Source: an uncultured Prevotellaceae bacterium (lineage in GTDB: Bacteria > Bacteroidota > Bacteroidia > Bacteroidales > Bacteroidaceae). From it: a stretch of 64,000 nucleotides of DNA. Made by a program: the position numbers and the translations under genes. Shown here piece by piece: positions 1-64,000 of the stretch. The notes below the pieces were generated by a model. It did no database searches, was not told where the DNA came from, and was given only the letters and a program-made list of their open reading frames with translations. Where the stretch lies: positions 55,657-119,656 of the forward strand of contig CAMAFX010000001.1 in the NCBI GenBank assembly GCA_945833925.1, written 5' to 3'. Positions within the stretch are counted from its first letter, which is position 1. The number at the start of each line of letters is the position of its first letter.

Positions 1-1122
1 TACTCCCAATTGCTCTTCTTCGATTTTCTTCTCCTTTTCGTTGTACGAGTACCTGACGTTCTCCCACTGCTCGCGTTTCACCACAACCTCGTCTCCGTTG
101 TCGGTAATGATCGTCAGTTCTATCTGTTTCTCGTCTATCTCGATGATGGTGCCCAACGTGCCGTTCACCCATCGTTTGTCCTGATCGTTCTTGATGAAGA
201 TGATTTGCGCTCCGACTTTCAACTCCAGTTCGAGTTGTGTCGGCATCATTGTCTCAGGAAAATCATCCTTGACAATTCCTTTGAAAATTATTGACTTTCC
301 GGGTAGTTTGTCAAGTTCGTTCTGGTTGATGTGGTCCACTACGTCGCGACGTGTGGCAAGGACAATGTTAAGTGAATTGTCATCCTTCCCTGATGCGTCG
401 TTTCCTCTAACTGTGTTGTCTTCTGGCAACGCGACTCGGGTGTTCAACAGAGTCAGTTCTGTCTGGCTCACCTGTCCGCTGCGAATGTGGTCGAGTGTCT
501 TTATGAATACAGGATCTTTCTGGCGGAACACCTTTGTCAGTTCTATGCTGACGAGTTCCATGTACTGGAACACTCTTGCCGAAAAGAAGTATGGGTTGGG
601 GTAGAAGCGTCGCAGGATGTCCCTCTCGTCAGCCTTCACGACAGGTTCAAGTTGGTACACGTCGCCGATAAGGAGCATCTGCTTCCCCCCGAAGGGAGTC
701 CTCCAGTTGTGCGTGTATGTTCGTAGAATGCGGTCTATGAAGTCGATGATGTCTGCCCTCACCATCGATATCTCGTCGATGATGATAAGGTCGAGTTCGC
801 GAAGCAGCTTGATGTGTGCCTTGCTGTATTTCAGGAACTCGCGTATCCTTTTTCCGGCGAATCTCTGATCGTCGGGCACGAGTGGATGGAACGGCAGTTT
901 GAAGAAACTGTGCATCGTCTGTCCGCCGGCGTTGATGGCGGCAATGCCGGTAGGTGCCAGTACGACATATTTCTTTTTTGTCTGACTGACGACATACCTC
1001 AGGAATGTGCTCTTACCCGTTCCTGCCTTGCCTGTAAGAAATACAGACTGATGTGTGTGCGTTATAAGGTTAAGCGCATTCTGGTATTCCTCGCTGCTTA
1101 GATCTATCTCCTTTTCGGTCAT
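1..1122 (-). CDS. PIF1/RecD-like AAA helicase, partial (continues beyond the left edge)
   Basis: Open minus-strand frame with no stop to base 1: MTEKEIDLSSEEYQNALNLITHTHQSVFLTGKAGTGKSTFLRYVV...; Walker A GKAGTGKST and Walker B-like LIIIDEISM. Missing from the ORF track because it is open at the edge. ATGA overlap with the upstream PBP gene. Confidence 0.9.
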   Translation of the reverse strand, partial: MTEKEIDLSSEEYQNALNLITHTHQSVFLTGKAGTGKSTFLRYVVSQTKKKYVVLAPTGIAAINAGGQTMHSFFKLPFHPLVPDDQRFAGKRIREFLKYSKAHIKLLRELDLIIIDEISMVRADIIDFIDRILRTYTHNWRTPFGGKQMLLIGDVYQLEPVVKADERDILRRFYPNPYFFSARVFQYMELVSIELTKVFRQKDPVFIKTLDHIRSGQVSQTELTLLNTRVALPEDNTVRGNDASGKDDNSLNIVLATRRDVVDHINQNELDKLPGKSIIFKGIVKDDFPETMMPTQLELELKVGAQIIFIKNDQDKRWVNGTLGTIIEIDEKQIELTIITDNGDEVVVKREQWENVRYSYNEKEKKIEEEQLGV

Positions 1123-3551
1123 TCTGCGCTCTCGTCGGTTACGGGTTGCGTGGGCTTGGTCTCTCCGCTGGTCTCGGCTTTTACCTCCTCAATGCCGTCG
1201 GTCGTCATCTCCATCTTTTCTTCACCGCCTTCCTCTTCTTCGCCAGAGTGACCGGTGTATTCAACCGGACTGCTGTAGTCGGTCATGTCGATGGTCTCCT
1301 TTGGCTTGGGGAACTTGACGCGGTATTTCTTGAAGTGTACGTCCTTCAGCACCTTGTTCATAAACTCACCGCATATAGGCAGGGCGGTTCTGTTGCCCTG
1401 TCCCAGTTCGCCGGTCCTGAAGTGTATGCTGCGGTACTCTCCTCCAACCCACGAGCCGAACACCAGTTTAGGTGTGACGCCGATAAACCATGCGTCGCTG
1501 TGGTTGTTGCTCGTACCAGTTTTGCCTCCCCACTCGGTTGTGTTGTAAACCTCCGAGGTGTACGACCTGATTCTCGAACTTGTACCGCTCATGCCGGCAC
1601 GCAGCATCTGCTGCATGAGATAGGCGGTGCGATAGGGGATGGCTTGCTCCTCCTTGAGTGTTGCCTCGTAGATTACCTTGCCGTGCCTGTCCTCGATTCG
1701 TGTAACCATGATAGGCATGTTGTACTTTCCGTCGTTGATGGGCGTACAGTAGGCATTTGTGAGTTCGAGCAGGTTGACATCGCTCGAGCCGAGTGTGAGC
1801 GAAGGTATCACGTCAAGTTTGCTTTCTATACCCATCGCCTTGGCGGTCTTGGCAATCTTGTCTACGCCGAGTTCAAAGCCAAGTCCTACGGCTATACTGT
1901 TGATACTCATTGCAAAGGCGGTCTTCAGGGTGACGCTTGTGTTGGTGAAGAATCCGTTGGCATTGTGTGGAGCCCATATCTTTACCTCACCTTTGACAGT
2001 GTCAGGGTATGCCTTGTATGAGTCCATCCTTCTGGTGTTTGGAGTCATACCCTGGTTCATTGCCTCCGAATAGACGAAGAGTTTGAATGTACTGCCTGGC
2101 TGGCGCATGGCTGTCACCTTGTCGTATTGCCATGAGTTGAAGTCGAGGTCGCCCACCCATGCCTTGACGTGGCGTGTGTCGGGTTCGATGGCTATCATAC
2201 CGCAGTGCATAAAGGAAACCATGTATCTGATGCTGTCCATCACACTCATCATCTCCTCCTTCTCGCCATTGAAGGTGAAGAGTTTGACAAGGTGCTTGTC
2301 GTTGCGCAGATGATTGAAGATGCTGTCCTGGTTGCCGTCGAACTTCTTGTCGAAGTACTTGTAGTAGCCAGTCTTTTTTGCAAGGTCTTCCAGGAAGTTT
2401 GGTATCTCGTGGTGATGCTCGTCGCGCCATGGGTTCATGCCACTCCAGTGACTGTTGAACTTGTCCTGGATGATGGACATCTGGTGGTGAGCAGCATCCT
2501 CGGCATAAGCCTGCATGCGGCTGTCAAGTGTGGTGTATATCTTCAGACCGTCGGCATAGAGGTCAAGGTGGTTCTCCTTGTTGTATCCGGGAATGAGTTC
2601 CTCGTCGCAAAGACGGTTGATGTATTCCGTGAGTGCGCGGCGGAAGTAAGGTGCCGTACCGTCGTTGCTGCTCTCGTGGCGCAGTTCGACAACCTCTGTC
2701 GGCACGTTTGTCAGACTGTCGAACTGTGCCTTGCTGGCAGCCTTGCCGTCGATGAGGATGTGTCCCTTGCTGTACACCTGGCCGAGCACGACGTTGCGTC
2801 TTGCAAGACTGTTCTTGGGATTTGTGCGTGGGTTGTATGTGCTGGTTGCCTTGAGCAGTCCCACCAGTGTGGCTGCCTGCTCGTAGTTGAGGCGGTCGGG
2901 TGTGGTTCCGAAGTAAGTTCGTGCTGCAGTCTTGATGCCGAAGGAGTTGCATCCGAAGTCAACGGTGTTGAGGTACATCGTCACAATCTCCTCCTTGGTA
3001 AGCGAAATCTCCAGTTTGGTGGCGATAATCCATTCCTTCATCTTCTTGATGAGGATGTTGCCTCCAATAAGTCCGGTTTCCGACTTCTTGGTGCGGACAA
3101 AGAGGTTCTTGGCAAGCTGTTGTGTTATGGTGCTGGCGCCTCGGCTTCTTCCCGTTGCAATGTCCTTGGCAGCGGCAAAGAGTCCTTCGATGTCCACTCC
3201 CCAGTGCTTGTAGAAGCGTTCGTCCTCGGTGTCGATGAGCGTTCTGATGAGAATAGGCGATATCTCTTCGTAATCTACCGCCGAACGATTCTCGCTGAAG
3301 TAACGTCCAAGCAGCACGCTGTCGGCGCTGTATATCTCGCTGGCTTCGCTGTTGAAGTTCTCAGGATTCTGTATGTCGGTGAAACCTGGCGACGGACCGA
3401 AGAGGTTGAATAGGTTGATGTCGATTGACCCCAAGAAAAGAAAAAACATCACAAAGAGGGTGAGTGCCCACATAGCAAGAACCTTGTACCATCTACCCGT
3501 GTACAGGTACTTGATTTCTCTCTTTATTTTTTGCCAGAATTCTTTCATCAC
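1119..3551 (-). CDS. Penicillin-binding protein 1A (transglycosylase/transpeptidase)
   Basis: 810 aa; TEDERFYKHWGVD and GASTITQQLAKNLF glycosyltransferase motifs, RQPGSTFKLFVY (SxxK region), GGKTGTSNNHSDAWFIG (KTG motif). Confidence 0.95.
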   Translation of the reverse strand: MMKEFWQKIKREIKYLYTGRWYKVLAMWALTLFVMFFLFLGSIDINLFNLFGPSPGFTDIQNPENFNSEASEIYSADSVLLGRYFSENRSAVDYEEISPILIRTLIDTEDERFYKHWGVDIEGLFAAAKDIATGRSRGASTITQQLAKNLFVRTKKSETGLIGGNILIKKMKEWIIATKLEISLTKEEIVTMYLNTVDFGCNSFGIKTAARTYFGTTPDRLNYEQAATLVGLLKATSTYNPRTNPKNSLARRNVVLGQVYSKGHILIDGKAASKAQFDSLTNVPTEVVELRHESSNDGTAPYFRRALTEYINRLCDEELIPGYNKENHLDLYADGLKIYTTLDSRMQAYAEDAAHHQMSIIQDKFNSHWSGMNPWRDEHHHEIPNFLEDLAKKTGYYKYFDKKFDGNQDSIFNHLRNDKHLVKLFTFNGEKEEMMSVMDSIRYMVSFMHCGMIAIEPDTRHVKAWVGDLDFNSWQYDKVTAMRQPGSTFKLFVYSEAMNQGMTPNTRRMDSYKAYPDTVKGEVKIWAPHNANGFFTNTSVTLKTAFAMSINSIAVGLGFELGVDKIAKTAKAMGIESKLDVIPSLTLGSSDVNLLELTNAYCTPINDGKYNMPIMVTRIEDRHGKVIYEATLKEEQAIPYRTAYLMQQMLRAGMSGTSSRIRSYTSEVYNTTEWGGKTGTSNNHSDAWFIGVTPKLVFGSWVGGEYRSIHFRTGELGQGNRTALPICGEFMNKVLKDVHFKKYRVKFPKPKETIDMTDYSSPVEYTGHSGEEEEGGEEKMEMTTDGIEEVKAETSGETKPTQPVTDESAE

Positions 3552-3570
3552 AATATTCAGTATTTAGAAT

Positions 3571-4521
3571 CTATACTTCTAATTTTTGTTGTATGGCGTT
3601 TTTTATTGTGTCAATGTCAGAAGGGTGAAACCAGAGGATGTCGCCGTCCTTGGCATACCACGTCATCTGCTTCTTGGCGTACGCGCGCGTGTTCTTTTTT
3701 ATTCTTTCTACGGCTTCGTTAAGGGTCGTAAGATGTCCTTTTATTCTCAGTTCTCTCTTTTCCTTGTCGCTAAGGTCCTTGTTGTCCAGGTATTCGTAGA
3801 GTTCCTTGTAACCAACGGTGTTGAGCGCGTTGAGATGTCGGTTGGCAAGGTTTCTCTCTGCCTCGGCAAGCAGTCCGTCGCGCATCATCTGGTCTACTCG
3901 CCGGTTTATCCTGTCGAACAGTTCCTCGCGTGGTCTTTGCAGTCCTATCTTGATGATGTTGAACGGACGTTGCTTGATGCTTCTTACCCGGAACGACGTG
4001 TAGGTCTTGCCAGTCATGTGGCATATCTCAAGCGCGTGGACTATGCGTCGTGTGTTGTGCTTGTCCACGATGTCGTAGTATTCCGGGTCAAGAACCTGCA
4101 GTTCCGCGAGCAGGCTTTCGAGTCCCTCACTGGCAAGTCTCTGCTTCAGTCCGGTTCTTGTCTCGTCGTCGACCGTCGGTATGTCGTCGATGCCGTTGCA
4201 TACAGCGTCTATATACATCATGCTGCCGCCCGACAGCACCACGTTGTCGTGCTCCTTGAAGAGTTCCTCCAGTAGGGCTATGGCATCTGCCTCGTATTGT
4301 GCGGCGCTGTAGTAGTCGTCCAGTTGCAGCGTCCCGACGAAGTAGTGCCTCACCCTCTTCAGCTCCTCCGCTGTTGGTGCGGCGGTGCCCACCTCAATGC
4401 CTCGGAACAGTTGCCGGCTGTCGCAGTTCAGTATGGGGCATCCCAGCATTTCCGCTATCTGCAGGCTCAGTTCTGTCTTGCCAATGCCTGTAGGACCTAA
4501 GATGACAAGAAGGTTCTTCAT
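3571..4521 (-). CDS. miaA: tRNA dimethylallyltransferase
   Basis: [50 protein letters not shown] is the typical MiaA N-terminus. Confidence 0.95.
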
Positions 4522-5057
4522 TCTGCTACGATGTCGAATCCCTCCTCGTCAAACTCGTCTGCCTCAAATCCTTCGTCACCGTAGAAGTCCTCTTCGATGT
4601 CCGGGTCTGCGGTTGTATGGGTCTGTGGTGTGGCGGGTACGTCCTCCTCGGTGATGGTCTGTACAGGTGGCTGTCCGCAGTGTCTTTTCACGCATGGCTC
4701 AGTCTGACGGCTGCCGAAGATGGTCTCGGTCAACTCTATGATAAATATTCGTCGGCTTTCAGGGTCAAAGCGGTATGCCAGTCGCTGTCCCTCGTCCTCA
4801 AGGAAGTCGCCGAGGCAGCACTCGTGCATGAGGTTGAGGTCTTCGTCGGACGATGTTGCCTCTTCGTTGAGCAGGATCTTCTGTTCAGGATGCCAGTCCT
4901 CGTCGCAGATGTAGAATCTGTGGTTGTCTCCTTCTGTGTATCTGCATGCTTTGATGATTGCTTTGTGCAGGTCGAGGAATGTAGCGTTCGAGTCTATCAG
5001 CAGTTCAAATGCAAAGTCCTCTATTTCTTCGGAGGCGATAGTGAATTTCAGTGTCAT
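4518..5057 (-). CDS. Plasmid pRiA4b ORF-3-like family protein, acidic C-terminus
   Basis: [23 protein letters not shown]... family pattern; overlaps the miaA start. Confidence 0.65.
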
Positions 5058-5090
5058 CAGTGTGTGATGTTAGAATGATAGTTTGCTTTC

Positions 5091-5864
5091 TTATCTGATG
5101 AAACCACGCTGTCCGGTCCAGTCGATGAAGTCGAGTATGTACTGTATCTCCTTGCTCATGGGAATCTCGTTCTTCACGCGTTCCAGTTTGTCGTTGAGTT
5201 TGCCCTGGCCCATGATGATCTGGTATGTCTCGTGGATGCGGTTGATTAGTTCGCGCTCGAAACCACGGCGCTTCAGACCCACCAGGTTGAGTCCGCAGAA
5301 AGCAGCGGGGTCGCGTGCCACCATGCTGTAGGGCAGGATGCTCTGGCTGAAGCGTGTACCGCCTCCAACCATCGTGAAACTTCCCACTCGGCAGAACTGG
5401 TGCATCAGCACGCCTGCACTGAGAATGGCGAAGTCGTCGATGAGGGTCTCGCCGGCAAGTTTGGTGCTGTTGCCGATGATGCATCCGTTGCCCACGACAG
5501 AGTCGTGTGCCACGTGTACACCCTCCATCAGCAGGTTGTTGCTGCCCACGATGGTTGTTCCCTTGGATGCTGTACCTCTGTTGATGGTCACGTTCTCGCG
5601 AATCTTGTTGTTGTCGCCGATGACGGCAGTGCTCTCCTCACCCACGAACTTGAGATCCTGCGGTATGGCGCTGATGACAGCACCCGGGAAGAAGATGTTG
5701 CCGTTGCCGATGCGTGCACCATAGAGTAAGGTGACACTGTTCATGAGGGTGTTGTTGTCTCCAATCTCCACGTTGCGGTCGATGTAGCAGAATGGACCGA
5801 TCTCGCAGTTTTCGCCAATCTTGGCTTCTGGATGAATGTATGCTAAAGGACTAATCTTGCTCAT
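5091..5864 (-). CDS. lpxA: UDP-N-acetylglucosamine acyltransferase
   Basis: Hexapeptide repeats; MSKISPLAYIHPEAKIGENCEIGPFCYID. Confidence 0.95.
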   Translation of the reverse strand: MSKISPLAYIHPEAKIGENCEIGPFCYIDRNVEIGDNNTLMNSVTLLYGARIGNGNIFFPGAVISAIPQDLKFVGEESTAVIGDNNKIRENVTINRGTASKGTTIVGSNNLLMEGVHVAHDSVVGNGCIIGNSTKLAGETLIDDFAILSAGVLMHQFCRVGSFTMVGGGTRFSQSILPYSMVARDPAAFCGLNLVGLKRRGFERELINRIHETYQIIMGQGKLNDKLERVKNEIPMSKEIQYILDFIDWTGQRGFIR

Positions 5865-5869
5865 ATCTT

Positions 5870-7258
5870 TTATTTGTTCTTGTTTATTTGTGCTGTAAAT
5901 GTTGCTTCGGTGACACAGGTGTCGCCAACGAACGCGTAGCCTCGCATGGTTGCTATGTTGTGGCGGATAGGGGTTACAAACTCAACCTTGAAGATGAGCG
6001 TGTCGCCTGGCACCACCTTCTGGCGGAACTTCACCTCGTCAATCTTCAGGAAGTAGGTGCTCCACTTCTCAGGCTCCTCCACTCCCTGCAAGACAAGCAG
6101 ACCGCCACACTGTGCCATCGCCTCAACCTGCAGTACGCCAGGCATTACCGGCTCTGTGGGGAAGTGTCCCTGGAAGTATGGTTCGTTGGCTGTGATGTTC
6201 TTTATGCCGACGATGTACTTCTTGCCAATCTCTATGACCTTGTCGACCAGCTGCATGGGGTAGCGGTGGGGCAGAAGCGAACGTATCTGAATGTTGTCCA
6301 TCAGAGGTTCCTTGTTGGGGTCGTACTTCGGAGCCTGCACCTCGTGCTTCTTTATCTCCTTGCGCATAAGTCGCGCAAACTTGTTGTTGATGGTGTGGCC
6401 CGGGCGTGTTGCGATGATTCTACCCATGATAGGTCGGCCGATGAGTGCCATGTCGCCGATGATGTCGAGCAGCTTGTGGCGTGCAGGCTCGTTCTCCCAC
6501 ACCAGCGGCTTGTGCTGCAGGTAACCCAGTTCGTGGGCGTCGTGGTGCTCGGCACCTGTCAGTTCGCACAGTTTGTCGAGTTTCTCCTGTGTGGTCTCGT
6601 TCTCGTAGATGACGATGGCATTGTCGAGGTCGCCTCCCTTGATGAGGCCAGCCATGAGGAGCAGTTCAATCTCGCGTACGAAGACGAAGGTGCGCGCCTT
6701 GCTTATCTCGTTGTCAAAATGAGCCATGTCGTCGAGAGTGGCAAACTGTGTGTTCAGCACCTTCGACTGGAAAGCAATCATCGTTGTGATGCTGAATTCC
6801 TCGTCGGGAAGGATGGTGATGCACGAACCCGTCTCCTCGTCCTTTATTTCTATCTTCTTGGTTATGCGATAGAAGTCCTTGTCCTTGCTCTGCTCCTTTA
6901 TGCCTACGCGGTGTATCTCGTTGACATATAGCTCGGCGCTGCCGTCGAGGATGGGCATCTCTGGACCATCAACCTGTATGAGTACATTGTCAATGCCGTG
7001 GGCATAGAGTGCAGCCATAGCATGTTCTACGGTGCTGCATCGAGCCTCTCCCTTTGCAAGTACGGTGCCTCGTGTTGTTTCTACGACGTTCTCCGCCACG
7101 GCGTCGAATGTCGGCTGACCAGGCAAGTCAACACGCTGAATCTTGTATCCGTAGTCCTCTGGTGCAGGGTTGAAGGTTACTGTGAGATTCAGTCCTGTGT
7201 GTAGTCCTTTGCCTGAAAGGGAGAATGCCTCTCCCAGGGTACACTGTTTGTATGTCAT
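5870..7258 (-). CDS. lpxC/fabZ: Bifunctional UDP-3-O-acyl-GlcNAc deacetylase / 3-hydroxyacyl-ACP dehydratase
   Basis: LpxC N-half (CSTVEHAMAALYAHGIDN; HKLLDIIGDMALIG) plus FabZ C-half (LLPHRYPMQLVDKV; GHFPTEPVMPGVLQVEAMAQ). This fusion is common in Bacteroidetes. Confidence 0.95.
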   Translation of the reverse strand: MTYKQCTLGEAFSLSGKGLHTGLNLTVTFNPAPEDYGYKIQRVDLPGQPTFDAVAENVVETTRGTVLAKGEARCSTVEHAMAALYAHGIDNVLIQVDGPEMPILDGSAELYVNEIHRVGIKEQSKDKDFYRITKKIEIKDEETGSCITILPDEEFSITTMIAFQSKVLNTQFATLDDMAHFDNEISKARTFVFVREIELLLMAGLIKGGDLDNAIVIYENETTQEKLDKLCELTGAEHHDAHELGYLQHKPLVWENEPARHKLLDIIGDMALIGRPIMGRIIATRPGHTINNKFARLMRKEIKKHEVQAPKYDPNKEPLMDNIQIRSLLPHRYPMQLVDKVIEIGKKYIVGIKNITANEPYFQGHFPTEPVMPGVLQVEAMAQCGGLLVLQGVEEPEKWSTYFLKIDEVKFRQKVVPGDTLIFKVEFVTPIRHNIATMRGYAFVGDTCVTEATFTAQINKNK

Positions 7259-7263
7259 ACTAC

Positions 7264-8310
7264 TTATTTGTTATTGATTTGTTTCTTGAGTTCCTCTACC
7301 TCTTTCTTTAACTGCTGAACGGTAGTGTTGAGTTCGGGAAGGTTCTTGAACACAACGCTCGAACGCCAGAAGTTCTTTCCGTCGATGGCAGGCGAACCCT
7401 GAATGGCTGTGCCTTCCTTCTTAATATTATTAGGTATGCCGCTCTGCGCACCAGCCATGGTGCGGTTTGCTATGGTGGCGTGCCCGGCAATGCCCACCTG
7501 TCCGCCAAACATGCACCACTCGCCAATCTTGGTGCTGCCGGCAATGCCCACCTGAGCCGACATCACGGTGTGACTGCCGATGACGTCGTTGTGTGCTATC
7601 TGGACCAGGTTGTCAAGCTTGACCCCACTGTGTACGATGGTCTCGCCCATCACTGCACGGTCCACGCATGTGTTGGCGCCTATCTCCACGTCGTCCTCGA
7701 TAATGGCGATGCCTATCTGTGGAATCTTGTCGTATCCGTTCTCGGAAGGTGTGAATCCGAAGCCGTCGGCACCGATGACGCATCCCGAGTGCAGAATGCA
7801 ACGCGAGCCGACCTTACAGTCGTGGTAGATGGTTACGTTGGGGTAGAGGATGGTGTTGTCGCCAACCTTGGCATTCTCGCATACCACTGCGTGCGACATT
7901 ATCTGGCATCCCCTGCCTACCTTTGCCTTAGCCTCGACAACGGCAAACGGTGCTATGTAGCATCCCTCGCCAACCTCGGCTGTGGGGTCGATGAATGCCA
8001 GTTCGCTGATGCCCTGCTTCTTTGGCTTCATGCTGTCGTAGATGGCAAGCAGTTTTCCTACTGCCTCGCGAGCATCGGCAACCTTGATGAGGGTTGCCTT
8101 GATTTCGCTCTTTGGCTCGAAACTGTTGTTTACCAGCACAACGCTACTTTCTGTCTCGTAGATGTAGTGCTCGTACTTCTCGTTTGCCAGGAAACTGATG
8201 CAACCGGGTCTTCCTTCTTCAATCTTTGCGAAATTGTTTACTTTAGCCTCGGGATTGCCCACGATGGTTCCCTCGATGAGGCCTGCTATCATTTGTGCTG
8301 TAAATTCCAT
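7264..8310 (-). CDS. lpxD: UDP-3-O-(3-hydroxyacyl)glucosamine N-acyltransferase
   Basis: Hexapeptide repeats, [21 protein letters not shown]. Confidence 0.95.
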
Positions 8311-8313
8311 ATC

Positions 8314-9159
8314 TTAAATTTTATTCAGTTCTACTGCCATCTGCTCCTGGAGTTCCTTGGCCTTCTCGCCTGCAACCTCGGCAAAGCGTTCTGTGTTGTC
8401 GGCAAAGATGATACCGCGGCTCGAGTTGACAAGCAGACCACATTCCTTAATCATTCCATACTTGCACACCTCCTCGATGCTTCCGCCCTGTGCTCCGACA
8501 CCGGGAACGAGCAGGAAGTGGTCGGGGGCAACGGCACGGATGTCCTTGAACATCTCGCCGCGTGTGGCACCAACCACATACATCAGGTTGTCGTGTGTAC
8601 CCCATTCCTGACTCTTCTTGATAACCTTCTCGAAGAGGCGCTCGCCGTCCTTGTCCTCGGTCTGCTGGAAGTCGAACGAACCCTTGTTCGATGTCAGTGC
8701 AAGAAGAATCACCCATGGATTGTTCTCTTCTGTGGTGTTTTCGTCCTCGTACTGCAGGAATGGTGTCACACTGTCCTCGCCCATGTAGGGGGCAACGGTA
8801 AGTGCGTCAACCTTGTACTCTCCGAAGAATGTCTTGGCATACATCTTAGAGGTGTTGCCGATGTCGCCGCGCTTGGCATCGGCAATGATGAACTGGTCGG
8901 GGTAGTTCTCCTGCAGATATTTTACTGTCTTCTCGAACGAGATGAGTCCCTTCACGCCGTAAGCCTCGTAGAAGGCGAGGTTGGGCTTGTAAGCTACGCA
9001 GTAAGGTGCGGTAGCATCAATGATTGCCTTGTTGAAGGCGAAGATGGGATCTTCCTCCTTCAGCAGGTGTTCGGGTACTTTCTTCAGGTCAACGTCGAGA
9101 CCAACACAGAGAAACGACTTCTTTGAGAAGATATTCTTAACCAATTCTGTTCTTTTCAT
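8314..9159 (-). CDS. pyrF: Orotidine-5'-phosphate decarboxylase
   Basis: [48 protein letters not shown]. Confidence 0.95.
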
Positions 9160-9165
9160 AATAAA

Positions 9166-9204
9166 GCCCTACCCCCGCCTTCCCCCAAAGGGGAGGAGCT
9201 GCAT
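9166..9204. repeat. GC-rich palindromic element, copy A (upstream of pyrF)
   Basis: gccctacccccgccttcccccaaaggggaggagctgcat. Confidence 0.85.
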
Positions 9205-9311
9205 TGCTTTGTGGGAGTTATGTGCAGCTATGTTTTGTTAATTATCTGTTTTTTATATTCTTTGGTATTCTTGTATTCTTTGGACTTCCGCCACCCCCTC
9301 TCTCCGATGCT

Positions 9312-9350
9312 ATGCAACTCCTCCCCTTTGGGGGAGGCGGGGTGGGGCTT
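9312..9350. repeat. GC-rich palindromic element, copy B (inverted vs A, abuts the prfA stop)
   Basis: atgcaactcctcccctttgggggaggcggggtggggctt. Confidence 0.85.
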
Positions 9351-10462
9351 TACAGTTCCGACTCCTTCATTCGCTCAGCGTTCTCAGCCACGATGAGGTG
9401 GTCTATGCAGTCCTGTATCTGTCCGTCCATGAAGGCAGGCAGGTTGTAGATGGTGTATCCGATGCGGTGGTCGGTGACGCGTCCCTGTGGATAGTTGTAG
9501 GTGCGTATCTTTGCCGAGCGGTCGCCCGTCGATACCATGGTCTTGCGTCGTGAGGCGATGTCGTCGAGATATTTCTGGTGCTCCTTGTCGTAGATGAAGG
9601 TGCGCAGGCGTGCCAGGGCACGCTCCTTGTTCTTGGGCTGGTCGCGCGTCTCGGTACACTCGATCAGGATCTCCTCGTCCTCGTTGGTGAAGGGGTTGCG
9701 CCACATGTAGCGGGCACGTACGCCCGATTCCACTTTGTTTACGTTCTGTCCGCCGGCACCCTGGCTGCGGAAGGTGTCCCACTTTATGGCACCCTCGTTG
9801 ATCTCCACGTCAAACTCCTCTGCCTCGGGCAGCACTGCCACTGTGGCAGCCGAAGTGTGTACGCGGCCCTGGGTCTCGGTGGCTGGCACACGCTGCACGC
9901 GGTGCACTCCGCTCTCGTATTTCATGATGCCGTAGACGCCTTCTCCGGTAACCGAGCATACAATCTCCTTGTAACCTCCAACGGCACCCTCGTTGTAGTT
10001 AGACACCGTCATCTTCCATCCCTTTGTCTCGAAGTACTTGGAATACATGCGGAAGAGGTCGCCGGCAAACAGGGCAGCCTCGTCGCCACCCGTACCACCG
10101 CGAATCTCCAACACGATGTTCTTGTCGTCCTCGGGGTCGGCTGGCACAAGCAGCAGTTTTATCTCTTCCTCCAGTTCGGGGATGCGCTTCTCGCTCTCAG
10201 CCATCTCCTCGCGCAGCATGGCCTTCATGTCCTGGTCGTCCTCCATCTGGAGCATTTCCTTGGCGTCCTCTATGTTCTGGAGGCAACCCATATACTCCTT
10301 TCGTGCCTCCATTATCTTGCCCAGGTCCTTCCACTCCTTGGTCAACTTCACATATCGCTTCTGGTCAGCAATCACGCTGGGGTCAGTAATCAGTGTACTC
10401 ACCTCTTCATAGCGCGAAACAAGACCTTCAAGGCGCAGAAGCAACTCGTTATTCTCTATCAT
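9350..10462 (-). CDS. prfA: Peptide chain release factor 1
   Basis: FRSQGAGGQNVNKVESGVR (GGQ motif) and PATETQGRVHTSAATVAVLPE. Confidence 0.97.
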   Translation of the reverse strand: MIENNELLLRLEGLVSRYEEVSTLITDPSVIADQKRYVKLTKEWKDLGKIMEARKEYMGCLQNIEDAKEMLQMEDDQDMKAMLREEMAESEKRIPELEEEIKLLLVPADPEDDKNIVLEIRGGTGGDEAALFAGDLFRMYSKYFETKGWKMTVSNYNEGAVGGYKEIVCSVTGEGVYGIMKYESGVHRVQRVPATETQGRVHTSAATVAVLPEAEEFDVEINEGAIKWDTFRSQGAGGQNVNKVESGVRARYMWRNPFTNEDEEILIECTETRDQPKNKERALARLRTFIYDKEHQKYLDDIASRRKTMVSTGDRSAKIRTYNYPQGRVTDHRIGYTIYNLPAFMDGQIQDCIDHLIVAENAERMKESEL

Positions 10463-10706
10463 TCAGTTCTCGTTGTTGTTTGTTTATTTCTGTTATAATG
10501 TCACTTACTGTATTGTCTAAATCCTGCAAATTGTTCTTTATGATTTTTACAATCATCGTGTAGTTTACATTGGCATAATCGTGAGAGATGATATTTCTCA
10601 GTCCAATGATGTTTCGCCATGGAATATCACTGTACTTGGAAAGGAGCTTTCCATGCGTCATGTCCTCAATGGCTCTAACGCTTTCTCCAACGATTTGCAG
10701 TCTCAA
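10449..10706 (-). pseudogene. N-terminally truncated HepT-like (DUF86) protein remnant
   Basis: VGESVRAIEDM...SKYSDIPWRNIIGLRNIISHDYANVNY matches the HepT IGEA/IPWR.I.G.RN...H.Y core, but the N-terminal helix and any ATG are missing and an upstream in-frame TAA closes the frame. Confidence 0.6.
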
Positions 10707-10759
10707 GATATTGCTCTTGACTTTTGTCCTTCTCTCTTACCACTATTGGGGAGGGATTT

Positions 10760-11998
10760 TTAGTAATTGAATTCTCCGAACTCGCTCTTGATAAGTAGGC
10801 GTCCACCTCTGCGTTGGAGCTCCTCCCCTTCGGGAGAGGCGGGGGTGGGGCTTTCGATATGTCCGATCACCTGTGCGTCGATGCCGAAACTCTTTGAGAG
10901 TGCAATGACCTTCTCTGCATCCTCGGGACTGACGTACACCTCCAGGCGATGACCCATGTTGAAGACCTTGTATGCCTCAGCATAGTCGGTACCGCTCTCC
11001 TTGATGATAGCCTTGAACAGGGGAGGAACGGGGAACATGTTGTCCTTGATGACGCGGCAGTTGTCGCCCACAAAGTGCAACACCTTGGTCTGTGCACCGC
11101 CGGTGCAGTGTACCATTCCGTGCAGAACCTCCTGCAACTTCACGCTACGCTCGCCGGCAAGAGCCTTCATGTCGTCCAGTAACTTCTTAACTACCGGCGC
11201 ATAGGTGCGGGTGGGCGAGAGGACCAGTTTGCCGGCATTGATGGGACTGCCCTCAACCTCGTCGGTCAACTTGTACGAACCGCTGTATACCAGTTCCTCG
11301 GGTACAGCCTTGTCGTAACTCTCGGGATACTTCTCAGCCAGATACTTGCTGAACACGTCGTGGCGTGCCGAGGTCAGGCCGTTCGAACCCATACCGCCGT
11401 TGTACTCCTTCTCGTATGTTGCCTGACCGCTCGACGACAGACCTACGATGACGTCGCCCGGACGTATGTTGGCATTGTCGATGACGTCGCTGCGCTTCAT
11501 GCGGCAGGTGACGGTAGAGTCAACGATGATGGTGCGTACAAGGTCGCCCACGTCGGCTGTCTCGCCGCCGGTGGCATAGATGCCTACGCCCATCTCGCGC
11601 ATCTGCTGCAGCAGTTCGTCGGTTCCGTTGATGATAGCCGAGATGACCTCGCCAGGGATGAGCATCTTGTTGCGGCCTATGGTCGAACTCACCAGTATGT
11701 TGTCCACCGCACCCACGCAGAGCAAGTCGTCGGTGTTCATGATGAGCGCGTCCTGTGCAATGCCCTTCCATACCGAGAGGTCGCCTGTTTCCTTCCAGTA
11801 CATATATGCCAGGCTCGACTTGGTGCCTGCGCCGTCGGCATGCATGATGTTGCAATATTCAGGGTCTCCCCCTAAGATGTCGGGGATTATCTTGCAGAAT
11901 GCCTGTGGAAAAATTCCTTTGTCGATGTTCTTGATTGCGTTGTGAACATCCTCTTTTGCTGCGCTTACTCCGCGCATCATGTAGCGTTGGTTACTCAT
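10760..11998 (-). CDS. PurM-like phosphoribosylformylglycinamidine cyclo-ligase (AIR synthetase-related)
   Basis: MHADGAGTKSSLAYMYWKETGD, GIYATGGETADVGDLVRT, DVIVGLSSSGQATYEKEYNGGMGSNG. The C-terminus carries a repeat-derived insertion (see findings). Confidence 0.85.
   Translation of the reverse strand: MSNQRYMMRGVSAAKEDVHNAIKNIDKGIFPQAFCKIIPDILGGDPEYCNIMHADGAGTKSSLAYMYWKETGDLSVWKGIAQDALIMNTDDLLCVGAVDNILVSSTIGRNKMLIPGEVISAIINGTDELLQQMREMGVGIYATGGETADVGDLVRTIIVDSTVTCRMKRSDVIDNANIRPGDVIVGLSSSGQATYEKEYNGGMGSNGLTSARHDVFSKYLAEKYPESYDKAVPEELVYSGSYKLTDEVEGSPINAGKLVLSPTRTYAPVVKKLLDDMKALAGERSVKLQEVLHGMVHCTGGAQTKVLHFVGDNCRVIKDNMFPVPPLFKAIIKESGTDYAEAYKVFNMGHRLEVYVSPEDAEKVIALSKSFGIDAQVIGHIESPTPASPEGEELQRRGGRLLIKSEFGEFNY
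10811..10855. repeat. GC-rich palindromic element, copy C, inside the PurM-like coding sequence
   Basis: gcgttggagctcctccccttcgggagaggcgggggtggggctttc. Confidence 0.85.
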
Positions 11999-12165
11999 TA
12001 CTATATAGTGTTTTCTGTTTTTGATTCACAATAAGTCTCTGCAAAAATAATATAATTATATTATATAGGCAAGTTTTTTGCTAATTATGGGTGCATAGAT
12101 GGGGGTCAATCTGTCAATTCTGCAAAAAAAAGAAAAATCCTTGTCGTTTTTTCGTGTTTTTGAAC

Positions 12166-12173
12166 TAACTTTG
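12166..12173 (+). promoter_or_regulatory. Bacteroidetes -7 box (TAACTTTG) upstream of the TlpA-like gene
   Basis: Exact match to TAnnTTTG, about 80 nt before the ATG at 12252. Confidence 0.6.
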
Positions 12174-12176
12174 CAA

Positions 12177-12220
12177 CTGAGCGTATAAAACGAAATGGCT
12201 TCGTAAGAGTAGCCGCTCAG
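12177..12220 (+). promoter_or_regulatory. Putative structured 5' leader
   Basis: Outer inverted repeat CTGAGCG (12177-12183)/CGCTCAG (12214-12220) enclosing hairpin ACGAA-ATGGC-TTCGT (12190-12204). Confidence 0.4.
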
Positions 12221-12251
12221 GTATGCAGAATATAGTAATAAGACAAAAAAT

Positions 12252-13688
12252 ATGAAAAGACTGAATTTCCTTCTTCTGGCGATGGCATTGCTCGTGTGCA
12301 GTGCTGCTTTCTCGCAGGGTCTTCCGTCGCTCGTCTACGGCAAGGATAAGGCCGTAATCAGCGGTAAGTTGTCCAATGTGGCTGACGTTGACAGTGTGAT
12401 GCTTGTCTATGTCTCCACCCTTACTGGCCAGCGTGTTGCCGAGTCAGTCCCTGTGTCTGCCGATGGCTCTTTCTCGCTGTCTGCCGATGTCAGAGCGACT
12501 CAGTATGCGCGTCTCTTTTTCGTCGATTCGAAAAAGCCTGATGGCGAGAAGAGAATTTTCTCTGCCATTATCACTCCTGGCATGAACCTGAAACTGACTT
12601 GCGACGGCAAACTGTTGGGCGCAGATTCGAAGAAGAAACCATGGAAGGTGAGTGGCGATTATGACAGGTTCAACGCCGACATGCTGAACTTCGAGACGGA
12701 ATATCAGGCAAACGATTTTTTCAAGAGCATCAACGGTTCCGGAATGTCAAGTCTGAAGGGTAAGGGAGTGGCAGAATTCTGTACAATATTGAAGTCCTTG
12801 TACGATGAGGGTGTTGCCCGCATAAACGCGGACAAGCGTCTGAGTCCGGAGTTCAAGGAATATGCTGTCGTACAGGCGCAGATTCTCTACGGTGTGATGC
12901 TTGCTCAAGGCTCCAAGATGCTCAAGTATGCAAATGGAGGCGTTGGAGAGTATAATTTCACTGATGCCGAATACAAGAGTTTCGCGGAGATGAATCCTTT
13001 CAAGAGCAATGCCGCCCTCTATGGAGTGTATGGCTGTTCCGCTCTTGATTTTGCCGATTATATTGGTAAAACATTCGGACAGACTTATGAACGTCCAGAG
13101 TGCTGCAAGGAACTTGCTGCTGCGCGTCAGTATATGGCTGATATAAACGACTACAAGGTTGTTGAAGACCTGTCGAAGGTAAGTTCGGAGGCACCTCATT
13201 TCGAGGATATGATACTTGCTGCCAACGATGCCCTAAAGGCGAAGATAGAGGCTAACAAGAACAAGACCGGATACAACATCGTTGAACTTGACGAGAGTCT
13301 TGCCGGCGAGGATGTCCTCAAGGGTATTGTAGAGAAGTACAAGGGCAAGCCGGTATTAGTCGACTTCTGGGCAACATGGTGTGGTCCCTGCCGTGCTGCA
13401 ATGAAGACCATCATCCCTGTCAAGGAAGAACTCTGGGACAAGTGCGCCTTCGTATACGTCACCGGTCCAAGTTCACCCCGTTCGACATGGAGCATGTCCA
13501 TCCCCGACATTCATGGTGACCACTACTACGTCACTGCTGCTCAGTGGGACACCCTGCTCAAGCAGTTCAACTCCCAGGGCATCCCCACCTATGTTGTTGT
13601 AGACAGCGAGGGCAATGCCCAGAATCACTACGTTGGCTTCCCTGGTGTCGACGTCATTCGCGAACAGTTGACCGGCGCAATGAAGTAA
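12252..13688 (+). CDS. TlpA-like thiol-disulfide oxidoreductase with an N-terminal DUF4369-like region
   Basis: Signal peptide MKRLNFLLLAMALLVCSAAFSQ; VLVDFWATWCGPCRAAMK thioredoxin active site. Confidence 0.85.
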   Translation: MKRLNFLLLAMALLVCSAAFSQGLPSLVYGKDKAVISGKLSNVADVDSVMLVYVSTLTGQRVAESVPVSADGSFSLSADVRATQYARLFFVDSKKPDGEKRIFSAIITPGMNLKLTCDGKLLGADSKKKPWKVSGDYDRFNADMLNFETEYQANDFFKSINGSGMSSLKGKGVAEFCTILKSLYDEGVARINADKRLSPEFKEYAVVQAQILYGVMLAQGSKMLKYANGGVGEYNFTDAEYKSFAEMNPFKSNAALYGVYGCSALDFADYIGKTFGQTYERPECCKELAAARQYMADINDYKVVEDLSKVSSEAPHFEDMILAANDALKAKIEANKNKTGYNIVELDESLAGEDVLKGIVEKYKGKPVLVDFWATWCGPCRAAMKTIIPVKEELWDKCAFVYVTGPSSPRSTWSMSIPDIHGDHYYVTAAQWDTLLKQFNSQGIPTYVVVDSEGNAQNHYVGFPGVDVIREQLTGAMK

Positions 13689-13771
13689 CTTTTCGAAAAT
13701 GATACTGTCAGGTTGTTCTGTCAAAGAAGTTATTTTTCACCATTACTAAGTTGTTTTGTAAATTATAAGAG

Positions 13772-14008
13772 ATGAATGCAGTGATATATGACCAAATGAC
13801 ACCCCTTCAGATTGCATTGGGTGTTTACAAAAATCTTTCAAAGAAAGCAAAGAAAGAATTCAAAAAGGCGATTGCTGAGATGGAGGAAGCAGAATTTGAC
13901 ATTACCAAGACAACTGCCTATAAAGAATCAATGCGCGATGTTGAGGAAGGAAGGATTCATGAAGTTGGGAGCATTGAAGAATTGAAAGCAATATACGATG
14001 CTTTATGA
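13772..14008 (+). CDS. Antitoxin of a YafQ-type toxin-antitoxin module
   Basis: 78 aa, directly upstream of and overlapping (ATGA) a YafQ/RelE-like toxin. Confidence 0.65.
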   Translation: MNAVIYDQMTPLQIALGVYKNLSKKAKKEFKKAIAEMEEAEFDITKTTAYKESMRDVEEGRIHEVGSIEELKAIYDAL

Positions 14009-14280
14009 AATACTCTCTTTCTTATACTAACTCATTCCTGCGCGATTTGAAACGTTGCAAGAAGCGTGGTTTGGATGAAAACAAATTATGGGAAGTCGTT
14101 GGCAAACTTTCTAATGGGGAACCATTGGATCCAAAACATCGCACACATAAACTCACGGGTAAGCGCGATGGTCAGTGGGAGTGTCATATTGAACCTGATT
14201 GGTTACTTGTGTGGGAACAAAATGATACTGAACTGAAGCTTCTACTTCTCAACACTGGCACACATAGCGATTTGTTTTGA
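14005..14280 (+). CDS. YafQ-family type II toxin (RelE/ParE superfamily)
   Basis: FLRDLKRCKKRGLD...HKLTGKRDGQWECHIEPDWLLVW...LLLNTGTHSDLF is the YafQ signature. Confidence 0.9.
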   Translation: MKYSLSYTNSFLRDLKRCKKRGLDENKLWEVVGKLSNGEPLDPKHRTHKLTGKRDGQWECHIEPDWLLVWEQNDTELKLLLLNTGTHSDLF

Positions 14281-14286
14281 ACCGTT

Positions 14287-15813
14287 TTATAGCATATCCT
14301 CGCTGTTCCAGAACTTCCAACTGGCAAGGGCTTGCAGATGGAGCATCTCGAGACCGTTCTTGACGGTGGCACCTTGTGCCTTGCCCCTCTTCATGAAAAG
14401 TGTTTCGAGAGGGTTGTAGACGAGATCGAAGAGAAGGTTACGCTCGCTCATGCTCTCGTAGGGCAGGGCAGGGCACTGGTCTACCTTGGGGTGCATGCCC
14501 ACCGGCGAACAGTTGATGATGACGGGATATTCCTGGATGATTTCGGGAGTCACTTCCTCGTATGTGAGAGTTCCTTCCACCGAAGAGGATGGAGTGCCTT
14601 TTCGACTGACATAGCGCCATGTGATGCCCAGTTCTTCCAGTGCTACGCAGATTGCCTTCGAGGCACCGCCCGTACCCAGTACGAGGGCTTTCTTGTGATG
14701 GGGTTTGAGGAGTGGCTTGATGCTCTCGGTGAAACCGATGATGTCGCTGTTGTAACCAATGAGACGTGGCTCCTCCCCTTCTGTGGTGGGGCTTCTCTTT
14801 ATCTTGATGGTGTTGACGGCGCCGATACGTGCTGCCATTGGGTGCAACTCGTCCATCAGTGGCAGGATGGCCTGCTTGTGAGGTATGGTGCAGTTCAGTC
14901 CGCGCAGGTTGGGGTTCTGGCGCACAACGTCGAGCAGCATATTGGCGTCTGGTATCTCGAAGTTGAGATACTCGGCGTCTGTGCCTTCGTTGGCAAATTT
15001 CTCTGTGAAGAATTTCCTGCTGAAACTGTGACCGAGGGGGTAGCCTATAAGGCCGTAGAGTTCTGTCTCTGCCTTTTTTCTTTCTGCCAGATACATAGTG
15101 CAAATGCCAAAAGTGAATCTTTTCCAGTAGATGTTGCAGAAGCCGACACGCTGGAGTATCTTCTCCATCTCTTCGCCCTGTGGAAATGCCTCCATCGTGG
15201 CAGGCAGGTAACTGTAGGCACTGCTGTCCTTGCTGACGAGGCGGCCCATGGCGGGCATCCATACGTGACTGTATAGCCAGAAGAGCTGGCGCATGGGGAA
15301 GTGTGGCGGAGTGGCGAGTTCCACTATCAGTACGTGTCCGCCTTTCTTGGTGACACGCAGCATCTCCCTGAGACCGGCTTCGAGGTTCTGAAAGTTTCTG
15401 ACTCCGTAGGCGACGGTGACGGCGTCGAACGTCTCGTCGTCGAACGACAGGTTGAGGCAGTCCTCCTTCTGGAATGAGATGACGCTGTCGAGATGTGCCT
15501 CGCTGACTTTCTTCCTTCCCACCTGCATCATACCCTCGCTGAGGTCTGCACCGATGATTCGCGCCGGTGCTATGCGCTCGGCCTCGAGTATGGCAAAGTC
15601 GCCCGTTCCGGTGGCTATGTCAAGGATGGTCTGTGGCTTGTACTTCCCCAGTCGGTCGACGGCTTTTCTGCGCCATCCCTTGTCTATGCCCATGGAGAGG
15701 GCATGGTTAAGAAAATCATAGGTGGGGGCGATGTTGTCGAACATCGTCTCCACCTGATCTTTCTTTTCACCCTGTGTAGAATAGGGTTTAATTACTTCTT
15801 GCTTGTAAGCCAT
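14287..15813 (-). CDS. menG-aroE: Fusion of demethylmenaquinone methyltransferase and shikimate dehydrogenase
   Basis: Residues about 1-245 UbiE/MenG ([34 protein letters not shown]); from about 250 AroE ([40 protein letters not shown]). One uninterrupted frame. Confidence 0.9.
14769..14797. repeat. GC-rich palindromic element, degenerate copy D, inside the AroE coding sequence
   Basis: gctcctccccttctgtggtggggcttctc. Confidence 0.7.
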
Positions 15814-16742
15814 TCGGTTACGTTCTTAGCGATACGAGCCTCGATGTCGCCCTCTGCATCAGCAGGGGTGAACTTCTCGCCTACGATGTGCTCGTATAGC
15901 TCTATGTAGCGCTCGCTGACGCTCTCTGCGTATGCGTTGGTGATCTCTGGCATCTTGTCGCCTGGACGGTTCATGAACTCGTGCTCGATGAGCCACTGGC
16001 GTACGAACTCCTTCGAGAGCTGCTTCTGTGGTTCGCCTGCGGCAAACTTCTCCTCGTAGCCTTCTGCGTAGAAGTAGCGGCTCGAGTCGGGGGTGTGTAT
16101 CTCGTCGATGAGGATTACCTTGCCGTCGCGCTTGCCGAACTCATACTTTGTGTCGACAAGGATGAGGCCCTTCTTGGCTGCTATCTCGGTGCCGCGCTGG
16201 AAGAGCAGGCGTGTGTACTTCTCCATCTGCTCGTAGTCCTCCTTGCTGACGATGCCCTGAGCGATGATCTGCTCCTTCGAGATGTTCTCGTCGTGACCTT
16301 CCTCTGCCTTGGTGGTAGGGGTGATGATTGGTTCGGGGAACTTCTGGTTCTCTTTCATGCCGTCGGGCAGCTTCACGCCACAGAGTTCGCGGCATCCGTT
16401 CTTGTAGTCGCGCCATGCCGAACCGGTAAGGTAGCCGCGGATGATCATCTCCACACGGAATCCCTCAGCCTTCAGACCTACGGTAACCATTGGGTCGGGA
16501 GTGGCGAGCTTCCAGTTTGGCACGATGTCGCTTGTTGCATCGAGGAAACTTGCGGCAATCTGGTTGAGCACCTGTCCCTTGAAGGGGATACCCTTTGGAA
16601 GGATTACGTCGAATGCCGAGATGCGGTCTGTTGCAACCATTACCATAAGATCGTCGTTGATGTTGTAAACGTCGCGAACCTTACCATGATAAACACTTAC
16701 CTGTCCGGGCAGGTTTAAGTCTGTGCGTGTTAATGCTTTCAT
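15792..16742 (-). CDS. purC: SAICAR synthase
   Basis: [59 protein letters not shown]. Confidence 0.95.
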
Positions 16743-16765
16743 AATTTTATATTTTAATTTTTAAT

Positions 16766-17749
16766 TCATTTTGGAATCAACGTCGGGTGTGTCTTGTCAT
16801 ACTCCTCCTTGCGCTTCTTGTCTGCCTTGTCGTAGGCGTCGACGATGCGTGTCACAAGCTTGTGGCGCACGATGTCTTTCTTGCTCATCTCTATGAAACT
16901 GATGCCCTCCACGTCCTTCAGCGTCTGCAATGCATCGATGAGTCCACTCTTTGTGTGTGGTGGCAGGTCAATCTGCGTGAAGTCGCCCGTGATAATCATC
17001 TTGGTGTTCGTTCCCATTCGGGTCAGGAACATCTTTATCTGGGCTGGAGTGGTGTTCTGCGCCTCGTCCAGTATGACCACGGCGTCGTTGAGTGTCCTGC
17101 CTCGCATAAACGCCAGTGGTGCTATCTGTATGATGTTCTGCTGAAGCATCTCCTGCAGTTTGAGGCTGGGAATCATATCCTCCAGGGCGTCGTAGAGCGG
17201 TTGCAGATAGGGGTCTATCTTGTCCTTCATGTCGCCTGGCAGAAAACCGAGTTTCTCGCCTGCTTCAACGGCAGGGCGCGACAGTATGATTTTCCTTATC
17301 TCCTTGTTCTTCAGTGCACGAACGGCAAGTGCGATGCTGGTGTATGTCTTTCCACTTCCGGCAGGACCGGTGGCAAATATCATGTCCGACGCATTGTATG
17401 CCTTGACCAGTTTCTGCTGGTTCTCGCTGCGTGCGGTGATGGGTTTGCCCTGCACACTGTAAACTATCACGCCCTCGATGCCGTCTTTCTTGGTCTTCTC
17501 GCCGCGCAGTATGTGCAGGATGTCTTCCTCTGTCAACTGGTTATACTTGACGCAGTGCTTCTGGAGCTTGGCAATATTCTCGTCGAACGAAGCCAACTCT
17601 TCCTCGTCGCCCATAACCTTGATGACGTTTCCCCTTGCCACGATGCGCAGCTTGGGATACAGGGCCTTTATCATCTGCATATTTGCATTATTGACTCCGT
17701 AGAAGATAACTGGGTCAACATCCTCCAAAACAATGTGCTTCTCTGTCAT
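16766..17749 (-). CDS. PhoH family protein
   Basis: FATGPAGSGKTYTSIALAVRAL, ILDEAQNTTPAQIKMFLTRMG. Confidence 0.93.
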   Translation of the reverse strand: MTEKHIVLEDVDPVIFYGVNNANMQMIKALYPKLRIVARGNVIKVMGDEEELASFDENIAKLQKHCVKYNQLTEEDILHILRGEKTKKDGIEGVIVYSVQGKPITARSENQQKLVKAYNASDMIFATGPAGSGKTYTSIALAVRALKNKEIRKIILSRPAVEAGEKLGFLPGDMKDKIDPYLQPLYDALEDMIPSLKLQEMLQQNIIQIAPLAFMRGRTLNDAVVILDEAQNTTPAQIKMFLTRMGTNTKMIITGDFTQIDLPPHTKSGLIDALQTLKDVEGISFIEMSKKDIVRHKLVTRIVDAYDKADKKRKEEYDKTHPTLIPK

Positions 17750-17817
17750 TCGCGCTTCTGCTCTGCTGATTTTGGTGCAAATTTACAAAATCATTTTGTT
17801 TTTAACCACTTTTTCAT

Positions 17818-17825
17818 TAACTTTG
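17818..17825 (+). promoter_or_regulatory. -7 box TAACTTTG close to the DUF5715 gene start
   Basis: TAnnTTTG match ending 9 nt before ATG 17835. Confidence 0.5.
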
Positions 17826-17834
17826 TTCTCGAAA

Positions 17835-18785
17835 ATGAACAATCCTTTTAAAATAAATAAATTCTACTCGGTTTCGTTGTGCGTTTTCCTTTTGCTGGCA
17901 ATTATTCGCTGGTCTTTCCCCAGTGTTGCCACACGAGGCAATAGCGCCAGTCGTGACGTATATGCCGTTCAGAACGCCCCTTCGGAGAACGTCGTCGGTG
18001 AGCAGAACGCAGTTACTCGTTCTGAAGAGCAGGCGAAGGTGTCGGCGAAGACTCAGGAGGTCAACGTGGAGAAAGGTGCCGTTGGTGCACAGGCTGAGAA
18101 GGATGTCCAGCAGAAGGATGTCCAGCAGAAGGATGTCCAGCAGAAGGAGGTCCAGCAGAAGGAGGTGCTGGCAGGCCGTTCTTCCAGCATCGACGAACCC
18201 AAGGGTGTAAAATGGCATAAGATAGGTCACGTAGCAAGTTATGAGACGTGTTTTCCCGATGTGCAGGATGTCCAGATCGTGGCAGCCCGGAAGTGGGGTG
18301 TCAAGCCCGTTCGCGACAGGGAGCAGGCAGAACAGCGTAAGGACGAACTGGTATACGTTGGCATGAGTCCATACTTCCATCTTGATGCCAGTATGAAGAG
18401 CAGCATACCGTATCTTGTGCCAAGAGCAAGCAACCTACTCAACAAGATTGGCAGGAACTTCTTTGACTCGCTCTATGTCAAGCACCTGCCACTTCATAAG
18501 ATTATCATATCGAGTATGTTGCGAACCGAACAGGACGTTGCTCGTCTTATGCAGAGCAACAAGAATGCCAGCGGACAGAGTTGCCACCGTTTCGGTACGA
18601 CGTTCGACATCTGCTACACGCGTTTCCATCTTGTCGAGGCGCCCGATGGTCCTGAACGCCGTCTTGTTCGCGACGACACCCTGAAGTATGTTCTCAGTGA
18701 AGTTCTACGTGATCTCCGCGAAGAGGGCAGATGCTACATCAAGCACGAAGTGCATCAAAGTTGCTTCCACATCACCGTTAGATAA
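17835..18785 (+). CDS. DUF5715-like membrane-anchored putative peptidase
   Basis: N-terminal anchor FYSVSLCVFLLLAIIRWSF; C-terminal SSMLRTEQDVARLMQSNKNASGQSCHRFGTTFDICYTRF. ATG at 17835 preferred over the ORF-track start at 17733. Confidence 0.7.
   Translation: MNNPFKINKFYSVSLCVFLLLAIIRWSFPSVATRGNSASRDVYAVQNAPSENVVGEQNAVTRSEEQAKVSAKTQEVNVEKGAVGAQAEKDVQQKDVQQKDVQQKEVQQKEVLAGRSSSIDEPKGVKWHKIGHVASYETCFPDVQDVQIVAARKWGVKPVRDREQAEQRKDELVYVGMSPYFHLDASMKSSIPYLVPRASNLLNKIGRNFFDSLYVKHLPLHKIIISSMLRTEQDVARLMQSNKNASGQSCHRFGTTFDICYTRFHLVEAPDGPERRLVRDDTLKYVLSEVLRDLREEGRCYIKHEVHQSCFHITVR
18098..18172 (+). repeat. 15-bp in-frame tandem repeat, about 5 copies, encoding (K[D/E]VQQ)n
   Basis: gaaggatgtccagca repeated at period 15; last copies read gaaggaggtccagca. 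Confidence 0.9.
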
Positions 18786-18872
18786 CGTGTTATAATCTCA
18801 CTGCTTTCAGAAAATATAGTCGTAGGCATGATTGTTCTTGCCACTGTTCTCGTACAGGGCTGGCGTGTGGTG

Positions 18873-18973
18873 GAGGCGAATTCAATGGAAATTGCTATGA
18901 AGGACAAGTAATGAACAGGAATGAACATGAAATACTTCGAGGCGAATTCAATTGAATTTGCTATGAAGGGCAA
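18873..18973 (+). repeat. Two 35-bp direct copies (18873-18907, 18939-18973) containing an AATTCAATTGAATT palindrome
   Basis: gaggcgaattcaatggaaattgctatgaaggacaa vs gaggcgaattcaattgaatttgctatgaagggcaa, 3 mismatches. Confidence 0.85.
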
Positions 18974-19064
18974 CTTGGTTACTTCTTATTAGTGCGAAAA
19001 TATATTACAGACAAGACACCGTTTCTTGTCCTCCAGATTGAGAAAAGGAGGCTTTCGGCGTCGT

Positions 19065-19179
19065 AAAAAATCACGGTGCGTGAGTCGGTCAAATCACGCA
19101 CCGAGATTTTTGAATTCACGCACCGAGATTTTTAAAATCACGCACCGTGATTTTTGAAATCACGTAGCGTGATTTTTCT
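19065..19179. repeat. 22-bp-period palindromic array (1 inverted + 4 direct units)
   Basis: tcacgcaccgagattttt-type units start at 19094, 19116, 19138 and 19160; reverse-oriented unit aaaaaatcacggtgcgtgagt at 19065-19085. Confidence 0.92.
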
Positions 19180-19488
19180 TATTGTTTAAAGTTACTGTTT
19201 TTGTTGCTTACAGTGTTTAAATTCGAAGCGTAACGCACTGTCTATTAGTAAGGTACATTTATTTATATTTTCGTCTGCATTGGTCATCCTGTCAGAGTCT
19301 TCTGCGTTTCTTTGTCCGACTGAGAAGTAATAGCACTGTGGCAGAATCAAGAACCGTTAACGGTACGGGGTGTCAAAATACTTTACATAGACTCGGCAGC
19401 GTGCTCGCGCGAAGAAGAAACCCAGGGTTCGGTTCGAGGCTGCTCGGCGGCCTCGCAGCATGCATCCCCCTCGCATGCATCCCCCTCG

Positions 19489-20535
19489 TTGAGCGAGACC
19501 CTACCTTCAGCCACTGCCCTGGTTACACCCTCTCGTGACAATGGCAGCATCGCAGGCGATGCCGCTAAGACAAAACAAAATGTGGATGAATCCACAAAAG
19601 ACAACATGTCGAATGTGGCTTCTTGTGTAGATGGCGCTATGCGCTATGTAGCCTCCCCCCCTGAAATAAATTTTATCCTTAAAGAAGAAAAAGAAGAGTT
19701 GCCATCGAAAGAGGAAATAAAATTTGCCGAGAAAGCGCAGACAAGACAACTCCCTGACGCAGAAGATTATGAAACAGCTGCGCCAGAGGAGATGATAAAG
19801 GACGTAGATGATGAAAATCAGGAAACTGAGGAAACAGCATCAGCAAAGACAGAAAAGGAGACCATGGAAATTCCACCACGACTGGAAGACCTGCGTGCTT
19901 ATTTTAACGTAAAGAAAATGAAGAACTTCACACCAGAGCAATTCTTCGACTACTACGAGACTCGCAACTGGAGCCTGGGTGGTGGAGTGCCGATGCGCAA
20001 CTGGAAGGCATGTATGCGCAATTGGAATCGGAAGCACCAGAACGACTTCCCCGTGGGTTGCAGAGTTGACGACTTCCGCGAGTTCCTGGACAAGCGTTGC
20101 CCCATGCCCGATGAACTGACGAAGGAGCAGAGCACATACCTGGAGATGTATGCCCCTGGCAATCAGTATCTCTACGGTTCGGCAGAGATGGTGGACTACG
20201 TGCTGAGGGAGAAGAAGATGCCACTGCGCCAGTGCCTCGGATTTGTGGGCAGGGTGGTGGTGGAGCGTGCCATCATGCAGAACCTCGACGACCTGCGCAC
20301 CTTCTGCGATGTGCCCCAGTGGCGCTTCTCGAACGAGCACGTCTACAACGTGACGCAGCTTATCCTCAACAACTACTCCTACTGGAAGACAGGCGAACTG
20401 ATGCTTGCCCTGCAGCGTCTGAAGGCAGGCAAGCACGGCGTCGTTGACAACCGCCTCTCACCCACCATCCTCCTCAACCGCCTCTGCACTTACGAGAAGT
20501 GGCGTCTCTCCCAGGTCAACCAGAGAGGCAGGTAG
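19489..20535 (+). CDS. Hypothetical protein with C-terminal replication-organizer/DUF7833-like segments
   Basis: 348 aa; FTPEQFFDYYETRNWSLGGGVPMRNWKACMRNWNRKH resembles the domain at the ends of phage/mobile-element replication-organizer-like proteins. True start uncertain (ATG 19604 possible). Confidence 0.55.
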   Translation: MSETLPSATALVTPSRDNGSIAGDAAKTKQNVDESTKDNMSNVASCVDGAMRYVASPPEINFILKEEKEELPSKEEIKFAEKAQTRQLPDAEDYETAAPEEMIKDVDDENQETEETASAKTEKETMEIPPRLEDLRAYFNVKKMKNFTPEQFFDYYETRNWSLGGGVPMRNWKACMRNWNRKHQNDFPVGCRVDDFREFLDKRCPMPDELTKEQSTYLEMYAPGNQYLYGSAEMVDYVLREKKMPLRQCLGFVGRVVVERAIMQNLDDLRTFCDVPQWRFSNEHVYNVTQLILNNYSYWKTGELMLALQRLKAGKHGVVDNRLSPTILLNRLCTYEKWRLSQVNQRGR

Positions 20536-20536
20536 G
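20463..20536 (+). repeat. Left copy of a long direct repeat (3' end of the 19489-20535 gene)
   Basis: accatcctcctcaaccgcctctgcacttacgagaagtggcgtctctcccaggtcaaccagagaggcaggtag is nearly identical to 26819-26890. Confidence 0.9.
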
Positions 20537-20808
20537 GGAAAGTGTATATGGTTAACTTGCAAGGTAGGCAGGGTAGAGTTGCATGGATTCGAAAGGCACA
20601 GTATTAGAATGTTGAGATGATCAACAGGATATTGTGTAGTTGAGTTTTACTGGTGAGTCACATTTTGTTTTATCTATTGTTATAATCTTTGGGGCAAAAT
20701 ATAGATGTCTTTGTTTTTGAGATTATTTATTTTTTTTACTTTGTTTCGCTCGGCTCTGCCGCTTGGATCGTCCAAGAACTTTACTGTGTTATTGAAATCA
20801 AGTAATGT

Positions 20809-20952
20809 TCATAGTTTGAACGTGGCGCGGAGCATCGTAGTGCGGCCGCTGAGACCGTAGTCGTAAGTGTAGGTGTTGATGCCGTCATACTGTTGTGCCT
20901 GTGCTCCTATCGTCAGCGCAAGGACCATCATGGTCACTAAAATCTTTTTCAT
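20809..20952 (-). pseudogene. OMP remnant: signal peptide joined directly to a C-terminal beta-strand
   Basis: Manual minus-strand translation: MKKILVTMMVLALTIGAQAQQYDGINTYTYDYGLSGRTTMLRATFKL*. Confidence 0.75.
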
Positions 20953-20973
20953 GTTGATAAATGTTTTATGGGG

Positions 20974-21126
20974 TTATTTCTTCTTCGGATTCTTGTTGAA
21001 CTGCCACGCCACGCGGAGCATGACGTAGTTGGGGATGACGCGGTACCATGTCTCGGTGCGGCCCAGGGCGTTCACCTCGTAGGTAGTGTTGCTGAGTTGG
21101 TGCAGCAGGTCATTTCTTCTTTGCAT
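20974..21126 (-). pseudogene. C-terminal fragment of an outer-membrane beta-barrel protein
   Basis: Minus translation MQRRNDLLHQLSNTTYEVNALGRTETWYRVIPNYVMLRVAWQFNKNPKKK*; aligns with the adjacent OMP end (NDLFNRD...SRTEGGSSFLHHYVSLTFNYKFDAKKK). Confidence 0.75.
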
Positions 21127-23803
21127 CAAACTTGTAATTGAAGGTGAGGCTGACGTAGTGGTGGAGGAACGAGGAACCGCCCTCGGTGCGCGATGTTGCC
21201 GTTATGTCGCTGTGGTAGCGGGTGTCGCGGTTGAAGAGGTCGTTGGCGTAAAGCGAGAGGCGGGCCTTGTTCTTCAGGAACTTGTAGCCGATGCCGGCGT
21301 TAAGCAAGAAGCGGTTGGCGTTCATGGCATCGGCGATGTAGCCTCGGTCGATCTGGAAGATGGGCAGGATGGAGAAGTACCAAGACTTCAGCTCGTAAGT
21401 GGCTGTGAGTTCCGCACGGTAGTTATAGATGTCTTGTCTGGGCTGCGCTGCATCACTGTAGGTGTAGCGGTGCCATGCGAAGTTCTGATTCATGCTGAGG
21501 TATAGCTGACCATTGCGATATTCCAGGTTCAAGCGGTCGGTGAAGTCGGAGCTGCGCTGGCAATTATAGGTGATGCTGTTCGCACCATCCACGAGCGTCA
21601 TGATACCATAGGTCTGGCCAAAGGACTCGCTAAGGTTATTCTTCAGGTGAAAATGCTTGCCGAGGTCGCGCTCGTAAAGAAGGCTTGCGCCCCAACGATG
21701 GCCGCCGCGCACGTTCTGCTTCTGCGACAAATAGGCACCCGTTTGGGAATTGTAGTGGAGGACGGTGCCGACGGGGTCGTAGTCGCGGCGGTAGTCCACG
21801 GAGGCGTTCAGTACTTGGTTGCCCTTGGTGAGCATGGTGCTGAAGCCAAGGCTTGCGTTGAGGGTGTTCGAGGTCTTGAGGTCGGGATTGCCTAATGTGA
21901 CGTAGATTGGATTGGTGTCGTCGCGGTAGCCGATGCAGTCGATGAGGTCGGGGCGCTGGCTCTCGTAGAAGACATGGCCGTTGAGTCGAGTCTGCTTCTT
22001 CAATTTATAGGTCAAATCCAGCGCTGGCATTGCTAACAAGAGGTTGCGACGGGCGAGGGTGTCGAGGCGGCCGCGGCGATAGTCCGACTGCTCATGCCAG
22101 TGGCTCAGGTCTAGCGTAGGCTTTACGCTGAACTTGCCCAGCGTGAGGTTGGCTTCCACGTAGAGGACATTCCTCCATGAATTGTCCTTGCGGCGCAGAC
22201 TGTTGGCTGTGTCGAGCGTGTCGGCACGATGGCGCTGCTCGTCGCGGAAGTTATTGTTGTAGGTGGTCTTCCAACGGGCCATGACCGTAAAGTTCTGACC
22301 TAAGGCGCTGCGAGCCTGCAGGCTGGCATCAACTGTGAGGTTGCGGGTGGGCATGTGGTAATGCTGGCGGTCGTTCTGCATCGTGCCACTTTGGAAGTAT
22401 TGGTAGAAACCCGTCGATTCGCCGTCATTCTTCATGTTGTCGTAGTACACGGAAGCCGTTGCACCGAGTTCCGTCTTGCCGAGCAATGAGCCTAATCTGG
22501 CTTTGACATTTGTCGAAAAGCCTTCCTCTGTAGCTATTGAGTGGTAGTCTGATCTGTTTATCTTCGCGCTGGGTGTGTCGAGGCCGAAAGTCTGCTGGCT
22601 GTTTCCCGAAATCTTACAATCGCGCTGATAGGTAATGTTGGCGTTTAATACCATCATCATATTCGGACTAAGGTTGAAGAACGATTCGAAATCGACTGGC
22701 AACTTCAGTTTGTGCTGATAGTCGCGGCTCGTCTGGTCAGTCTCCGTCGCTGTGCTTTCCGGCATGAAGGTCTGACGGTTCTCCCAACTGTCGTTGCGGT
22801 CGTCGGTGTGGTTAGCGCCGCCATTGATACTCCAGAAGTTGGGTTTCCGCACTTTGTAGTCAGGTTTCCACAGATGGGCATAGCCCACGGCACCTGTCTG
22901 CTGACGCACGGGCTTGTTGCCCCCATGTGAACTGCTGCGGTTGATGGTAGTCACGTCGATGACTTTTGGGTCGTCGGCCACGCGACCATAGAGCATCAGT
23001 GGATTCGTATCGCTCACTCGCATAGCGCGCAGATGGGCGGCATAGTGCTTGCTGGTCATCCCATTCGCTTCGATGTCGCCATAGAGCTTGTCCATGAAAT
23101 TGGGCTTGATGGTTACGTCAAGCACATGCTCTTCCTTGCCGTCGGCTACGCCCGTCCGCTCCTCGAAGTCGCTTTTCTTGTCGTAGGCCTTGATGTCTTT
23201 GACTGCCTCCACGGGTAGCAGGTTCGTCAGCATGGCCTCGCTGAACGCCTGCTGTCCGTTCATCATTAGTTTCAGCGGCTCGCCGTTCCACAGCAGTTTG
23301 CCGTCGTTGATACTCACGCCCGGCAGCAGCTCTATCAACTCAATCAGCCGAGCGCCGTCCTGCGTCTTGAAAGCCTCGGGGTTGAACACCACCGTGTCGC
23401 CCCGCATGTAGAAGCGGCGGGCGCGTCCCTCCACCGTCACCTCGCCCAGCAGATGCTCGTCCATCTTCAGGCGGAAGTCATCGATGGTGATAGTGTCGCG
23501 GTCGTTGTTGCCCATCCGATGCACCGTCTGGCTGTGATAGCCGAAGTAATTGGCCGTGATGGTCAGTTTCGACATCTCCATCGTGCAAGTAAACAGGAAC
23601 CTGCCCAGCGAGTCGGTTCTGAGCCTGTAGCGACTCATACTGCCCCCTTCGATGGATGTTTCAGTGAATACTACTTCCGCTCCTTCCAGCGGTCCGCACG
23701 TTTCGGCATCGACCACGCAGCCCTTGATGGTGTCGGCTCTCAGGTTCTGCGACAGGAAAAGGCACGCGACGGCCAGGGCGAGAATGGTCAATCCTTGCTT
23801 CAT
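21110..23803 (-). CDS. Outer-membrane beta-barrel protein with carboxypeptidase-regulatory-like N-domain
   Basis: 897 aa; signal peptide; IKGCVVDAETCGPLEGAEVVFTETS N-domain; aromatic-rich barrel repeats. Confidence 0.85.
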   Translation of the reverse strand: MKQGLTILALAVACLFLSQNLRADTIKGCVVDAETCGPLEGAEVVFTETSIEGGSMSRYRLRTDSLGRFLFTCTMEMSKLTITANYFGYHSQTVHRMGNNDRDTITIDDFRLKMDEHLLGEVTVEGRARRFYMRGDTVVFNPEAFKTQDGARLIELIELLPGVSINDGKLLWNGEPLKLMMNGQQAFSEAMLTNLLPVEAVKDIKAYDKKSDFEERTGVADGKEEHVLDVTIKPNFMDKLYGDIEANGMTSKHYAAHLRAMRVSDTNPLMLYGRVADDPKVIDVTTINRSSSHGGNKPVRQQTGAVGYAHLWKPDYKVRKPNFWSINGGANHTDDRNDSWENRQTFMPESTATETDQTSRDYQHKLKLPVDFESFFNLSPNMMMVLNANITYQRDCKISGNSQQTFGLDTPSAKINRSDYHSIATEEGFSTNVKARLGSLLGKTELGATASVYYDNMKNDGESTGFYQYFQSGTMQNDRQHYHMPTRNLTVDASLQARSALGQNFTVMARWKTTYNNNFRDEQRHRADTLDTANSLRRKDNSWRNVLYVEANLTLGKFSVKPTLDLSHWHEQSDYRRGRLDTLARRNLLLAMPALDLTYKLKKQTRLNGHVFYESQRPDLIDCIGYRDDTNPIYVTLGNPDLKTSNTLNASLGFSTMLTKGNQVLNASVDYRRDYDPVGTVLHYNSQTGAYLSQKQNVRGGHRWGASLLYERDLGKHFHLKNNLSESFGQTYGIMTLVDGANSITYNCQRSSDFTDRLNLEYRNGQLYLSMNQNFAWHRYTYSDAAQPRQDIYNYRAELTATYELKSWYFSILPIFQIDRGYIADAMNANRFLLNAGIGYKFLKNKARLSLYANDLFNRDTRYHSDITATSRTEGGSSFLHHYVSLTFNYKFDAKKK

Positions 23804-23830
23804 AAGTGTTTAATATTAAGATGTGGATGA

Positions 23831-24232
23831 TTAGATGTACTTGTTCTTGGGCTTCATCCTTCTTACCAAGTCTTGGGTGTTCATCATGGCTACGATGCAG
23901 AAAGTTATCATCAGTGAGGTAAGCAGCACGGAGATTAAGCGGCTGTTCTGCTCGATGAACAAGAACGGATAGAATTTGATACCAAAAGAGAATAGGGGTA
24001 CATCGATGGGCGTGGAGAGAATGAAGGTCAGGATCCCGCCACCGAAGACAACGCCTGCCACAAAGGCGGCGACAACGGCCATGCGGTAGCGGAGTATTTG
24101 TGCAGCCTGCGCCTGTCGGATTTCATCGATGAGGGCGAGTTTCCTTTCCAGTCGTTCGGTGAAAAGATCGCTGTCGGTCGGCGTCGGCCGGAAACTGTCG
24201 AAAAGTGCCTGTAGTCTTATGTCGTCATTCAT
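23831..24232 (-). CDS. Small inner-membrane protein, putative anti-sigma partner
   Basis: Two hydrophobic segments; overlaps the stop of the ECF sigma gene. Confidence 0.5.
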   Translation of the reverse strand: MNDDIRLQALFDSFRPTPTDSDLFTERLERKLALIDEIRQAQAAQILRYRMAVVAAFVAGVVFGGGILTFILSTPIDVPLFSFGIKFYPFLFIEQNSRLISVLLTSLMITFCIVAMMNTQDLVRRMKPKNKYI

Positions 24233-24707
24233 CTTTCAGAAGGGTTTTAAGTTTGTTGCGTCCACGCGAGAGTTGCTGTTTTATGGCATCCTCCGTTGCA
24301 GCCACGATGTCTGCAATCTCATGGACGGAATAGCCTTTGATATAGTAGAGCAGAATAGCGGAGCGTTCCTTGGGAGGCAACTGCTCCAGAGCCATATAGA
24401 GCGGCTGATAACGGAAGTCGCGGTCGGCAGCAAATGAGGAGTCGGGCTGTTCGTTCAGCGTTTCTATCGGCTGCAGGGTGCGTCGGCTGCGGCTGGTGTC
24501 GAGGAACGTGTTGTATGCAATTCGATAGAGCCAAGCCGTGTCTTTCCCTTGGTCCTCATGCTTGTCGATAGCGAGATAGGCTTTGACCAGTGCATCCTGT
24601 GCAATGTCGTCAGCCTCATCCCTGTTGCCGCAGCAGAGGGCGAGAAGGAACCGCCGGAGCGTCTCCTGTTCAGTTCGGATCAACGTTATGAATCGCTCGC
24701 GGTTCAT
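24225..24707 (-). CDS. ECF-type RNA polymerase sigma factor
   Basis: CCGNRDEADDIAQDALVKAYLAI (region 2), LPPKERSAILLYYIKGYSVHEIADIVAATEDAIKQQLSRGRNKLK (region 4). Confidence 0.92.
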   Translation of the reverse strand: MNRERFITLIRTEQETLRRFLLALCCGNRDEADDIAQDALVKAYLAIDKHEDQGKDTAWLYRIAYNTFLDTSRSRRTLQPIETLNEQPDSSFAADRDFRYQPLYMALEQLPPKERSAILLYYIKGYSVHEIADIVAATEDAIKQQLSRGRNKLKTLLKDE

Positions 24708-25150
24708 TCCTTCGTCTGCATGTGCTTCAATTCTGCCTCCATCTCTTGCTTCAGAGCCTTCTTTCCCACAAAATAATTAATGAGAAAAGCGATGCCAATA
24801 CCTAATGAGGGCACTGCCACCATGGATAGGCCGATGAACATATCAGCATTGACTCTGTCGATGACCATCCCAAACACAGCCAATGCTATATATATACACG
24901 CGCCGAAAATGGTGAAGATGCAGCCCCACAGCAATTTATCCAGCAGTTTCTCCTTAATGGTTCGGCTCTGCGGGTTCATCCTCCTGAAGAATGCTTCCAA
25001 GTCCAGGCCAGAGTCCTTTTCGATGGCGGTCAAAGCTATTTCAGCTCTTTTGTCGGTCTCGTGTTTCTTGTAGCGTGACACCAACCATACGATAATGGTC
25101 GGAAGCACTACAAAAATCCCTAAGAGGACTAACGTTTCTCCCAATTTCAT
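24704..25150 (-). CDS. DUF6249-like membrane protein
   Basis: Three hydrophobic segments; overlaps the sigma factor start. Confidence 0.6.
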   Translation of the reverse strand: MKLGETLVLLGIFVVLPTIIVWLVSRYKKHETDKRAEIALTAIEKDSGLDLEAFFRRMNPQSRTIKEKLLDKLLWGCIFTIFGACIYIALAVFGMVIDRVNADMFIGLSMVAVPSLGIGIAFLINYFVGKKALKQEMEAELKHMQTKE

Positions 25151-25472
25151 ACTTTCTACATTTTATCTGTTATACAATGTTTTTATTGTTCTCTTTTGAG
25201 CTCGCTCATATATATAACGAAACAGGAGGCTAAAAGGTGACATCGAGAGTGTAGTTTTTATTTCAGTTTTTTTACATAGTTCAGTATGTCTCGCGTGGAG
25301 TTTTTTATCTTCTTCTTTGTGCTATTCATTATTACAATGAATCTTCTGATAGGTCTTAGGTAAAACAGCAAGACACTACAAAGAAGCATGCGAGAGATCT
25401 TCTTTCTCCTATTATCTCAAAAATCTTTTTTCAAGAAAAAAAATCCATCGGCCAGATGGTACAGGTCTTCTG

Positions 25473-26681
25473 TCAGCCCAGTCCTTCGGTCAGGAATTTT
25501 CTGAGGTGAAGGTGCGTGACTCCGTTGTCATCTGCTTTGGTGACGAATGGTGTCAGCGAGATGACGTATTTCGGATAATTGTCCTTGATGGCATGCAGGT
25601 TGCCAAACTCACGGGCGTAGGTCGTTTCGTCGGCAATGATATAACTTGCCTGGATGTATGCACGTTGTCCGTCTGGTTTTGTGCAGACGAAATCAATCTC
25701 ACCTGCTTGCAGCTGACCTACGGTGACGTCATAGCCGAGTCGGATTAGATGATTGTAGATGATATTCTCTATGACCTTTTCTATATCACCCTCGCGAGTT
25801 CCGCCTGCAAGGCTGTTACGGATTCCATTGTCTTCAAAGTAGAACTTATCATTACTCTCGAACAGACGCTTGCCGTGAATGTCGTAGCGGTTCACCTTAT
25901 GAAGCATATAGGCATCGCATAGGAATTTTGCGTAGTTTGTGATAGCCGTCGTGGTTATCTTCTCGCCCTGTGACTTCATGTACTTTGTTATGCTGTTGGC
26001 AGAGATAATCTTGCCGGTGTTGTCGGCAAGAAATCGCACAAGGTTCTCAAGAAAAGGAACATTGCGTATCTGATTGCGCATGATAACGTCTTTCAGGAGC
26101 ACTGTGTTGATTACGTCAGTCTGATATTCGCGTGCATCCTGCTCGTCTAATCCGTAGCGTACTAAACCGGGCAGGCCTCCAAGTTGGATGTATTTAGTAA
26201 GGGATTCGTCGCAGTCTGTGAGGTTGTGGAATACGAGAAACTCTGCATAACTCAACGCCTGGACGTATATCTCCTTGTATCGTCCTCCTATCTTTGAACT
26301 CAGGTCACTGCTGAGCATCCTGGAGTTGCTTCCTGTGATTACCAACTCAATGTCTGGTTCCTCATAATAGCTGCGTACACTCTTCTCAAACTCTTCTATG
26401 TCTTGTATCTCGTCAATAAGAACATAGTTCATTTTTTTCCCATCACGATGCTCGTCGATGTAAGCATTCAGGTCCAGGTGGTTCTTGATATCGTCAAACT
26501 CTTTCTTTTCCTTGTTTATATATATAATATTGTTTCCTGGTTTCTCGGAAACATTATTCTTAAACAAACGTAATACAAAACTTTTGCCAACTCGTCGCTG
26601 ACCTGTAAGTATTATTATGGTGTCCTTGCCAAGATACCTTTCTATTTTGTCTATATACTGCTGTCGTGGGATTATCTTCAT
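25473..26681 (-). CDS. ATP-binding protein, AAA_14/DUF4143 family
   Basis: MKIIPRQQYIDKIERYLGKDTIIILTGQRRVGKSFVLRLF; NYVLIDEIQDIEEFEKSVRSY; ELVITGSNSRMLSSDLSSKIGGRYKEIYVQALSYAEFL. Confidence 0.92.
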   Translation of the reverse strand: MKIIPRQQYIDKIERYLGKDTIIILTGQRRVGKSFVLRLFKNNVSEKPGNNIIYINKEKKEFDDIKNHLDLNAYIDEHRDGKKMNYVLIDEIQDIEEFEKSVRSYYEEPDIELVITGSNSRMLSSDLSSKIGGRYKEIYVQALSYAEFLVFHNLTDCDESLTKYIQLGGLPGLVRYGLDEQDAREYQTDVINTVLLKDVIMRNQIRNVPFLENLVRFLADNTGKIISANSITKYMKSQGEKITTTAITNYAKFLCDAYMLHKVNRYDIHGKRLFESNDKFYFEDNGIRNSLAGGTREGDIEKVIENIIYNHLIRLGYDVTVGQLQAGEIDFVCTKPDGQRAYIQASYIIADETTYAREFGNLHAIKDNYPKYVISLTPFVTKADDNGVTHLHLRKFLTEGLG

Positions 26682-26809
26682 TTTTGTCTTTATAATAGAA
26701 ATTCTGCGCAAATATAGTGTTTTTATCTTTTATAAAAGACAAAATTACGAAGAATCTGGATTTTGTTGATTATAATTGATGAATTCTTGGTAACTTTGCA
26801 CAGGCTTAC

Positions 26810-26890
26810 ATCTTACCTGCCATCCTCCTCGCCCGCCTCTGCACTTACGAGAAGTGGCGCCTCTCCCAGGTCAACAAGAGAGGCAGGTAG
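26810..26890 (+). pseudogene. Isolated 3'-terminal fragment duplicating the end of the 19489-20535 gene
   Basis: Translates AYILPAILLARLCTYEKWRLSQVNKRGR*, compare LSPTILLNRLCTYEKWRLSQVNQRGR*. Confidence 0.9.
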
Positions 26891-27046
26891 GACGTGAAGG
26901 TGTTATTCATAATCTTGTCAGAAACGTGGTAACTACTCAGGTATAGGATAAGTCACTCAAAATTTCAAAAAAGTGAAGAAGAAGTGTAGTTTGTGGCATT
27001 GCTTTTGCGTCTAATGATTGAAGAGCTCTTAAAAACAAGAACAAAG

Positions 27047-27517
27047 ATGGAATATAACGAACAAGCATTTACGAATCTCATAAAGAGGCAACGAAGCACA
27101 ATATATACCGTGTGCTACATGTTCTCTAATAATCAGGATGAGGTTAACGATCTCTTCCAGGAGGTGCTGATACGCCTCTGGCAGGGATGGGAGAAATTCC
27201 GCGGCGAAAGCGATGAGCGGACATGGGTCTATCGCGTGGCTTTGAACTGCTGCATCAGCATTGAGCGCAAGAAGAAGACGAGGAAAAGCAGCCAGATTAT
27301 GGACGGCATCAACTTGTTTGACGAGTCAGACACGAACAACCATCAGACGGAACTGCTGCACAGTCGCATCATGAAACTGCAGCCTTTCGACCGTGCAATC
27401 GTTCTGTTGTGGTTGGAAGATCTCAGCTACGATGACATCGGTGCCATCGTGGGCATCAGTGCCAAGAACGTTGGTGTGCGTCTCGTCCGCATCCGTGAGC
27501 AATTAAAGAAATCGTAA
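27047..27517 (+). CDS. ECF-type RNA polymerase sigma factor (second copy)
   Basis: NQDEVNDLFQEVLIRLWQGWEKFRGES, RTWVYRVALNCCIS, LEDLSYDDIGAIVGISAKNVGVRLVRIREQLKK. Confidence 0.92.
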   Translation: MEYNEQAFTNLIKRQRSTIYTVCYMFSNNQDEVNDLFQEVLIRLWQGWEKFRGESDERTWVYRVALNCCISIERKKKTRKSSQIMDGINLFDESDTNNHQTELLHSRIMKLQPFDRAIVLLWLEDLSYDDIGAIVGISAKNVGVRLVRIREQLKKS

Positions 27518-27538
27518 CTATTAAATGATAAAGGAAGT

Positions 27539-28123
27539 ATGGATAATATAAACGAACTTGATGAAATGCGCAATCAGCTCAGCGAACTGAAAAGGCGTCT
27601 TGACCAGGAATCAACGCTTAACGAGCAACTTCTGCATGACTCGCTTAAGGGTAAGATGCGCTCTGTTCACAACATTGTTTGGCGTGTGATAGTAATTGGT
27701 ATCTTTGGCATAGTGGCATGGTGCTTTGTGGGCTACCTGTGGAACCTCTCGCCTTATTTCGTGGCATTCACCATCCTTATGTTCATCGGCTCTATGTCGG
27801 CAGAATATCTGGTCAACCGCATGGATGAGAGGGATTTCTCTGCCAATCTGTCCGACGCCCTTGTCCGCCTTGTCAGGATGAAGAGGATGCGTTTGATTCA
27901 ACTCCTGGCAGGATTTGCATTACTGTTGTTTGTATGGGTACCTTGGATGGTTTGGGAGATGTTCCCTAAGTTGGAACCTGCCATGCGTCACCCCATGGCT
28001 ATCGGAATGTCCATCGGCGCAGTCATCGGTGCCATCCGTGGCCTTACCTTCTTCTTCAAGATGCAACGTGCCAACGACGAGATGATCCGCCAGATAGAGG
28101 AGAGTCTGCAGGGCAAACAATAG
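27539..28123 (+). CDS. Membrane protein, putative anti-sigma partner
   Basis: 194 aa with N-terminal coiled-coil and several hydrophobic segments, directly after the sigma gene. Confidence 0.55.
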   Translation: MDNINELDEMRNQLSELKRRLDQESTLNEQLLHDSLKGKMRSVHNIVWRVIVIGIFGIVAWCFVGYLWNLSPYFVAFTILMFIGSMSAEYLVNRMDERDFSANLSDALVRLVRMKRMRLIQLLAGFALLLFVWVPWMVWEMFPKLEPAMRHPMAIGMSIGAVIGAIRGLTFFFKMQRANDEMIRQIEESLQGKQ

Positions 28124-28130
28124 AGGAAGG

Positions 28131-28610
28131 TCACTGCGTCTCGTCCATCAGACAGATGGCGCCGATTTTCAGTTTCACCAGACCTGATGGCACCTGCACC
28201 TCTACAACGTCGCCGCTTTTCTTGCCGAGCAGCGACTGTGCGATGGGTGACTTGATGGAAATCTTTCCCTCGCGCAGGTTTGCCTCGTGTGGGTTGACGA
28301 TGCTGTATGACATGGTGGTGTTGGTGTCCACGTTGGTGATTTCCACCTTGCGGAAGAGACCGACCGTCTCGCTGTCGAGATGCGAGGTGTCCATGACACG
28401 GGCGTACTGCAGCACACGCTGCTTGAAGCGAATCCTGCCCAGCAGTTTGCCCTGCTTGCGCTTGGCTGCGTGGTATTCGAAGTTCTCGCTGAGGTCGCCC
28501 TTGTCGCGAGCTTCCGCAATCTCGTCCTTCACCTTGGGAAGTTCCACGTTGATGAGTTCGTTCAGTTCGGCAACCAGGTTATCGTAGCATTCCTTAGATA
28601 GATATTCCAT
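28131..28610 (-). CDS. greA: Transcription elongation factor GreA
   Basis: MEYLSKECYDNLVAELNELINVELPKVKDEIAEARDKGDLSENFEYHAAKRKQG. Confidence 0.93.
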   Translation of the reverse strand: MEYLSKECYDNLVAELNELINVELPKVKDEIAEARDKGDLSENFEYHAAKRKQGKLLGRIRFKQRVLQYARVMDTSHLDSETVGLFRKVEITNVDTNTTMSYSIVNPHEANLREGKISIKSPIAQSLLGKKSGDVVEVQVPSGLVKLKIGAICLMDETQ

Positions 28611-28821
28611 TGTTTTGTATTGTTGCAAAGTTTATGGGTTGCAAATGTAGTCCATTTCTTTGAATATTCAAAACTTATTCGTCTCTTTGGGTGCAAAATT
28701 TGCAGAGCAAAAAGAATATGAAGGAATACAATATACTGATGCGAGCAAAAGCTGCTAATTACCTTAAACCTTTTTCTTCATCCTTCGTCAATATAGATGA
28801 AGGGTGGGGAGGTCTCTTGTT

Positions 28822-28883
28822 CTTGACACTTGTCTATCAACGCTTGACTTTTGTCTTTCAACGCTTGACTCTCAACTCTTGAC
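28822..28883. repeat. Short 21-bp-period repeat (tcaacgcttgac core)
   Basis: cttgac at 28822, 28843 and 28864; full tcaacgcttgac at 28837 and 28858. Confidence 0.7.
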
Positions 28884-28919
28884 CTAAATTTTATTTTTTA
28901 ACTTTTAATTCTTATAATT

Positions 28920-29492
28920 ATGAAGAAGGTGATTTGTGTTGCAGTGGTCATGATGATGGCCTGCGCAACAACAGTGAGTGCTCAGCGCCAGCGTATGAGT
29001 GCAGAGGAGATTGCACAGCGTCGTGCAGAGATGATACAGCGTCAGGGCGAGCGTCTGGCAAAGGACATGAAGCTCGATGACGAGGCAAAGAAGGCGTTCA
29101 TGGAGGAGTACACCAAGTACCAGCAGGAATTGCAGGAGGTGCAGGGCGACAACCAGCAGCGTCGTAACCGCGATGAGCAGGTAGACCCTGAGAAGATGAG
29201 CGACGAGGAGTGCTACGCAAAGATAACAGAGAGCTTGAAGCAGCAGGAGACTGCGATAGACCAGATGCAGAAGCGCATGGACATCACCAAGAAGTATCTG
29301 GCAGCGTTCATGGGCAGCGGCAAGTACACAGCCCAGCAACTCTATGTGATCTTCGCTCAGCAGCGCCAGAGAGGCGGTTCTGGTCAGCAGGGCGGCCAGG
29401 GCTTCGGCGGTCAGCGCATGGGTGGTCAGGGTGGCTTCGGCGGTGGCAACGGTATGGGCGGTGGCCGTGGCGGCTTCGGCGGCGGCTTCTGA
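28920..29492 (+). CDS. Secreted protein with Gln/Arg-rich helical domain and Gly-rich tail
   Basis: Signal peptide MKKVICVAVVMMMACATTVSAQ; tail GGSGQQGGQGFGGQRMGGQGGFGGGNGMGGGRGGFGGGF. Confidence 0.75.
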   Translation: MKKVICVAVVMMMACATTVSAQRQRMSAEEIAQRRAEMIQRQGERLAKDMKLDDEAKKAFMEEYTKYQQELQEVQGDNQQRRNRDEQVDPEKMSDEECYAKITESLKQQETAIDQMQKRMDITKKYLAAFMGSGKYTAQQLYVIFAQQRQRGGSGQQGGQGFGGQRMGGQGGFGGGNGMGGGRGGFGGGF

Positions 29493-29625
29493 TGATGCAA
29501 AGTTGTTAAATTTTACCCTTCTGTGGCGAATATATTTGGAAAAGTTTGATGTTATTCATTATTTATTTGTAACTTTGCCGTGAGAATAAGAAACAAAAAC
29601 AAATCTTAATTAAAAACAGTTGTTT

Positions 29626-30624
29626 ATGAAGAAACTTTTACTCACGCTTTTTGCTGCAGTAGCATCTACAATGTGCTATGCAGGAACTGAAATCACATGG
29701 ACAAGCCAGACTGAATGGAGCGGCATAGGCGCAGCAACCATCTCGTACTGGTCTAACGGCATCACACTTACTGCCGAGAAGAACGACGGTGCAACAAATC
29801 CAACCGTAAATAGTAAGTACAACGACCTTCGTGTCTATGCAAAGGGCAGTCTGACACTTGCTGCCTCTGAGAAGAGCGAGATGACCGCAATCCGTTTCCA
29901 TCTCTCGGCACAGGCTTTGAAGAAACAGGCAGAGATTACCGCAAGTACTGGTTCGGTGACGATTGACATGAATAACTCGCTGGTGACCTGGACAGGTAGT
30001 GCAAGCTCCGTCACCCTTACAGTTGGCGAAAAAGCTGTTTACGGTAGTGATGGCGCTGAGAAGGCAGGGCAGTTCTGTATCGCTTCAATTGAAGTAGATG
30101 GTAACATCGAGGCTGGCTCGGACGACAGACCAACTCTGAACGACATCTCGAACACACTCGAGACCGCTTACTCGCCAGAGAAGTGCATCGAACTCATCGA
30201 CGACCCAAAGAGCGATCTCGGCAAGAAGGTCTATGTGAAGGGTATAATCTGCGACACCTACAAGGACAAGATTATAGACACTGGTTTCGGTAACGCTACA
30301 TTCTTCATCAGTTCTGACGGCACAACGACAGCACCTCAGTTCGAAATCTACCGTGGCTATGACTTCGGTGGCGAGAAGTTTACATCTGAAGACCAGCTGA
30401 AGCTTGGCTACGAGGTTGTTTTCTTCGGCGTGCTGACCAAGTTCAACACAACCTACGAGACAGCCCAGGGCGCAGAGCTCGTCAGCCTGAATGGCAAGAC
30501 AACTGCTGTAGGCACTGTAAAGGCAGACAAGAAGAGCGGTGTGGCATACGACCTCTCGGGTCGCCGTGCCGGTGTTGCTAAGAAGGGCATCGTCATCATT
30601 GACGGCAAGAAGGTTGTAAAGTAA
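29626..30624 (+). CDS. Secreted hypothetical protein with OB-fold-like region and T9SS-like C-terminal tail
   Basis: Signal peptide MKKLLLTLFAAVASTMCYA; tail GVAYDLSGRRAGVAKKGIVIIDGKKVVK. Confidence 0.65.
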   Translation: MKKLLLTLFAAVASTMCYAGTEITWTSQTEWSGIGAATISYWSNGITLTAEKNDGATNPTVNSKYNDLRVYAKGSLTLAASEKSEMTAIRFHLSAQALKKQAEITASTGSVTIDMNNSLVTWTGSASSVTLTVGEKAVYGSDGAEKAGQFCIASIEVDGNIEAGSDDRPTLNDISNTLETAYSPEKCIELIDDPKSDLGKKVYVKGIICDTYKDKIIDTGFGNATFFISSDGTTTAPQFEIYRGYDFGGEKFTSEDQLKLGYEVVFFGVLTKFNTTYETAQGAELVSLNGKTTAVGTVKADKKSGVAYDLSGRRAGVAKKGIVIIDGKKVVK

Positions 30625-30650
30625 CTTTCGAAACATAGTCGCAACGACAT

Positions 30651-30688
30651 AGAGTGCTGCTCGCCGGTGGAGCAGCACTCTTTTTTTT
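30651..30688 (+). terminator. Rho-independent terminator
   Basis: AGAGTGCTGCTC-GCCGGTG-GAGCAGCACTCT followed by a T run; perfect 12-bp stem. Confidence 0.95.
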
Positions 30689-30773
30689 GAAATAATTCGC
30701 CGATAGTGCGGCTATATATTATAATTTTGTGTATCTTTGCAATATAAAGTATAAAAAGAAAAAAACATAAATC

Positions 30774-32006
30774 ATGGGTAGACTTTTGATTATCGGTGCC
30801 GGAGGTGTTGCTACTGTAGCTGCACACAAGGTGGCACAGAACAAGGACATTTTTACTGAGGTAAAGATTGCCAGCCGCACAGAAAGCAAGTGCAAGGCAT
30901 TGGCAGAGGTGCTCAACAAGAAGTACGGCACCAATGTGACTACGGCACAGGTGGATGCCGACAGCGTGGAGCAGCTTGTGGCTCTGATGAGCGACTACAA
31001 GCCCGAGATGGTGCTCAACCTTGCTCTTCCCTATCAGGATCTTGCCATCATGGAGGCATGTCTGCAGACTGGTTGCAACTATATGGACACTGCAAACTAC
31101 GAGCCCAAGGATGAGGCTCACTTCGAATACTCATGGCAGTGGGCTTACCGCGAGCGCTTCGAGAAGGCAGGACTCTGTGCCATCCTGGGCTGCGGTTTCG
31201 ACCCAGGTGTGACGAGCATCTATACAGCCTATGCAGCAAAGCATCACTTCGACGAGATTCAGTACCTCGACATCGTTGACTGCAACGCCGGCAATCACCA
31301 CAAGGCATTCGCGACAAACTTCAACCCAGAAATCAATATCCGCGAGATTACCCAGAAGGGCTTGTACTACGAGAACGGCAAGTACATCGAGACTGAACCA
31401 ATGGAGATTCACAAGCCTCTAAACTATCCCAATATCGGTCCCAAGGAGAGCTACCTGCTTCATCATGAGGAGATAGAGAGCCTTGTCATCAACTATCCAA
31501 CCATCAAGCGTGCACGCTTCTGGATGACATTCGGCCAGCAGTATCTCAACTATCTCGACGTCATCCAGAACATCGGCATGGCTCGCATCGACGAGGTGGA
31601 GTACAAGGCACCCAAGGCCGACGGTTCGGGCGACGAGGTTGTAAAGATTGTGCCACTGCAGTTCCTCAAGGCTGTACTGCCCAACCCACAGGACCTCGGT
31701 CAGAACTACGACGGCGAGACCAGCATCGGCTGCCGCATCCGTGGTTTGCGCGGTGGCGAGGAGCACACCTATTATGTATATAACAACTGCTCGCACCAGG
31801 CAGCGTTCGAGGAGACAGGCATGCAGGGCGTAAGCTACACCACCGGTGTGCCAGCCATGATTGGTGCCATGATGTTCTTCAAGGGCCTCTGGAACAAGCC
31901 AGGCGTGCATAACGTAGAGGAGTTTGACCCAGATCCATTCATGGAGCAGTTGAACAAGCAGGGTTTGCCCTGGCACGAGATTCACGACGGCGACCTGGAG
32001 CTCTGA
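30774..32006 (+). CDS. Saccharopine dehydrogenase family / carboxynorspermidine synthase-like
   Basis: MGRLLIIGAGGVATVAAHKVAQNKDIFTEVKIASRTESKC; GLCAILGCGFDPGVTSIYTAYA. Confidence 0.88.
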   Translation: MGRLLIIGAGGVATVAAHKVAQNKDIFTEVKIASRTESKCKALAEVLNKKYGTNVTTAQVDADSVEQLVALMSDYKPEMVLNLALPYQDLAIMEACLQTGCNYMDTANYEPKDEAHFEYSWQWAYRERFEKAGLCAILGCGFDPGVTSIYTAYAAKHHFDEIQYLDIVDCNAGNHHKAFATNFNPEINIREITQKGLYYENGKYIETEPMEIHKPLNYPNIGPKESYLLHHEEIESLVINYPTIKRARFWMTFGQQYLNYLDVIQNIGMARIDEVEYKAPKADGSGDEVVKIVPLQFLKAVLPNPQDLGQNYDGETSIGCRIRGLRGGEEHTYYVYNNCSHQAAFEETGMQGVSYTTGVPAMIGAMMFFKGLWNKPGVHNVEEFDPDPFMEQLNKQGLPWHEIHDGDLEL

Positions 32007-32007
32007 T

Positions 32008-32053
32008 GCCCCTCTCCGCCGCCATGCGACACCTCCCCCAAATGGGAGGAAAA
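32008..32053. repeat. GC-rich palindromic element, copy E
   Basis: gcccctctccgccgccatgcgacacctcccccaaatgggaggaaaa. Confidence 0.8.
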
Positions 32054-32123
32054 GTTACATTTAGAAACACTGTACACCCCCTCGTGCAGTCATCTGCGGA
32101 AACATAAGAGCAGACGTAATCAC

Positions 32124-32160
32124 TCCCTCCCATTTGGGGGAGGGCTGGGGAGAGGGGCTT
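32124..32160. repeat. GC-rich palindromic element, copy F (inverted vs E, ends 3 nt before the recA ATG)
   Basis: tccctcccatttgggggagggctggggagaggggctt. Confidence 0.8.
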
Positions 32161-32163
32161 AAA

Positions 32164-33225
32164 ATGGCTAAGAAGGAAATTGTGACAGAGAACCTCGATC
32201 CAAAGGCGCTGAAGATGAAGGCCTTGATGGAGGCAATGAGCAAGATTGAGAAGGACTTCGGCAAGGGTTCGGTAATGAAGCTTGGCGATGACAAGATAGA
32301 GAACGTGGAGGTCATCCCCACAGGTTCGCTTGCACTGAACCATGCGCTCGGCGTAGGCGGTTATCCAAAGGGACGTATCATCGAGATTTTTGGTCCCGAG
32401 AGTTCCGGTAAGACAACACTGGCAATCCACGCCATCGCAGAGGCTCAGAAGCAGGGCGGCATAGCAGCGTTTATCGACGCCGAGCATGCTTTCGACCGTT
32501 TCTATGCACAGAAGTTGGGCGTAGACGTCGACAACCTGTGGATAAGCCAGCCCGACAACGGCGAACAGGCACTCGAGATAGCCGACCAACTGATACGTTC
32601 GAGTGCCATCGACATCATCGTCATCGACTCTGTGGCTGCCTTAACTCCAAAGGCAGAGATAGAGGGTGACATGGGCGACAACAAGGTGGGTCTGCAGGCT
32701 CGTCTTATGAGCCAGGCATTGCGCAAGCTCACCTCCACCATCTCGAAGACCAAGACAACATGTATCTTCATCAACCAGTTGCGCGAGAAGATTGGTGTAA
32801 TGTTCGGCAACCCCGAGACAACAACCGGTGGTAACGCCCTGAAGTTCTATTCGAGTGTTCGCCTCGACATCCGCAAGGTTACAACGCTGAAGGACGGTGA
32901 CACACCTATCGGCAACCAGGTGCGCGTCAAGGTCATCAAGAACAAGGTGGCACCTCCATTCCGCAAGGCAGAGTTCGAGATTAGTTTCGGCGAGGGTATC
33001 AGCAAGATAGGCGAGGTGGCAGACCTCGGTGTTGAGTTCGGCATCATCCAGAAGGCAGGTTCGTGGTTCAGCTACGATGGCAGCCGCATCAGTCAGGGTC
33101 GCGATGCCCTGAAGCGTGTCTTGGCAGACAACCCAGAGTTGTGCGACGAAATCTCTCAGAAAATCAGTGCTGCCATGGCAGGCAGACCCGCCGAAGAGAT
33201 TGCTCCAGAGCCAGAGGACGAGTAA
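32164..33225 (+). CDS. recA: Recombinase A
   Basis: [77 protein letters not shown] 32164 preferred over the ORF-track start inside the repeat. Confidence 0.97.
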
Positions 33226-33232
33226 AAGAGAA

Positions 33233-33245
33233 TCACGCAGCGTGA
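33233..33245. repeat. Solitary TCACGC-A-GCGTGA palindrome, related to the 19.1 kb array
   Basis: aatcacgcagcgtgagtt just after the recA stop. Confidence 0.6.
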
Positions 33246-33251
33246 GTTATA

Positions 33252-33294
33252 AAAAAGGGGATCGTGTCGAAAGTAACAGACGCGATCCCTTTTA
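33252..33294. terminator. Bidirectional hairpin between convergent recA and the ABC transporter gene
   Basis: aaaaggggatcgtgtc...gacgcgatccctttt, A/T-flanked stem. Confidence 0.75.
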
Positions 33295-33322
33295 TATTAA
33301 GTGCCGTGCATCACACAAACTT

Positions 33323-35083
33323 TTAGTTACGTGCGAGTTTCAGTACCTGGTTGCAGTGGTCGACGACAGCCATTCTGTGGGTAATGAAGATGATGGTTTG
33401 CTGTTTGTCGAGCATGGTGGTAAGGTTGTTGAGCAGGCGTTTCTCTGTTTCCATGTCGAGGGCGCTGGTTGCCTCGTCCAAAAGCAGGATGTTACCTTTT
33501 CTTAATAGCGCGCGTGCGATGGAGATGCGCTGAGCCTGTCCCTCGCTCATGCCCTGTCCCTGTTCGCCGCATAGGATGTCGAGTCCGTCCTCCTTCTGCA
33601 GGACGAAGTCGGCGCAGGCACATTCGAGCGCCCATCGCATGTCTTCCTCCGTGGCTTTGGGGTTGCCCAGCAGAAGGTTGTCGCGGATGGTGCCGCTGAA
33701 GAGCGTGTTGCCCTGAGGCACGTAGACCGTGTTGCAGCGTGTCAGTGGCGATACTACGACCGACTCCGGTGTGGTTCCGCTCCCTTTTTCAGCATCCGCA
33801 TTGCTTTCGTTTGCCTTGCTCACATTTGCATCCGTATTGCTTTCGTTTTCAACGGATGCCTTGTTCGTGTACATCTCAATGGAACCCTCCTGCGGACGTA
33901 TGAGTGCCAGGATGAGACGTATCAGTGTAGTCTTTCCTGCTCCCGTCTCGCCCAGAATGGCAGTTGTCGAACCGGGTGGGAAGTCGTAGGTGAGGTTCTT
34001 CAGAATCGTTCGTTTCTCCGGGTCGTAGGCATAGGTGACGTTGTTGATGCGAATGCCAGTGCTGCCGTTGAACTTTATGTTGCGACCTGACATCTCCAGC
34101 GGAGTCTCCTCCAGTTCCATGAGTCGCTCGCCTGCAGTCAGCGAGCCGACGATGATGGGCACGAAGCGTGTCATTTCGCGGAATGGTCCCTGTATCTGAC
34201 CCACAAGTTGAATGAATGCAGTCATCATACCGTATGTGATGGTGCCGTCGTGCAGTCTGCCCACTCCCCAGATGAAGGTGACGAGGTATCCGGTGGCGAA
34301 GCCCACGTTGAGCAGCGTGCCCGAGAAGGAGGAAAAGATGGTACGGTCTCTCACCTGCTTGCGCAACTCGCTCTGCGTTCTTGCCAGTCTGTCTGCCATC
34401 GTGTTGGTGCGCTCCAGAGTCTTGAGCACCATCCTGTGCTGCACGCTTTCGGTCAGGATGCTCTGAATCTTGCTGTCAGTCTGCCTTACCTCGCGCGTTA
34501 TGTCCCTCATCTTCTTGATATACAGTTTGCTCAGCAGGATAAACAAGGGAACTATTACCATTATGAGGCAAGCCAGCATGGCATCCATCGTGTAGAGGTA
34601 GAGGAATGCGCCGATGAGTCGGACGCCTACCGATATGGCAGAAGGAAGAGTGTCGGTTATTACCGTTGTCACGTCGCTCACATCGCGCTCGAGTCGGTTC
34701 AGCACATCGCCGCTGTGACGGTTGTCAAGTCCTCGCCATTCGCTGTTCATCAGTCTCTTGAACAACTGGTGCTGCATTCTGTTCTGTGCCCTTACGCCCA
34801 GCAGTGCTGCAATCCATTTTCGGCAGAATCCGATGGCTATCTGGCTGAGGATGACGGTTATGAGCAGTGCGATGGCAAGATTGAGCGATTTGTCGCTGCG
34901 TCCTGTGGCTATGTCGATGGCGAGTTTTGTGGTGGCTATGAATGCAAAGTCGATGGCAACCTTCAACACTCCGATGAAAGCGTTGAGACATGCCTGGAAT
35001 CTGTACGACTTACTGGTGTTCCAGAACCACTTTATTATGTTGAGTGTGTTCAATTCCCGGTTAGGTTTATGCTTCTCTGACAT
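33323..35083 (-). CDS. ABC transporter, fused permease and ATP-binding domains
   Basis: AILGETGAGKTTLIRLILAL (Walker A), GMSEGQAQRISIARALLRKGNILLLDEATSALD. Confidence 0.93.
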   Translation of the reverse strand: MSEKHKPNRELNTLNIIKWFWNTSKSYRFQACLNAFIGVLKVAIDFAFIATTKLAIDIATGRSDKSLNLAIALLITVILSQIAIGFCRKWIAALLGVRAQNRMQHQLFKRLMNSEWRGLDNRHSGDVLNRLERDVSDVTTVITDTLPSAISVGVRLIGAFLYLYTMDAMLACLIMVIVPLFILLSKLYIKKMRDITREVRQTDSKIQSILTESVQHRMVLKTLERTNTMADRLARTQSELRKQVRDRTIFSSFSGTLLNVGFATGYLVTFIWGVGRLHDGTITYGMMTAFIQLVGQIQGPFREMTRFVPIIVGSLTAGERLMELEETPLEMSGRNIKFNGSTGIRINNVTYAYDPEKRTILKNLTYDFPPGSTTAILGETGAGKTTLIRLILALIRPQEGSIEMYTNKASVENESNTDANVSKANESNADAEKGSGTTPESVVVSPLTRCNTVYVPQGNTLFSGTIRDNLLLGNPKATEEDMRWALECACADFVLQKEDGLDILCGEQGQGMSEGQAQRISIARALLRKGNILLLDEATSALDMETEKRLLNNLTTMLDKQQTIIFITHRMAVVDHCNQVLKLARN

Positions 35084-35954
35084 CGCTTCCCCACATCAGT
35101 TTGTTGCGCAGTGTCTTGAAGAACGATGTGCTGGGTCTCTTGACTACGCAGATGGGGTAGGGGGCGCGTGTAATCTTTAGTTTGATGTCTTCCTGGCAGG
35201 ACTCGCTTCTGCCGTCGATGGCAACCAGAAACTGGTGGCTGCGGCTCTCGACGGTAAGTTCCACCTCCACGTCGTCGTAGATGGTGATGGGTCGCACGTT
35301 AAGGCTGTGAGGTGCAACGGGTACTATGCCGAAGGTGTGGCTGTGAGGTACCGTTATTGGTCCGCCTACAGACAGCGCATATCCTGTGGAGCCCGTGGGC
35401 GTGTTGATGATGATGCCGTCTGCCTGATAGGTGGTCAGGTATTCCCTGTCGATGCAGATGCGTATGCTTATCATCGACGAGTTGTCGCGCTTCAAAACCG
35501 CCACCTCGTTGAGGGCGTATGGGTAACTTTCGGGCTGACCGTCAGAGTATTGCACCCTGAGCACGCTGCGCTCGTCAATCTGGAAGTCCTGGTTGTAGAT
35601 GCACTCAATGGCAGAATCTATCTCGTCGGCTGTGACGTCGGCAAGGAAACCCAGTCGGCCGGTGTTGATGCCGATGATGGGGATGCGCTTGTCGCCCACT
35701 CTCGATGCGGCCTCGAGGAACGTTCCGTCTCCTCCCATGCTTACGGCAAAGTCAGCGTCAAAGTCATTGCCCTCGATCAAGCCGTGTGGCTGAATGTTCA
35801 GTTTCAGTCCGTCTACGAGATATTCGTAGAACGACTTGTCGATGAGTATCTCTGCCTTGCGCTCCTCCAGCTGACAGAGCAACTTCTGTACGGCTAAAGA
35901 TTTTTTTGCTTGGTATACATTGCCGAAGATAACAAAACGTAGGATTCTGTTCAT
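35067..35954 (-). CDS. nadK: NAD kinase
   Basis: FAVSMGGDGTFLEAASRVG, GINTGRLGFLADV, NTPTGSTGYALSVGGPI. Confidence 0.93.
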   Translation of the reverse strand: MNRILRFVIFGNVYQAKKSLAVQKLLCQLEERKAEILIDKSFYEYLVDGLKLNIQPHGLIEGNDFDADFAVSMGGDGTFLEAASRVGDKRIPIIGINTGRLGFLADVTADEIDSAIECIYNQDFQIDERSVLRVQYSDGQPESYPYALNEVAVLKRDNSSMISIRICIDREYLTTYQADGIIINTPTGSTGYALSVGGPITVPHSHTFGIVPVAPHSLNVRPITIYDDVEVELTVESRSHQFLVAIDGRSESCQEDIKLKITRAPYPICVVKRPSTSFFKTLRNKLMWGSDVREA

Positions 35955-36030
35955 TTAATGTCTTTATTTGGTGCAAAATTACATTTTTTTTATTAACTTT
36001 GCCACCATCATAACAAATAATTTGTAGGAA

Positions 36031-36744
36031 ATGACAAAATTAAGTGTTAACATCAATAAAGTTGCCACAATTCGTAATGCAAGGGGTGGCAACAACCCAG
36101 ACATACTGAAGGTGGCACTTGATTGCGAGCGTTTCGGAGCACAGGGAATCACTGTACATCCTCGCCCAGACGAGCGTCACATCCGCTATCAGGATGTTAT
36201 CAACCTTCGCCCCAATCTTGCAACAGAATTCAATATCGAGGGCAACCCCATTCCTTCCTTTGTAGACTTGGTGCTGAAGTCAGTACCCAACCAGGTAACC
36301 ATCGTTCCTGACAGTCACGACCAGATAACAAGCAATCACGGTTGGGACACGAAGACCAACATTGACTTCCTGACCGAAGTCACCGACCGCTTTCACGAGA
36401 AGGGCATCCGCGTCAGCATTTTCGTCGACGCCGACACCGAGATGGTAGAGTGGGCGGCAAGGACAGGTGCCGACCGCGTGGAACTCTACACCGAACCCTA
36501 TGCTACCAACTATCCCAATGGACGCGAGGAGGCGATAGCACCCTTCGTGGCTGCCGGCGAGAAGGCAAAGACCCTCGGTCTCGGTCTCAACTGCGGACAC
36601 GACCTCAGTCTGGAGAACCTTGAGTACATGCACACCCGTATGCCCTATATAGACGAGGTGAGCATAGGCCACGCCCTCATCTGCGATGCCCTCTATCTTG
36701 GTCTCGAGGAGACCATCCGTCGCTATCTGGCATGCCTTAAGTGA
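36031..36744 (+). CDS. pdxJ: Pyridoxine 5'-phosphate synthase
   Basis: [41 protein letters not shown]. Confidence 0.95.
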
Positions 36745-36881
36745 CAGTAATAAGTAGTTAAACTTTCGCAAGCTCCAGTTAAATGGGAGTTCTTCTGCAC
36801 TGCGTGCGAAGCGACAACTTCTGTTAACTTCCGTTGACTACTTGCTAATCAACTGAAAACCAATCAACGTAATATACAATT

Positions 36882-37433
36882 ATGATTTATATTTTCTTGG
36901 CTGAAGGCTTCGAGGAGGTCGAGGCACTTGCTCCGCTGGACATTCTGCGCAGAGCGGGCATTGAGGTAGAAACAGTTTCCATTACAGACAATCAGGTGGT
37001 GGTAGGCTCGCACAACGTACCAGTGCTTGCCGACAGGATTCTTCCGGCTGTCGACTTTGACGATGCCGAGATGATTGTTCTGCCAGGCGGACTGCCAGGC
37101 TCAACCAACCTCGATGCGTGCGAGGACTTGCGCGCAGGCATCAAGGAACTCTACGATGCAGGCAAACCGCTGGCTGCCATCTGTGCCGCACCAATGGTAT
37201 ACGGACACATGGGCTTGCTCAAGGGTCTCAAGGCTACCTGCTATCCAGGCATGGAGAGCAACCTCGAGGGTGCCACCTACACCGGTGCCTTGGTCGAGAA
37301 GGACGGTCAGTTTATTACTGGCAAGGGTCCTGCCGCAGCCTTCGAGTTCGGTTATGCCATTGCCGAGCACTTCCTTGGCAAGGAGAAGGTGCAGCCACTG
37401 CGCGACGGCATGATTTACTCCGAACTGGCATGA
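36882..37433 (+). CDS. DJ-1/PfpI family protein
   Basis: MIYIFLAEGFEEVEALAPLDILRRAGIEV, AAICAAPMVYG nucleophile elbow. Confidence 0.92.
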   Translation: MIYIFLAEGFEEVEALAPLDILRRAGIEVETVSITDNQVVVGSHNVPVLADRILPAVDFDDAEMIVLPGGLPGSTNLDACEDLRAGIKELYDAGKPLAAICAAPMVYGHMGLLKGLKATCYPGMESNLEGATYTGALVEKDGQFITGKGPAAAFEFGYAIAEHFLGKEKVQPLRDGMIYSELA

Positions 37434-39532
37434 ATCATTTGCTGACTTTAGACAGTGACATAACATATCTGCCTGGTGTTGGCCCGTCGCGTGCCAAACT
37501 CTATGGCGAGGAGATGGGATTGCACACGGTGCAAGACCTTATCCTATATTTTCCTTTCAAGCATATCGACCGAACTCGTCTGTACTATATTCACGAGTTG
37601 TCGGTCGATATGCCTTTTGTACAGCTCAAGGGCAAGATTCTGAGTTTCGAGGAAGAGGGCGTCGGCAGAAAGAAACGCCTCGTGGCTCATTTTACCGACG
37701 GTCACGGCATACTCGACCTCGTGTGGTTCAACGGTCTGCAGTACGTCTCCAAAAACTACAAGGTAAATAAGGAGTATATTGTCTTTGGCAAACCTGGCTA
37801 TTTCAACGGGCGTTTCCAGATAATGCATCCCGACATCGATGATGCGTCGTCGCTCACCCTCAGTACCATGGGCATGCAGCCTTATTACCCCATTCCCGAG
37901 AAGGCACGCAAACGCGGTGCCACGTCGCGCTTCATCGAGGGTATGACCAACACGGCGTTCAGCATGCTCAAGTACCCCATACCCGAGACGCTGCCCCAGA
38001 CCATCGTTGAGCGCAACATGCTGATGAGCCGTGACGAGGCGATACGCTGCATGCACTATCCACAGTCGGCAGACGCACTGAGCCGTGCCACCTACAGGCT
38101 CAAGCTCGAGGAACTCTTCTACATCCAGCTCAATATACTAAAGTTCACTCAGGACAGGCAGAGGGAGGTGCACGGCATTCCATGCCCACGTGTCGGCGAT
38201 ATCTTTCTCGACTTCTTCCACAACCACCTTCCCTTTACGCTTACAGGCGCCCAGCAGCGTGTCATCAAGGAGATACAGGCTGACATGAAGAGTGGACGCC
38301 AGATGAACCGCCTTCTTCAGGGCGACGTGGGCAGCGGCAAGACTCTCGTGGCACTGATGGTCATGCTCCTTGCCATCGACAACGGACTGCAGACGTGCAT
38401 CATGGCACCTACCGAGATACTTGCCGAACAGCATCTCGAGACCTTTCGAAACTTCCTCGGCGACATGCCGGTGAGGGTGGAACTGCTTACCGGTATGGTA
38501 AAGGGAAAGCGACGCAAGTCGGTGCTCGAAGGATTGGAGAATGGTGACGTGAACATCCTCGTCGGTACACATGCCGTTATCGAGGAGAATGTTATCTTCA
38601 AGAATCTCGGCTTTGTCGTCATCGACGAGCAGCACCGCTTCGGTGTTGCCCAGAGAGCGCGACTGTGGCGTAAGAACGTGGTTCCGCCGCATGTGTTGGT
38701 CATGACTGCCACACCCATACCGCGCACCCTCGCCATGACACTCTACGGTGACCTCGACGTGTCTGTCATCAACGAACTGCCGCCCGGACGCAAGCCCATC
38801 CTTACGGTCCATCATTACGACACCCATGTCAAGACACTCTACAGTGGCATCCGCCAGCAGATCGACCTTGGCCGTCAGGTTTACGTGGTCTATCCCCTCA
38901 TCACCGAGAGCGAGAAGATGGACCTCAAGAACCTCGAAGATGGATACGAGCAACTATGCGAGGCGTTTCCCGACCTGAAGATAAGCCGAGTGCACGGCAA
39001 GATGAAAGCGGCAGACAAAGAGGCTGAAATGCAGCGTTTTGCCAGTGGCGAAACGCAGATACTCGTTGCCACTACGGTCATCGAGGTCGGCGTTAACGTG
39101 CCCAATGCCAGCGTCATGGTCATCGAGAATGCCGAGCGCTTCGGGCTGGCGCAGCTCCACCAGTTGCGAGGACGTGTGGGACGTGGTGCCGACCAGTCGT
39201 TCTGTATCCTCGTCACCGGCTACGAACTCAGTTCCGAGACACGCAAGCGCATTCAGATTATGACCGAGACGAACGACGGTTTCGAGATAGCCGAGGCAGA
39301 CCTCAAGTTCCGTGGTCCTGGCGACATCGAGGGTACCCAGCAGAGCGGCACCGCCTTCGACCTCCGCGTGGCAAACCTTGCCCGCGACGGACAGATTGTT
39401 CAGCAGGCGCGCGACCTGGCGAGGGGTGTGATCGACAACGACCCCAACCACGACAAACCCGAATATGCCCTGTGCTGGCAGCGTCTTTCGCAACTCGGCA
39501 AGGACCAGCAGGACTGGTCTTCCATATCGTGA
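37430..39532 (+). CDS. recG: ATP-dependent DNA helicase RecG
   Basis: LPGVGPSRAKLY, QGDVGSGKTLVALM, VIDEQHRFGVAQR, MTATPIPRTLAMTLYGDLD. Real start ATG 37430, overlapping the DJ-1 stop. Confidence 0.95.
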   Translation: MNHLLTLDSDITYLPGVGPSRAKLYGEEMGLHTVQDLILYFPFKHIDRTRLYYIHELSVDMPFVQLKGKILSFEEEGVGRKKRLVAHFTDGHGILDLVWFNGLQYVSKNYKVNKEYIVFGKPGYFNGRFQIMHPDIDDASSLTLSTMGMQPYYPIPEKARKRGATSRFIEGMTNTAFSMLKYPIPETLPQTIVERNMLMSRDEAIRCMHYPQSADALSRATYRLKLEELFYIQLNILKFTQDRQREVHGIPCPRVGDIFLDFFHNHLPFTLTGAQQRVIKEIQADMKSGRQMNRLLQGDVGSGKTLVALMVMLLAIDNGLQTCIMAPTEILAEQHLETFRNFLGDMPVRVELLTGMVKGKRRKSVLEGLENGDVNILVGTHAVIEENVIFKNLGFVVIDEQHRFGVAQRARLWRKNVVPPHVLVMTATPIPRTLAMTLYGDLDVSVINELPPGRKPILTVHHYDTHVKTLYSGIRQQIDLGRQVYVVYPLITESEKMDLKNLEDGYEQLCEAFPDLKISRVHGKMKAADKEAEMQRFASGETQILVATTVIEVGVNVPNASVMVIENAERFGLAQLHQLRGRVGRGADQSFCILVTGYELSSETRKRIQIMTETNDGFEIAEADLKFRGPGDIEGTQQSGTAFDLRVANLARDGQIVQQARDLARGVIDNDPNHDKPEYALCWQRLSQLGKDQQDWSSIS

Positions 39533-39670
39533 GAACCACCCTCCCTTTCTCCTCCCTTATCTTCCTCAAATTTGTTTCCATTTTGTCGAATCGTTAAATA
39601 GCTTTGACAATTAGGGGAGTTAAATATGTAAAAAATGCCCTTTTATATTTGATTTGTCATATTTTTGTTG

Positions 39671-39678
39671 TAACTTTG
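39671..39678 (+). promoter_or_regulatory. -7 box TAACTTTG upstream of ndk
   Basis: TAACTTTG with TTTG at 39648-39651, 19-bp spacing. Confidence 0.7.
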
Positions 39679-39734
39679 CACCGAAAATCTGACAATTTGT
39701 CATTATTCAACCACCGAAAACAATATTTACCATT

Positions 39735-40205
39735 ATGGAAAGAACACTTGTATTGCTTAAGCCCGGCATCATTCAGCGTCAGTTGATGGGAGAGATTATA
39801 ACCCGTTTCGAGAAGCGTGGCTTGCGTATCATCGGTATGAAGATGATGCAGTTGAACGACGAGATTCTCGACGAGCACTATTCGCACCTTAAGGAGAAGC
39901 CTTTCTTCCAGTCTCTCAAGGATTCAATGACTGCAACTCCTGTTGTCGCAATGGCAATAGAGGGCGTAGATGCTATCCGCGTCGTACGTATGATGGCAGG
40001 TACAACCAACGGACGCAACGCCGCTCCCGGCACCATCCGTGGCGACTATTGTGTCAGCAACCAGCAGAATGTGGTTCACGCCAGCGATGGCCCTCACACC
40101 GCTTACGATGAGTTGAAGCGTTTCTTCAAGGATGGTGAGATATTCGACTTCGGCGCATGCAACCTCGACCGCCTCTATGCTCCCGACGAGCATAACCGCG
40201 ATTAA
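39735..40205 (+). CDS. ndk: Nucleoside-diphosphate kinase
   Basis: MERTLVLLKPGIIQRQLMGEII; NVVHASDGPHTAYDEL. Confidence 0.95.
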   Translation: MERTLVLLKPGIIQRQLMGEIITRFEKRGLRIIGMKMMQLNDEILDEHYSHLKEKPFFQSLKDSMTATPVVAMAIEGVDAIRVVRMMAGTTNGRNAAPGTIRGDYCVSNQQNVVHASDGPHTAYDELKRFFKDGEIFDFGACNLDRLYAPDEHNRD

Positions 40206-40254
40206 TCCTTTGGATGCTGCGACTGACTAACTGATATTAACATACAGCAAAATC

Positions 40255-41265
40255 ATGATATTAAAGAAGATACTTTTGACGGCAATGGTAGGCTTGATGA
40301 GCATTCCTGTGAGCGCACAGGACTTGTTGGCTCGTCAGGCACCTGTCGACAGACGTATGAGGGCCATCGATTCAATAAGTCTACATCGAATCCTGCCCGA
40401 TTACAGAATGGAAACCTCAGGGATGTCCCTTTATCCAGAGTGGAACAATGAGCATGGCCGTAACTACGGCGTGAGTATGCCAAGTGAGTTCAAGATAGAC
40501 CTTCGTCATTTCTGTATGCCATGCGAAAGCCGCTTGGTCACGTCTCATTATGGTTACCGTTCGTCATTCGGACGTAACCATTATGGTACCGACATCAAGG
40601 TTTATGTGGGCGACACCATCCGTGCTGCCTTCACCGGTAAGATTCGCATCGTGGCATACGACAGAAGGGGTTATGGTAACTATGTCATCATACGTCACAA
40701 CAATGGTCTGGAGACCGTCTACGGACACATGTCCAAGCATCTCGTAAGGGAGAATCAGGACGTGCGTGCCGGCGAGCCTATCGGACTCGGCGGTAACACC
40801 GGTCGTTCAACGGGTTCGCACCTTCACTTCGAGACACGTTTTCTGGGCGAGTGCATCGACCCTGAGGTTCTCTTCAACTTCGAGGTACAGGATGCCTTGG
40901 CAGACTTCTACGTCTACAGATCCAACGGCAATCACACCCTCATCGGCGGTGCACACCATGCTGATGCACCAGTTCACATGGCATCTCCTGCTACTGTGAC
41001 GGCAAATGCAGTGGGCGTTCTTGCAGCCAACGACAACGTGGCAGCAACAGAGGCAATGGTAATCGAGGTTCCTGCAGTCGACAAGAAGGCTCAGGCACGC
41101 GAGAAGAAGGAGACCATCCGCAAGAAGGTTCACTCTGTTAAGCAGGGCGACACACTCTCGGGCATTGCACGCAAGTACCACACCACAGTGGATAAGCTCT
41201 GCAAGCTGAACCGCATCAAGAAGACCTCGACCTTGCGTCTTGGTCAGATACTGAGATACTCGTAA
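40255..41265 (+). CDS. M23 family metallopeptidase with C-terminal LysM domain
   Basis: GRNHYGTDIKVYVGDTIRAAFTGKIRI, GRSTGSHLHFETRF; HSVKQGDTLSGIARKYHTTVDKLCKLNRIK. Confidence 0.92.
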   Translation: MILKKILLTAMVGLMSIPVSAQDLLARQAPVDRRMRAIDSISLHRILPDYRMETSGMSLYPEWNNEHGRNYGVSMPSEFKIDLRHFCMPCESRLVTSHYGYRSSFGRNHYGTDIKVYVGDTIRAAFTGKIRIVAYDRRGYGNYVIIRHNNGLETVYGHMSKHLVRENQDVRAGEPIGLGGNTGRSTGSHLHFETRFLGECIDPEVLFNFEVQDALADFYVYRSNGNHTLIGGAHHADAPVHMASPATVTANAVGVLAANDNVAATEAMVIEVPAVDKKAQAREKKETIRKKVHSVKQGDTLSGIARKYHTTVDKLCKLNRIKKTSTLRLGQILRYS

Positions 41266-41288
41266 GTAGTACAAAACAAGGATAAATT

Positions 41289-41318
41289 GGTCTGTCATTT
41301 TGTGACAGACCTTTTTTT
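41289..41318 (+). terminator. Rho-independent terminator
   Basis: GGTCTGTCA-TTTTG-TGACAGACC followed by a T run. Confidence 0.93.
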
Positions 41319-41391
41319 ATACCTTTTTTTTGTATTATAAATAAAAAAGGTGTACTTTTGTAATCAATTGTAGAAGGAATTACCGTTTAGC

Positions 41392-41943
41392 ATGACTACA
41401 CAGGAGCAATTTGAACAGATAATGGCAGAGTGCCGCAGCCTTTTTGCAAAGAAACTGCACGACTATGGCGCAGCGTGGCGAATAATGAGACCGAGCAGCG
41501 TCACAGACCAGATATACATCAAGGCAAACCGTATCCGCAGTCTCGAGACTAAGGGTGTGTCACTGGTTGACGAGGGCATACGCCCAGAGTTCGTCGCTAT
41601 CGTAAACTATGCCATCGTCGGTCTGATACAGCTGGAACTGGGCTTTGCCGACACTGCCGACGCCATGAGTGCCGAGGACGCACTGAAGGCATACGACAAG
41701 CATGCGCAGGAGTCGCTTGCCCTGATGCTTCGCAAGAACCACGACTATGACGAGGCGTGGCGCTCCATGCGTGTAAGCAGCTATACCGACCTGATTCTGA
41801 TGAAGATATTCAGGACAAAGCAGATAGAATCCCTCGACGGAGGGACATTGGTGTCGGAGGGCATCGATGCAAACTATATGGATATGATGAATTACGCCGT
41901 CTTCGGTCTGATAAAGCTTACATTCGAAGACGAGACAGAGTGA
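41392..41943 (+). CDS. DUF1599 domain protein
   Basis: Duplicated KKLHDYGAAWRIMRPSS / KNHDYDEAWRSMRVSS motifs. Confidence 0.88.
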   Translation: MTTQEQFEQIMAECRSLFAKKLHDYGAAWRIMRPSSVTDQIYIKANRIRSLETKGVSLVDEGIRPEFVAIVNYAIVGLIQLELGFADTADAMSAEDALKAYDKHAQESLALMLRKNHDYDEAWRSMRVSSYTDLILMKIFRTKQIESLDGGTLVSEGIDANYMDMMNYAVFGLIKLTFEDETE

Positions 41944-42008
41944 CAGAGTAATGGTGACAGGTGCCGTGTGTGCAGTCTGGAGGGATTAGGAATTGTTTTG
42001 CCGTAGTT

Positions 42009-43334
42009 ATGAAGGAGAGACTGATAGGAGTGCTGGTTAACGTCTGCCGCCTTTGCGTTGCAGTGGCATTTCTTCTGTCGGGCATAACCAAGATTATCGA
42101 TCCTTCGGGAACGGCGTACAAGATTCAGGACTATGCAGCTGCCTTCCATTTTGGGGCGCTCGCTCCACACATCATCTCGATAGTGATGTCGGTGGCACTG
42201 GCTTGCATCGAGTTCAGAATAGGTTTCTGTGTGCTCTTCGGCATCTTCCGACGTGTCACCGCACGCATGGCTATGGCTTTCATGTGCGTGTTCACGCCGC
42301 TGACACTGTATCTTGCAATTGCCGACCCCGTTTCCGACTGCGGATGCTTTGGCGATGCCATCATACTGACCAACTGGCAGACATTCTTCAAGAACGTGTT
42401 CTTGCTGGCATGCTCGGCTGTGCTGGTCTTCTACCACGAGCGTCAGCCACGACTCATCAGCGAGGTACGCCAGTGGATAGTACTGATGTACTCTCAGGCG
42501 TTCGTCATCCTGCTGGCAATGTTCTGCCTGTGGAAACTCCCTGTCATCGACTTTCGTCCCTACAGGATAGGTAACAATCTTGCCGAACTGATGCAGGATC
42601 CCGAGGACCTGGAGTACGAGACAACCTTCCTGATGGAGAAGGACGGCACGCAGCAGTGGTTCACGCTCGAGGAATACCCCGACAGCACATGGACCTTTGT
42701 GGACAGCAAGACCGAGGTGGTGGGCGATGTCGAATTGCCCGTCATCGACAATCTGCAGATGTACACCCAGGATACCGGCGAGGACATCACCCAGGAGGTG
42801 CTTGGCGACCAGAACTACGTGTTCCTGCTCATAGCACCCGACCTCAGTACTGCAGACGATGGCAGCATGGATGCCTATAACAACATCTACGAGTATTCGC
42901 TCGCACAAGGGTACAGGTTTCTGTGTCTCACCAGCAGCAACGATTCCATCATCAGCCGTTGGAGGGACATGACCGGAGCGGAATACAGCTTCTGCCACAC
43001 CGACGAGCTGACACTGAAGACCATGGTGCGTTCCAATCCGGGACTGATGCTGCTCAAGGGTGGGGTGGTCTACAACAAGTGGTCGCACAACGAGATGCCG
43101 GAACTGGACGAGGACAGTAAGCCGCTCGAACAAATCTCGCTGGGTTCGCTCAATCCCGACGGCGAACTGAAGGTTGTGCTCAGGCTCTTTCTCTGGTTCG
43201 TGCTGCCTCTGTTGATAGTCACATCGCTCGACCGCATCTGGCTCTTCGTGGCGTACATACTCAGAAGAAGAAATATACTCGAAAAGAAAACTCAAAGAAC
43301 AATAATTGTTAAACTATTAAACAGATCAAGAAAA
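42009..43334 (+). CDS. BT_3928-like DoxX-type membrane protein, open into tpiA without a stop
   Basis: [37 protein letters not shown]-terminal [35 protein letters not shown]. The frame continues to 44093. Confidence 0.85.
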
Positions 43335-44093
43335 ATGAGAAAGAAGATCGTTGCAGGTAACTGGAAGATGAACCTCAACCTGCAGGAGGGCGTAGCATTG
43401 GCTACTGAACTTAAGGAAGCTTTGGCAGCAGAGAAGCCAAATTGCGATGTTATCATCTGCACACCATTCATTCACCTTGCAACTGTTGCTGGTATCACAG
43501 AGGGTACAGTAATCGGTCTTGGTGCTGAGAACTGCGCAGACAAGGAGAAGGGTGCTTACACTGGCGAGGTTAGCGCTTCACAGGTTAAGAGCACAGGTGC
43601 ACAGTATGTAATCCTCGGTCACTCAGAGCGTCGTGCATACTATGGCGAGACAGCAGAGATTCTCAAGGAGAAGGTTAACCTGGCATTGGCTAACGGCCTG
43701 AAGGTAATCTTCTGCATCGGTGAGGTTCTCGAGGAGCGCGAGGCTAACAAGCAGAACGAGGTAGTAGGCGGCCAGTTGGCAGACAGTCTCTTCGACCTTA
43801 CAGAGGAGCAGCTCTCTAACGTAATCCTTGCTTACGAGCCAGTTTGGGCTATCGGTACTGGTAAGACAGCTACTGCAGAGCAGGCACAGGATATGCACGC
43901 ATTCATCCGTGGCGTCATCGCTGGTCGTTTCGGTGAGAAGGCTGCCGAGGAGATTTCTATCCTCTACGGTGGTTCTTGCAAGCCAAGCAACGCTAAGGAG
44001 ATCTTCTCTAAGCCAGACGTTGACGGTGGTCTTATTGGTGGTGCTGCTCTCAAGTGCGCAGACTTCAAGGGTATCATTGACGCATGGAACTAA
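43335..44093 (+). CDS. tpiA: Triosephosphate isomerase
   Basis: [60 protein letters not shown]. Confidence 0.96.
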
Positions 44094-44611
44094 TGAGAAA
44101 AATCATATTTCTTTTCCTGATGCTGTGCCCCATCTGGGGCATGGCCCAGGGAAAGTTTACCGACAAGCTCAAGCAGAAGTCTGCTAACGGTGCTGTCGTC
44201 ATTGTTCACCATGACAATGACATCGAGGAACTTGTTACCGGCGTAAAGTCTGCTTCGTCGGCAGGCACGACTGCATCTGCATCCAGGGTTAATCCTCAGG
44301 ACACATTGAGCATGACGGATACTCAGCCTGTCAAGAACTCTGGTCCTCACATCCGTGTCAACGGTTACAGAATCCAGATTTACATGGCGGGAAACACAGC
44401 CAAGGACAAGGCTGCAGTAAAGGCACTGGCACGACGTTTCAAGACATACTTCCCCGATGTCAATGCCTATGTCTACTTCAACTCACCCCACTGGATATGC
44501 AGTGTCGGTGACTATAAGAACCGCGAGGATGCTGAGGCTATGCTCACTCAGGTTCGAGCTCAGTTCAACAGTTCGAGCATAGTCCGCAGTAAGATAAACT
44601 ACTATTATTGA
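44093..44611 (+). CDS. SPOR-domain secreted protein
   Basis: [20 protein letters not shown] signal; RVNGYRIQIYMAGNTAKDKAAV...WICSVGDYKNREDAEAML. Confidence 0.8.
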   Translation: MRKIIFLFLMLCPIWGMAQGKFTDKLKQKSANGAVVIVHHDNDIEELVTGVKSASSAGTTASASRVNPQDTLSMTDTQPVKNSGPHIRVNGYRIQIYMAGNTAKDKAAVKALARRFKTYFPDVNAYVYFNSPHWICSVGDYKNREDAEAMLTQVRAQFNSSSIVRSKINYYY

Positions 44612-44633
44612 TTCTGCATTGTGGCGTCCTTCT

Positions 44634-46763
44634 TTAGACAATCACTCGGTCGCCACATGCCTTTGCCAGTTCACTTTCTTTCACTTTTATTGCCTGAAGC
44701 TCTTCCATCAGGGCACGACACCTTGTGCGGTCCTTCAGCACCTCTGGGTCGCGCATCTGTTGCATCAGCATCTGCTTCTGGTTCTTCACCAGATTCAGCT
44801 TGTAGTCGGTCAGCACGTGTCCCACCAGGTTCATCAGTTCTTCGTAGTCCATCTCCTCACCGTTCTCGTTGCCCCTTGTGTGAAACTTGCTGAGTTGTTC
44901 GCGCTCCACGCACAGGTCGCCAGCCATACGGTTGATTTCCGGTTCGGGGTGGTTCAGGAAGAATCTCTCGGCACAGAACCCATTGTCGTGTATGTGTTCG
45001 AATCCTATCTGCAGCACCCTCTGGTATAGTGGGGTGCTCAGTATTATATTCTCTTCGGCAAGCGAGTAGTAGACGAACTCCAGTACCGTCAGTGGTCGCA
45101 GGCTTCCGTCCTCCTCCTCAATGTTGCAGATGATGGCTTCGCCGTGCTTCAGAATGGTCTGTATGATGAGTCGCTCGCGTGCCTCGTCCTGCGCATTCGT
45201 GCTCTGCATCTGCTGTATAGGTATGTCGTTTACGCTTGGAATAGCTTCCTCGATGTGGTCGGTGTATTCGTCCTGCTGTGCTCCTGCATAGCCTTCCTGC
45301 GGTGTCCCTGCATTGTCAGGCTGCGTTGTTGCGGCTCCCTGAGGTGCAGCGGTGCTGTTGTTCTTAGCCGCATATTGAGCTCTGCTTTCCTCCCTTTCCT
45401 TCTCCTTTCGCCACTGCTCCACGTTCAGCTTCACCTGTTTGTTCACCGCATCGGTTATGAGAGCCTCCTTCAACTGCATCATCTGTGCCGTTTCGCGTAT
45501 GTAGAACGTACGTGTTATGTCGTCGGGTACGATGGCAATGCTCTGCACAATGTTGTTCACCAGCTTGCTCATGGCGATGGGGTCGCCCTTTGCCTCCTCC
45601 ATCAGCAGGTTCGTCTTGAAGCGGATGAAGTCAATCTGGTTGCTCTTCATATACTCCTGATACTCCTCGGGCGTATGTGTACGTCCGAACTCGTCGGGGT
45701 CCTGACCGTCGGGCAGCAAGAGCAGCTTGACGTTCATACCCTCGCGCAGCAGCATGTCAATACCGCGTTGGCTCGCTTTGATGCCGGCGGCGTCGCCGTC
45801 GTATAGCACCACTATGTTGTTGGTAAGTCGGCGTATCAGTCTTATCTGCTCGTGTGTCAGTGCCGTTCCCGACGACGACACCACGTTCTCCACACCGTTC
45901 TGGTGCATAGCCATGACATCGGTGTAACCCTCCACCATGAACACGCAGTCCTGCTTCACTATTGCCTGTTTGGCCTGGAATAGACCGTATAGTTCGCTCT
46001 TCTTGTGATAGATGATGCTCTCGGGCGAGTTCTGGTACTTCACGCTCACTCCCTTGGTAGCAGCGTCCAGCACACGTCCGCCGAAGCCCACCACCTTGCC
46101 GGCTACGGTGAAGATGGGGAAGATGACACGTCCCGAGAAACGGTCGTACAATGTTCCGTTATCTCTCTTTATACTGATTCCCACGCCGTGCGCTATGCCT
46201 TCTTGGTCGGGGTCGCTGACGAGGAATTTCTCTTGGAAACCAGCCTTCAGCGCAGCTTTGGAGCAGGCATCGCGCTGACTGGGACAGTAGCCCAACTGGA
46301 ACTTCTCTATTATGTCGTCGCGGAAACCACGCGAGCGGAAGTATGCCAGACCGATTGCCCTGCCGTCGGCAGTGTTGTTCATCTGGTCCATGAACCACTT
46401 GTGCACCCATTCGTTGATGATGAACAGACTCTCGCGCTCTGTCCTGCTTGCCTTCTCCTCGGCGGTCAGCTGCTTCTCCTCGATGGTGATGCCGTATTTC
46501 TTTGCCAGCCATCGCAGTGCGTCGGGGTAGGAGAGCTGTTCCTTCTCCATCAGGAAAGTGACCGGATTGCCTCCCTTGCCGCAGGCAAAGCACTTGCAGT
46601 AGTTCTTTGCGGGCGACACCATGAACGACGGTGTCCTGTCGTCGTGAAACGGACACAGTCCCTTGTAGTTCGCTCCTGCACGTTTCAGTGTGACGAAGTC
46701 ACCCACAACATCCACGATGTTGGCGGCGTCCATAATCTTCTCTATCGTTATGCGGTCAATCAT
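44634..46763 (-). CDS. dnaG: DNA primase
   Basis: CPFHDDRTPSFMVSPAKNYCKCFACGKGGNPVTFLM zinc finger; FMVEGYTDVMAMHQNG Toprim. Confidence 0.96.
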   Translation of the reverse strand: MIDRITIEKIMDAANIVDVVGDFVTLKRAGANYKGLCPFHDDRTPSFMVSPAKNYCKCFACGKGGNPVTFLMEKEQLSYPDALRWLAKKYGITIEEKQLTAEEKASRTERESLFIINEWVHKWFMDQMNNTADGRAIGLAYFRSRGFRDDIIEKFQLGYCPSQRDACSKAALKAGFQEKFLVSDPDQEGIAHGVGISIKRDNGTLYDRFSGRVIFPIFTVAGKVVGFGGRVLDAATKGVSVKYQNSPESIIYHKKSELYGLFQAKQAIVKQDCVFMVEGYTDVMAMHQNGVENVVSSSGTALTHEQIRLIRRLTNNIVVLYDGDAAGIKASQRGIDMLLREGMNVKLLLLPDGQDPDEFGRTHTPEEYQEYMKSNQIDFIRFKTNLLMEEAKGDPIAMSKLVNNIVQSIAIVPDDITRTFYIRETAQMMQLKEALITDAVNKQVKLNVEQWRKEKEREESRAQYAAKNNSTAAPQGAATTQPDNAGTPQEGYAGAQQDEYTDHIEEAIPSVNDIPIQQMQSTNAQDEARERLIIQTILKHGEAIICNIEEEDGSLRPLTVLEFVYYSLAEENIILSTPLYQRVLQIGFEHIHDNGFCAERFFLNHPEPEINRMAGDLCVEREQLSKFHTRGNENGEEMDYEELMNLVGHVLTDYKLNLVKNQKQMLMQQMRDPEVLKDRTRCRALMEELQAIKVKESELAKACGDRVIV

Positions 46764-46802
46764 TCCTGAATAGTATATAGCAAATCGCTAAATAGTGAAT
46801 AA

Positions 46803-49800
46803 TTAAAGGATGTTCTGCGAATTGAAATTGATGTTTGCTCCGTCCATGCTGTAGTCGCCGTCGGGGTAGCGCATCAGTTCGAACTTGTCGAAGATGGTCC
46901 AGTCGTTGCTGACAGACGAAGTGTTCTTGATACCAATCTTCAGCGTACCGCCGTTGCCCACTCTGACGTCTATGTGGTTGTCGTAGAGTCCTGCCTTGAA
47001 GTAGAAGGCTGCCTGCTCCATGCTGTTGGGTATGTAGCCGTACTTGTTCTGCTTCACGCCGACGTTGCCCACCTTGCCGGCTTCGCTGAAGATGCTGAGC
47101 ATGGGAGTGCTCTCTGTCTCCACGTCGCTCTCGGCATAGAGCACGGTGCTGATGTTCTCCTTGTCCTGCGAGTGCAGGTTGGCGGCGTTGTCATAACTGC
47201 CCTTGCGGTAGAAGCCCTGGCAGCTCAGTCGGTACACTCCGGCTGGCAGACCGCTGATGGTCTGGTTCACGTCGAACGATGTGTTGAACTTCTCGGCGGC
47301 ACTGTGGTTCACCGTCGGAGCACCTGTCCATCCCATTGTTCCCTCGTCAAAGTTGGGGTTGACGATGCTGGGTGTGTAGTCTGTCTCTGTGCGGCTTATG
47401 GTGTGAGTCTCCACAATATCATACTTTATGCTTCCTGCCTCCACATAAACCTTGGCTGTCTTTCCTTTCGAGATGCCGATGGTTTCGGTCAGAGCCTTGC
47501 CTTCCGAGATGACGGCCACCTCTGCCTTGCTGTCCTTGGTGGCTGTAAGATAGGCAGCCTCCTTGTCGCCTTCCACCTGTATGGCAGTTCCGGTGAGGTT
47601 CTTCACGAACACCTTGACGGTGCTCACTGCCGAGTGGTTCTGCATAGCCTTGACGGTGGTGCTTGCCTTGCCGTCCTTGCTGATGGCTGTCTCGGTGGCA
47701 AACACCGGAGCACCAAGTTTGCAAGCCACGTCGGCGATGGTGGCTGTGTTCTCCTTACCTCTGAAGTTTGATGCCAGCAGATAAATCGTTCCGTCGGGGT
47801 CGGCAGCCATCACGGCGTTCCATCCCTCGGGCACTGCGGGTTTCTGCATCTCGGCTTGCAGCATCCTTGTCTGCTCGGCACTTACATTGCTGTAGTACAC
47901 CAGGTTGCGTGCGTCGACCGTTGCTCCGCCCTTCACCTTGCGTGCATCGTTGGCGAAGGCTGGGTAGAGCTTGCTGGTGTAGATGGAGTTGTTGGCTCCA
48001 CGGTCGCCGAACGCCATCTTCTTGCCGTTGCCAGTCGATGCTATGCCAATCTGGTTGTCTATGTTTATCCATTCAGAGTTGAATGTTACCATCGAACTGC
48101 CGTCTGTCTGTGCGTGGACAGTCTTGTCTCCCTTGTCGTAGTAGAGGGTGCGGTAGAGTTTGGTCAGCTCGTCGGTGCTGATGGCAAGCAAGCCGCCCTT
48201 CTCGGCGCTGATGGTGGCGTCGGTGTTGGCATTCACGCAGTCCAGGTAGATGAGTGCGTTGCCCGGTGTCGAGTAGATGGCAAAGCGGTTGTTCAGCGTG
48301 TTGTCGTTGGTGTTCATCTCGCCGTTCATGACGTATGCGTTGCCGTCGAGCTGGTATATGCCGCTCACCACGGGCGATGCGTTGGTGCCCTTTCCGCTCA
48401 CCTCGTACCACCCGGTTATGTTGCCGGTGTTGTTGGCACGGTAGGGGACGACAATCTTGTTGTTGTCGGCATTGTCCTGTGCGAAGTAGCCGGTGTAGCT
48501 CTTCAGTCCGGTAGACCACGAGAAGGTGGTGAATCGGTCCTTGGTGTATGCGCGCACCACATTCTGGTATGGCAGAATCTTAGCCTCGCTGTGTGCGTTG
48601 CGGAAGTCCTCCCAGTCGGTGGGCTTGAGGTCGTCAGTCGAGAGCATGTCGTGCATCAGGTAGGTCATCATCACGCGGTGAGCCTCCACGCCCATGCGTC
48701 GTGCGCTCACGTCGGGGCGCAGCAGCCAGCTGCCGTCCTTGGTGGTGGTCTGTCGTGCCTTTATCTGCTTGTATGCCAGGTTCTCCAGTGTCAGTGCGTT
48801 GGCATCGCGCTGGAAGCATGCCTGTGTCGTGTAGCTTGTTATCTGGTCGTAGAGGAAGAGGCTCCAGTCGTTGCCGTTGGGCATTGCCAGTTCGCCGTCG
48901 GCAAGAGCCAGCCAGTTCATGACGCTGTCCATCACCTCCTGGTTGTTGTGCATCAGTGCGTTGGTCTTCCACTTCTCGGTGCCGGTGGTGCCCAGCTGGA
49001 ACATCTTCAGTGCCAGTACAGCCTCGCCCAGCTCCTGCATCACCACGTTCTGGTATGATGTGTGGAACAGGTTGTGGTTCTGCAGGGTGTAGTCGCCGTA
49101 GAGGTTGTTGCCCTTGTATAGGTCAGCCACGGTTGTGTTGTCGTATTCGGGGTCGATGATGGCTGTGTTGGTGGCGTCGCTGTGGTGCGAGTAGCTGTTC
49201 ACGGCAAACTCGCGCAGACGTGCAAACCACTTCGGTGCCAGCTCGTCATTGGGGAAGAGTCCCAGTGTCGCTGCCAGCACGTCAGCCTCCCATCCGTTCT
49301 CCTCTGCCTTGGTGTCGCCGCTGTATCCGGTTGGTATCGAGCGGTTCAGTTCGTAGTTGCACTCTGCCTTCAGCATTGCATAGATGTATCCCTTCTGCGT
49401 GTCGCTCAGCTTGTTCCACTGGAAGAAGGCGCTGTATGCCACGCTCATTGCCCACAGGCTCGACTCCCACACAGCGTCGCTTGTGCTCACCGAACCCCAG
49501 TATGCGTTGTTGCTCGTTATCTTCAGCTTGTTTGCCTTGTGTGTGGAGTATGCGAACACCAGCGACTTCATGGCTATCTCCTCGATGCGCTCCCATGTCA
49601 CCTTGGCGGGCAGCTTCACGCCGGCTGGCTTGCCGTATTTCACAAGGAATGCGCATATCATGCTCAGGTCGGCATTGGTGCGAACGCCTGCCTCGTTGTT
49701 GGCACCCGACGACTCTCCGTTGAAGTAGCCGCACTGCTCACTAACACTGTTGGGGTACTGGCAGTCAAAGAAGTCGTTCACCATATACTCTGAGAAGTTT

Positions 49801-50519
49801 GCCAGCATCTGCAGCAGGTCTGCCTTCATCGCTTTCTCGCTCACGAACGTGTTGTCTATCACTCCCTCGGTGGGCGACGGTACCGACTCCTCGGTTGGTG
49901 GTTCTGGTTCTACGTACGAACTCATGTCATAGAGACGGAAGTTGTCAATCAGTATCGAACCGCCGCTGCCGCTGCCGAAGTTTATTGTCAGACCCATGCT
50001 GACGGTTGCCTCGGCTGTCAGTTCGAAGTCCACGTTCGTGGTGTTCCACGCCGTTGGCATCGATGTGCTCCAGGGCAGGTTGGTGCCCTCCTTCTGAGCC
50101 ACTACCTTCACCGTGTGACTGCTTCCGCTCACGCACTTGCTGTCCACGCTCAGTCGGTACTTGCCCTTGGGCAGCTTTACGCTCTGTGTCAGGTTGGCTG
50201 TTGCCGTCTGCCACGAGTGGCGTATGTAGTACATCTGCTTTCCGTCGCTTGGTGTGCCCGGTCTGCCGAAGTTGTTGTCGGTGGCAGTGGCGTCTGCCGT
50301 CATGATGTCGCTCACGCCGTAGCCTCCGGTCAGCGACCATCCCTTCAGAGTCGTTGCCGTGTATGCGCCACGAGTGGCGTCCACTGCCATCGTGCTGGTG
50401 TCATCATCCTCGAACGATGGGTTAGTCAGGTATGTACTTGTGATGTCTGTCTGTGCATTGGCGCAGAGTGTGCCGAGCGACAGTGCCAGCACGGCAATCT
50501 TCTTCTTGATAGTAGACAT
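46803..50519 (-). CDS. Large secreted putative carbohydrate-active protein, flanking jelly-roll-like domains
   Basis: 1238 aa; signal peptide MSTIKKKIAVLALSLGTLCANA; N-terminal TNPSFEDDDTS...SILIDNFRLYD and C-terminal NPNFDEGTMGWTGAP...LPAGVYRLSCQGFYRKG modules; Trp-rich helical core. Confidence 0.6.
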   Translation of the reverse strand: MSTIKKKIAVLALSLGTLCANAQTDITSTYLTNPSFEDDDTSTMAVDATRGAYTATTLKGWSLTGGYGVSDIMTADATATDNNFGRPGTPSDGKQMYYIRHSWQTATANLTQSVKLPKGKYRLSVDSKCVSGSSHTVKVVAQKEGTNLPWSTSMPTAWNTTNVDFELTAEATVSMGLTINFGSGSGGSILIDNFRLYDMSSYVEPEPPTEESVPSPTEGVIDNTFVSEKAMKADLLQMLANFSEYMVNDFFDCQYPNSVSEQCGYFNGESSGANNEAGVRTNADLSMICAFLVKYGKPAGVKLPAKVTWERIEEIAMKSLVFAYSTHKANKLKITSNNAYWGSVSTSDAVWESSLWAMSVAYSAFFQWNKLSDTQKGYIYAMLKAECNYELNRSIPTGYSGDTKAEENGWEADVLAATLGLFPNDELAPKWFARLREFAVNSYSHHSDATNTAIIDPEYDNTTVADLYKGNNLYGDYTLQNHNLFHTSYQNVVMQELGEAVLALKMFQLGTTGTEKWKTNALMHNNQEVMDSVMNWLALADGELAMPNGNDWSLFLYDQITSYTTQACFQRDANALTLENLAYKQIKARQTTTKDGSWLLRPDVSARRMGVEAHRVMMTYLMHDMLSTDDLKPTDWEDFRNAHSEAKILPYQNVVRAYTKDRFTTFSWSTGLKSYTGYFAQDNADNNKIVVPYRANNTGNITGWYEVSGKGTNASPVVSGIYQLDGNAYVMNGEMNTNDNTLNNRFAIYSTPGNALIYLDCVNANTDATISAEKGGLLAISTDELTKLYRTLYYDKGDKTVHAQTDGSSMVTFNSEWINIDNQIGIASTGNGKKMAFGDRGANNSIYTSKLYPAFANDARKVKGGATVDARNLVYYSNVSAEQTRMLQAEMQKPAVPEGWNAVMAADPDGTIYLLASNFRGKENTATIADVACKLGAPVFATETAISKDGKASTTVKAMQNHSAVSTVKVFVKNLTGTAIQVEGDKEAAYLTATKDSKAEVAVISEGKALTETIGISKGKTAKVYVEAGSIKYDIVETHTISRTETDYTPSIVNPNFDEGTMGWTGAPTVNHSAAEKFNTSFDVNQTISGLPAGVYRLSCQGFYRKGSYDNAANLHSQDKENISTVLYAESDVETESTPMLSIFSEAGKVGNVGVKQNKYGYIPNSMEQAAFYFKAGLYDNHIDVRVGNGGTLKIGIKNTSSVSNDWTIFDKFELMRYPDGDYSMDGANINFNSQNIL

Positions 50520-50668
50520 ATTTAGGCAGTTTTTATTGGTCGGTAAATTTAAGTCTAATTGGTGGCAAAAATACAAAAAAAAGTTCATTTCACAAACAAC
50601 TCGCTTGTTTTCTTGTTTGTGTCAGAGTAAAGTCGTAAATTTGTCATACGAAACAAATTTGATAATCC

Positions 50669-51910
50669 ATGAACAAAGAGTTAGTTGACCGTTTCCTAAA
50701 GTATGTCAGCTTTGACACACAGTCGAGCGAGGAGAATGAAGCAGAGTGCCCCAGCACGCAGAAGCAGTTTGAATTGGCAAAGTACCTGAAGCAGGAGCTT
50801 GAGGGACTGGGTCTTGAGGATGTCGAGATGGACGAGCATGCCTACGTCTATGCCACACTGCCCTCGAACCTCGATGCCCAGCAGGCAGCCAAGGTGCCCA
50901 CCATCGGTTTCATTGCCCACATGGACACGTCGCCCGACTGCAGTGGTGCCGACATACGTCCGCGCATCATCGAGAACTACGACGGGGAGGATGTTATTTT
51001 GAATAAGGAGAAGAACATCGTCACCAGCGTCAAGCTTTTCCCCGAGCTGAAAAATCACGTGGGCGAGGACCTCATCGTCACCGACGGAAACACTCTGCTT
51101 GGTGCCGACGACAAGGCGGGCATTGCCGAGATAGTTACTGCCATGACATACCTGCAGTCTCACCCCGAGATTAAGCACGGCAAGATACGCGTCGGTTTCA
51201 ACCCCGACGAGGAGATAGGTGCCGGAGCGCATCTCTTCGATGTCGAGAAGTTTGGTTGTCAGTGGGCATACACCATGGACGGAGGCGAGGTAGGCGAACT
51301 GGAGTACGAGAACTTCAATGCTGCCGGAGCCAAGGTCACCATCAACGGCTGCAACGTCCATCCGGGCTATGCCAAGGGAAAGATGGTGAATGCGTGCATC
51401 GTGGCAAGCGAGTTTGCACAGATGATGCCCGAGAACGAGCGTCCCGAGAAGACCGACGGCTACGAAGGCTTCTTCCATCTCACCTCGATGCAGGCTACCG
51501 TAGAGGGTGCCACACTCAGCTACATCATACGCGACCACAACCGTGGCATGTTCGAGATGCGCAAGCAGGTGCTGCTCGACATGGCTGAGCGCCTCAACGA
51601 CCGTTACGGTCAGGGCACCGTCATCGTCAGCATCAAGGACCAGTACTACAACATGCTGAGCCAGCTCGAGGACAAACCACACATCACCGACATTGCCAAG
51701 AGGGCAATCGAGGAGGCATGCGGTTTCTGCACCGTAGTGCCCATCCGTGGTGGCACCGACGGCGCGCAGCTCTCGTTCAGGGGACTGCCTTGTCCCAACA
51801 TCTTTGCCGGTGGCTTGAACTTCCACGGCCGTCATGAGTTCGTGCCCATCCAGAACATGGAGAAGGCGATGATGACCGTCGTCAACATCTGCCGCCTCAC
51901 TGCCGAATAG
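50669..51910 (+). CDS. pepT: Peptidase T
   Basis: [83 protein letters not shown]. Confidence 0.96.
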
Positions 51911-51912
51911 AG

Positions 51913-51952
51913 AAAAAGTAAGGAGTGTCAACGCTGACACTCCTTACTTTTT
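51913..51952. terminator. Bidirectional terminator between pepT and the toxin gene
   Basis: AAAAAGTAAGGAGTGTCA-ACGC-TGACACTCCTTACTTTTT, perfect 18-bp stem. Confidence 0.95.
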
Positions 51953-52222
51953 GAATAAATCACTATGTGAGCCTGTTCTGACAAGGCGAACAAGTCGGAT
52001 GGAATCTGTGATGTCGTACATCAGTAACCAATCGGGAGCAATGTGGCATTCCCAGATACCTGCGAATTTGCCTTTGAGAACGTGAGGAAGATATGAAGCC
52101 GGAACTTGACCGTCTCGCTGAAGATAGTCAAGAACAGTGCGCATATCTTCAATGTTCAGACCTCGCTTGACCATCAGTTTAAGGTCTTTCTTGAACTGTC
52201 TGGAAAATTCAAGTTCGTACAT
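51944..52222 (-). CDS. YafQ-family type II toxin
   Basis: FSRQFKKDLKLMVKRGLN...VLKGKFAGIWECHIAPDWLLMYD...RTGSHSDLFKK. Confidence 0.92.
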   Translation of the reverse strand: MYELEFSRQFKKDLKLMVKRGLNIEDMRTVLDYLQRDGQVPASYLPHVLKGKFAGIWECHIAPDWLLMYDITDSIRLVRLVRTGSHSDLFKK

Positions 52223-52223
52223 A

Positions 52224-52463
52224 TTACGAAAGGCATTGGTTCAACAGATCGTCAACGGAAGAAGCCTTAAAAGTCTTACCAGCCCTGACATCTTCGATGG
52301 CTTTGATAGTCGTGGCATTAAGTTCTCTCGTCTTTGTCGGGTTGGCAACTCTAACAGCAGCGACACCCTTGATCATCTTCAAGGCTTTCTTAATGTCTGA
52401 GATTACAGCGTTCTCTTCAAGTGTAATTTCAAGATACTGTACAGGTATTGATGCTGTATTCAT
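52224..52463 (-). CDS. Cognate antitoxin
   Basis: 79 aa ORF directly upstream of the toxin; a promoter and palindrome lie further upstream. Confidence 0.75.
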   Translation of the reverse strand: MNTASIPVQYLEITLEENAVISDIKKALKMIKGVAAVRVANPTKTRELNATTIKAIEDVRAGKTFKASSVDDLLNQCLS

Positions 52464-52534
52464 ATTTTTGGTTATTTATAAAAGTGATGTTATGTTCTAA
52501 TATCTTAATCGACAGCAGTGCGACAAGTGTGATA

Positions 52535-52557
52535 GCCGACTTGCGTCGGCAAAGTTA
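52535..52557 (-). promoter_or_regulatory. TA operon promoter (-7 TAACTTTG) with abutting palindrome GCCGAC-TTGC-GTCGGC
   Basis: Minus-strand TAACTTTG at 52550-52557; palindrome at 52535-52550. Confidence 0.6.
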
Positions 52558-52750
52558 CACATTTTTCAGAAATAAGAAGCATGTTTCTCCAACTTTAACA
52601 TTTTTCCGTGCCGGGATTCTTTGACATGGCATGTGTGATTATTCTGTTGTCTCCTTCAGAACCTAACCGCGATAAGCTTACTTCAATTATCCCCGAAAGG
52701 GTATAGTACGGCGTTCTTTCTGCTGTATTATACCCTTTCGGTGCGTTTTG

Positions 52751-52783
52751 TTTGGAAGTTTGGCGGAAAAAGTGCTACTTTTG
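52751..52783 (+). promoter_or_regulatory. Orphan promoter (TTTG - 21 bp - TACTTTTG)
   Basis: TTTG 52751-52754 and TACTTTTG 52776-52783; no convincing + strand ORF downstream before 53118. Confidence 0.45.
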
Positions 52784-52990
52784 TACCCGAAAGGGACGTT
52801 TCTAAGTTTTCCATAAATTAATTAATAGACATTGTGTTGAGATTATAATTTTCGTTAATTCACGGTCAATTCACGAACATTTACGTATAAAATATAAATG
52901 CTCGATTTGCGCGAATAATGTAGGCAAAACGTTGAAGGGGTAACTTTTTGCTTAATCTGTAGTTGTTTCTGTTTGTAGCAGACACTGCTT

Positions 52991-53105
52991 TTAGAAAAAG
53001 CTGCTGCTGCTTCCAGAAAATGCAGTAGCAGCTTTTCCTGGAAGCAGTAGCAGCTTTTCTTGGAAGCAGTAGCAGCTTTTCTTGGAAGCAGTAGCAGCTT
53101 CATTT
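52991..53105. repeat. 22-bp-period array (1 inverted + 4 direct units)
   Basis: gcagtagcagctttt at 53022, 53044, 53066 and 53088; inverted unit aaaaagctgctgctgcttccag at about 52995-53016. Confidence 0.92.
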
Positions 53106-53117
53106 TAGTTCATCTGC

Positions 53118-53906
53118 TTATTCCCATTTGAACTTCAGGTTGCAGCTGGCGGTGAAGACTTCCTCTGTATATCTGAGTGTCGCATCTTCTCCGTTTGCCT
53201 TCGCTTTTAGATATTCGTTTGTGTGTTCCTTGAGTATGGGCATTGTCACGAAGATTCTCATCTCGTCATACTTTTCGGATGGAATATCGTTGAATATAAG
53301 AGAATAACTTGTAGTTAACCATGAATCCTTTACGAAATAGTCATCCACGGCGGTTGGCATCTGGTCATTGTATCCATACAACAGATATGGATGCTCAATG
53401 CCAACTGCCATACAACTTTTACCGTTTACCTTAAAGTGTTTATTAAGAACTGTACCTGGGGCCTCGCCAAACAGTACCTTGTCACAAGTTATTTTTACCT
53501 GTCCATTGATAAATGCGGTAAATGGATTTGGCCAGCTCTTCTCCTTCTTATACCATTCAGCACCGTCAAGATACTGCATGTAGGGTTCAAGGATGAAGGA
53601 TGTTCTTTCCTTAGCATATTTGTTATCTTCAATCTCTTTTAAGTTATAACCACCTACGTATACCGCTATATGTAAAGCCGAATAACTTTTGTAGTGGATT
53701 ACGTGGTTTTCATTGATGTATACTCCATCGTAAGACGTTGAATTGCCTTCTATACTAATTCCATTAATGTCTCCACCATCGTAAACATCGGTCAAAAGAG
53801 GACCCGGGTATGGTGGAACAAGACCATTATCCTCTTCTTCCTCAGAACATGATAGAATACACAATGCAGATAATACAGCAAATAGCAGATAATAATACTT
53901 TCTCAT
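53118..53906 (-). CDS. Lipoprotein, DUF5025-like
   Basis: MRKYYYLLFAVLSALCILSCSEEEED lipobox. Confidence 0.7.
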   Translation of the reverse strand: MRKYYYLLFAVLSALCILSCSEEEEDNGLVPPYPGPLLTDVYDGGDINGISIEGNSTSYDGVYINENHVIHYKSYSALHIAVYVGGYNLKEIEDNKYAKERTSFILEPYMQYLDGAEWYKKEKSWPNPFTAFINGQVKITCDKVLFGEAPGTVLNKHFKVNGKSCMAVGIEHPYLLYGYNDQMPTAVDDYFVKDSWLTTSYSLIFNDIPSEKYDEMRIFVTMPILKEHTNEYLKAKANGEDATLRYTEEVFTASCNLKFKWE

Positions 53907-54030
53907 AATAGTGACATGTTAATTTCAGAGTAACTTTACTTTCTTAATCTTATATAGCTTGGAATCCATGAATCATGCGTCTGTTGATGTTCCAATTTTT
54001 ATGTTATATTCTTGGAGGCGGGGTGTGTAG

Positions 54031-55092
54031 TCACCTCTTCCAGAAGTTGATGCCGGTATAGAACTTGCAGGTGATGAAGGTGTCGTTGGACGTGAGGTCG
54101 TGCTGTCGGCAGTTGAAGGTGTGGGCTACGAGAGAGATACCGACATAGTTGCGTGTGTTGTTCCACACCATGCCGATGCGGGCAGTCATGTCTGCGTTGA
54201 AGTTGCCACGGTAATAGAGTCCCTTCTTGAAGGGGGACGTGCCTTCGGGCATGGCGGTGTCGGACCATACTGAACGGTCGGCGCGGCGGTAACCGACAGA
54301 TGGCGCGAGGTCGAAGCTGAGAAGCCAGCCCTGGCGCGGTACCCAGTTGTAGGCATAGCCGCCACTAAGTCCGAAGTCCATGTATTTTATTCTTTCTGCC
54401 TGAATGTCGGTGGCTCCTGGCACCTGAGTGCTCAGTTTGTCGTGGTCGATGTGTATGTCGTGCTTGGTAATGCTGATGCCGTATTTCCAGGTGCCGGCAC
54501 TGCGCCTCTGCCTGGTCAGGAGACGGTGGGCGGCAGGCAGCGAGAAGTGTCGGTGGTTGGCGATGAAGTAGAGGTTGAGCCCGATGAGGCTGGATTGGAT
54601 GGCGTCGGTGCGGGTGCCTTCGAAGGGATCGAGTGCATGCGCATAGCCGCGCGAGGAACGCAGCGAGAAGTCGTTGCCGGTCTTGCGATAGAAGAAATCG
54701 GCACCGAAGCGGTTGGTGTAGATGGATACCTCCATCTCCTTCTTCTTGACCTTCTCCTTGCCTAAATTGAGAACGTCGACGTTGTAGCCGAGCAGAAGGA
54801 AGTGCCAGCCGACGTGTGGACCAACCCTGAGGGATGGATGCGAGGCGAAGGTGAGCGACTGGTGGCTGCTCTTGTTGCGTAGTGTGAACCACTCGCTGCC
54901 CTCGATGGTGTGGAGCATAGCCGTCATGTGGTAGCGGTCGGGCTCGATGTAGGTGGTGTCGTAGTTGTTGTAGATGCGTGCCCAGTGACGGAACCAGTCG
55001 ATAACGGCATGCGACTTCCCTCCCTCTGTCTGCGTAAAGGCAGGCAGTGAGCAGCATGCAAGCAACAACAATATGAGTGACTTCTTGCTCAA
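54031..55092 (-). CDS. DUF4421-like predicted outer-membrane protein
   Basis: Signal peptide; NYDTTYIEPDRYHMTAMLHTIEGSEWFTLRN; aromatic-rich beta-strands. Confidence 0.75.
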   Translation of the reverse strand: MSKKSLILLLLACCSLPAFTQTEGGKSHAVIDWFRHWARIYNNYDTTYIEPDRYHMTAMLHTIEGSEWFTLRNKSSHQSLTFASHPSLRVGPHVGWHFLLLGYNVDVLNLGKEKVKKKEMEVSIYTNRFGADFFYRKTGNDFSLRSSRGYAHALDPFEGTRTDAIQSSLIGLNLYFIANHRHFSLPAAHRLLTRQRRSAGTWKYGISITKHDIHIDHDKLSTQVPGATDIQAERIKYMDFGLSGGYAYNWVPRQGWLLSFDLAPSVGYRRADRSVWSDTAMPEGTSPFKKGLYYRGNFNADMTARIGMVWNNTRNYVGISLVAHTFNCRQHDLTSNDTFITCKFYTGINFWKR

Positions 55093-55109
55093 GATGACTT
55101 GCTTTTTTG

Positions 55110-56099
55110 TCAGAGTTTGCCGAGGATGCGGTCCATCACCCAGTTGACGGCAGTGCCGCTGATGCTGTCGCAGGTGCAGACGGTCTTGCCCTGCAGGTGC
55201 TCGACGATGTTCTGGATGAGCGGCATCTGTACGTGTGGTGGATTCTCAATCTTTATCTCCTGTCTGCCAGCCTCTGTGTGGAGGGCGATGGGGTCGTAGG
55301 TGAAGACGGAGAAGCATATCTGGCCCTTGTCGCCGATGAGTTCGATGCGGTCGGTCTTGGCACTCTCGTGAGCGACGAAGCACCACGAACCCGAACCGGG
55401 CAGTCCGTTGGCAAAGAGGAAGGATGCGCTGACAGTGTCCTCGGTCTCGTAGAGGTGACCGCGGTTGGTGCTGTAGCCGTTGACGCGCGTGATGGGCCCG
55501 AAGAACATCTGCAGAAGGTCGAGCTGGTGAGGAGCCAGATCGTAGAAATAGCCACCTCCGGCAATGTCGCGCTGAACACGCCATGGCAGGTTCTGCTCGT
55601 TGTAGTCGAGGTCGCGCGGTGGCACGGCAAAGCGTATCTGCACGTTGATGACGTTGCCGATGGCACCACTGTCCACCAGTTCCTTCACCTTAAGAAAATA
55701 GGGAAGGTAGCGGCGGTAGTATGCTACGAAACACTTCACGCCTGTCTGCTGGGATATATGGTTGACGCGCTGACAGTCGGCATAGGTGGCAGCAAGCGGT
55801 TTCTCGACATAGACCGTCTTGCCCGCCTTCATCGCCATGATGGCATAGGTGGCGTGCGACGACGGCGGAGTGGCAATGTAGACAGCGTTGACGTCGGGGT
55901 CCTGGATGAGCTGCCATGCGTCGCTGTACCATCGTGGTATGTTGTGACGCTCGGCATACGACTGCGCCTTGCTGGGGTTGCGGCTCATAACGGCTACGAC
56001 CCTTGAACCAGGCACCAGATTGAATGCCGGACCACTTTTCTTCTCGGTAACCTCTCCGCAACCGATGAATCCCCATTTAATTTCTGTTACGTTTGCCAT
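55110..56099 (-). CDS. Gfo/Idh/MocA family oxidoreductase
   Basis: IKWGFIGCGEVTEKKSGPAF, VYIATPPSSHATYAIMAMKAGKTVYVEKPLAAT. Confidence 0.95.
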   Translation of the reverse strand: MANVTEIKWGFIGCGEVTEKKSGPAFNLVPGSRVVAVMSRNPSKAQSYAERHNIPRWYSDAWQLIQDPDVNAVYIATPPSSHATYAIMAMKAGKTVYVEKPLAATYADCQRVNHISQQTGVKCFVAYYRRYLPYFLKVKELVDSGAIGNVINVQIRFAVPPRDLDYNEQNLPWRVQRDIAGGGYFYDLAPHQLDLLQMFFGPITRVNGYSTNRGHLYETEDTVSASFLFANGLPGSGSWCFVAHESAKTDRIELIGDKGQICFSVFTYDPIALHTEAGRQEIKIENPPHVQMPLIQNIVEHLQGKTVCTCDSISGTAVNWVMDRILGKL

Positions 56100-56274
56100 G
56101 ACAAATATAAATTTTGTTATCGATTTGCAAATATACGACTTTTTATTGTTAATTTTGCATCCGATAAAAACTTATTTGAGGAACGAAGAGTATTAGTCGA
56201 ACTTTTCGCAAACTTCCGATAACTCATTAAATGTAAGCAAGTGCATACTTGCTAAACTTGAATAATAATAGACG

Positions 56275-57186
56275 ATGGAACAAGAAATAAAGAATGAACC
56301 TTTGATAAAGAGTCGCGGATATGTGAGCAGTATCGGTTCTGGCATGCGTCTGCCGCTGCGCCATCCACTGGGATTCCTGCGCCAGGTGTGGCCAGTCGTG
56401 CTGACTGCCTTTGTAGTTACTGCGTTGGTTGGAAACATGATGGCTGACGACTGCTGGCTGTTCTTCAATATGGGTTTTGCTGACGGACTTACCACGCACG
56501 ACCTGCTGAGCCTGCCACTGCTGAAGGTGATGGGATGGTTAGGACTCAACGGACTGATGATGTGCGTGCTGACTGGTGTGGTGGCATACCAGATGAAGCG
56601 CTATGCCGAACTGAACTATCTGCCTTCCGTCCAGCCATGGAAGGTGGCAGGATTGATGCTGCCAACGTTGAGGCGCTCTGCCGTTCTGTTCGTTGTGGGT
56701 TACGCGGTGCTGGCTGTGCTTGCGGTGCTCTCGCTTTTTCTGTTGCCTCACCGTGCGTGGGCTTTGGCTGTTTTTACATTTATTTCGTTGATTCTCTCGT
56801 TCGTGCTAAGCATTGGCGGCATGCGTTATCTGATGTCGGATAACAGCAGACTGTCGTCGCTGGCATGGCCTATAGTTCACATAACCAGGACGGGTGGCGC
56901 ATTTGCAACGTGGATAGTCTGCGGAATGGTCTTCGTACTGGTTACGATGGTTGGTTTCATACCGGCACTGTGCTGCACCTACGTTGGCGGCATGTCCGAC
57001 ATGGCTGTGCTGATAGGCGACGGAACGGACCTGCCCGGCAGTTTCGTGTACGTCCGTGCCCTGGCATTCGGTCTCGGCACCATCACCGAGTCGATAGCAT
57101 TGCTCTTCTTCATTGTGCCCCTCGCCTTCAGCTGGGGAGCACAGACTGCGATAGAAAACGAGGGAGAGAACGGAACACAGGAGTAA
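56275..57186 (+). CDS. Polytopic inner-membrane protein, unknown function
   Basis: 303 aa with multiple hydrophobic segments and a TAATTTTG box upstream. Confidence 0.7.
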   Translation: MEQEIKNEPLIKSRGYVSSIGSGMRLPLRHPLGFLRQVWPVVLTAFVVTALVGNMMADDCWLFFNMGFADGLTTHDLLSLPLLKVMGWLGLNGLMMCVLTGVVAYQMKRYAELNYLPSVQPWKVAGLMLPTLRRSAVLFVVGYAVLAVLAVLSLFLLPHRAWALAVFTFISLILSFVLSIGGMRYLMSDNSRLSSLAWPIVHITRTGGAFATWIVCGMVFVLVTMVGFIPALCCTYVGGMSDMAVLIGDGTDLPGSFVYVRALAFGLGTITESIALLFFIVPLAFSWGAQTAIENEGENGTQE

Positions 57187-57200
57187 GTGACAGTGCTCCG

Positions 57201-57952
57201 TCAAGGCATGAAATTCCTGCGTTCTATCCAACGCTGGAGAAAAAGGTCGTAGAGGTAATATCGACCACCCTCTTCTGTGATATATGCTTTTTTCATGAGT
57301 GTGCGTAAGCCTGACTGTACACTGCTGGCAGAGGTCAGTTTGTAACGTTTGATGAAAGCTGAACTTTGTGCTTTGGCTACCTTGCCTTCTCGCGCGATAG
57401 CTAAAAGTAAAGCCTTCTGGCGTGAGGAAAGCAAGCGCAGGAGGTCTGTGTAGGTGTGTTCGTACGTGTCGAGTATGTTGCCGAGGGCAATTGGTAAATA
57501 GTCTGCTGAACAGGTGCTTCCGACAGGTGTCAGAGAGTACACCTCGACTCATTGATGTCGCCCACCTGTATGTTGAGCGATGCTTCTCCCATTGGGTCGA
57601 AGCTGATACCGGCACGGAGTGACATAACCACATCCCAGAATCGCTGCAGGGCTTTCTTGCCTTTGGACTTCAGTTTGTCAGCAATCTCCGTTCCTAACAT
57701 TGCAACGAAGTCCGCAAGATTGCTGGTGCTGTAAATGTCCACGTAGAAGATCTTGTAGTCCTTGAGTTCAGCCTGTGCGAAACAATGGTGTATCAGACTG
57801 GATTTGCCTATACGACGCGGAGCCTCCAATACTACATCGTTGCCGTTTCGCAGGAGGCGAAGCAGTTCGCGTGTCTCCGCTTCACGGTCGCAAAAGTGCT
57901 CTTTGTCAAGGTATCCTCTTATCAGAAATGGGTTAATATCAGCCAGTTTCAT
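57201..57952 (-). pseudogene. Decayed AAA ATPase: N-terminal P-loop part and C-terminal part, middle deleted and frame broken
   Basis: 57530-57952 encodes LEAPRRIGKSSLIHHCFAQ...; 57201-57542 in another frame encodes LLRLLSSRQKALLLAIAREGKV...SVQSGLRTLMKKAYI. The Walker B/sensor region is absent. Confidence 0.8.
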
Positions 57953-58049
57953 ATCATTATTTTTTAATCATTGAAAAAAGGTGATGTAAAGTTACTGATA
58001 TTTTTTTCATCCGTCAAAGGATTATTGAAGGAATATTTACCGATTGTTG

Positions 58050-60323
58050 TCAGTTGAAGAAGTTCCAGCTGACGCCCCAGTGTATGGTCATCGGATTGAT
58101 GGGGTAGTGCGGTGCGAGGAACATCCTGCCCGAACCGGCATTGACGTGGTTGATGCTGACGTAGATGCGGCAGCGCTTGATGTGCAGGTTGGCGAAGGCG
58201 TTGATGATGGGGTAGTTGCCTATCTTGACGCGTGGGTTGCCTGTGTCCTGCACGGCAAACTGGCCGAGCGAGGTGGAATAGTCGGGAGCATAGTAATTGC
58301 TGAAATAACGGATGTCGCCGCCGAGTTCTATGCGCAGCACCTTGGCGTAGAGGAACGTGAGGCACAGTCGGCTGTAGGCGTTGAACTTAGGCAGTGGTAG
58401 GATGTCGGCGTCGGACGTAGTCTGGTAGCTCAGTTCGTTGTCCCACGTCAGGGGACCGAGCTTGAAGTCCTGCTTGAGGGTGGCGCTGAACACCTGTATG
58501 TTGCCGCCTGCCTGTCTAACCTGTACGGCGTGGGAATAGTCTGCCGGCACGGTGCTGAGAGGATCAGCGCCGGTGTGCAGCGTGTTGCTCATTGCAAGGT
58601 AAGAATAGTTGGTGAGGTTCTCCGTTCCGACGGTGATGCTGGTCTTTGTGCGCTTGTTGCTGAGCGTTCCCTCGATGCGAATCCTCTTCTCCATGTTGAG
58701 GTCGTTGTCCCACCACGCATACTGCGAGTGGTAGTGCTCGAAGTAGAAGTCGGGCGTAACATTCTTGATGAAGGCGTGTGCGGCAATCTGTACCGTGTCC
58801 TTCTTGAACATAGGTATGTTGAGGTCGGCGCGTCCGTCGACGTCGAACTCGCCGATGTTCGTTCCCACAAGATTAACGTCGCCCACGGCACGATAGTGTA
58901 TCAGCGAACCGAGAGCCTTGTTTATCTCGCCTCCAACGCTGAGGTTGTTTCGGGTGTAGCTGTACAGACCGCCTGCCTTGTCGGCTCCCTCGAGATAGGG
59001 CAGGGCAATGCGCTCGAACTTATGGCTGACGAATGCCGTCAGTCCCATCTTGACCCACTTCTTGAATCCCTCGTTCAGCGACAGCCCGACGGTGTTCTTT
59101 ATCTTGAGAGCCTTCGTCTTGTCGTAGGCATAGCCGAGACCGCCGTAGTAGAGGTTTGTATAGAAGTCCTCGGGCGTGTTGTAGCTGTAGTGGGTGTGGT
59201 TGAGATGGTCAATCTGCAGTGTGTGGATGATGTTGCTGACGGGTACGAACTCCTGTGGAGTGACGATGCTGTTGGTCCACTGCGTGCGTAGCGAATCGAG
59301 CACGTTGGCGAGTCGCAGCGTGTCGGCTTTCAGCACCTCTCGTATGCTGTCGTTCAACTGTTTCAGGAGTTCCTTGTCCTCGGGCATCTTGGGCTGCAGC
59401 GAGTCGGGTAGTACCACGTCCTTGTAGTAGCCCAGCTTGTAGTTGTGGGTGAGGTAGTACTTCTGGTAGTCGTTGCGGTTGTAGGCGTCGGCAAGCATGG
59501 TGGGGATGTCCTTCGAACCGTAGCTCTGCTGGAAACTCTGGGGGTCGAGGATGTACCTGTCGTCTTCGATGCCTCCGTTCTCGGCGTTCTTCTGGTGTCC
59601 CATCTGCAGGTAGGCGTGCATGTTGTAGCGCTCGCCGAGATAGTAGCCGAAGAGGTTGCCGTCGAAGATGGAGTTCTGCGACGAGTTGTAGTAACCGCGA
59701 CCATAGAGGTAGTCGAGCTTGAAGCCTATTCCGCTGATCTTGTTGATGTTGGATGCAAAGTAGGCACGCACGCGGTCTTCGCCTGTCTGCTTGTTGCCAC
59801 ACGAGTGGTAGGAGAGGTTGGTGACGGGACTGAGCGTGTTGGTGAACCTGAGGTCGGCAACGTTGCCTATGCCGAAGTCGAAGGGGTTGAGGAAGAGGAA
59901 CGGCTGCGTGGTGCGACGGTTGAGGAAGATGCGCGACAGTCGCGGCGAGGCGATGTTGCCCAGATAGCTGTATTCGCCGTTGTAACCGTCGGTGTTGTTG
60001 AAATGGCTGTAGTGGGCGGCGACGGTGTCGTTGTTCTCGGCGGGAACGATGGTGCCAAGACGAGGCTCGATGACCCACTGGAAGAGTCCGATGGGTATCT
60101 CCTTGTCCTTCTTGGTGGTGTCCCTGCCCCAGGTGGTGCGCTGGCCGTTCTCGTCGCTTTCGTAGTTCTGCACGAAATCGGTGCCGTCCATGCCCGACTG
60201 GCTGCTTGTATGATTGCGGTTGATACTGTGACCATTGCCAGCTGAACGCAATGTCTTTTGCGCGTACGTGCAAGTCGCGCACATGCATAATAAGACAACG
60301 GTGTGCAGTAGTTTTCTAATCAT
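58050..60323 (-). CDS. Putative porin (Porin_10-like)
   Basis: 757 aa; signal peptide; IPIGLFQWVIEPRLGTIVP; amphipathic strands to a C-terminal aromatic. Confidence 0.8.
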   Translation of the reverse strand: MIRKLLHTVVLLCMCATCTYAQKTLRSAGNGHSINRNHTSSQSGMDGTDFVQNYESDENGQRTTWGRDTTKKDKEIPIGLFQWVIEPRLGTIVPAENNDTVAAHYSHFNNTDGYNGEYSYLGNIASPRLSRIFLNRRTTQPFLFLNPFDFGIGNVADLRFTNTLSPVTNLSYHSCGNKQTGEDRVRAYFASNINKISGIGFKLDYLYGRGYYNSSQNSIFDGNLFGYYLGERYNMHAYLQMGHQKNAENGGIEDDRYILDPQSFQQSYGSKDIPTMLADAYNRNDYQKYYLTHNYKLGYYKDVVLPDSLQPKMPEDKELLKQLNDSIREVLKADTLRLANVLDSLRTQWTNSIVTPQEFVPVSNIIHTLQIDHLNHTHYSYNTPEDFYTNLYYGGLGYAYDKTKALKIKNTVGLSLNEGFKKWVKMGLTAFVSHKFERIALPYLEGADKAGGLYSYTRNNLSVGGEINKALGSLIHYRAVGDVNLVGTNIGEFDVDGRADLNIPMFKKDTVQIAAHAFIKNVTPDFYFEHYHSQYAWWDNDLNMEKRIRIEGTLSNKRTKTSITVGTENLTNYSYLAMSNTLHTGADPLSTVPADYSHAVQVRQAGGNIQVFSATLKQDFKLGPLTWDNELSYQTTSDADILPLPKFNAYSRLCLTFLYAKVLRIELGGDIRYFSNYYAPDYSTSLGQFAVQDTGNPRVKIGNYPIINAFANLHIKRCRIYVSINHVNAGSGRMFLAPHYPINPMTIHWGVSWNFFN

Positions 60324-60401
60324 ACAGTGGTGTTGTGGTTGAGAACCGTCTTTAGTTTAGTTTTATTCTTCTTGTTCCCCTTCGTGGGATTCATGATGGG
60401 G

Positions 60402-60944
60402 CTATTTCTTCTCGAGTATCTGCATGCCCTTTCTCAGCGCCTCCTCGTTCATCGGAATGAGGTGGTGGTGGCGCTCGGGCAGTGTCTTGCGCAGTCCCTT
60501 CAGCACGTTGTCAACCTTCACCATAGGCACGGCCTGGATGAGTCCGCCCAGCACGAGCATGTTGTAGGCCTTGCTGTTGTGCATCTCGATGGCTGCCTCG
60601 GTGGCTGCAATGCTGTAGATGCTGACGTCGGTGCGTGTGGGTGGCTCCATGATGGCGTTGGGGTCGTAGATGATGACTCCGCCCGGCTTCACAAGTTTCT
60701 GGAAGCGCCACAGCGACGCCTGGTTGAGCACCACTGCAATGTCGAAGGTGTTGAGAATGGGTGAGGAGATGTATTCGTCGCTGACAATGACAGTGACGTT
60801 GGCAGTTCCGCCTCGCTGCTCGGGACCATAAGCAGGCATCCATGTAACCTCCTTGCCCTCGACGAGCGCTGCGTATGCCAGCATCTTTCCCATCGACAGC
60901 ACACCCTGTCCGCCGTATCCTGCTATGATTATTTCGTGTTTCAT
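60402..60944 (-). CDS. korC: 2-oxoacid:ferredoxin oxidoreductase gamma subunit
   Basis: MKHEIIIAGYGGQGVLSMGKMLAYAAL, MPAYGPEQRGGTANVTVIVSD. Confidence 0.92.
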   Translation of the reverse strand: MKHEIIIAGYGGQGVLSMGKMLAYAALVEGKEVTWMPAYGPEQRGGTANVTVIVSDEYISSPILNTFDIAVVLNQASLWRFQKLVKPGGVIIYDPNAIMEPPTRTDVSIYSIAATEAAIEMHNSKAYNMLVLGGLIQAVPMVKVDNVLKGLRKTLPERHHHLIPMNEEALRKGMQILEKK

Positions 60945-61000
60945 TATTTTCTTCTTCGTTGCTCTTCCTCGTTTGCCGGGGCAGAGGCTTGATGTTGATT

Positions 61001-61762
61001 CTATTCGTTCTTGAGGTCGCCCAAGGGGTAGTTCTTGAACATGTTCTCCTCCATCCACTGGTTTGCCTTGTCGGGAGTCATCTTCCAACCGGCGCTGCAG
61101 GTGCTGACAATCTCCACGAAGGATGCTCCCTTGTGGTTCATGCTGTTCTCGAATGCCTTGCGTATGGCCTTCTTTGCCTTGCTGATGTTGGCAACGGTGT
61201 GGACAGACTGACGGGTGACGTAGCATGTGCCGGGCAGTGTGGCTGCGATGTCGGTAATCTGGAGTGGATAGCCGTGCAGGTCGGCCTGTCTGCCGTAGGG
61301 GCAGGTGCTGGTCTTCATGCCCATCAGCGTGGTGGGAGCCATCTGTCCGCCAGTCATTCCGTAGATGGCATTGTTGATGAAGATGACGGTGATGTTCTCG
61401 CCTCGGTTCAGTGCGTGGATGGTTTCGCCGGTGCCTATGCAGGCAAGGTCGCCGTCGCCCTGGTAGGTGAAGACGAGGTGGTCGGGCCACATGCGCTTGA
61501 CGGCGCTTGCCAGTGCCGGAGCTCTGCCGTGGGCAGCCTCGAGCCAGTCGATGTCAATGTAGCGGTAGGCAAACACGGCACATCCCACTGGGCAGATGCC
61601 GATGGTGTCGCCCTCTATGTTCATCTCCTCTATGATCTCTGCCACGAGCTTGTGCACCAGACTGTGGCTGCAGCCGGGGCAGTAGTGCATGGTGGTGTCG
61701 TTGAGAAGACGTGGCTTCTTGTATACTAAATTCTCAGATTGTATGAGTTCTTCCTTTGTCAT
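61001..61762 (-). CDS. korB: 2-oxoacid:ferredoxin oxidoreductase beta subunit (TPP-binding)
   Basis: MHYCPGCSHSLVHKLVAE, FTYQGDGDLACIGTGETIHALNRGENITVIFINNAIYGMTGGQMAPTT. Confidence 0.93.
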   Translation of the reverse strand: MTKEELIQSENLVYKKPRLLNDTTMHYCPGCSHSLVHKLVAEIIEEMNIEGDTIGICPVGCAVFAYRYIDIDWLEAAHGRAPALASAVKRMWPDHLVFTYQGDGDLACIGTGETIHALNRGENITVIFINNAIYGMTGGQMAPTTLMGMKTSTCPYGRQADLHGYPLQITDIAATLPGTCYVTRQSVHTVANISKAKKAIRKAFENSMNHKGASFVEIVSTCSAGWKMTPDKANQWMEENMFKNYPLGDLKNE

Positions 61763-61803
61763 TGTAGTCTCGCATTTGGTTTTGCGATTCAATAAAGATG
61801 TTC

Positions 61804-62043
61804 TTATGCCGTGAAGCGCAGGACAAATTCTAATATCTTGAAGAGCATGGATGCGCCAATCACGTAGAGGGCTGGCATCCTCTCTCCTGGTTCGTAATAG
61901 AAGAAATAAAGGGATAGTCCGACGGTGGCGCCGACGAGGAACAGCACGTTGAGCACCTTTCTGAGCTTCTCTCTGTCCATTCCCTTCTTTTTCTTCTCGC
62001 GTATTCTTTGAACCTCTGCCTCGAGTTCTTCCAGTTCTGTCAT
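61804..62043 (-). CDS. Small two-TM protein encoded inside the kor operon
   Basis: 79 aa, starts immediately after the korA stop. Confidence 0.75.
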   Translation of the reverse strand: MTELEELEAEVQRIREKKKKGMDREKLRKVLNVLFLVGATVGLSLYFFYYEPGERMPALYVIGASMLFKILEFVLRFTA

Positions 62044-63129
62044 TTATCTTGCGTTTTGTTTTATTACTTCTGCTATTTCTTCGGGTGTTGGCACCATGCC
62101 TCCCATTCTGCCATACTGCACCACGGGCTTGCTGCACTTGATGGCAAGTCTTATGTCGTCTACCATCTGACCAGCGTTTATCTCGATGCAGATGAAGCCC
62201 TTGACGTGCTGCGAGAGTTCGAGCAACTCCTTCTCGGGGAAGGGCCAGAGGGTGATGGGGCGGAAGAGTCCCACCTTCAGTCCTTCCTCCCTGAGTGTCT
62301 CTATCGCCTTGGTGCTGATGCGTGCCGCACTGCCGAATGCCACTACCACGTAGTCGGCATCGTCGCAGTACTTCTGCTCGTATCTCACCTCGTTTTCCTT
62401 GATGGTGCTGTACTTCTGCTGCAGGTCCTTGTTGTGGTCCTCCATCACCTGAGGGTCGAGGTCGAGCGAGGTGAAGATGCGTGGCGACTGACCGGGCTTG
62501 CGCTTGCCGGTGGCTGCCCAGGGGTACTTCTCTTCTATCTCGTCGCGTGTGAGGCGTGCCTTGAAGGGGGGCAGTTTTACCTTCTCCATCATCTGGCCGA
62601 TGACTCCGTCGCTGAGCATCATCACCGGTGTGCGGTACTTGAAGGCGAGCTCGAAACTTAGGTCAACGAAATCTGCCATCTCCTGGACCGTGGCTGGTGC
62701 CAGGACGATGGTGTTGTAGTCGCCGTTGCCTCCACCGCGGGTTGCCTGTATGTAGTCGCTCTGGCTCGGCTGTATGGTGCCCAAACCAGGACCGCCACGC
62801 TGCACGTTGACGATAAGGCCGGGTATCTCGGCTCCTGCCATGTAGGTTATTCCCTCCTGCATCAGTGCCACACCGGGACTGCTTGACGAGGTCATCACTC
62901 TCTTGCCGGTGGCGCCTCCACCGTATACCATGTTGATGCTGGCAAGCTCGCTCTCGGCTTGGAGCACTACCATGCCTGTTGTCTCCCAGGGTTTCTCCAA
63001 CGCCAGAGTCTCGATAATCTCGCTCTGGGGGGTGATGGGGTAGCCGAAGAATCCGTCACATCCGCAGCGTATGGCGGCATGTGCGATGGCTTCGTTTCCC
63101 TTCAGAAGTATATATTCCTGTTCTTCCAT
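62044..63129 (-). CDS. korA: 2-oxoacid:ferredoxin oxidoreductase alpha subunit
   Basis: GNEAIAHAAIRCGCDGFFGYPITPQSEIIETLA, SSSSPGVALMQEGITYMAGAEIPGLIVNVQRGGPGLG. Confidence 0.94.
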   Translation of the reverse strand: MEEQEYILLKGNEAIAHAAIRCGCDGFFGYPITPQSEIIETLALEKPWETTGMVVLQAESELASINMVYGGGATGKRVMTSSSSPGVALMQEGITYMAGAEIPGLIVNVQRGGPGLGTIQPSQSDYIQATRGGGNGDYNTIVLAPATVQEMADFVDLSFELAFKYRTPVMMLSDGVIGQMMEKVKLPPFKARLTRDEIEEKYPWAATGKRKPGQSPRIFTSLDLDPQVMEDHNKDLQQKYSTIKENEVRYEQKYCDDADYVVVAFGSAARISTKAIETLREEGLKVGLFRPITLWPFPEKELLELSQHVKGFICIEINAGQMVDDIRLAIKCSKPVVQYGRMGGMVPTPEEIAEVIKQNAR

Positions 63130-63189
63130 TTCATGATTGTTTGTGTGCAAGTGCAAACCGCAATGGGGCGCGGCTTGCGTGCGCTTAGG

Positions 63190-63423
63190 TTATTCCTCGG
63201 TTTTCTTGCGGTAGACTGTTATGCACCCATCGGGGCACACAATGGCGCACGACGTGCAACCGTTGCATTCCTCCCAGTTGGTCTGCTGTACGTAGGGATA
63301 GCCTTTTCTGTTAACCTTCTTGCTCGTCAGGTCCAGCAGTCCGAGCTTGCATGCCGGGATGCACAGCCTGCATCCCTTGCAGCGTTCCTCGTCGACCACT
63401 ATGACGCCTCTCATTCTACCCAT
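63190..63423 (-). CDS. korD: 4Fe-4S ferredoxin subunit
   Basis: CKGCRLCIPAC and CNGCTSCAIVCPDGC cluster motifs. Confidence 0.92.
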   Translation of the reverse strand: MGRMRGVIVVDEERCKGCRLCIPACKLGLLDLTSKKVNRKGYPYVQQTNWEECNGCTSCAIVCPDGCITVYRKKTEE

Positions 63424-63430
63424 GATAATT

Positions 63431-63706
63431 CTATACGTTGTATCTTTCTTTGTCGTAAAACTGTATAATGTCCATCAGCATGCGTCTGGCTTCGGCTGCT
63501 TCGAGGTTGCCAAGCTCTTCAGCCTCGGCATAGCTTTCGAGAGCCTCCTTCCACTCGCCTCGTTTGTGGTGGATGTTGCCTTTCCAGTAGTATGCTTCGT
63601 CGTCGCAGGGGCTATTCCGGATTTCTTCAGCCACCAATCTCTCGGCTTCGGACACGCTGCCCTGGCTCAAAAGTTCCTTGATGTGTTGCACCTTATGCGA
63701 TTTCAT
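63431..63706 (-). CDS. Small TPR-like protein
   Basis: DEAYYWKGNIHHKRGEWKEALESYAEAEELG. Confidence 0.75.
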   Translation of the reverse strand: MKSHKVQHIKELLSQGSVSEAERLVAEEIRNSPCDDEAYYWKGNIHHKRGEWKEALESYAEAEELGNLEAAEARRMLMDIIQFYDKERYNV

Positions 63707-63799
63707 TCTGCAAATATACAACTTATTTATTTATTTAGAAAGGCTATTTTGGTAAAAATGATACAAATTTAAGGAGTTTTTGCATTACCGTTTTTTCTT

Positions 63800-64000
63800 T
63801 AACCATTTCCTCATTCTTCTCGGTAGCCTTCCCTCGCTCTTCCCTTCGCCCTTTTCTCGCTCTTCTCTTCACCCTTCCCTCGCTCTTTCCTGTCCCTTCC
63901 CTCGCTCTTTCCTGTCCCTTTCCTCTCTCTTCTCTTCGCCCTTTTCTCTCTCTTCTCTTCGCCCTTTTCTCTCTCTTCTCTTCGCCCTTTTCTCTCTCTT
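63800..64000. repeat. Homopyrimidine-biased tandem repeat, 23-bp period, truncated by the window edge
   Basis: ttcgcccttttctctctcttctc starts at 63935, 63958 and 63981, preceded by degenerate units with cctcgctctttcctgtc. Confidence 0.92.

Follow-up and report, generated by a model that had tools for sequence, protein, structure and literature searches.

A 22-bp repeat array in an uncultured Prevotellaceae genome belongs to a dispersed, species-specific family at gene 3' ends

The array and its neighbouring genes

The window analysed here, a stretch of 64,000 nucleotides from an uncultured Prevotellaceae bacterium, contains a putative lipoprotein gene with no Pfam match (53118..53906, minus strand), the immediate 3' flank of which is formed by a repeat array lying 12 bp from its stop codon. 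In the direction of transcription the array is followed next by the gene for a RelB-like antitoxin (52224..52463, minus strand), which is partnered by a gene for a YafQ-like toxin (51944..52222, minus strand). Upstream of this pair there is a long inverted repeat at 52692-52742 (CCCGAAAGGGTATA...TATACCCTTTCGGT) with a third half-copy, CCCGAAAGGG, near 52785, and it is the top terminator-like site in a scan of the window from 45 to 64 kb.

The array itself is composed of one inverted leading unit, the head (52993..53014, minus strand, AGAAAAAGCTGCTGCTGCTTCC), a spacer of 3 nt (53015..53017) and four direct 22-bp units on the plus strand (53018-53105). The first direct unit, D1 (53018..53039), is degenerate at its 5' end, with AAAT where GGAA is expected, D2 (53040..53061) and D3 (53062..53083) are identical, and D4 (53084..53105) has a degenerate 3' end, TTCATTT. 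The core of the head is 1 base away from being an exact reverse complement of the core in the direct units (GCTGCTGCTGC for GCTGCTACTGC). TRF reports the array at 53022-53100 with a period of 22, 3.6 copies, 98% matches and a score of 151, and as 20 order-1 shuffles of the window scored no higher than 56 the array is far beyond chance. Re-reading the sequence and the TRF result therefore both bear out the layout given in an initial annotation of this DNA, one inverted unit and four direct units in steps of 22 bp, and the annotation was equally right that an array at 19.1 kb has an identical layout with unrelated sequence. This second array (19065-19178, score 132) has an inverted head (19065..19083, minus strand), a loop, GTCGGTCAAA (19084..19093), that is conserved among the loci of its family, and direct units D1-D4 (19091..19178, plus strand, starting at 19091, 19113, 19135 and 19157). 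Despite their unrelated sequences the two arrays have in common a design of A-run, stem and T-run.

Repeat families and their species range

The source genome is represented by one draft assembly of 2.5 Mb in 117 contigs, 87% complete, which was searched and read in sampled stretches; about 40 match places were fetched and the family counts were made by eye. The unit of the window array defines a family, F1, with about 25 dispersed arrays in the genome, and the 19.1-kb unit a family, F2, with about 17. The F1 core matches the genome at 111 places when up to 2 mismatches are allowed (16 places for the reversed pattern), and F2 at 45 (none when reversed). At least two further 22-bp families are present in the same genome, F3 of the AAGTTCCGCTACGGCTTTTC type (L021, L046, L183) and F4 of the AAAAAAATTTTTTTTCCGCTGCGG type (L167, L168, L170, L173, L174, L178, L179, L180, L182), the units of F4 being A8T8 blocks, one per 22 bp. 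The flanks of most F1 and F2 arrays have no sequence in common. Some F1 arrays (L015, L016, L018, L019, L045) lie inside a longer dispersed segment, a composite element (...TTATAGCAATGGCGTGCCAACCATCG) whose shared flank is about 100-285 bp and up to 628 bp long, these being parts of larger duplicated segments.

Searches of 138 further genomes from the genus, 59 from the order and 60 from the phylum (about 250 other Bacteroidota) did not find the tandem pattern of F1, and public bacterial contigs, a set that may not include the own genome, gave 0 matches. F2 was likewise found in no other genome of the genus, save for a TCACGCACCG core in one other species (G013), where it sits in an otherwise different unit remainder; an array of this species at L061 consists of three direct units with one inverted unit at its end. 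Other origins for the arrays were considered and rejected: a phage origin because the F1 tandem pattern was found in no viral contig, plasmid iterons because of the dozens of loci and the lack of a replication gene beside the window array, CRISPR because of the lack of spacers, and a known RNA family because of a search of the window against Rfam 15 that gave 0 matches at the gathering score.

A period of 22 bp as a trait of the lineage

Arrays with periods of 16-45 bp were counted in stretches that had not been picked for arrays, with small samples per genome. The commonest array period was 22 in the own genome (16 of 41 arrays in 463 kb, 34.6 per Mb), in 20 genomes of the genus (11 of 29 in 359 kb, 30.6 per Mb) and in 687 kb around PepT from relatives chosen by their match to this gene (13 of 44, 18.9 per Mb), which are mostly uncultured Prevotellaceae/Bacteroidaceae from the rumen or herbivore gut (best PepT identity 80%). 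Elsewhere the density of period-22 arrays was 3.0 per Mb in other Bacteroidales families and 3.2 per Mb across the phylum, an enrichment of about ten-fold in the genus against other Bacteroidota, and zero were found in 50 kb of E. coli. A period of 22 is thus a trait of the lineage, yet the period-22 units of different species are mostly unrelated in sequence.

The initial annotation had suggested that the two arrays of the window stand for a class of loci. This is what we find: each of the two units has a family with many loci, two or more further 22-bp families accompany them and period 22 is enriched across the genus. A chance likeness of two arrays can be set aside because there are dozens of clusters in this genome and 22-bp clusters of different sequence in related species.

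Period-22 units also tend to be palindromic, with a mean circular palindromicity of 0.63 against 0.46-0.49 for units of other periods, and 15 of 40 are significantly near-palindromic at p<0.05. The F1 unit is only weakly palindromic (0.45, p=0.97), and strong palindromicity is found in most F4 units. A leading inverted unit occurs often in F1 and F2. The expectation that most arrays would begin with one was not borne out, however, as the 45-bp flanks of only 7 of the 41 unbiased period-22 arrays contain an inverted unit (3/16 in the own genome, 2/12 in the genus and 2/13 in the relatives), and F1 itself includes arrays that are all direct (L010, L013, L014b, L017). Near-palindromic units take its place in many of the remaining arrays. 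Arrays without an inverted unit, which had been named as the mark of a coincidence, do therefore exist, yet the resemblance of the pair is no coincidence, since both arrays come from dispersed families that bear heads. A leading inverted unit does not define the class, and palindromic units may be a more general form of the inverted-head design. Some F1 arrays (L022, L024, L025, L026) mix normal units with units whose halves are flipped (AAGCAGGTACTGCTT, a near-perfect palindrome), which look as if unit cores invert in place.

Location at gene 3' ends

Genes were called with a simple hexamer gene finder, a crude approach that gave 90% coding. In the own genome the gaps that hold arrays are 29 convergent, 18 tandem and 1 divergent, against 31, 116 and 42 for background gaps (Fisher p=4e-9 for the convergent excess and p=5e-4 for the divergent class), and the unbiased subset alone gives 11, 7 and 0 (p=8e-5). 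Many arrays start less than 40 bp from a stop codon. In other species the convergent trend is similar but weak (7, 16 and 2, p=0.06). Enrichment at 3' ends would also be expected if insertions elsewhere were harmful, and REP/BIME repeats too are often located at 3' ends. At one array site, F1 is found in none of the 29 orthologous genes listed from other species, most of which have an ordinary hairpin and T-run just past the stop codon. A search for a syntenic empty site showed that the convergent gene pair at L009 is an arrangement not preserved in relatives.

Hairpin and terminator form

The head of the window array forms the 5' arm of a plus strand hairpin, and on the minus strand the 3' arm with a tail of UUUUUCU; the predicted folds have energies of -27.9 and -24.6 kcal/mol on the plus and minus strands respectively (z of -5.5 and -4.4). 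D1 is degraded here and the head pairs over a longer stretch with D2, which is the partner of the whole head. The head and first direct unit of F2 fold at -24.0 kcal/mol, and the minimal form at L044, just two units located between convergent genes, at -31.3 kcal/mol (z -7.6). The head hairpin is followed by a T-tract on both strands, and by fold and sequence it has the form of an intrinsic terminator, a GC-containing stem and then a T-tract behind a gene.

Gene 3' ends were scored as terminator-like if they had, within 200 bp, a hairpin of 12 kcal/mol or stronger and its T-rich tail. Of 37 array-bearing 3' ends 84% pass, compared with 48% for the remaining convergent ends, 21% for tandem ends and 7% for shuffles, although the 84% is partly built in, any inverted repeat with T-runs being bound to score as a terminator. 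Of 23 arrays, 18 have a head that is more complementary to the first direct unit than to the later ones, with 4 ties and 1 worse, and in the F2 hairpin 3 pairs have changed on both sides, giving a covariation score that 1 shuffle in 500 and no slid version reached (TCTCG with CGAGA and TCACG with CGTGA; also GTAG with CTAC in L014). A terminator role cannot fit all arrays, since several without an inverted unit fold weakly or adjoin a separate strong hairpin (L010, L011, L017, L166, L183, L185).

Inverted pairs of DNA-uptake sequences act as bidirectional intrinsic terminators in Neisseria, and there too a dispersed repeat in inverted orientation gives a terminator-like hairpin behind genes. 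The arrays described here differ in that one arm is multiplied in tandem, that their sequences are not common to different species and that no uptake role is known for them.

Origin and spread of the arrays

F1 and F2 have left different traces of their history. F1 loci share a constant 11-bp core and the 11-bp linker is near constant within an array, with linker identities of 0.88 within arrays and 0.59 between them (permutation p=0.001); linkers homogenised within arrays and different between them point to local amplification in steps of 22 bp. Some F1 arrays have their linker reverse-complemented with respect to the core (TTTTCTTTGAA as opposed to TTCAAAGAAAA). In F2 the identity of units is 0.90 at the same position and 0.85 at other positions, and the later direct units depart from the first unit alike at many loci; as these unit-specific differences are kept by position across loci, an ordered element of about 90 bp must have been dispersed. 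The initial view that the arrays are not simple slippage thus holds for F2, where whole elements have dispersed, and not for the homogenised linkers of F1, which reflect local duplication.

The dispersal of these arrays, their restriction to one species, the 22-bp register, the position at gene 3' ends, the hairpin with its covariation in F2 and the homogenisation within F1 arrays are all observed. On balance we think it probable that the window array is a copy of a non-coding family with these properties, that its head hairpin works as a bidirectional intrinsic terminator and its other units are tandem copies of one arm, and that the families spread much as REP or MITE elements do. Together the head and the direct units that follow make up a long stem with A-runs and T-runs at its borders, which has terminator form in both directions. 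The remaining direct units would repeat one arm and its T-tract, having been added at the locus in steps of 22 bp, or two helical turns. Each extra unit may give the polymerase another chance to terminate. F2 would spread in REP/MITE fashion as the ordered element of about 90 bp and F1 as the shared core with locus-specific linkers, the preferred site of the family being between convergent genes.

It is possible, though we consider it rather unlikely, that the arrays are REP/MITE-like selfish or neutral repeats, moved by a transposase in trans or by recombination and tolerated between convergent genes, with the hairpin a substrate for mobilisation and not a terminator. The many dispersed copies, the species restriction, the sharp edges and inverted ends of F2 as an ordered element, the separate strong terminator that adjoins some arrays and the precedent of BrickBuilt in P. 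gingivalis (PMC4596501) would all be in keeping with this, but no linked transposase was found. A search for RAYT (Y1_Tnp) gave two weak PF01797 matches (L144, L145), the best at 22.5 bits against a cut-off of 23 (23.2 bits with its neighbours in frame), and there are no F1 or F2 units within about 1.4 kb on each side of these genes. Furthermore, no target duplication is seen by eye at the edges of F2, and the T-tracts and the pairing of head and first unit are kept beyond the obvious needs of mobility.

It would seem improbable that the arrays are primarily elements of DNA architecture, made of dyads and A/T-tracts that keep a helical register of 11 and 22 bp and lie between convergent genes as supercoil sinks or as sites for gyrase or nucleoid proteins, as has been proposed for BIMEs, with geometry mattering more than sequence. 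Dyad-to-dyad distances do cluster at 10-12, 22 and 33-34 bp, perfect dyads at these spacings being commoner than in shuffles (small counts), and the A8T8 blocks of F4 at 22-bp steps, the one geometry common to four unrelated families and the convergent location would be expected; however, tandem arrays of near-palindromes give half-period dyads by construction, and several arrays are at tandem sites or have no palindromic units. That the arrays are plain slippage by-products of existing terminators, with local growth, incidental sequence sharing and a 22-bp step derived from polymerase or repair, is very improbable and in its pure form already contradicted, as the locus-specific, homogenised F1 linkers and the recurrence of period 22 with unrelated sequences would suit it but the 11-bp core at about 25 loci and the order of F2 units across loci require dispersal.

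More tentatively, a process found throughout the Bacteroidaceae/Prevotella lineage could repeatedly generate two-turn, 22-bp arrays of dyads, unrelated in sequence, where transcripts end. Each species would then have families of its own, and geometry and place, rather than sequence, would define the element.

Relation to known repeats

The closest known kinds of repeat are REP/BIME repeats and BrickBuilt, a minisatellite MITE of Porphyromonas gingivalis. The latter consists of intergenic tandem units of 23 nt without spacers, has 19 dispersed copies of variable unit number in one species and a close relative, and is bounded by a long non-repetitive leader and tail with IS5-type terminal repeats, GAGACC... 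(PMC4596501). F1 and F2 are similar in occurring in the Bacteroidales and in being intergenic, spacer-free, dispersed and confined in range, but their period is 22 and not 23, they have no leader or tail, their inverted unit lies within the array and there are several families per genome. IS5-like terminal inverted repeats (GAGACCTTTGCA type, up to 2 mismatches) occur twice in the window, where 6.4 are expected, and none is near the arrays.

REP, BIME and REPIN repeats with their RAYT transposases are short species-specific extragenic palindromes that occur as inverted pairs and tandem groups (PMC3733652, PMC3116915). F1 and F2 are likewise short, extragenic and species-specific with inverted and tandem units, but no repeat-flanked RAYT gene was found (about 1.4 kb on each side), no unpaired GTAG/CGTC tag was noted and the arrays here keep a strict 22-bp head-to-tail register. 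Beyond BrickBuilt, no account of 22-bp arrays in Prevotella or Bacteroides was found in a literature search that covered subscription papers sparsely.

If the reading of the arrays as candidate terminators is correct, many transcripts in a large group of gut bacteria would end in species-specific repeats with a fixed 22-bp register and a turnover from one species to another. Such repeats would aid the annotation of terminators in a phylum for which their prediction is poor, would account for assembly breaks and supply loci for strain typing, and would provide a test case for the joint origin of tandem and inverted repeats.

Finally, arrays of neighbouring periods were also observed. An imperfect 21-bp tandem repeat (CTTGACTCTTGTCTATCAACG, 2.4 copies) is located at 28822-28872 of the window, and in a genome of another Bacteroidales family there are palindromic 23-bp arrays (CTCACAAGCTTGTCAATTTTTAT) 1.4 kb apart (L194:8231-8298 and 9647-9736). 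A further 23-bp array (CTCGCTCTTCTCTTCGCCCTTTT, 7.4 copies) at 63833-64000 reaches the end of the contig (the window end is C1:119656), and a near-identical array opens contig C89 (L042:1-56), and therefore this repeat probably broke the assembly.
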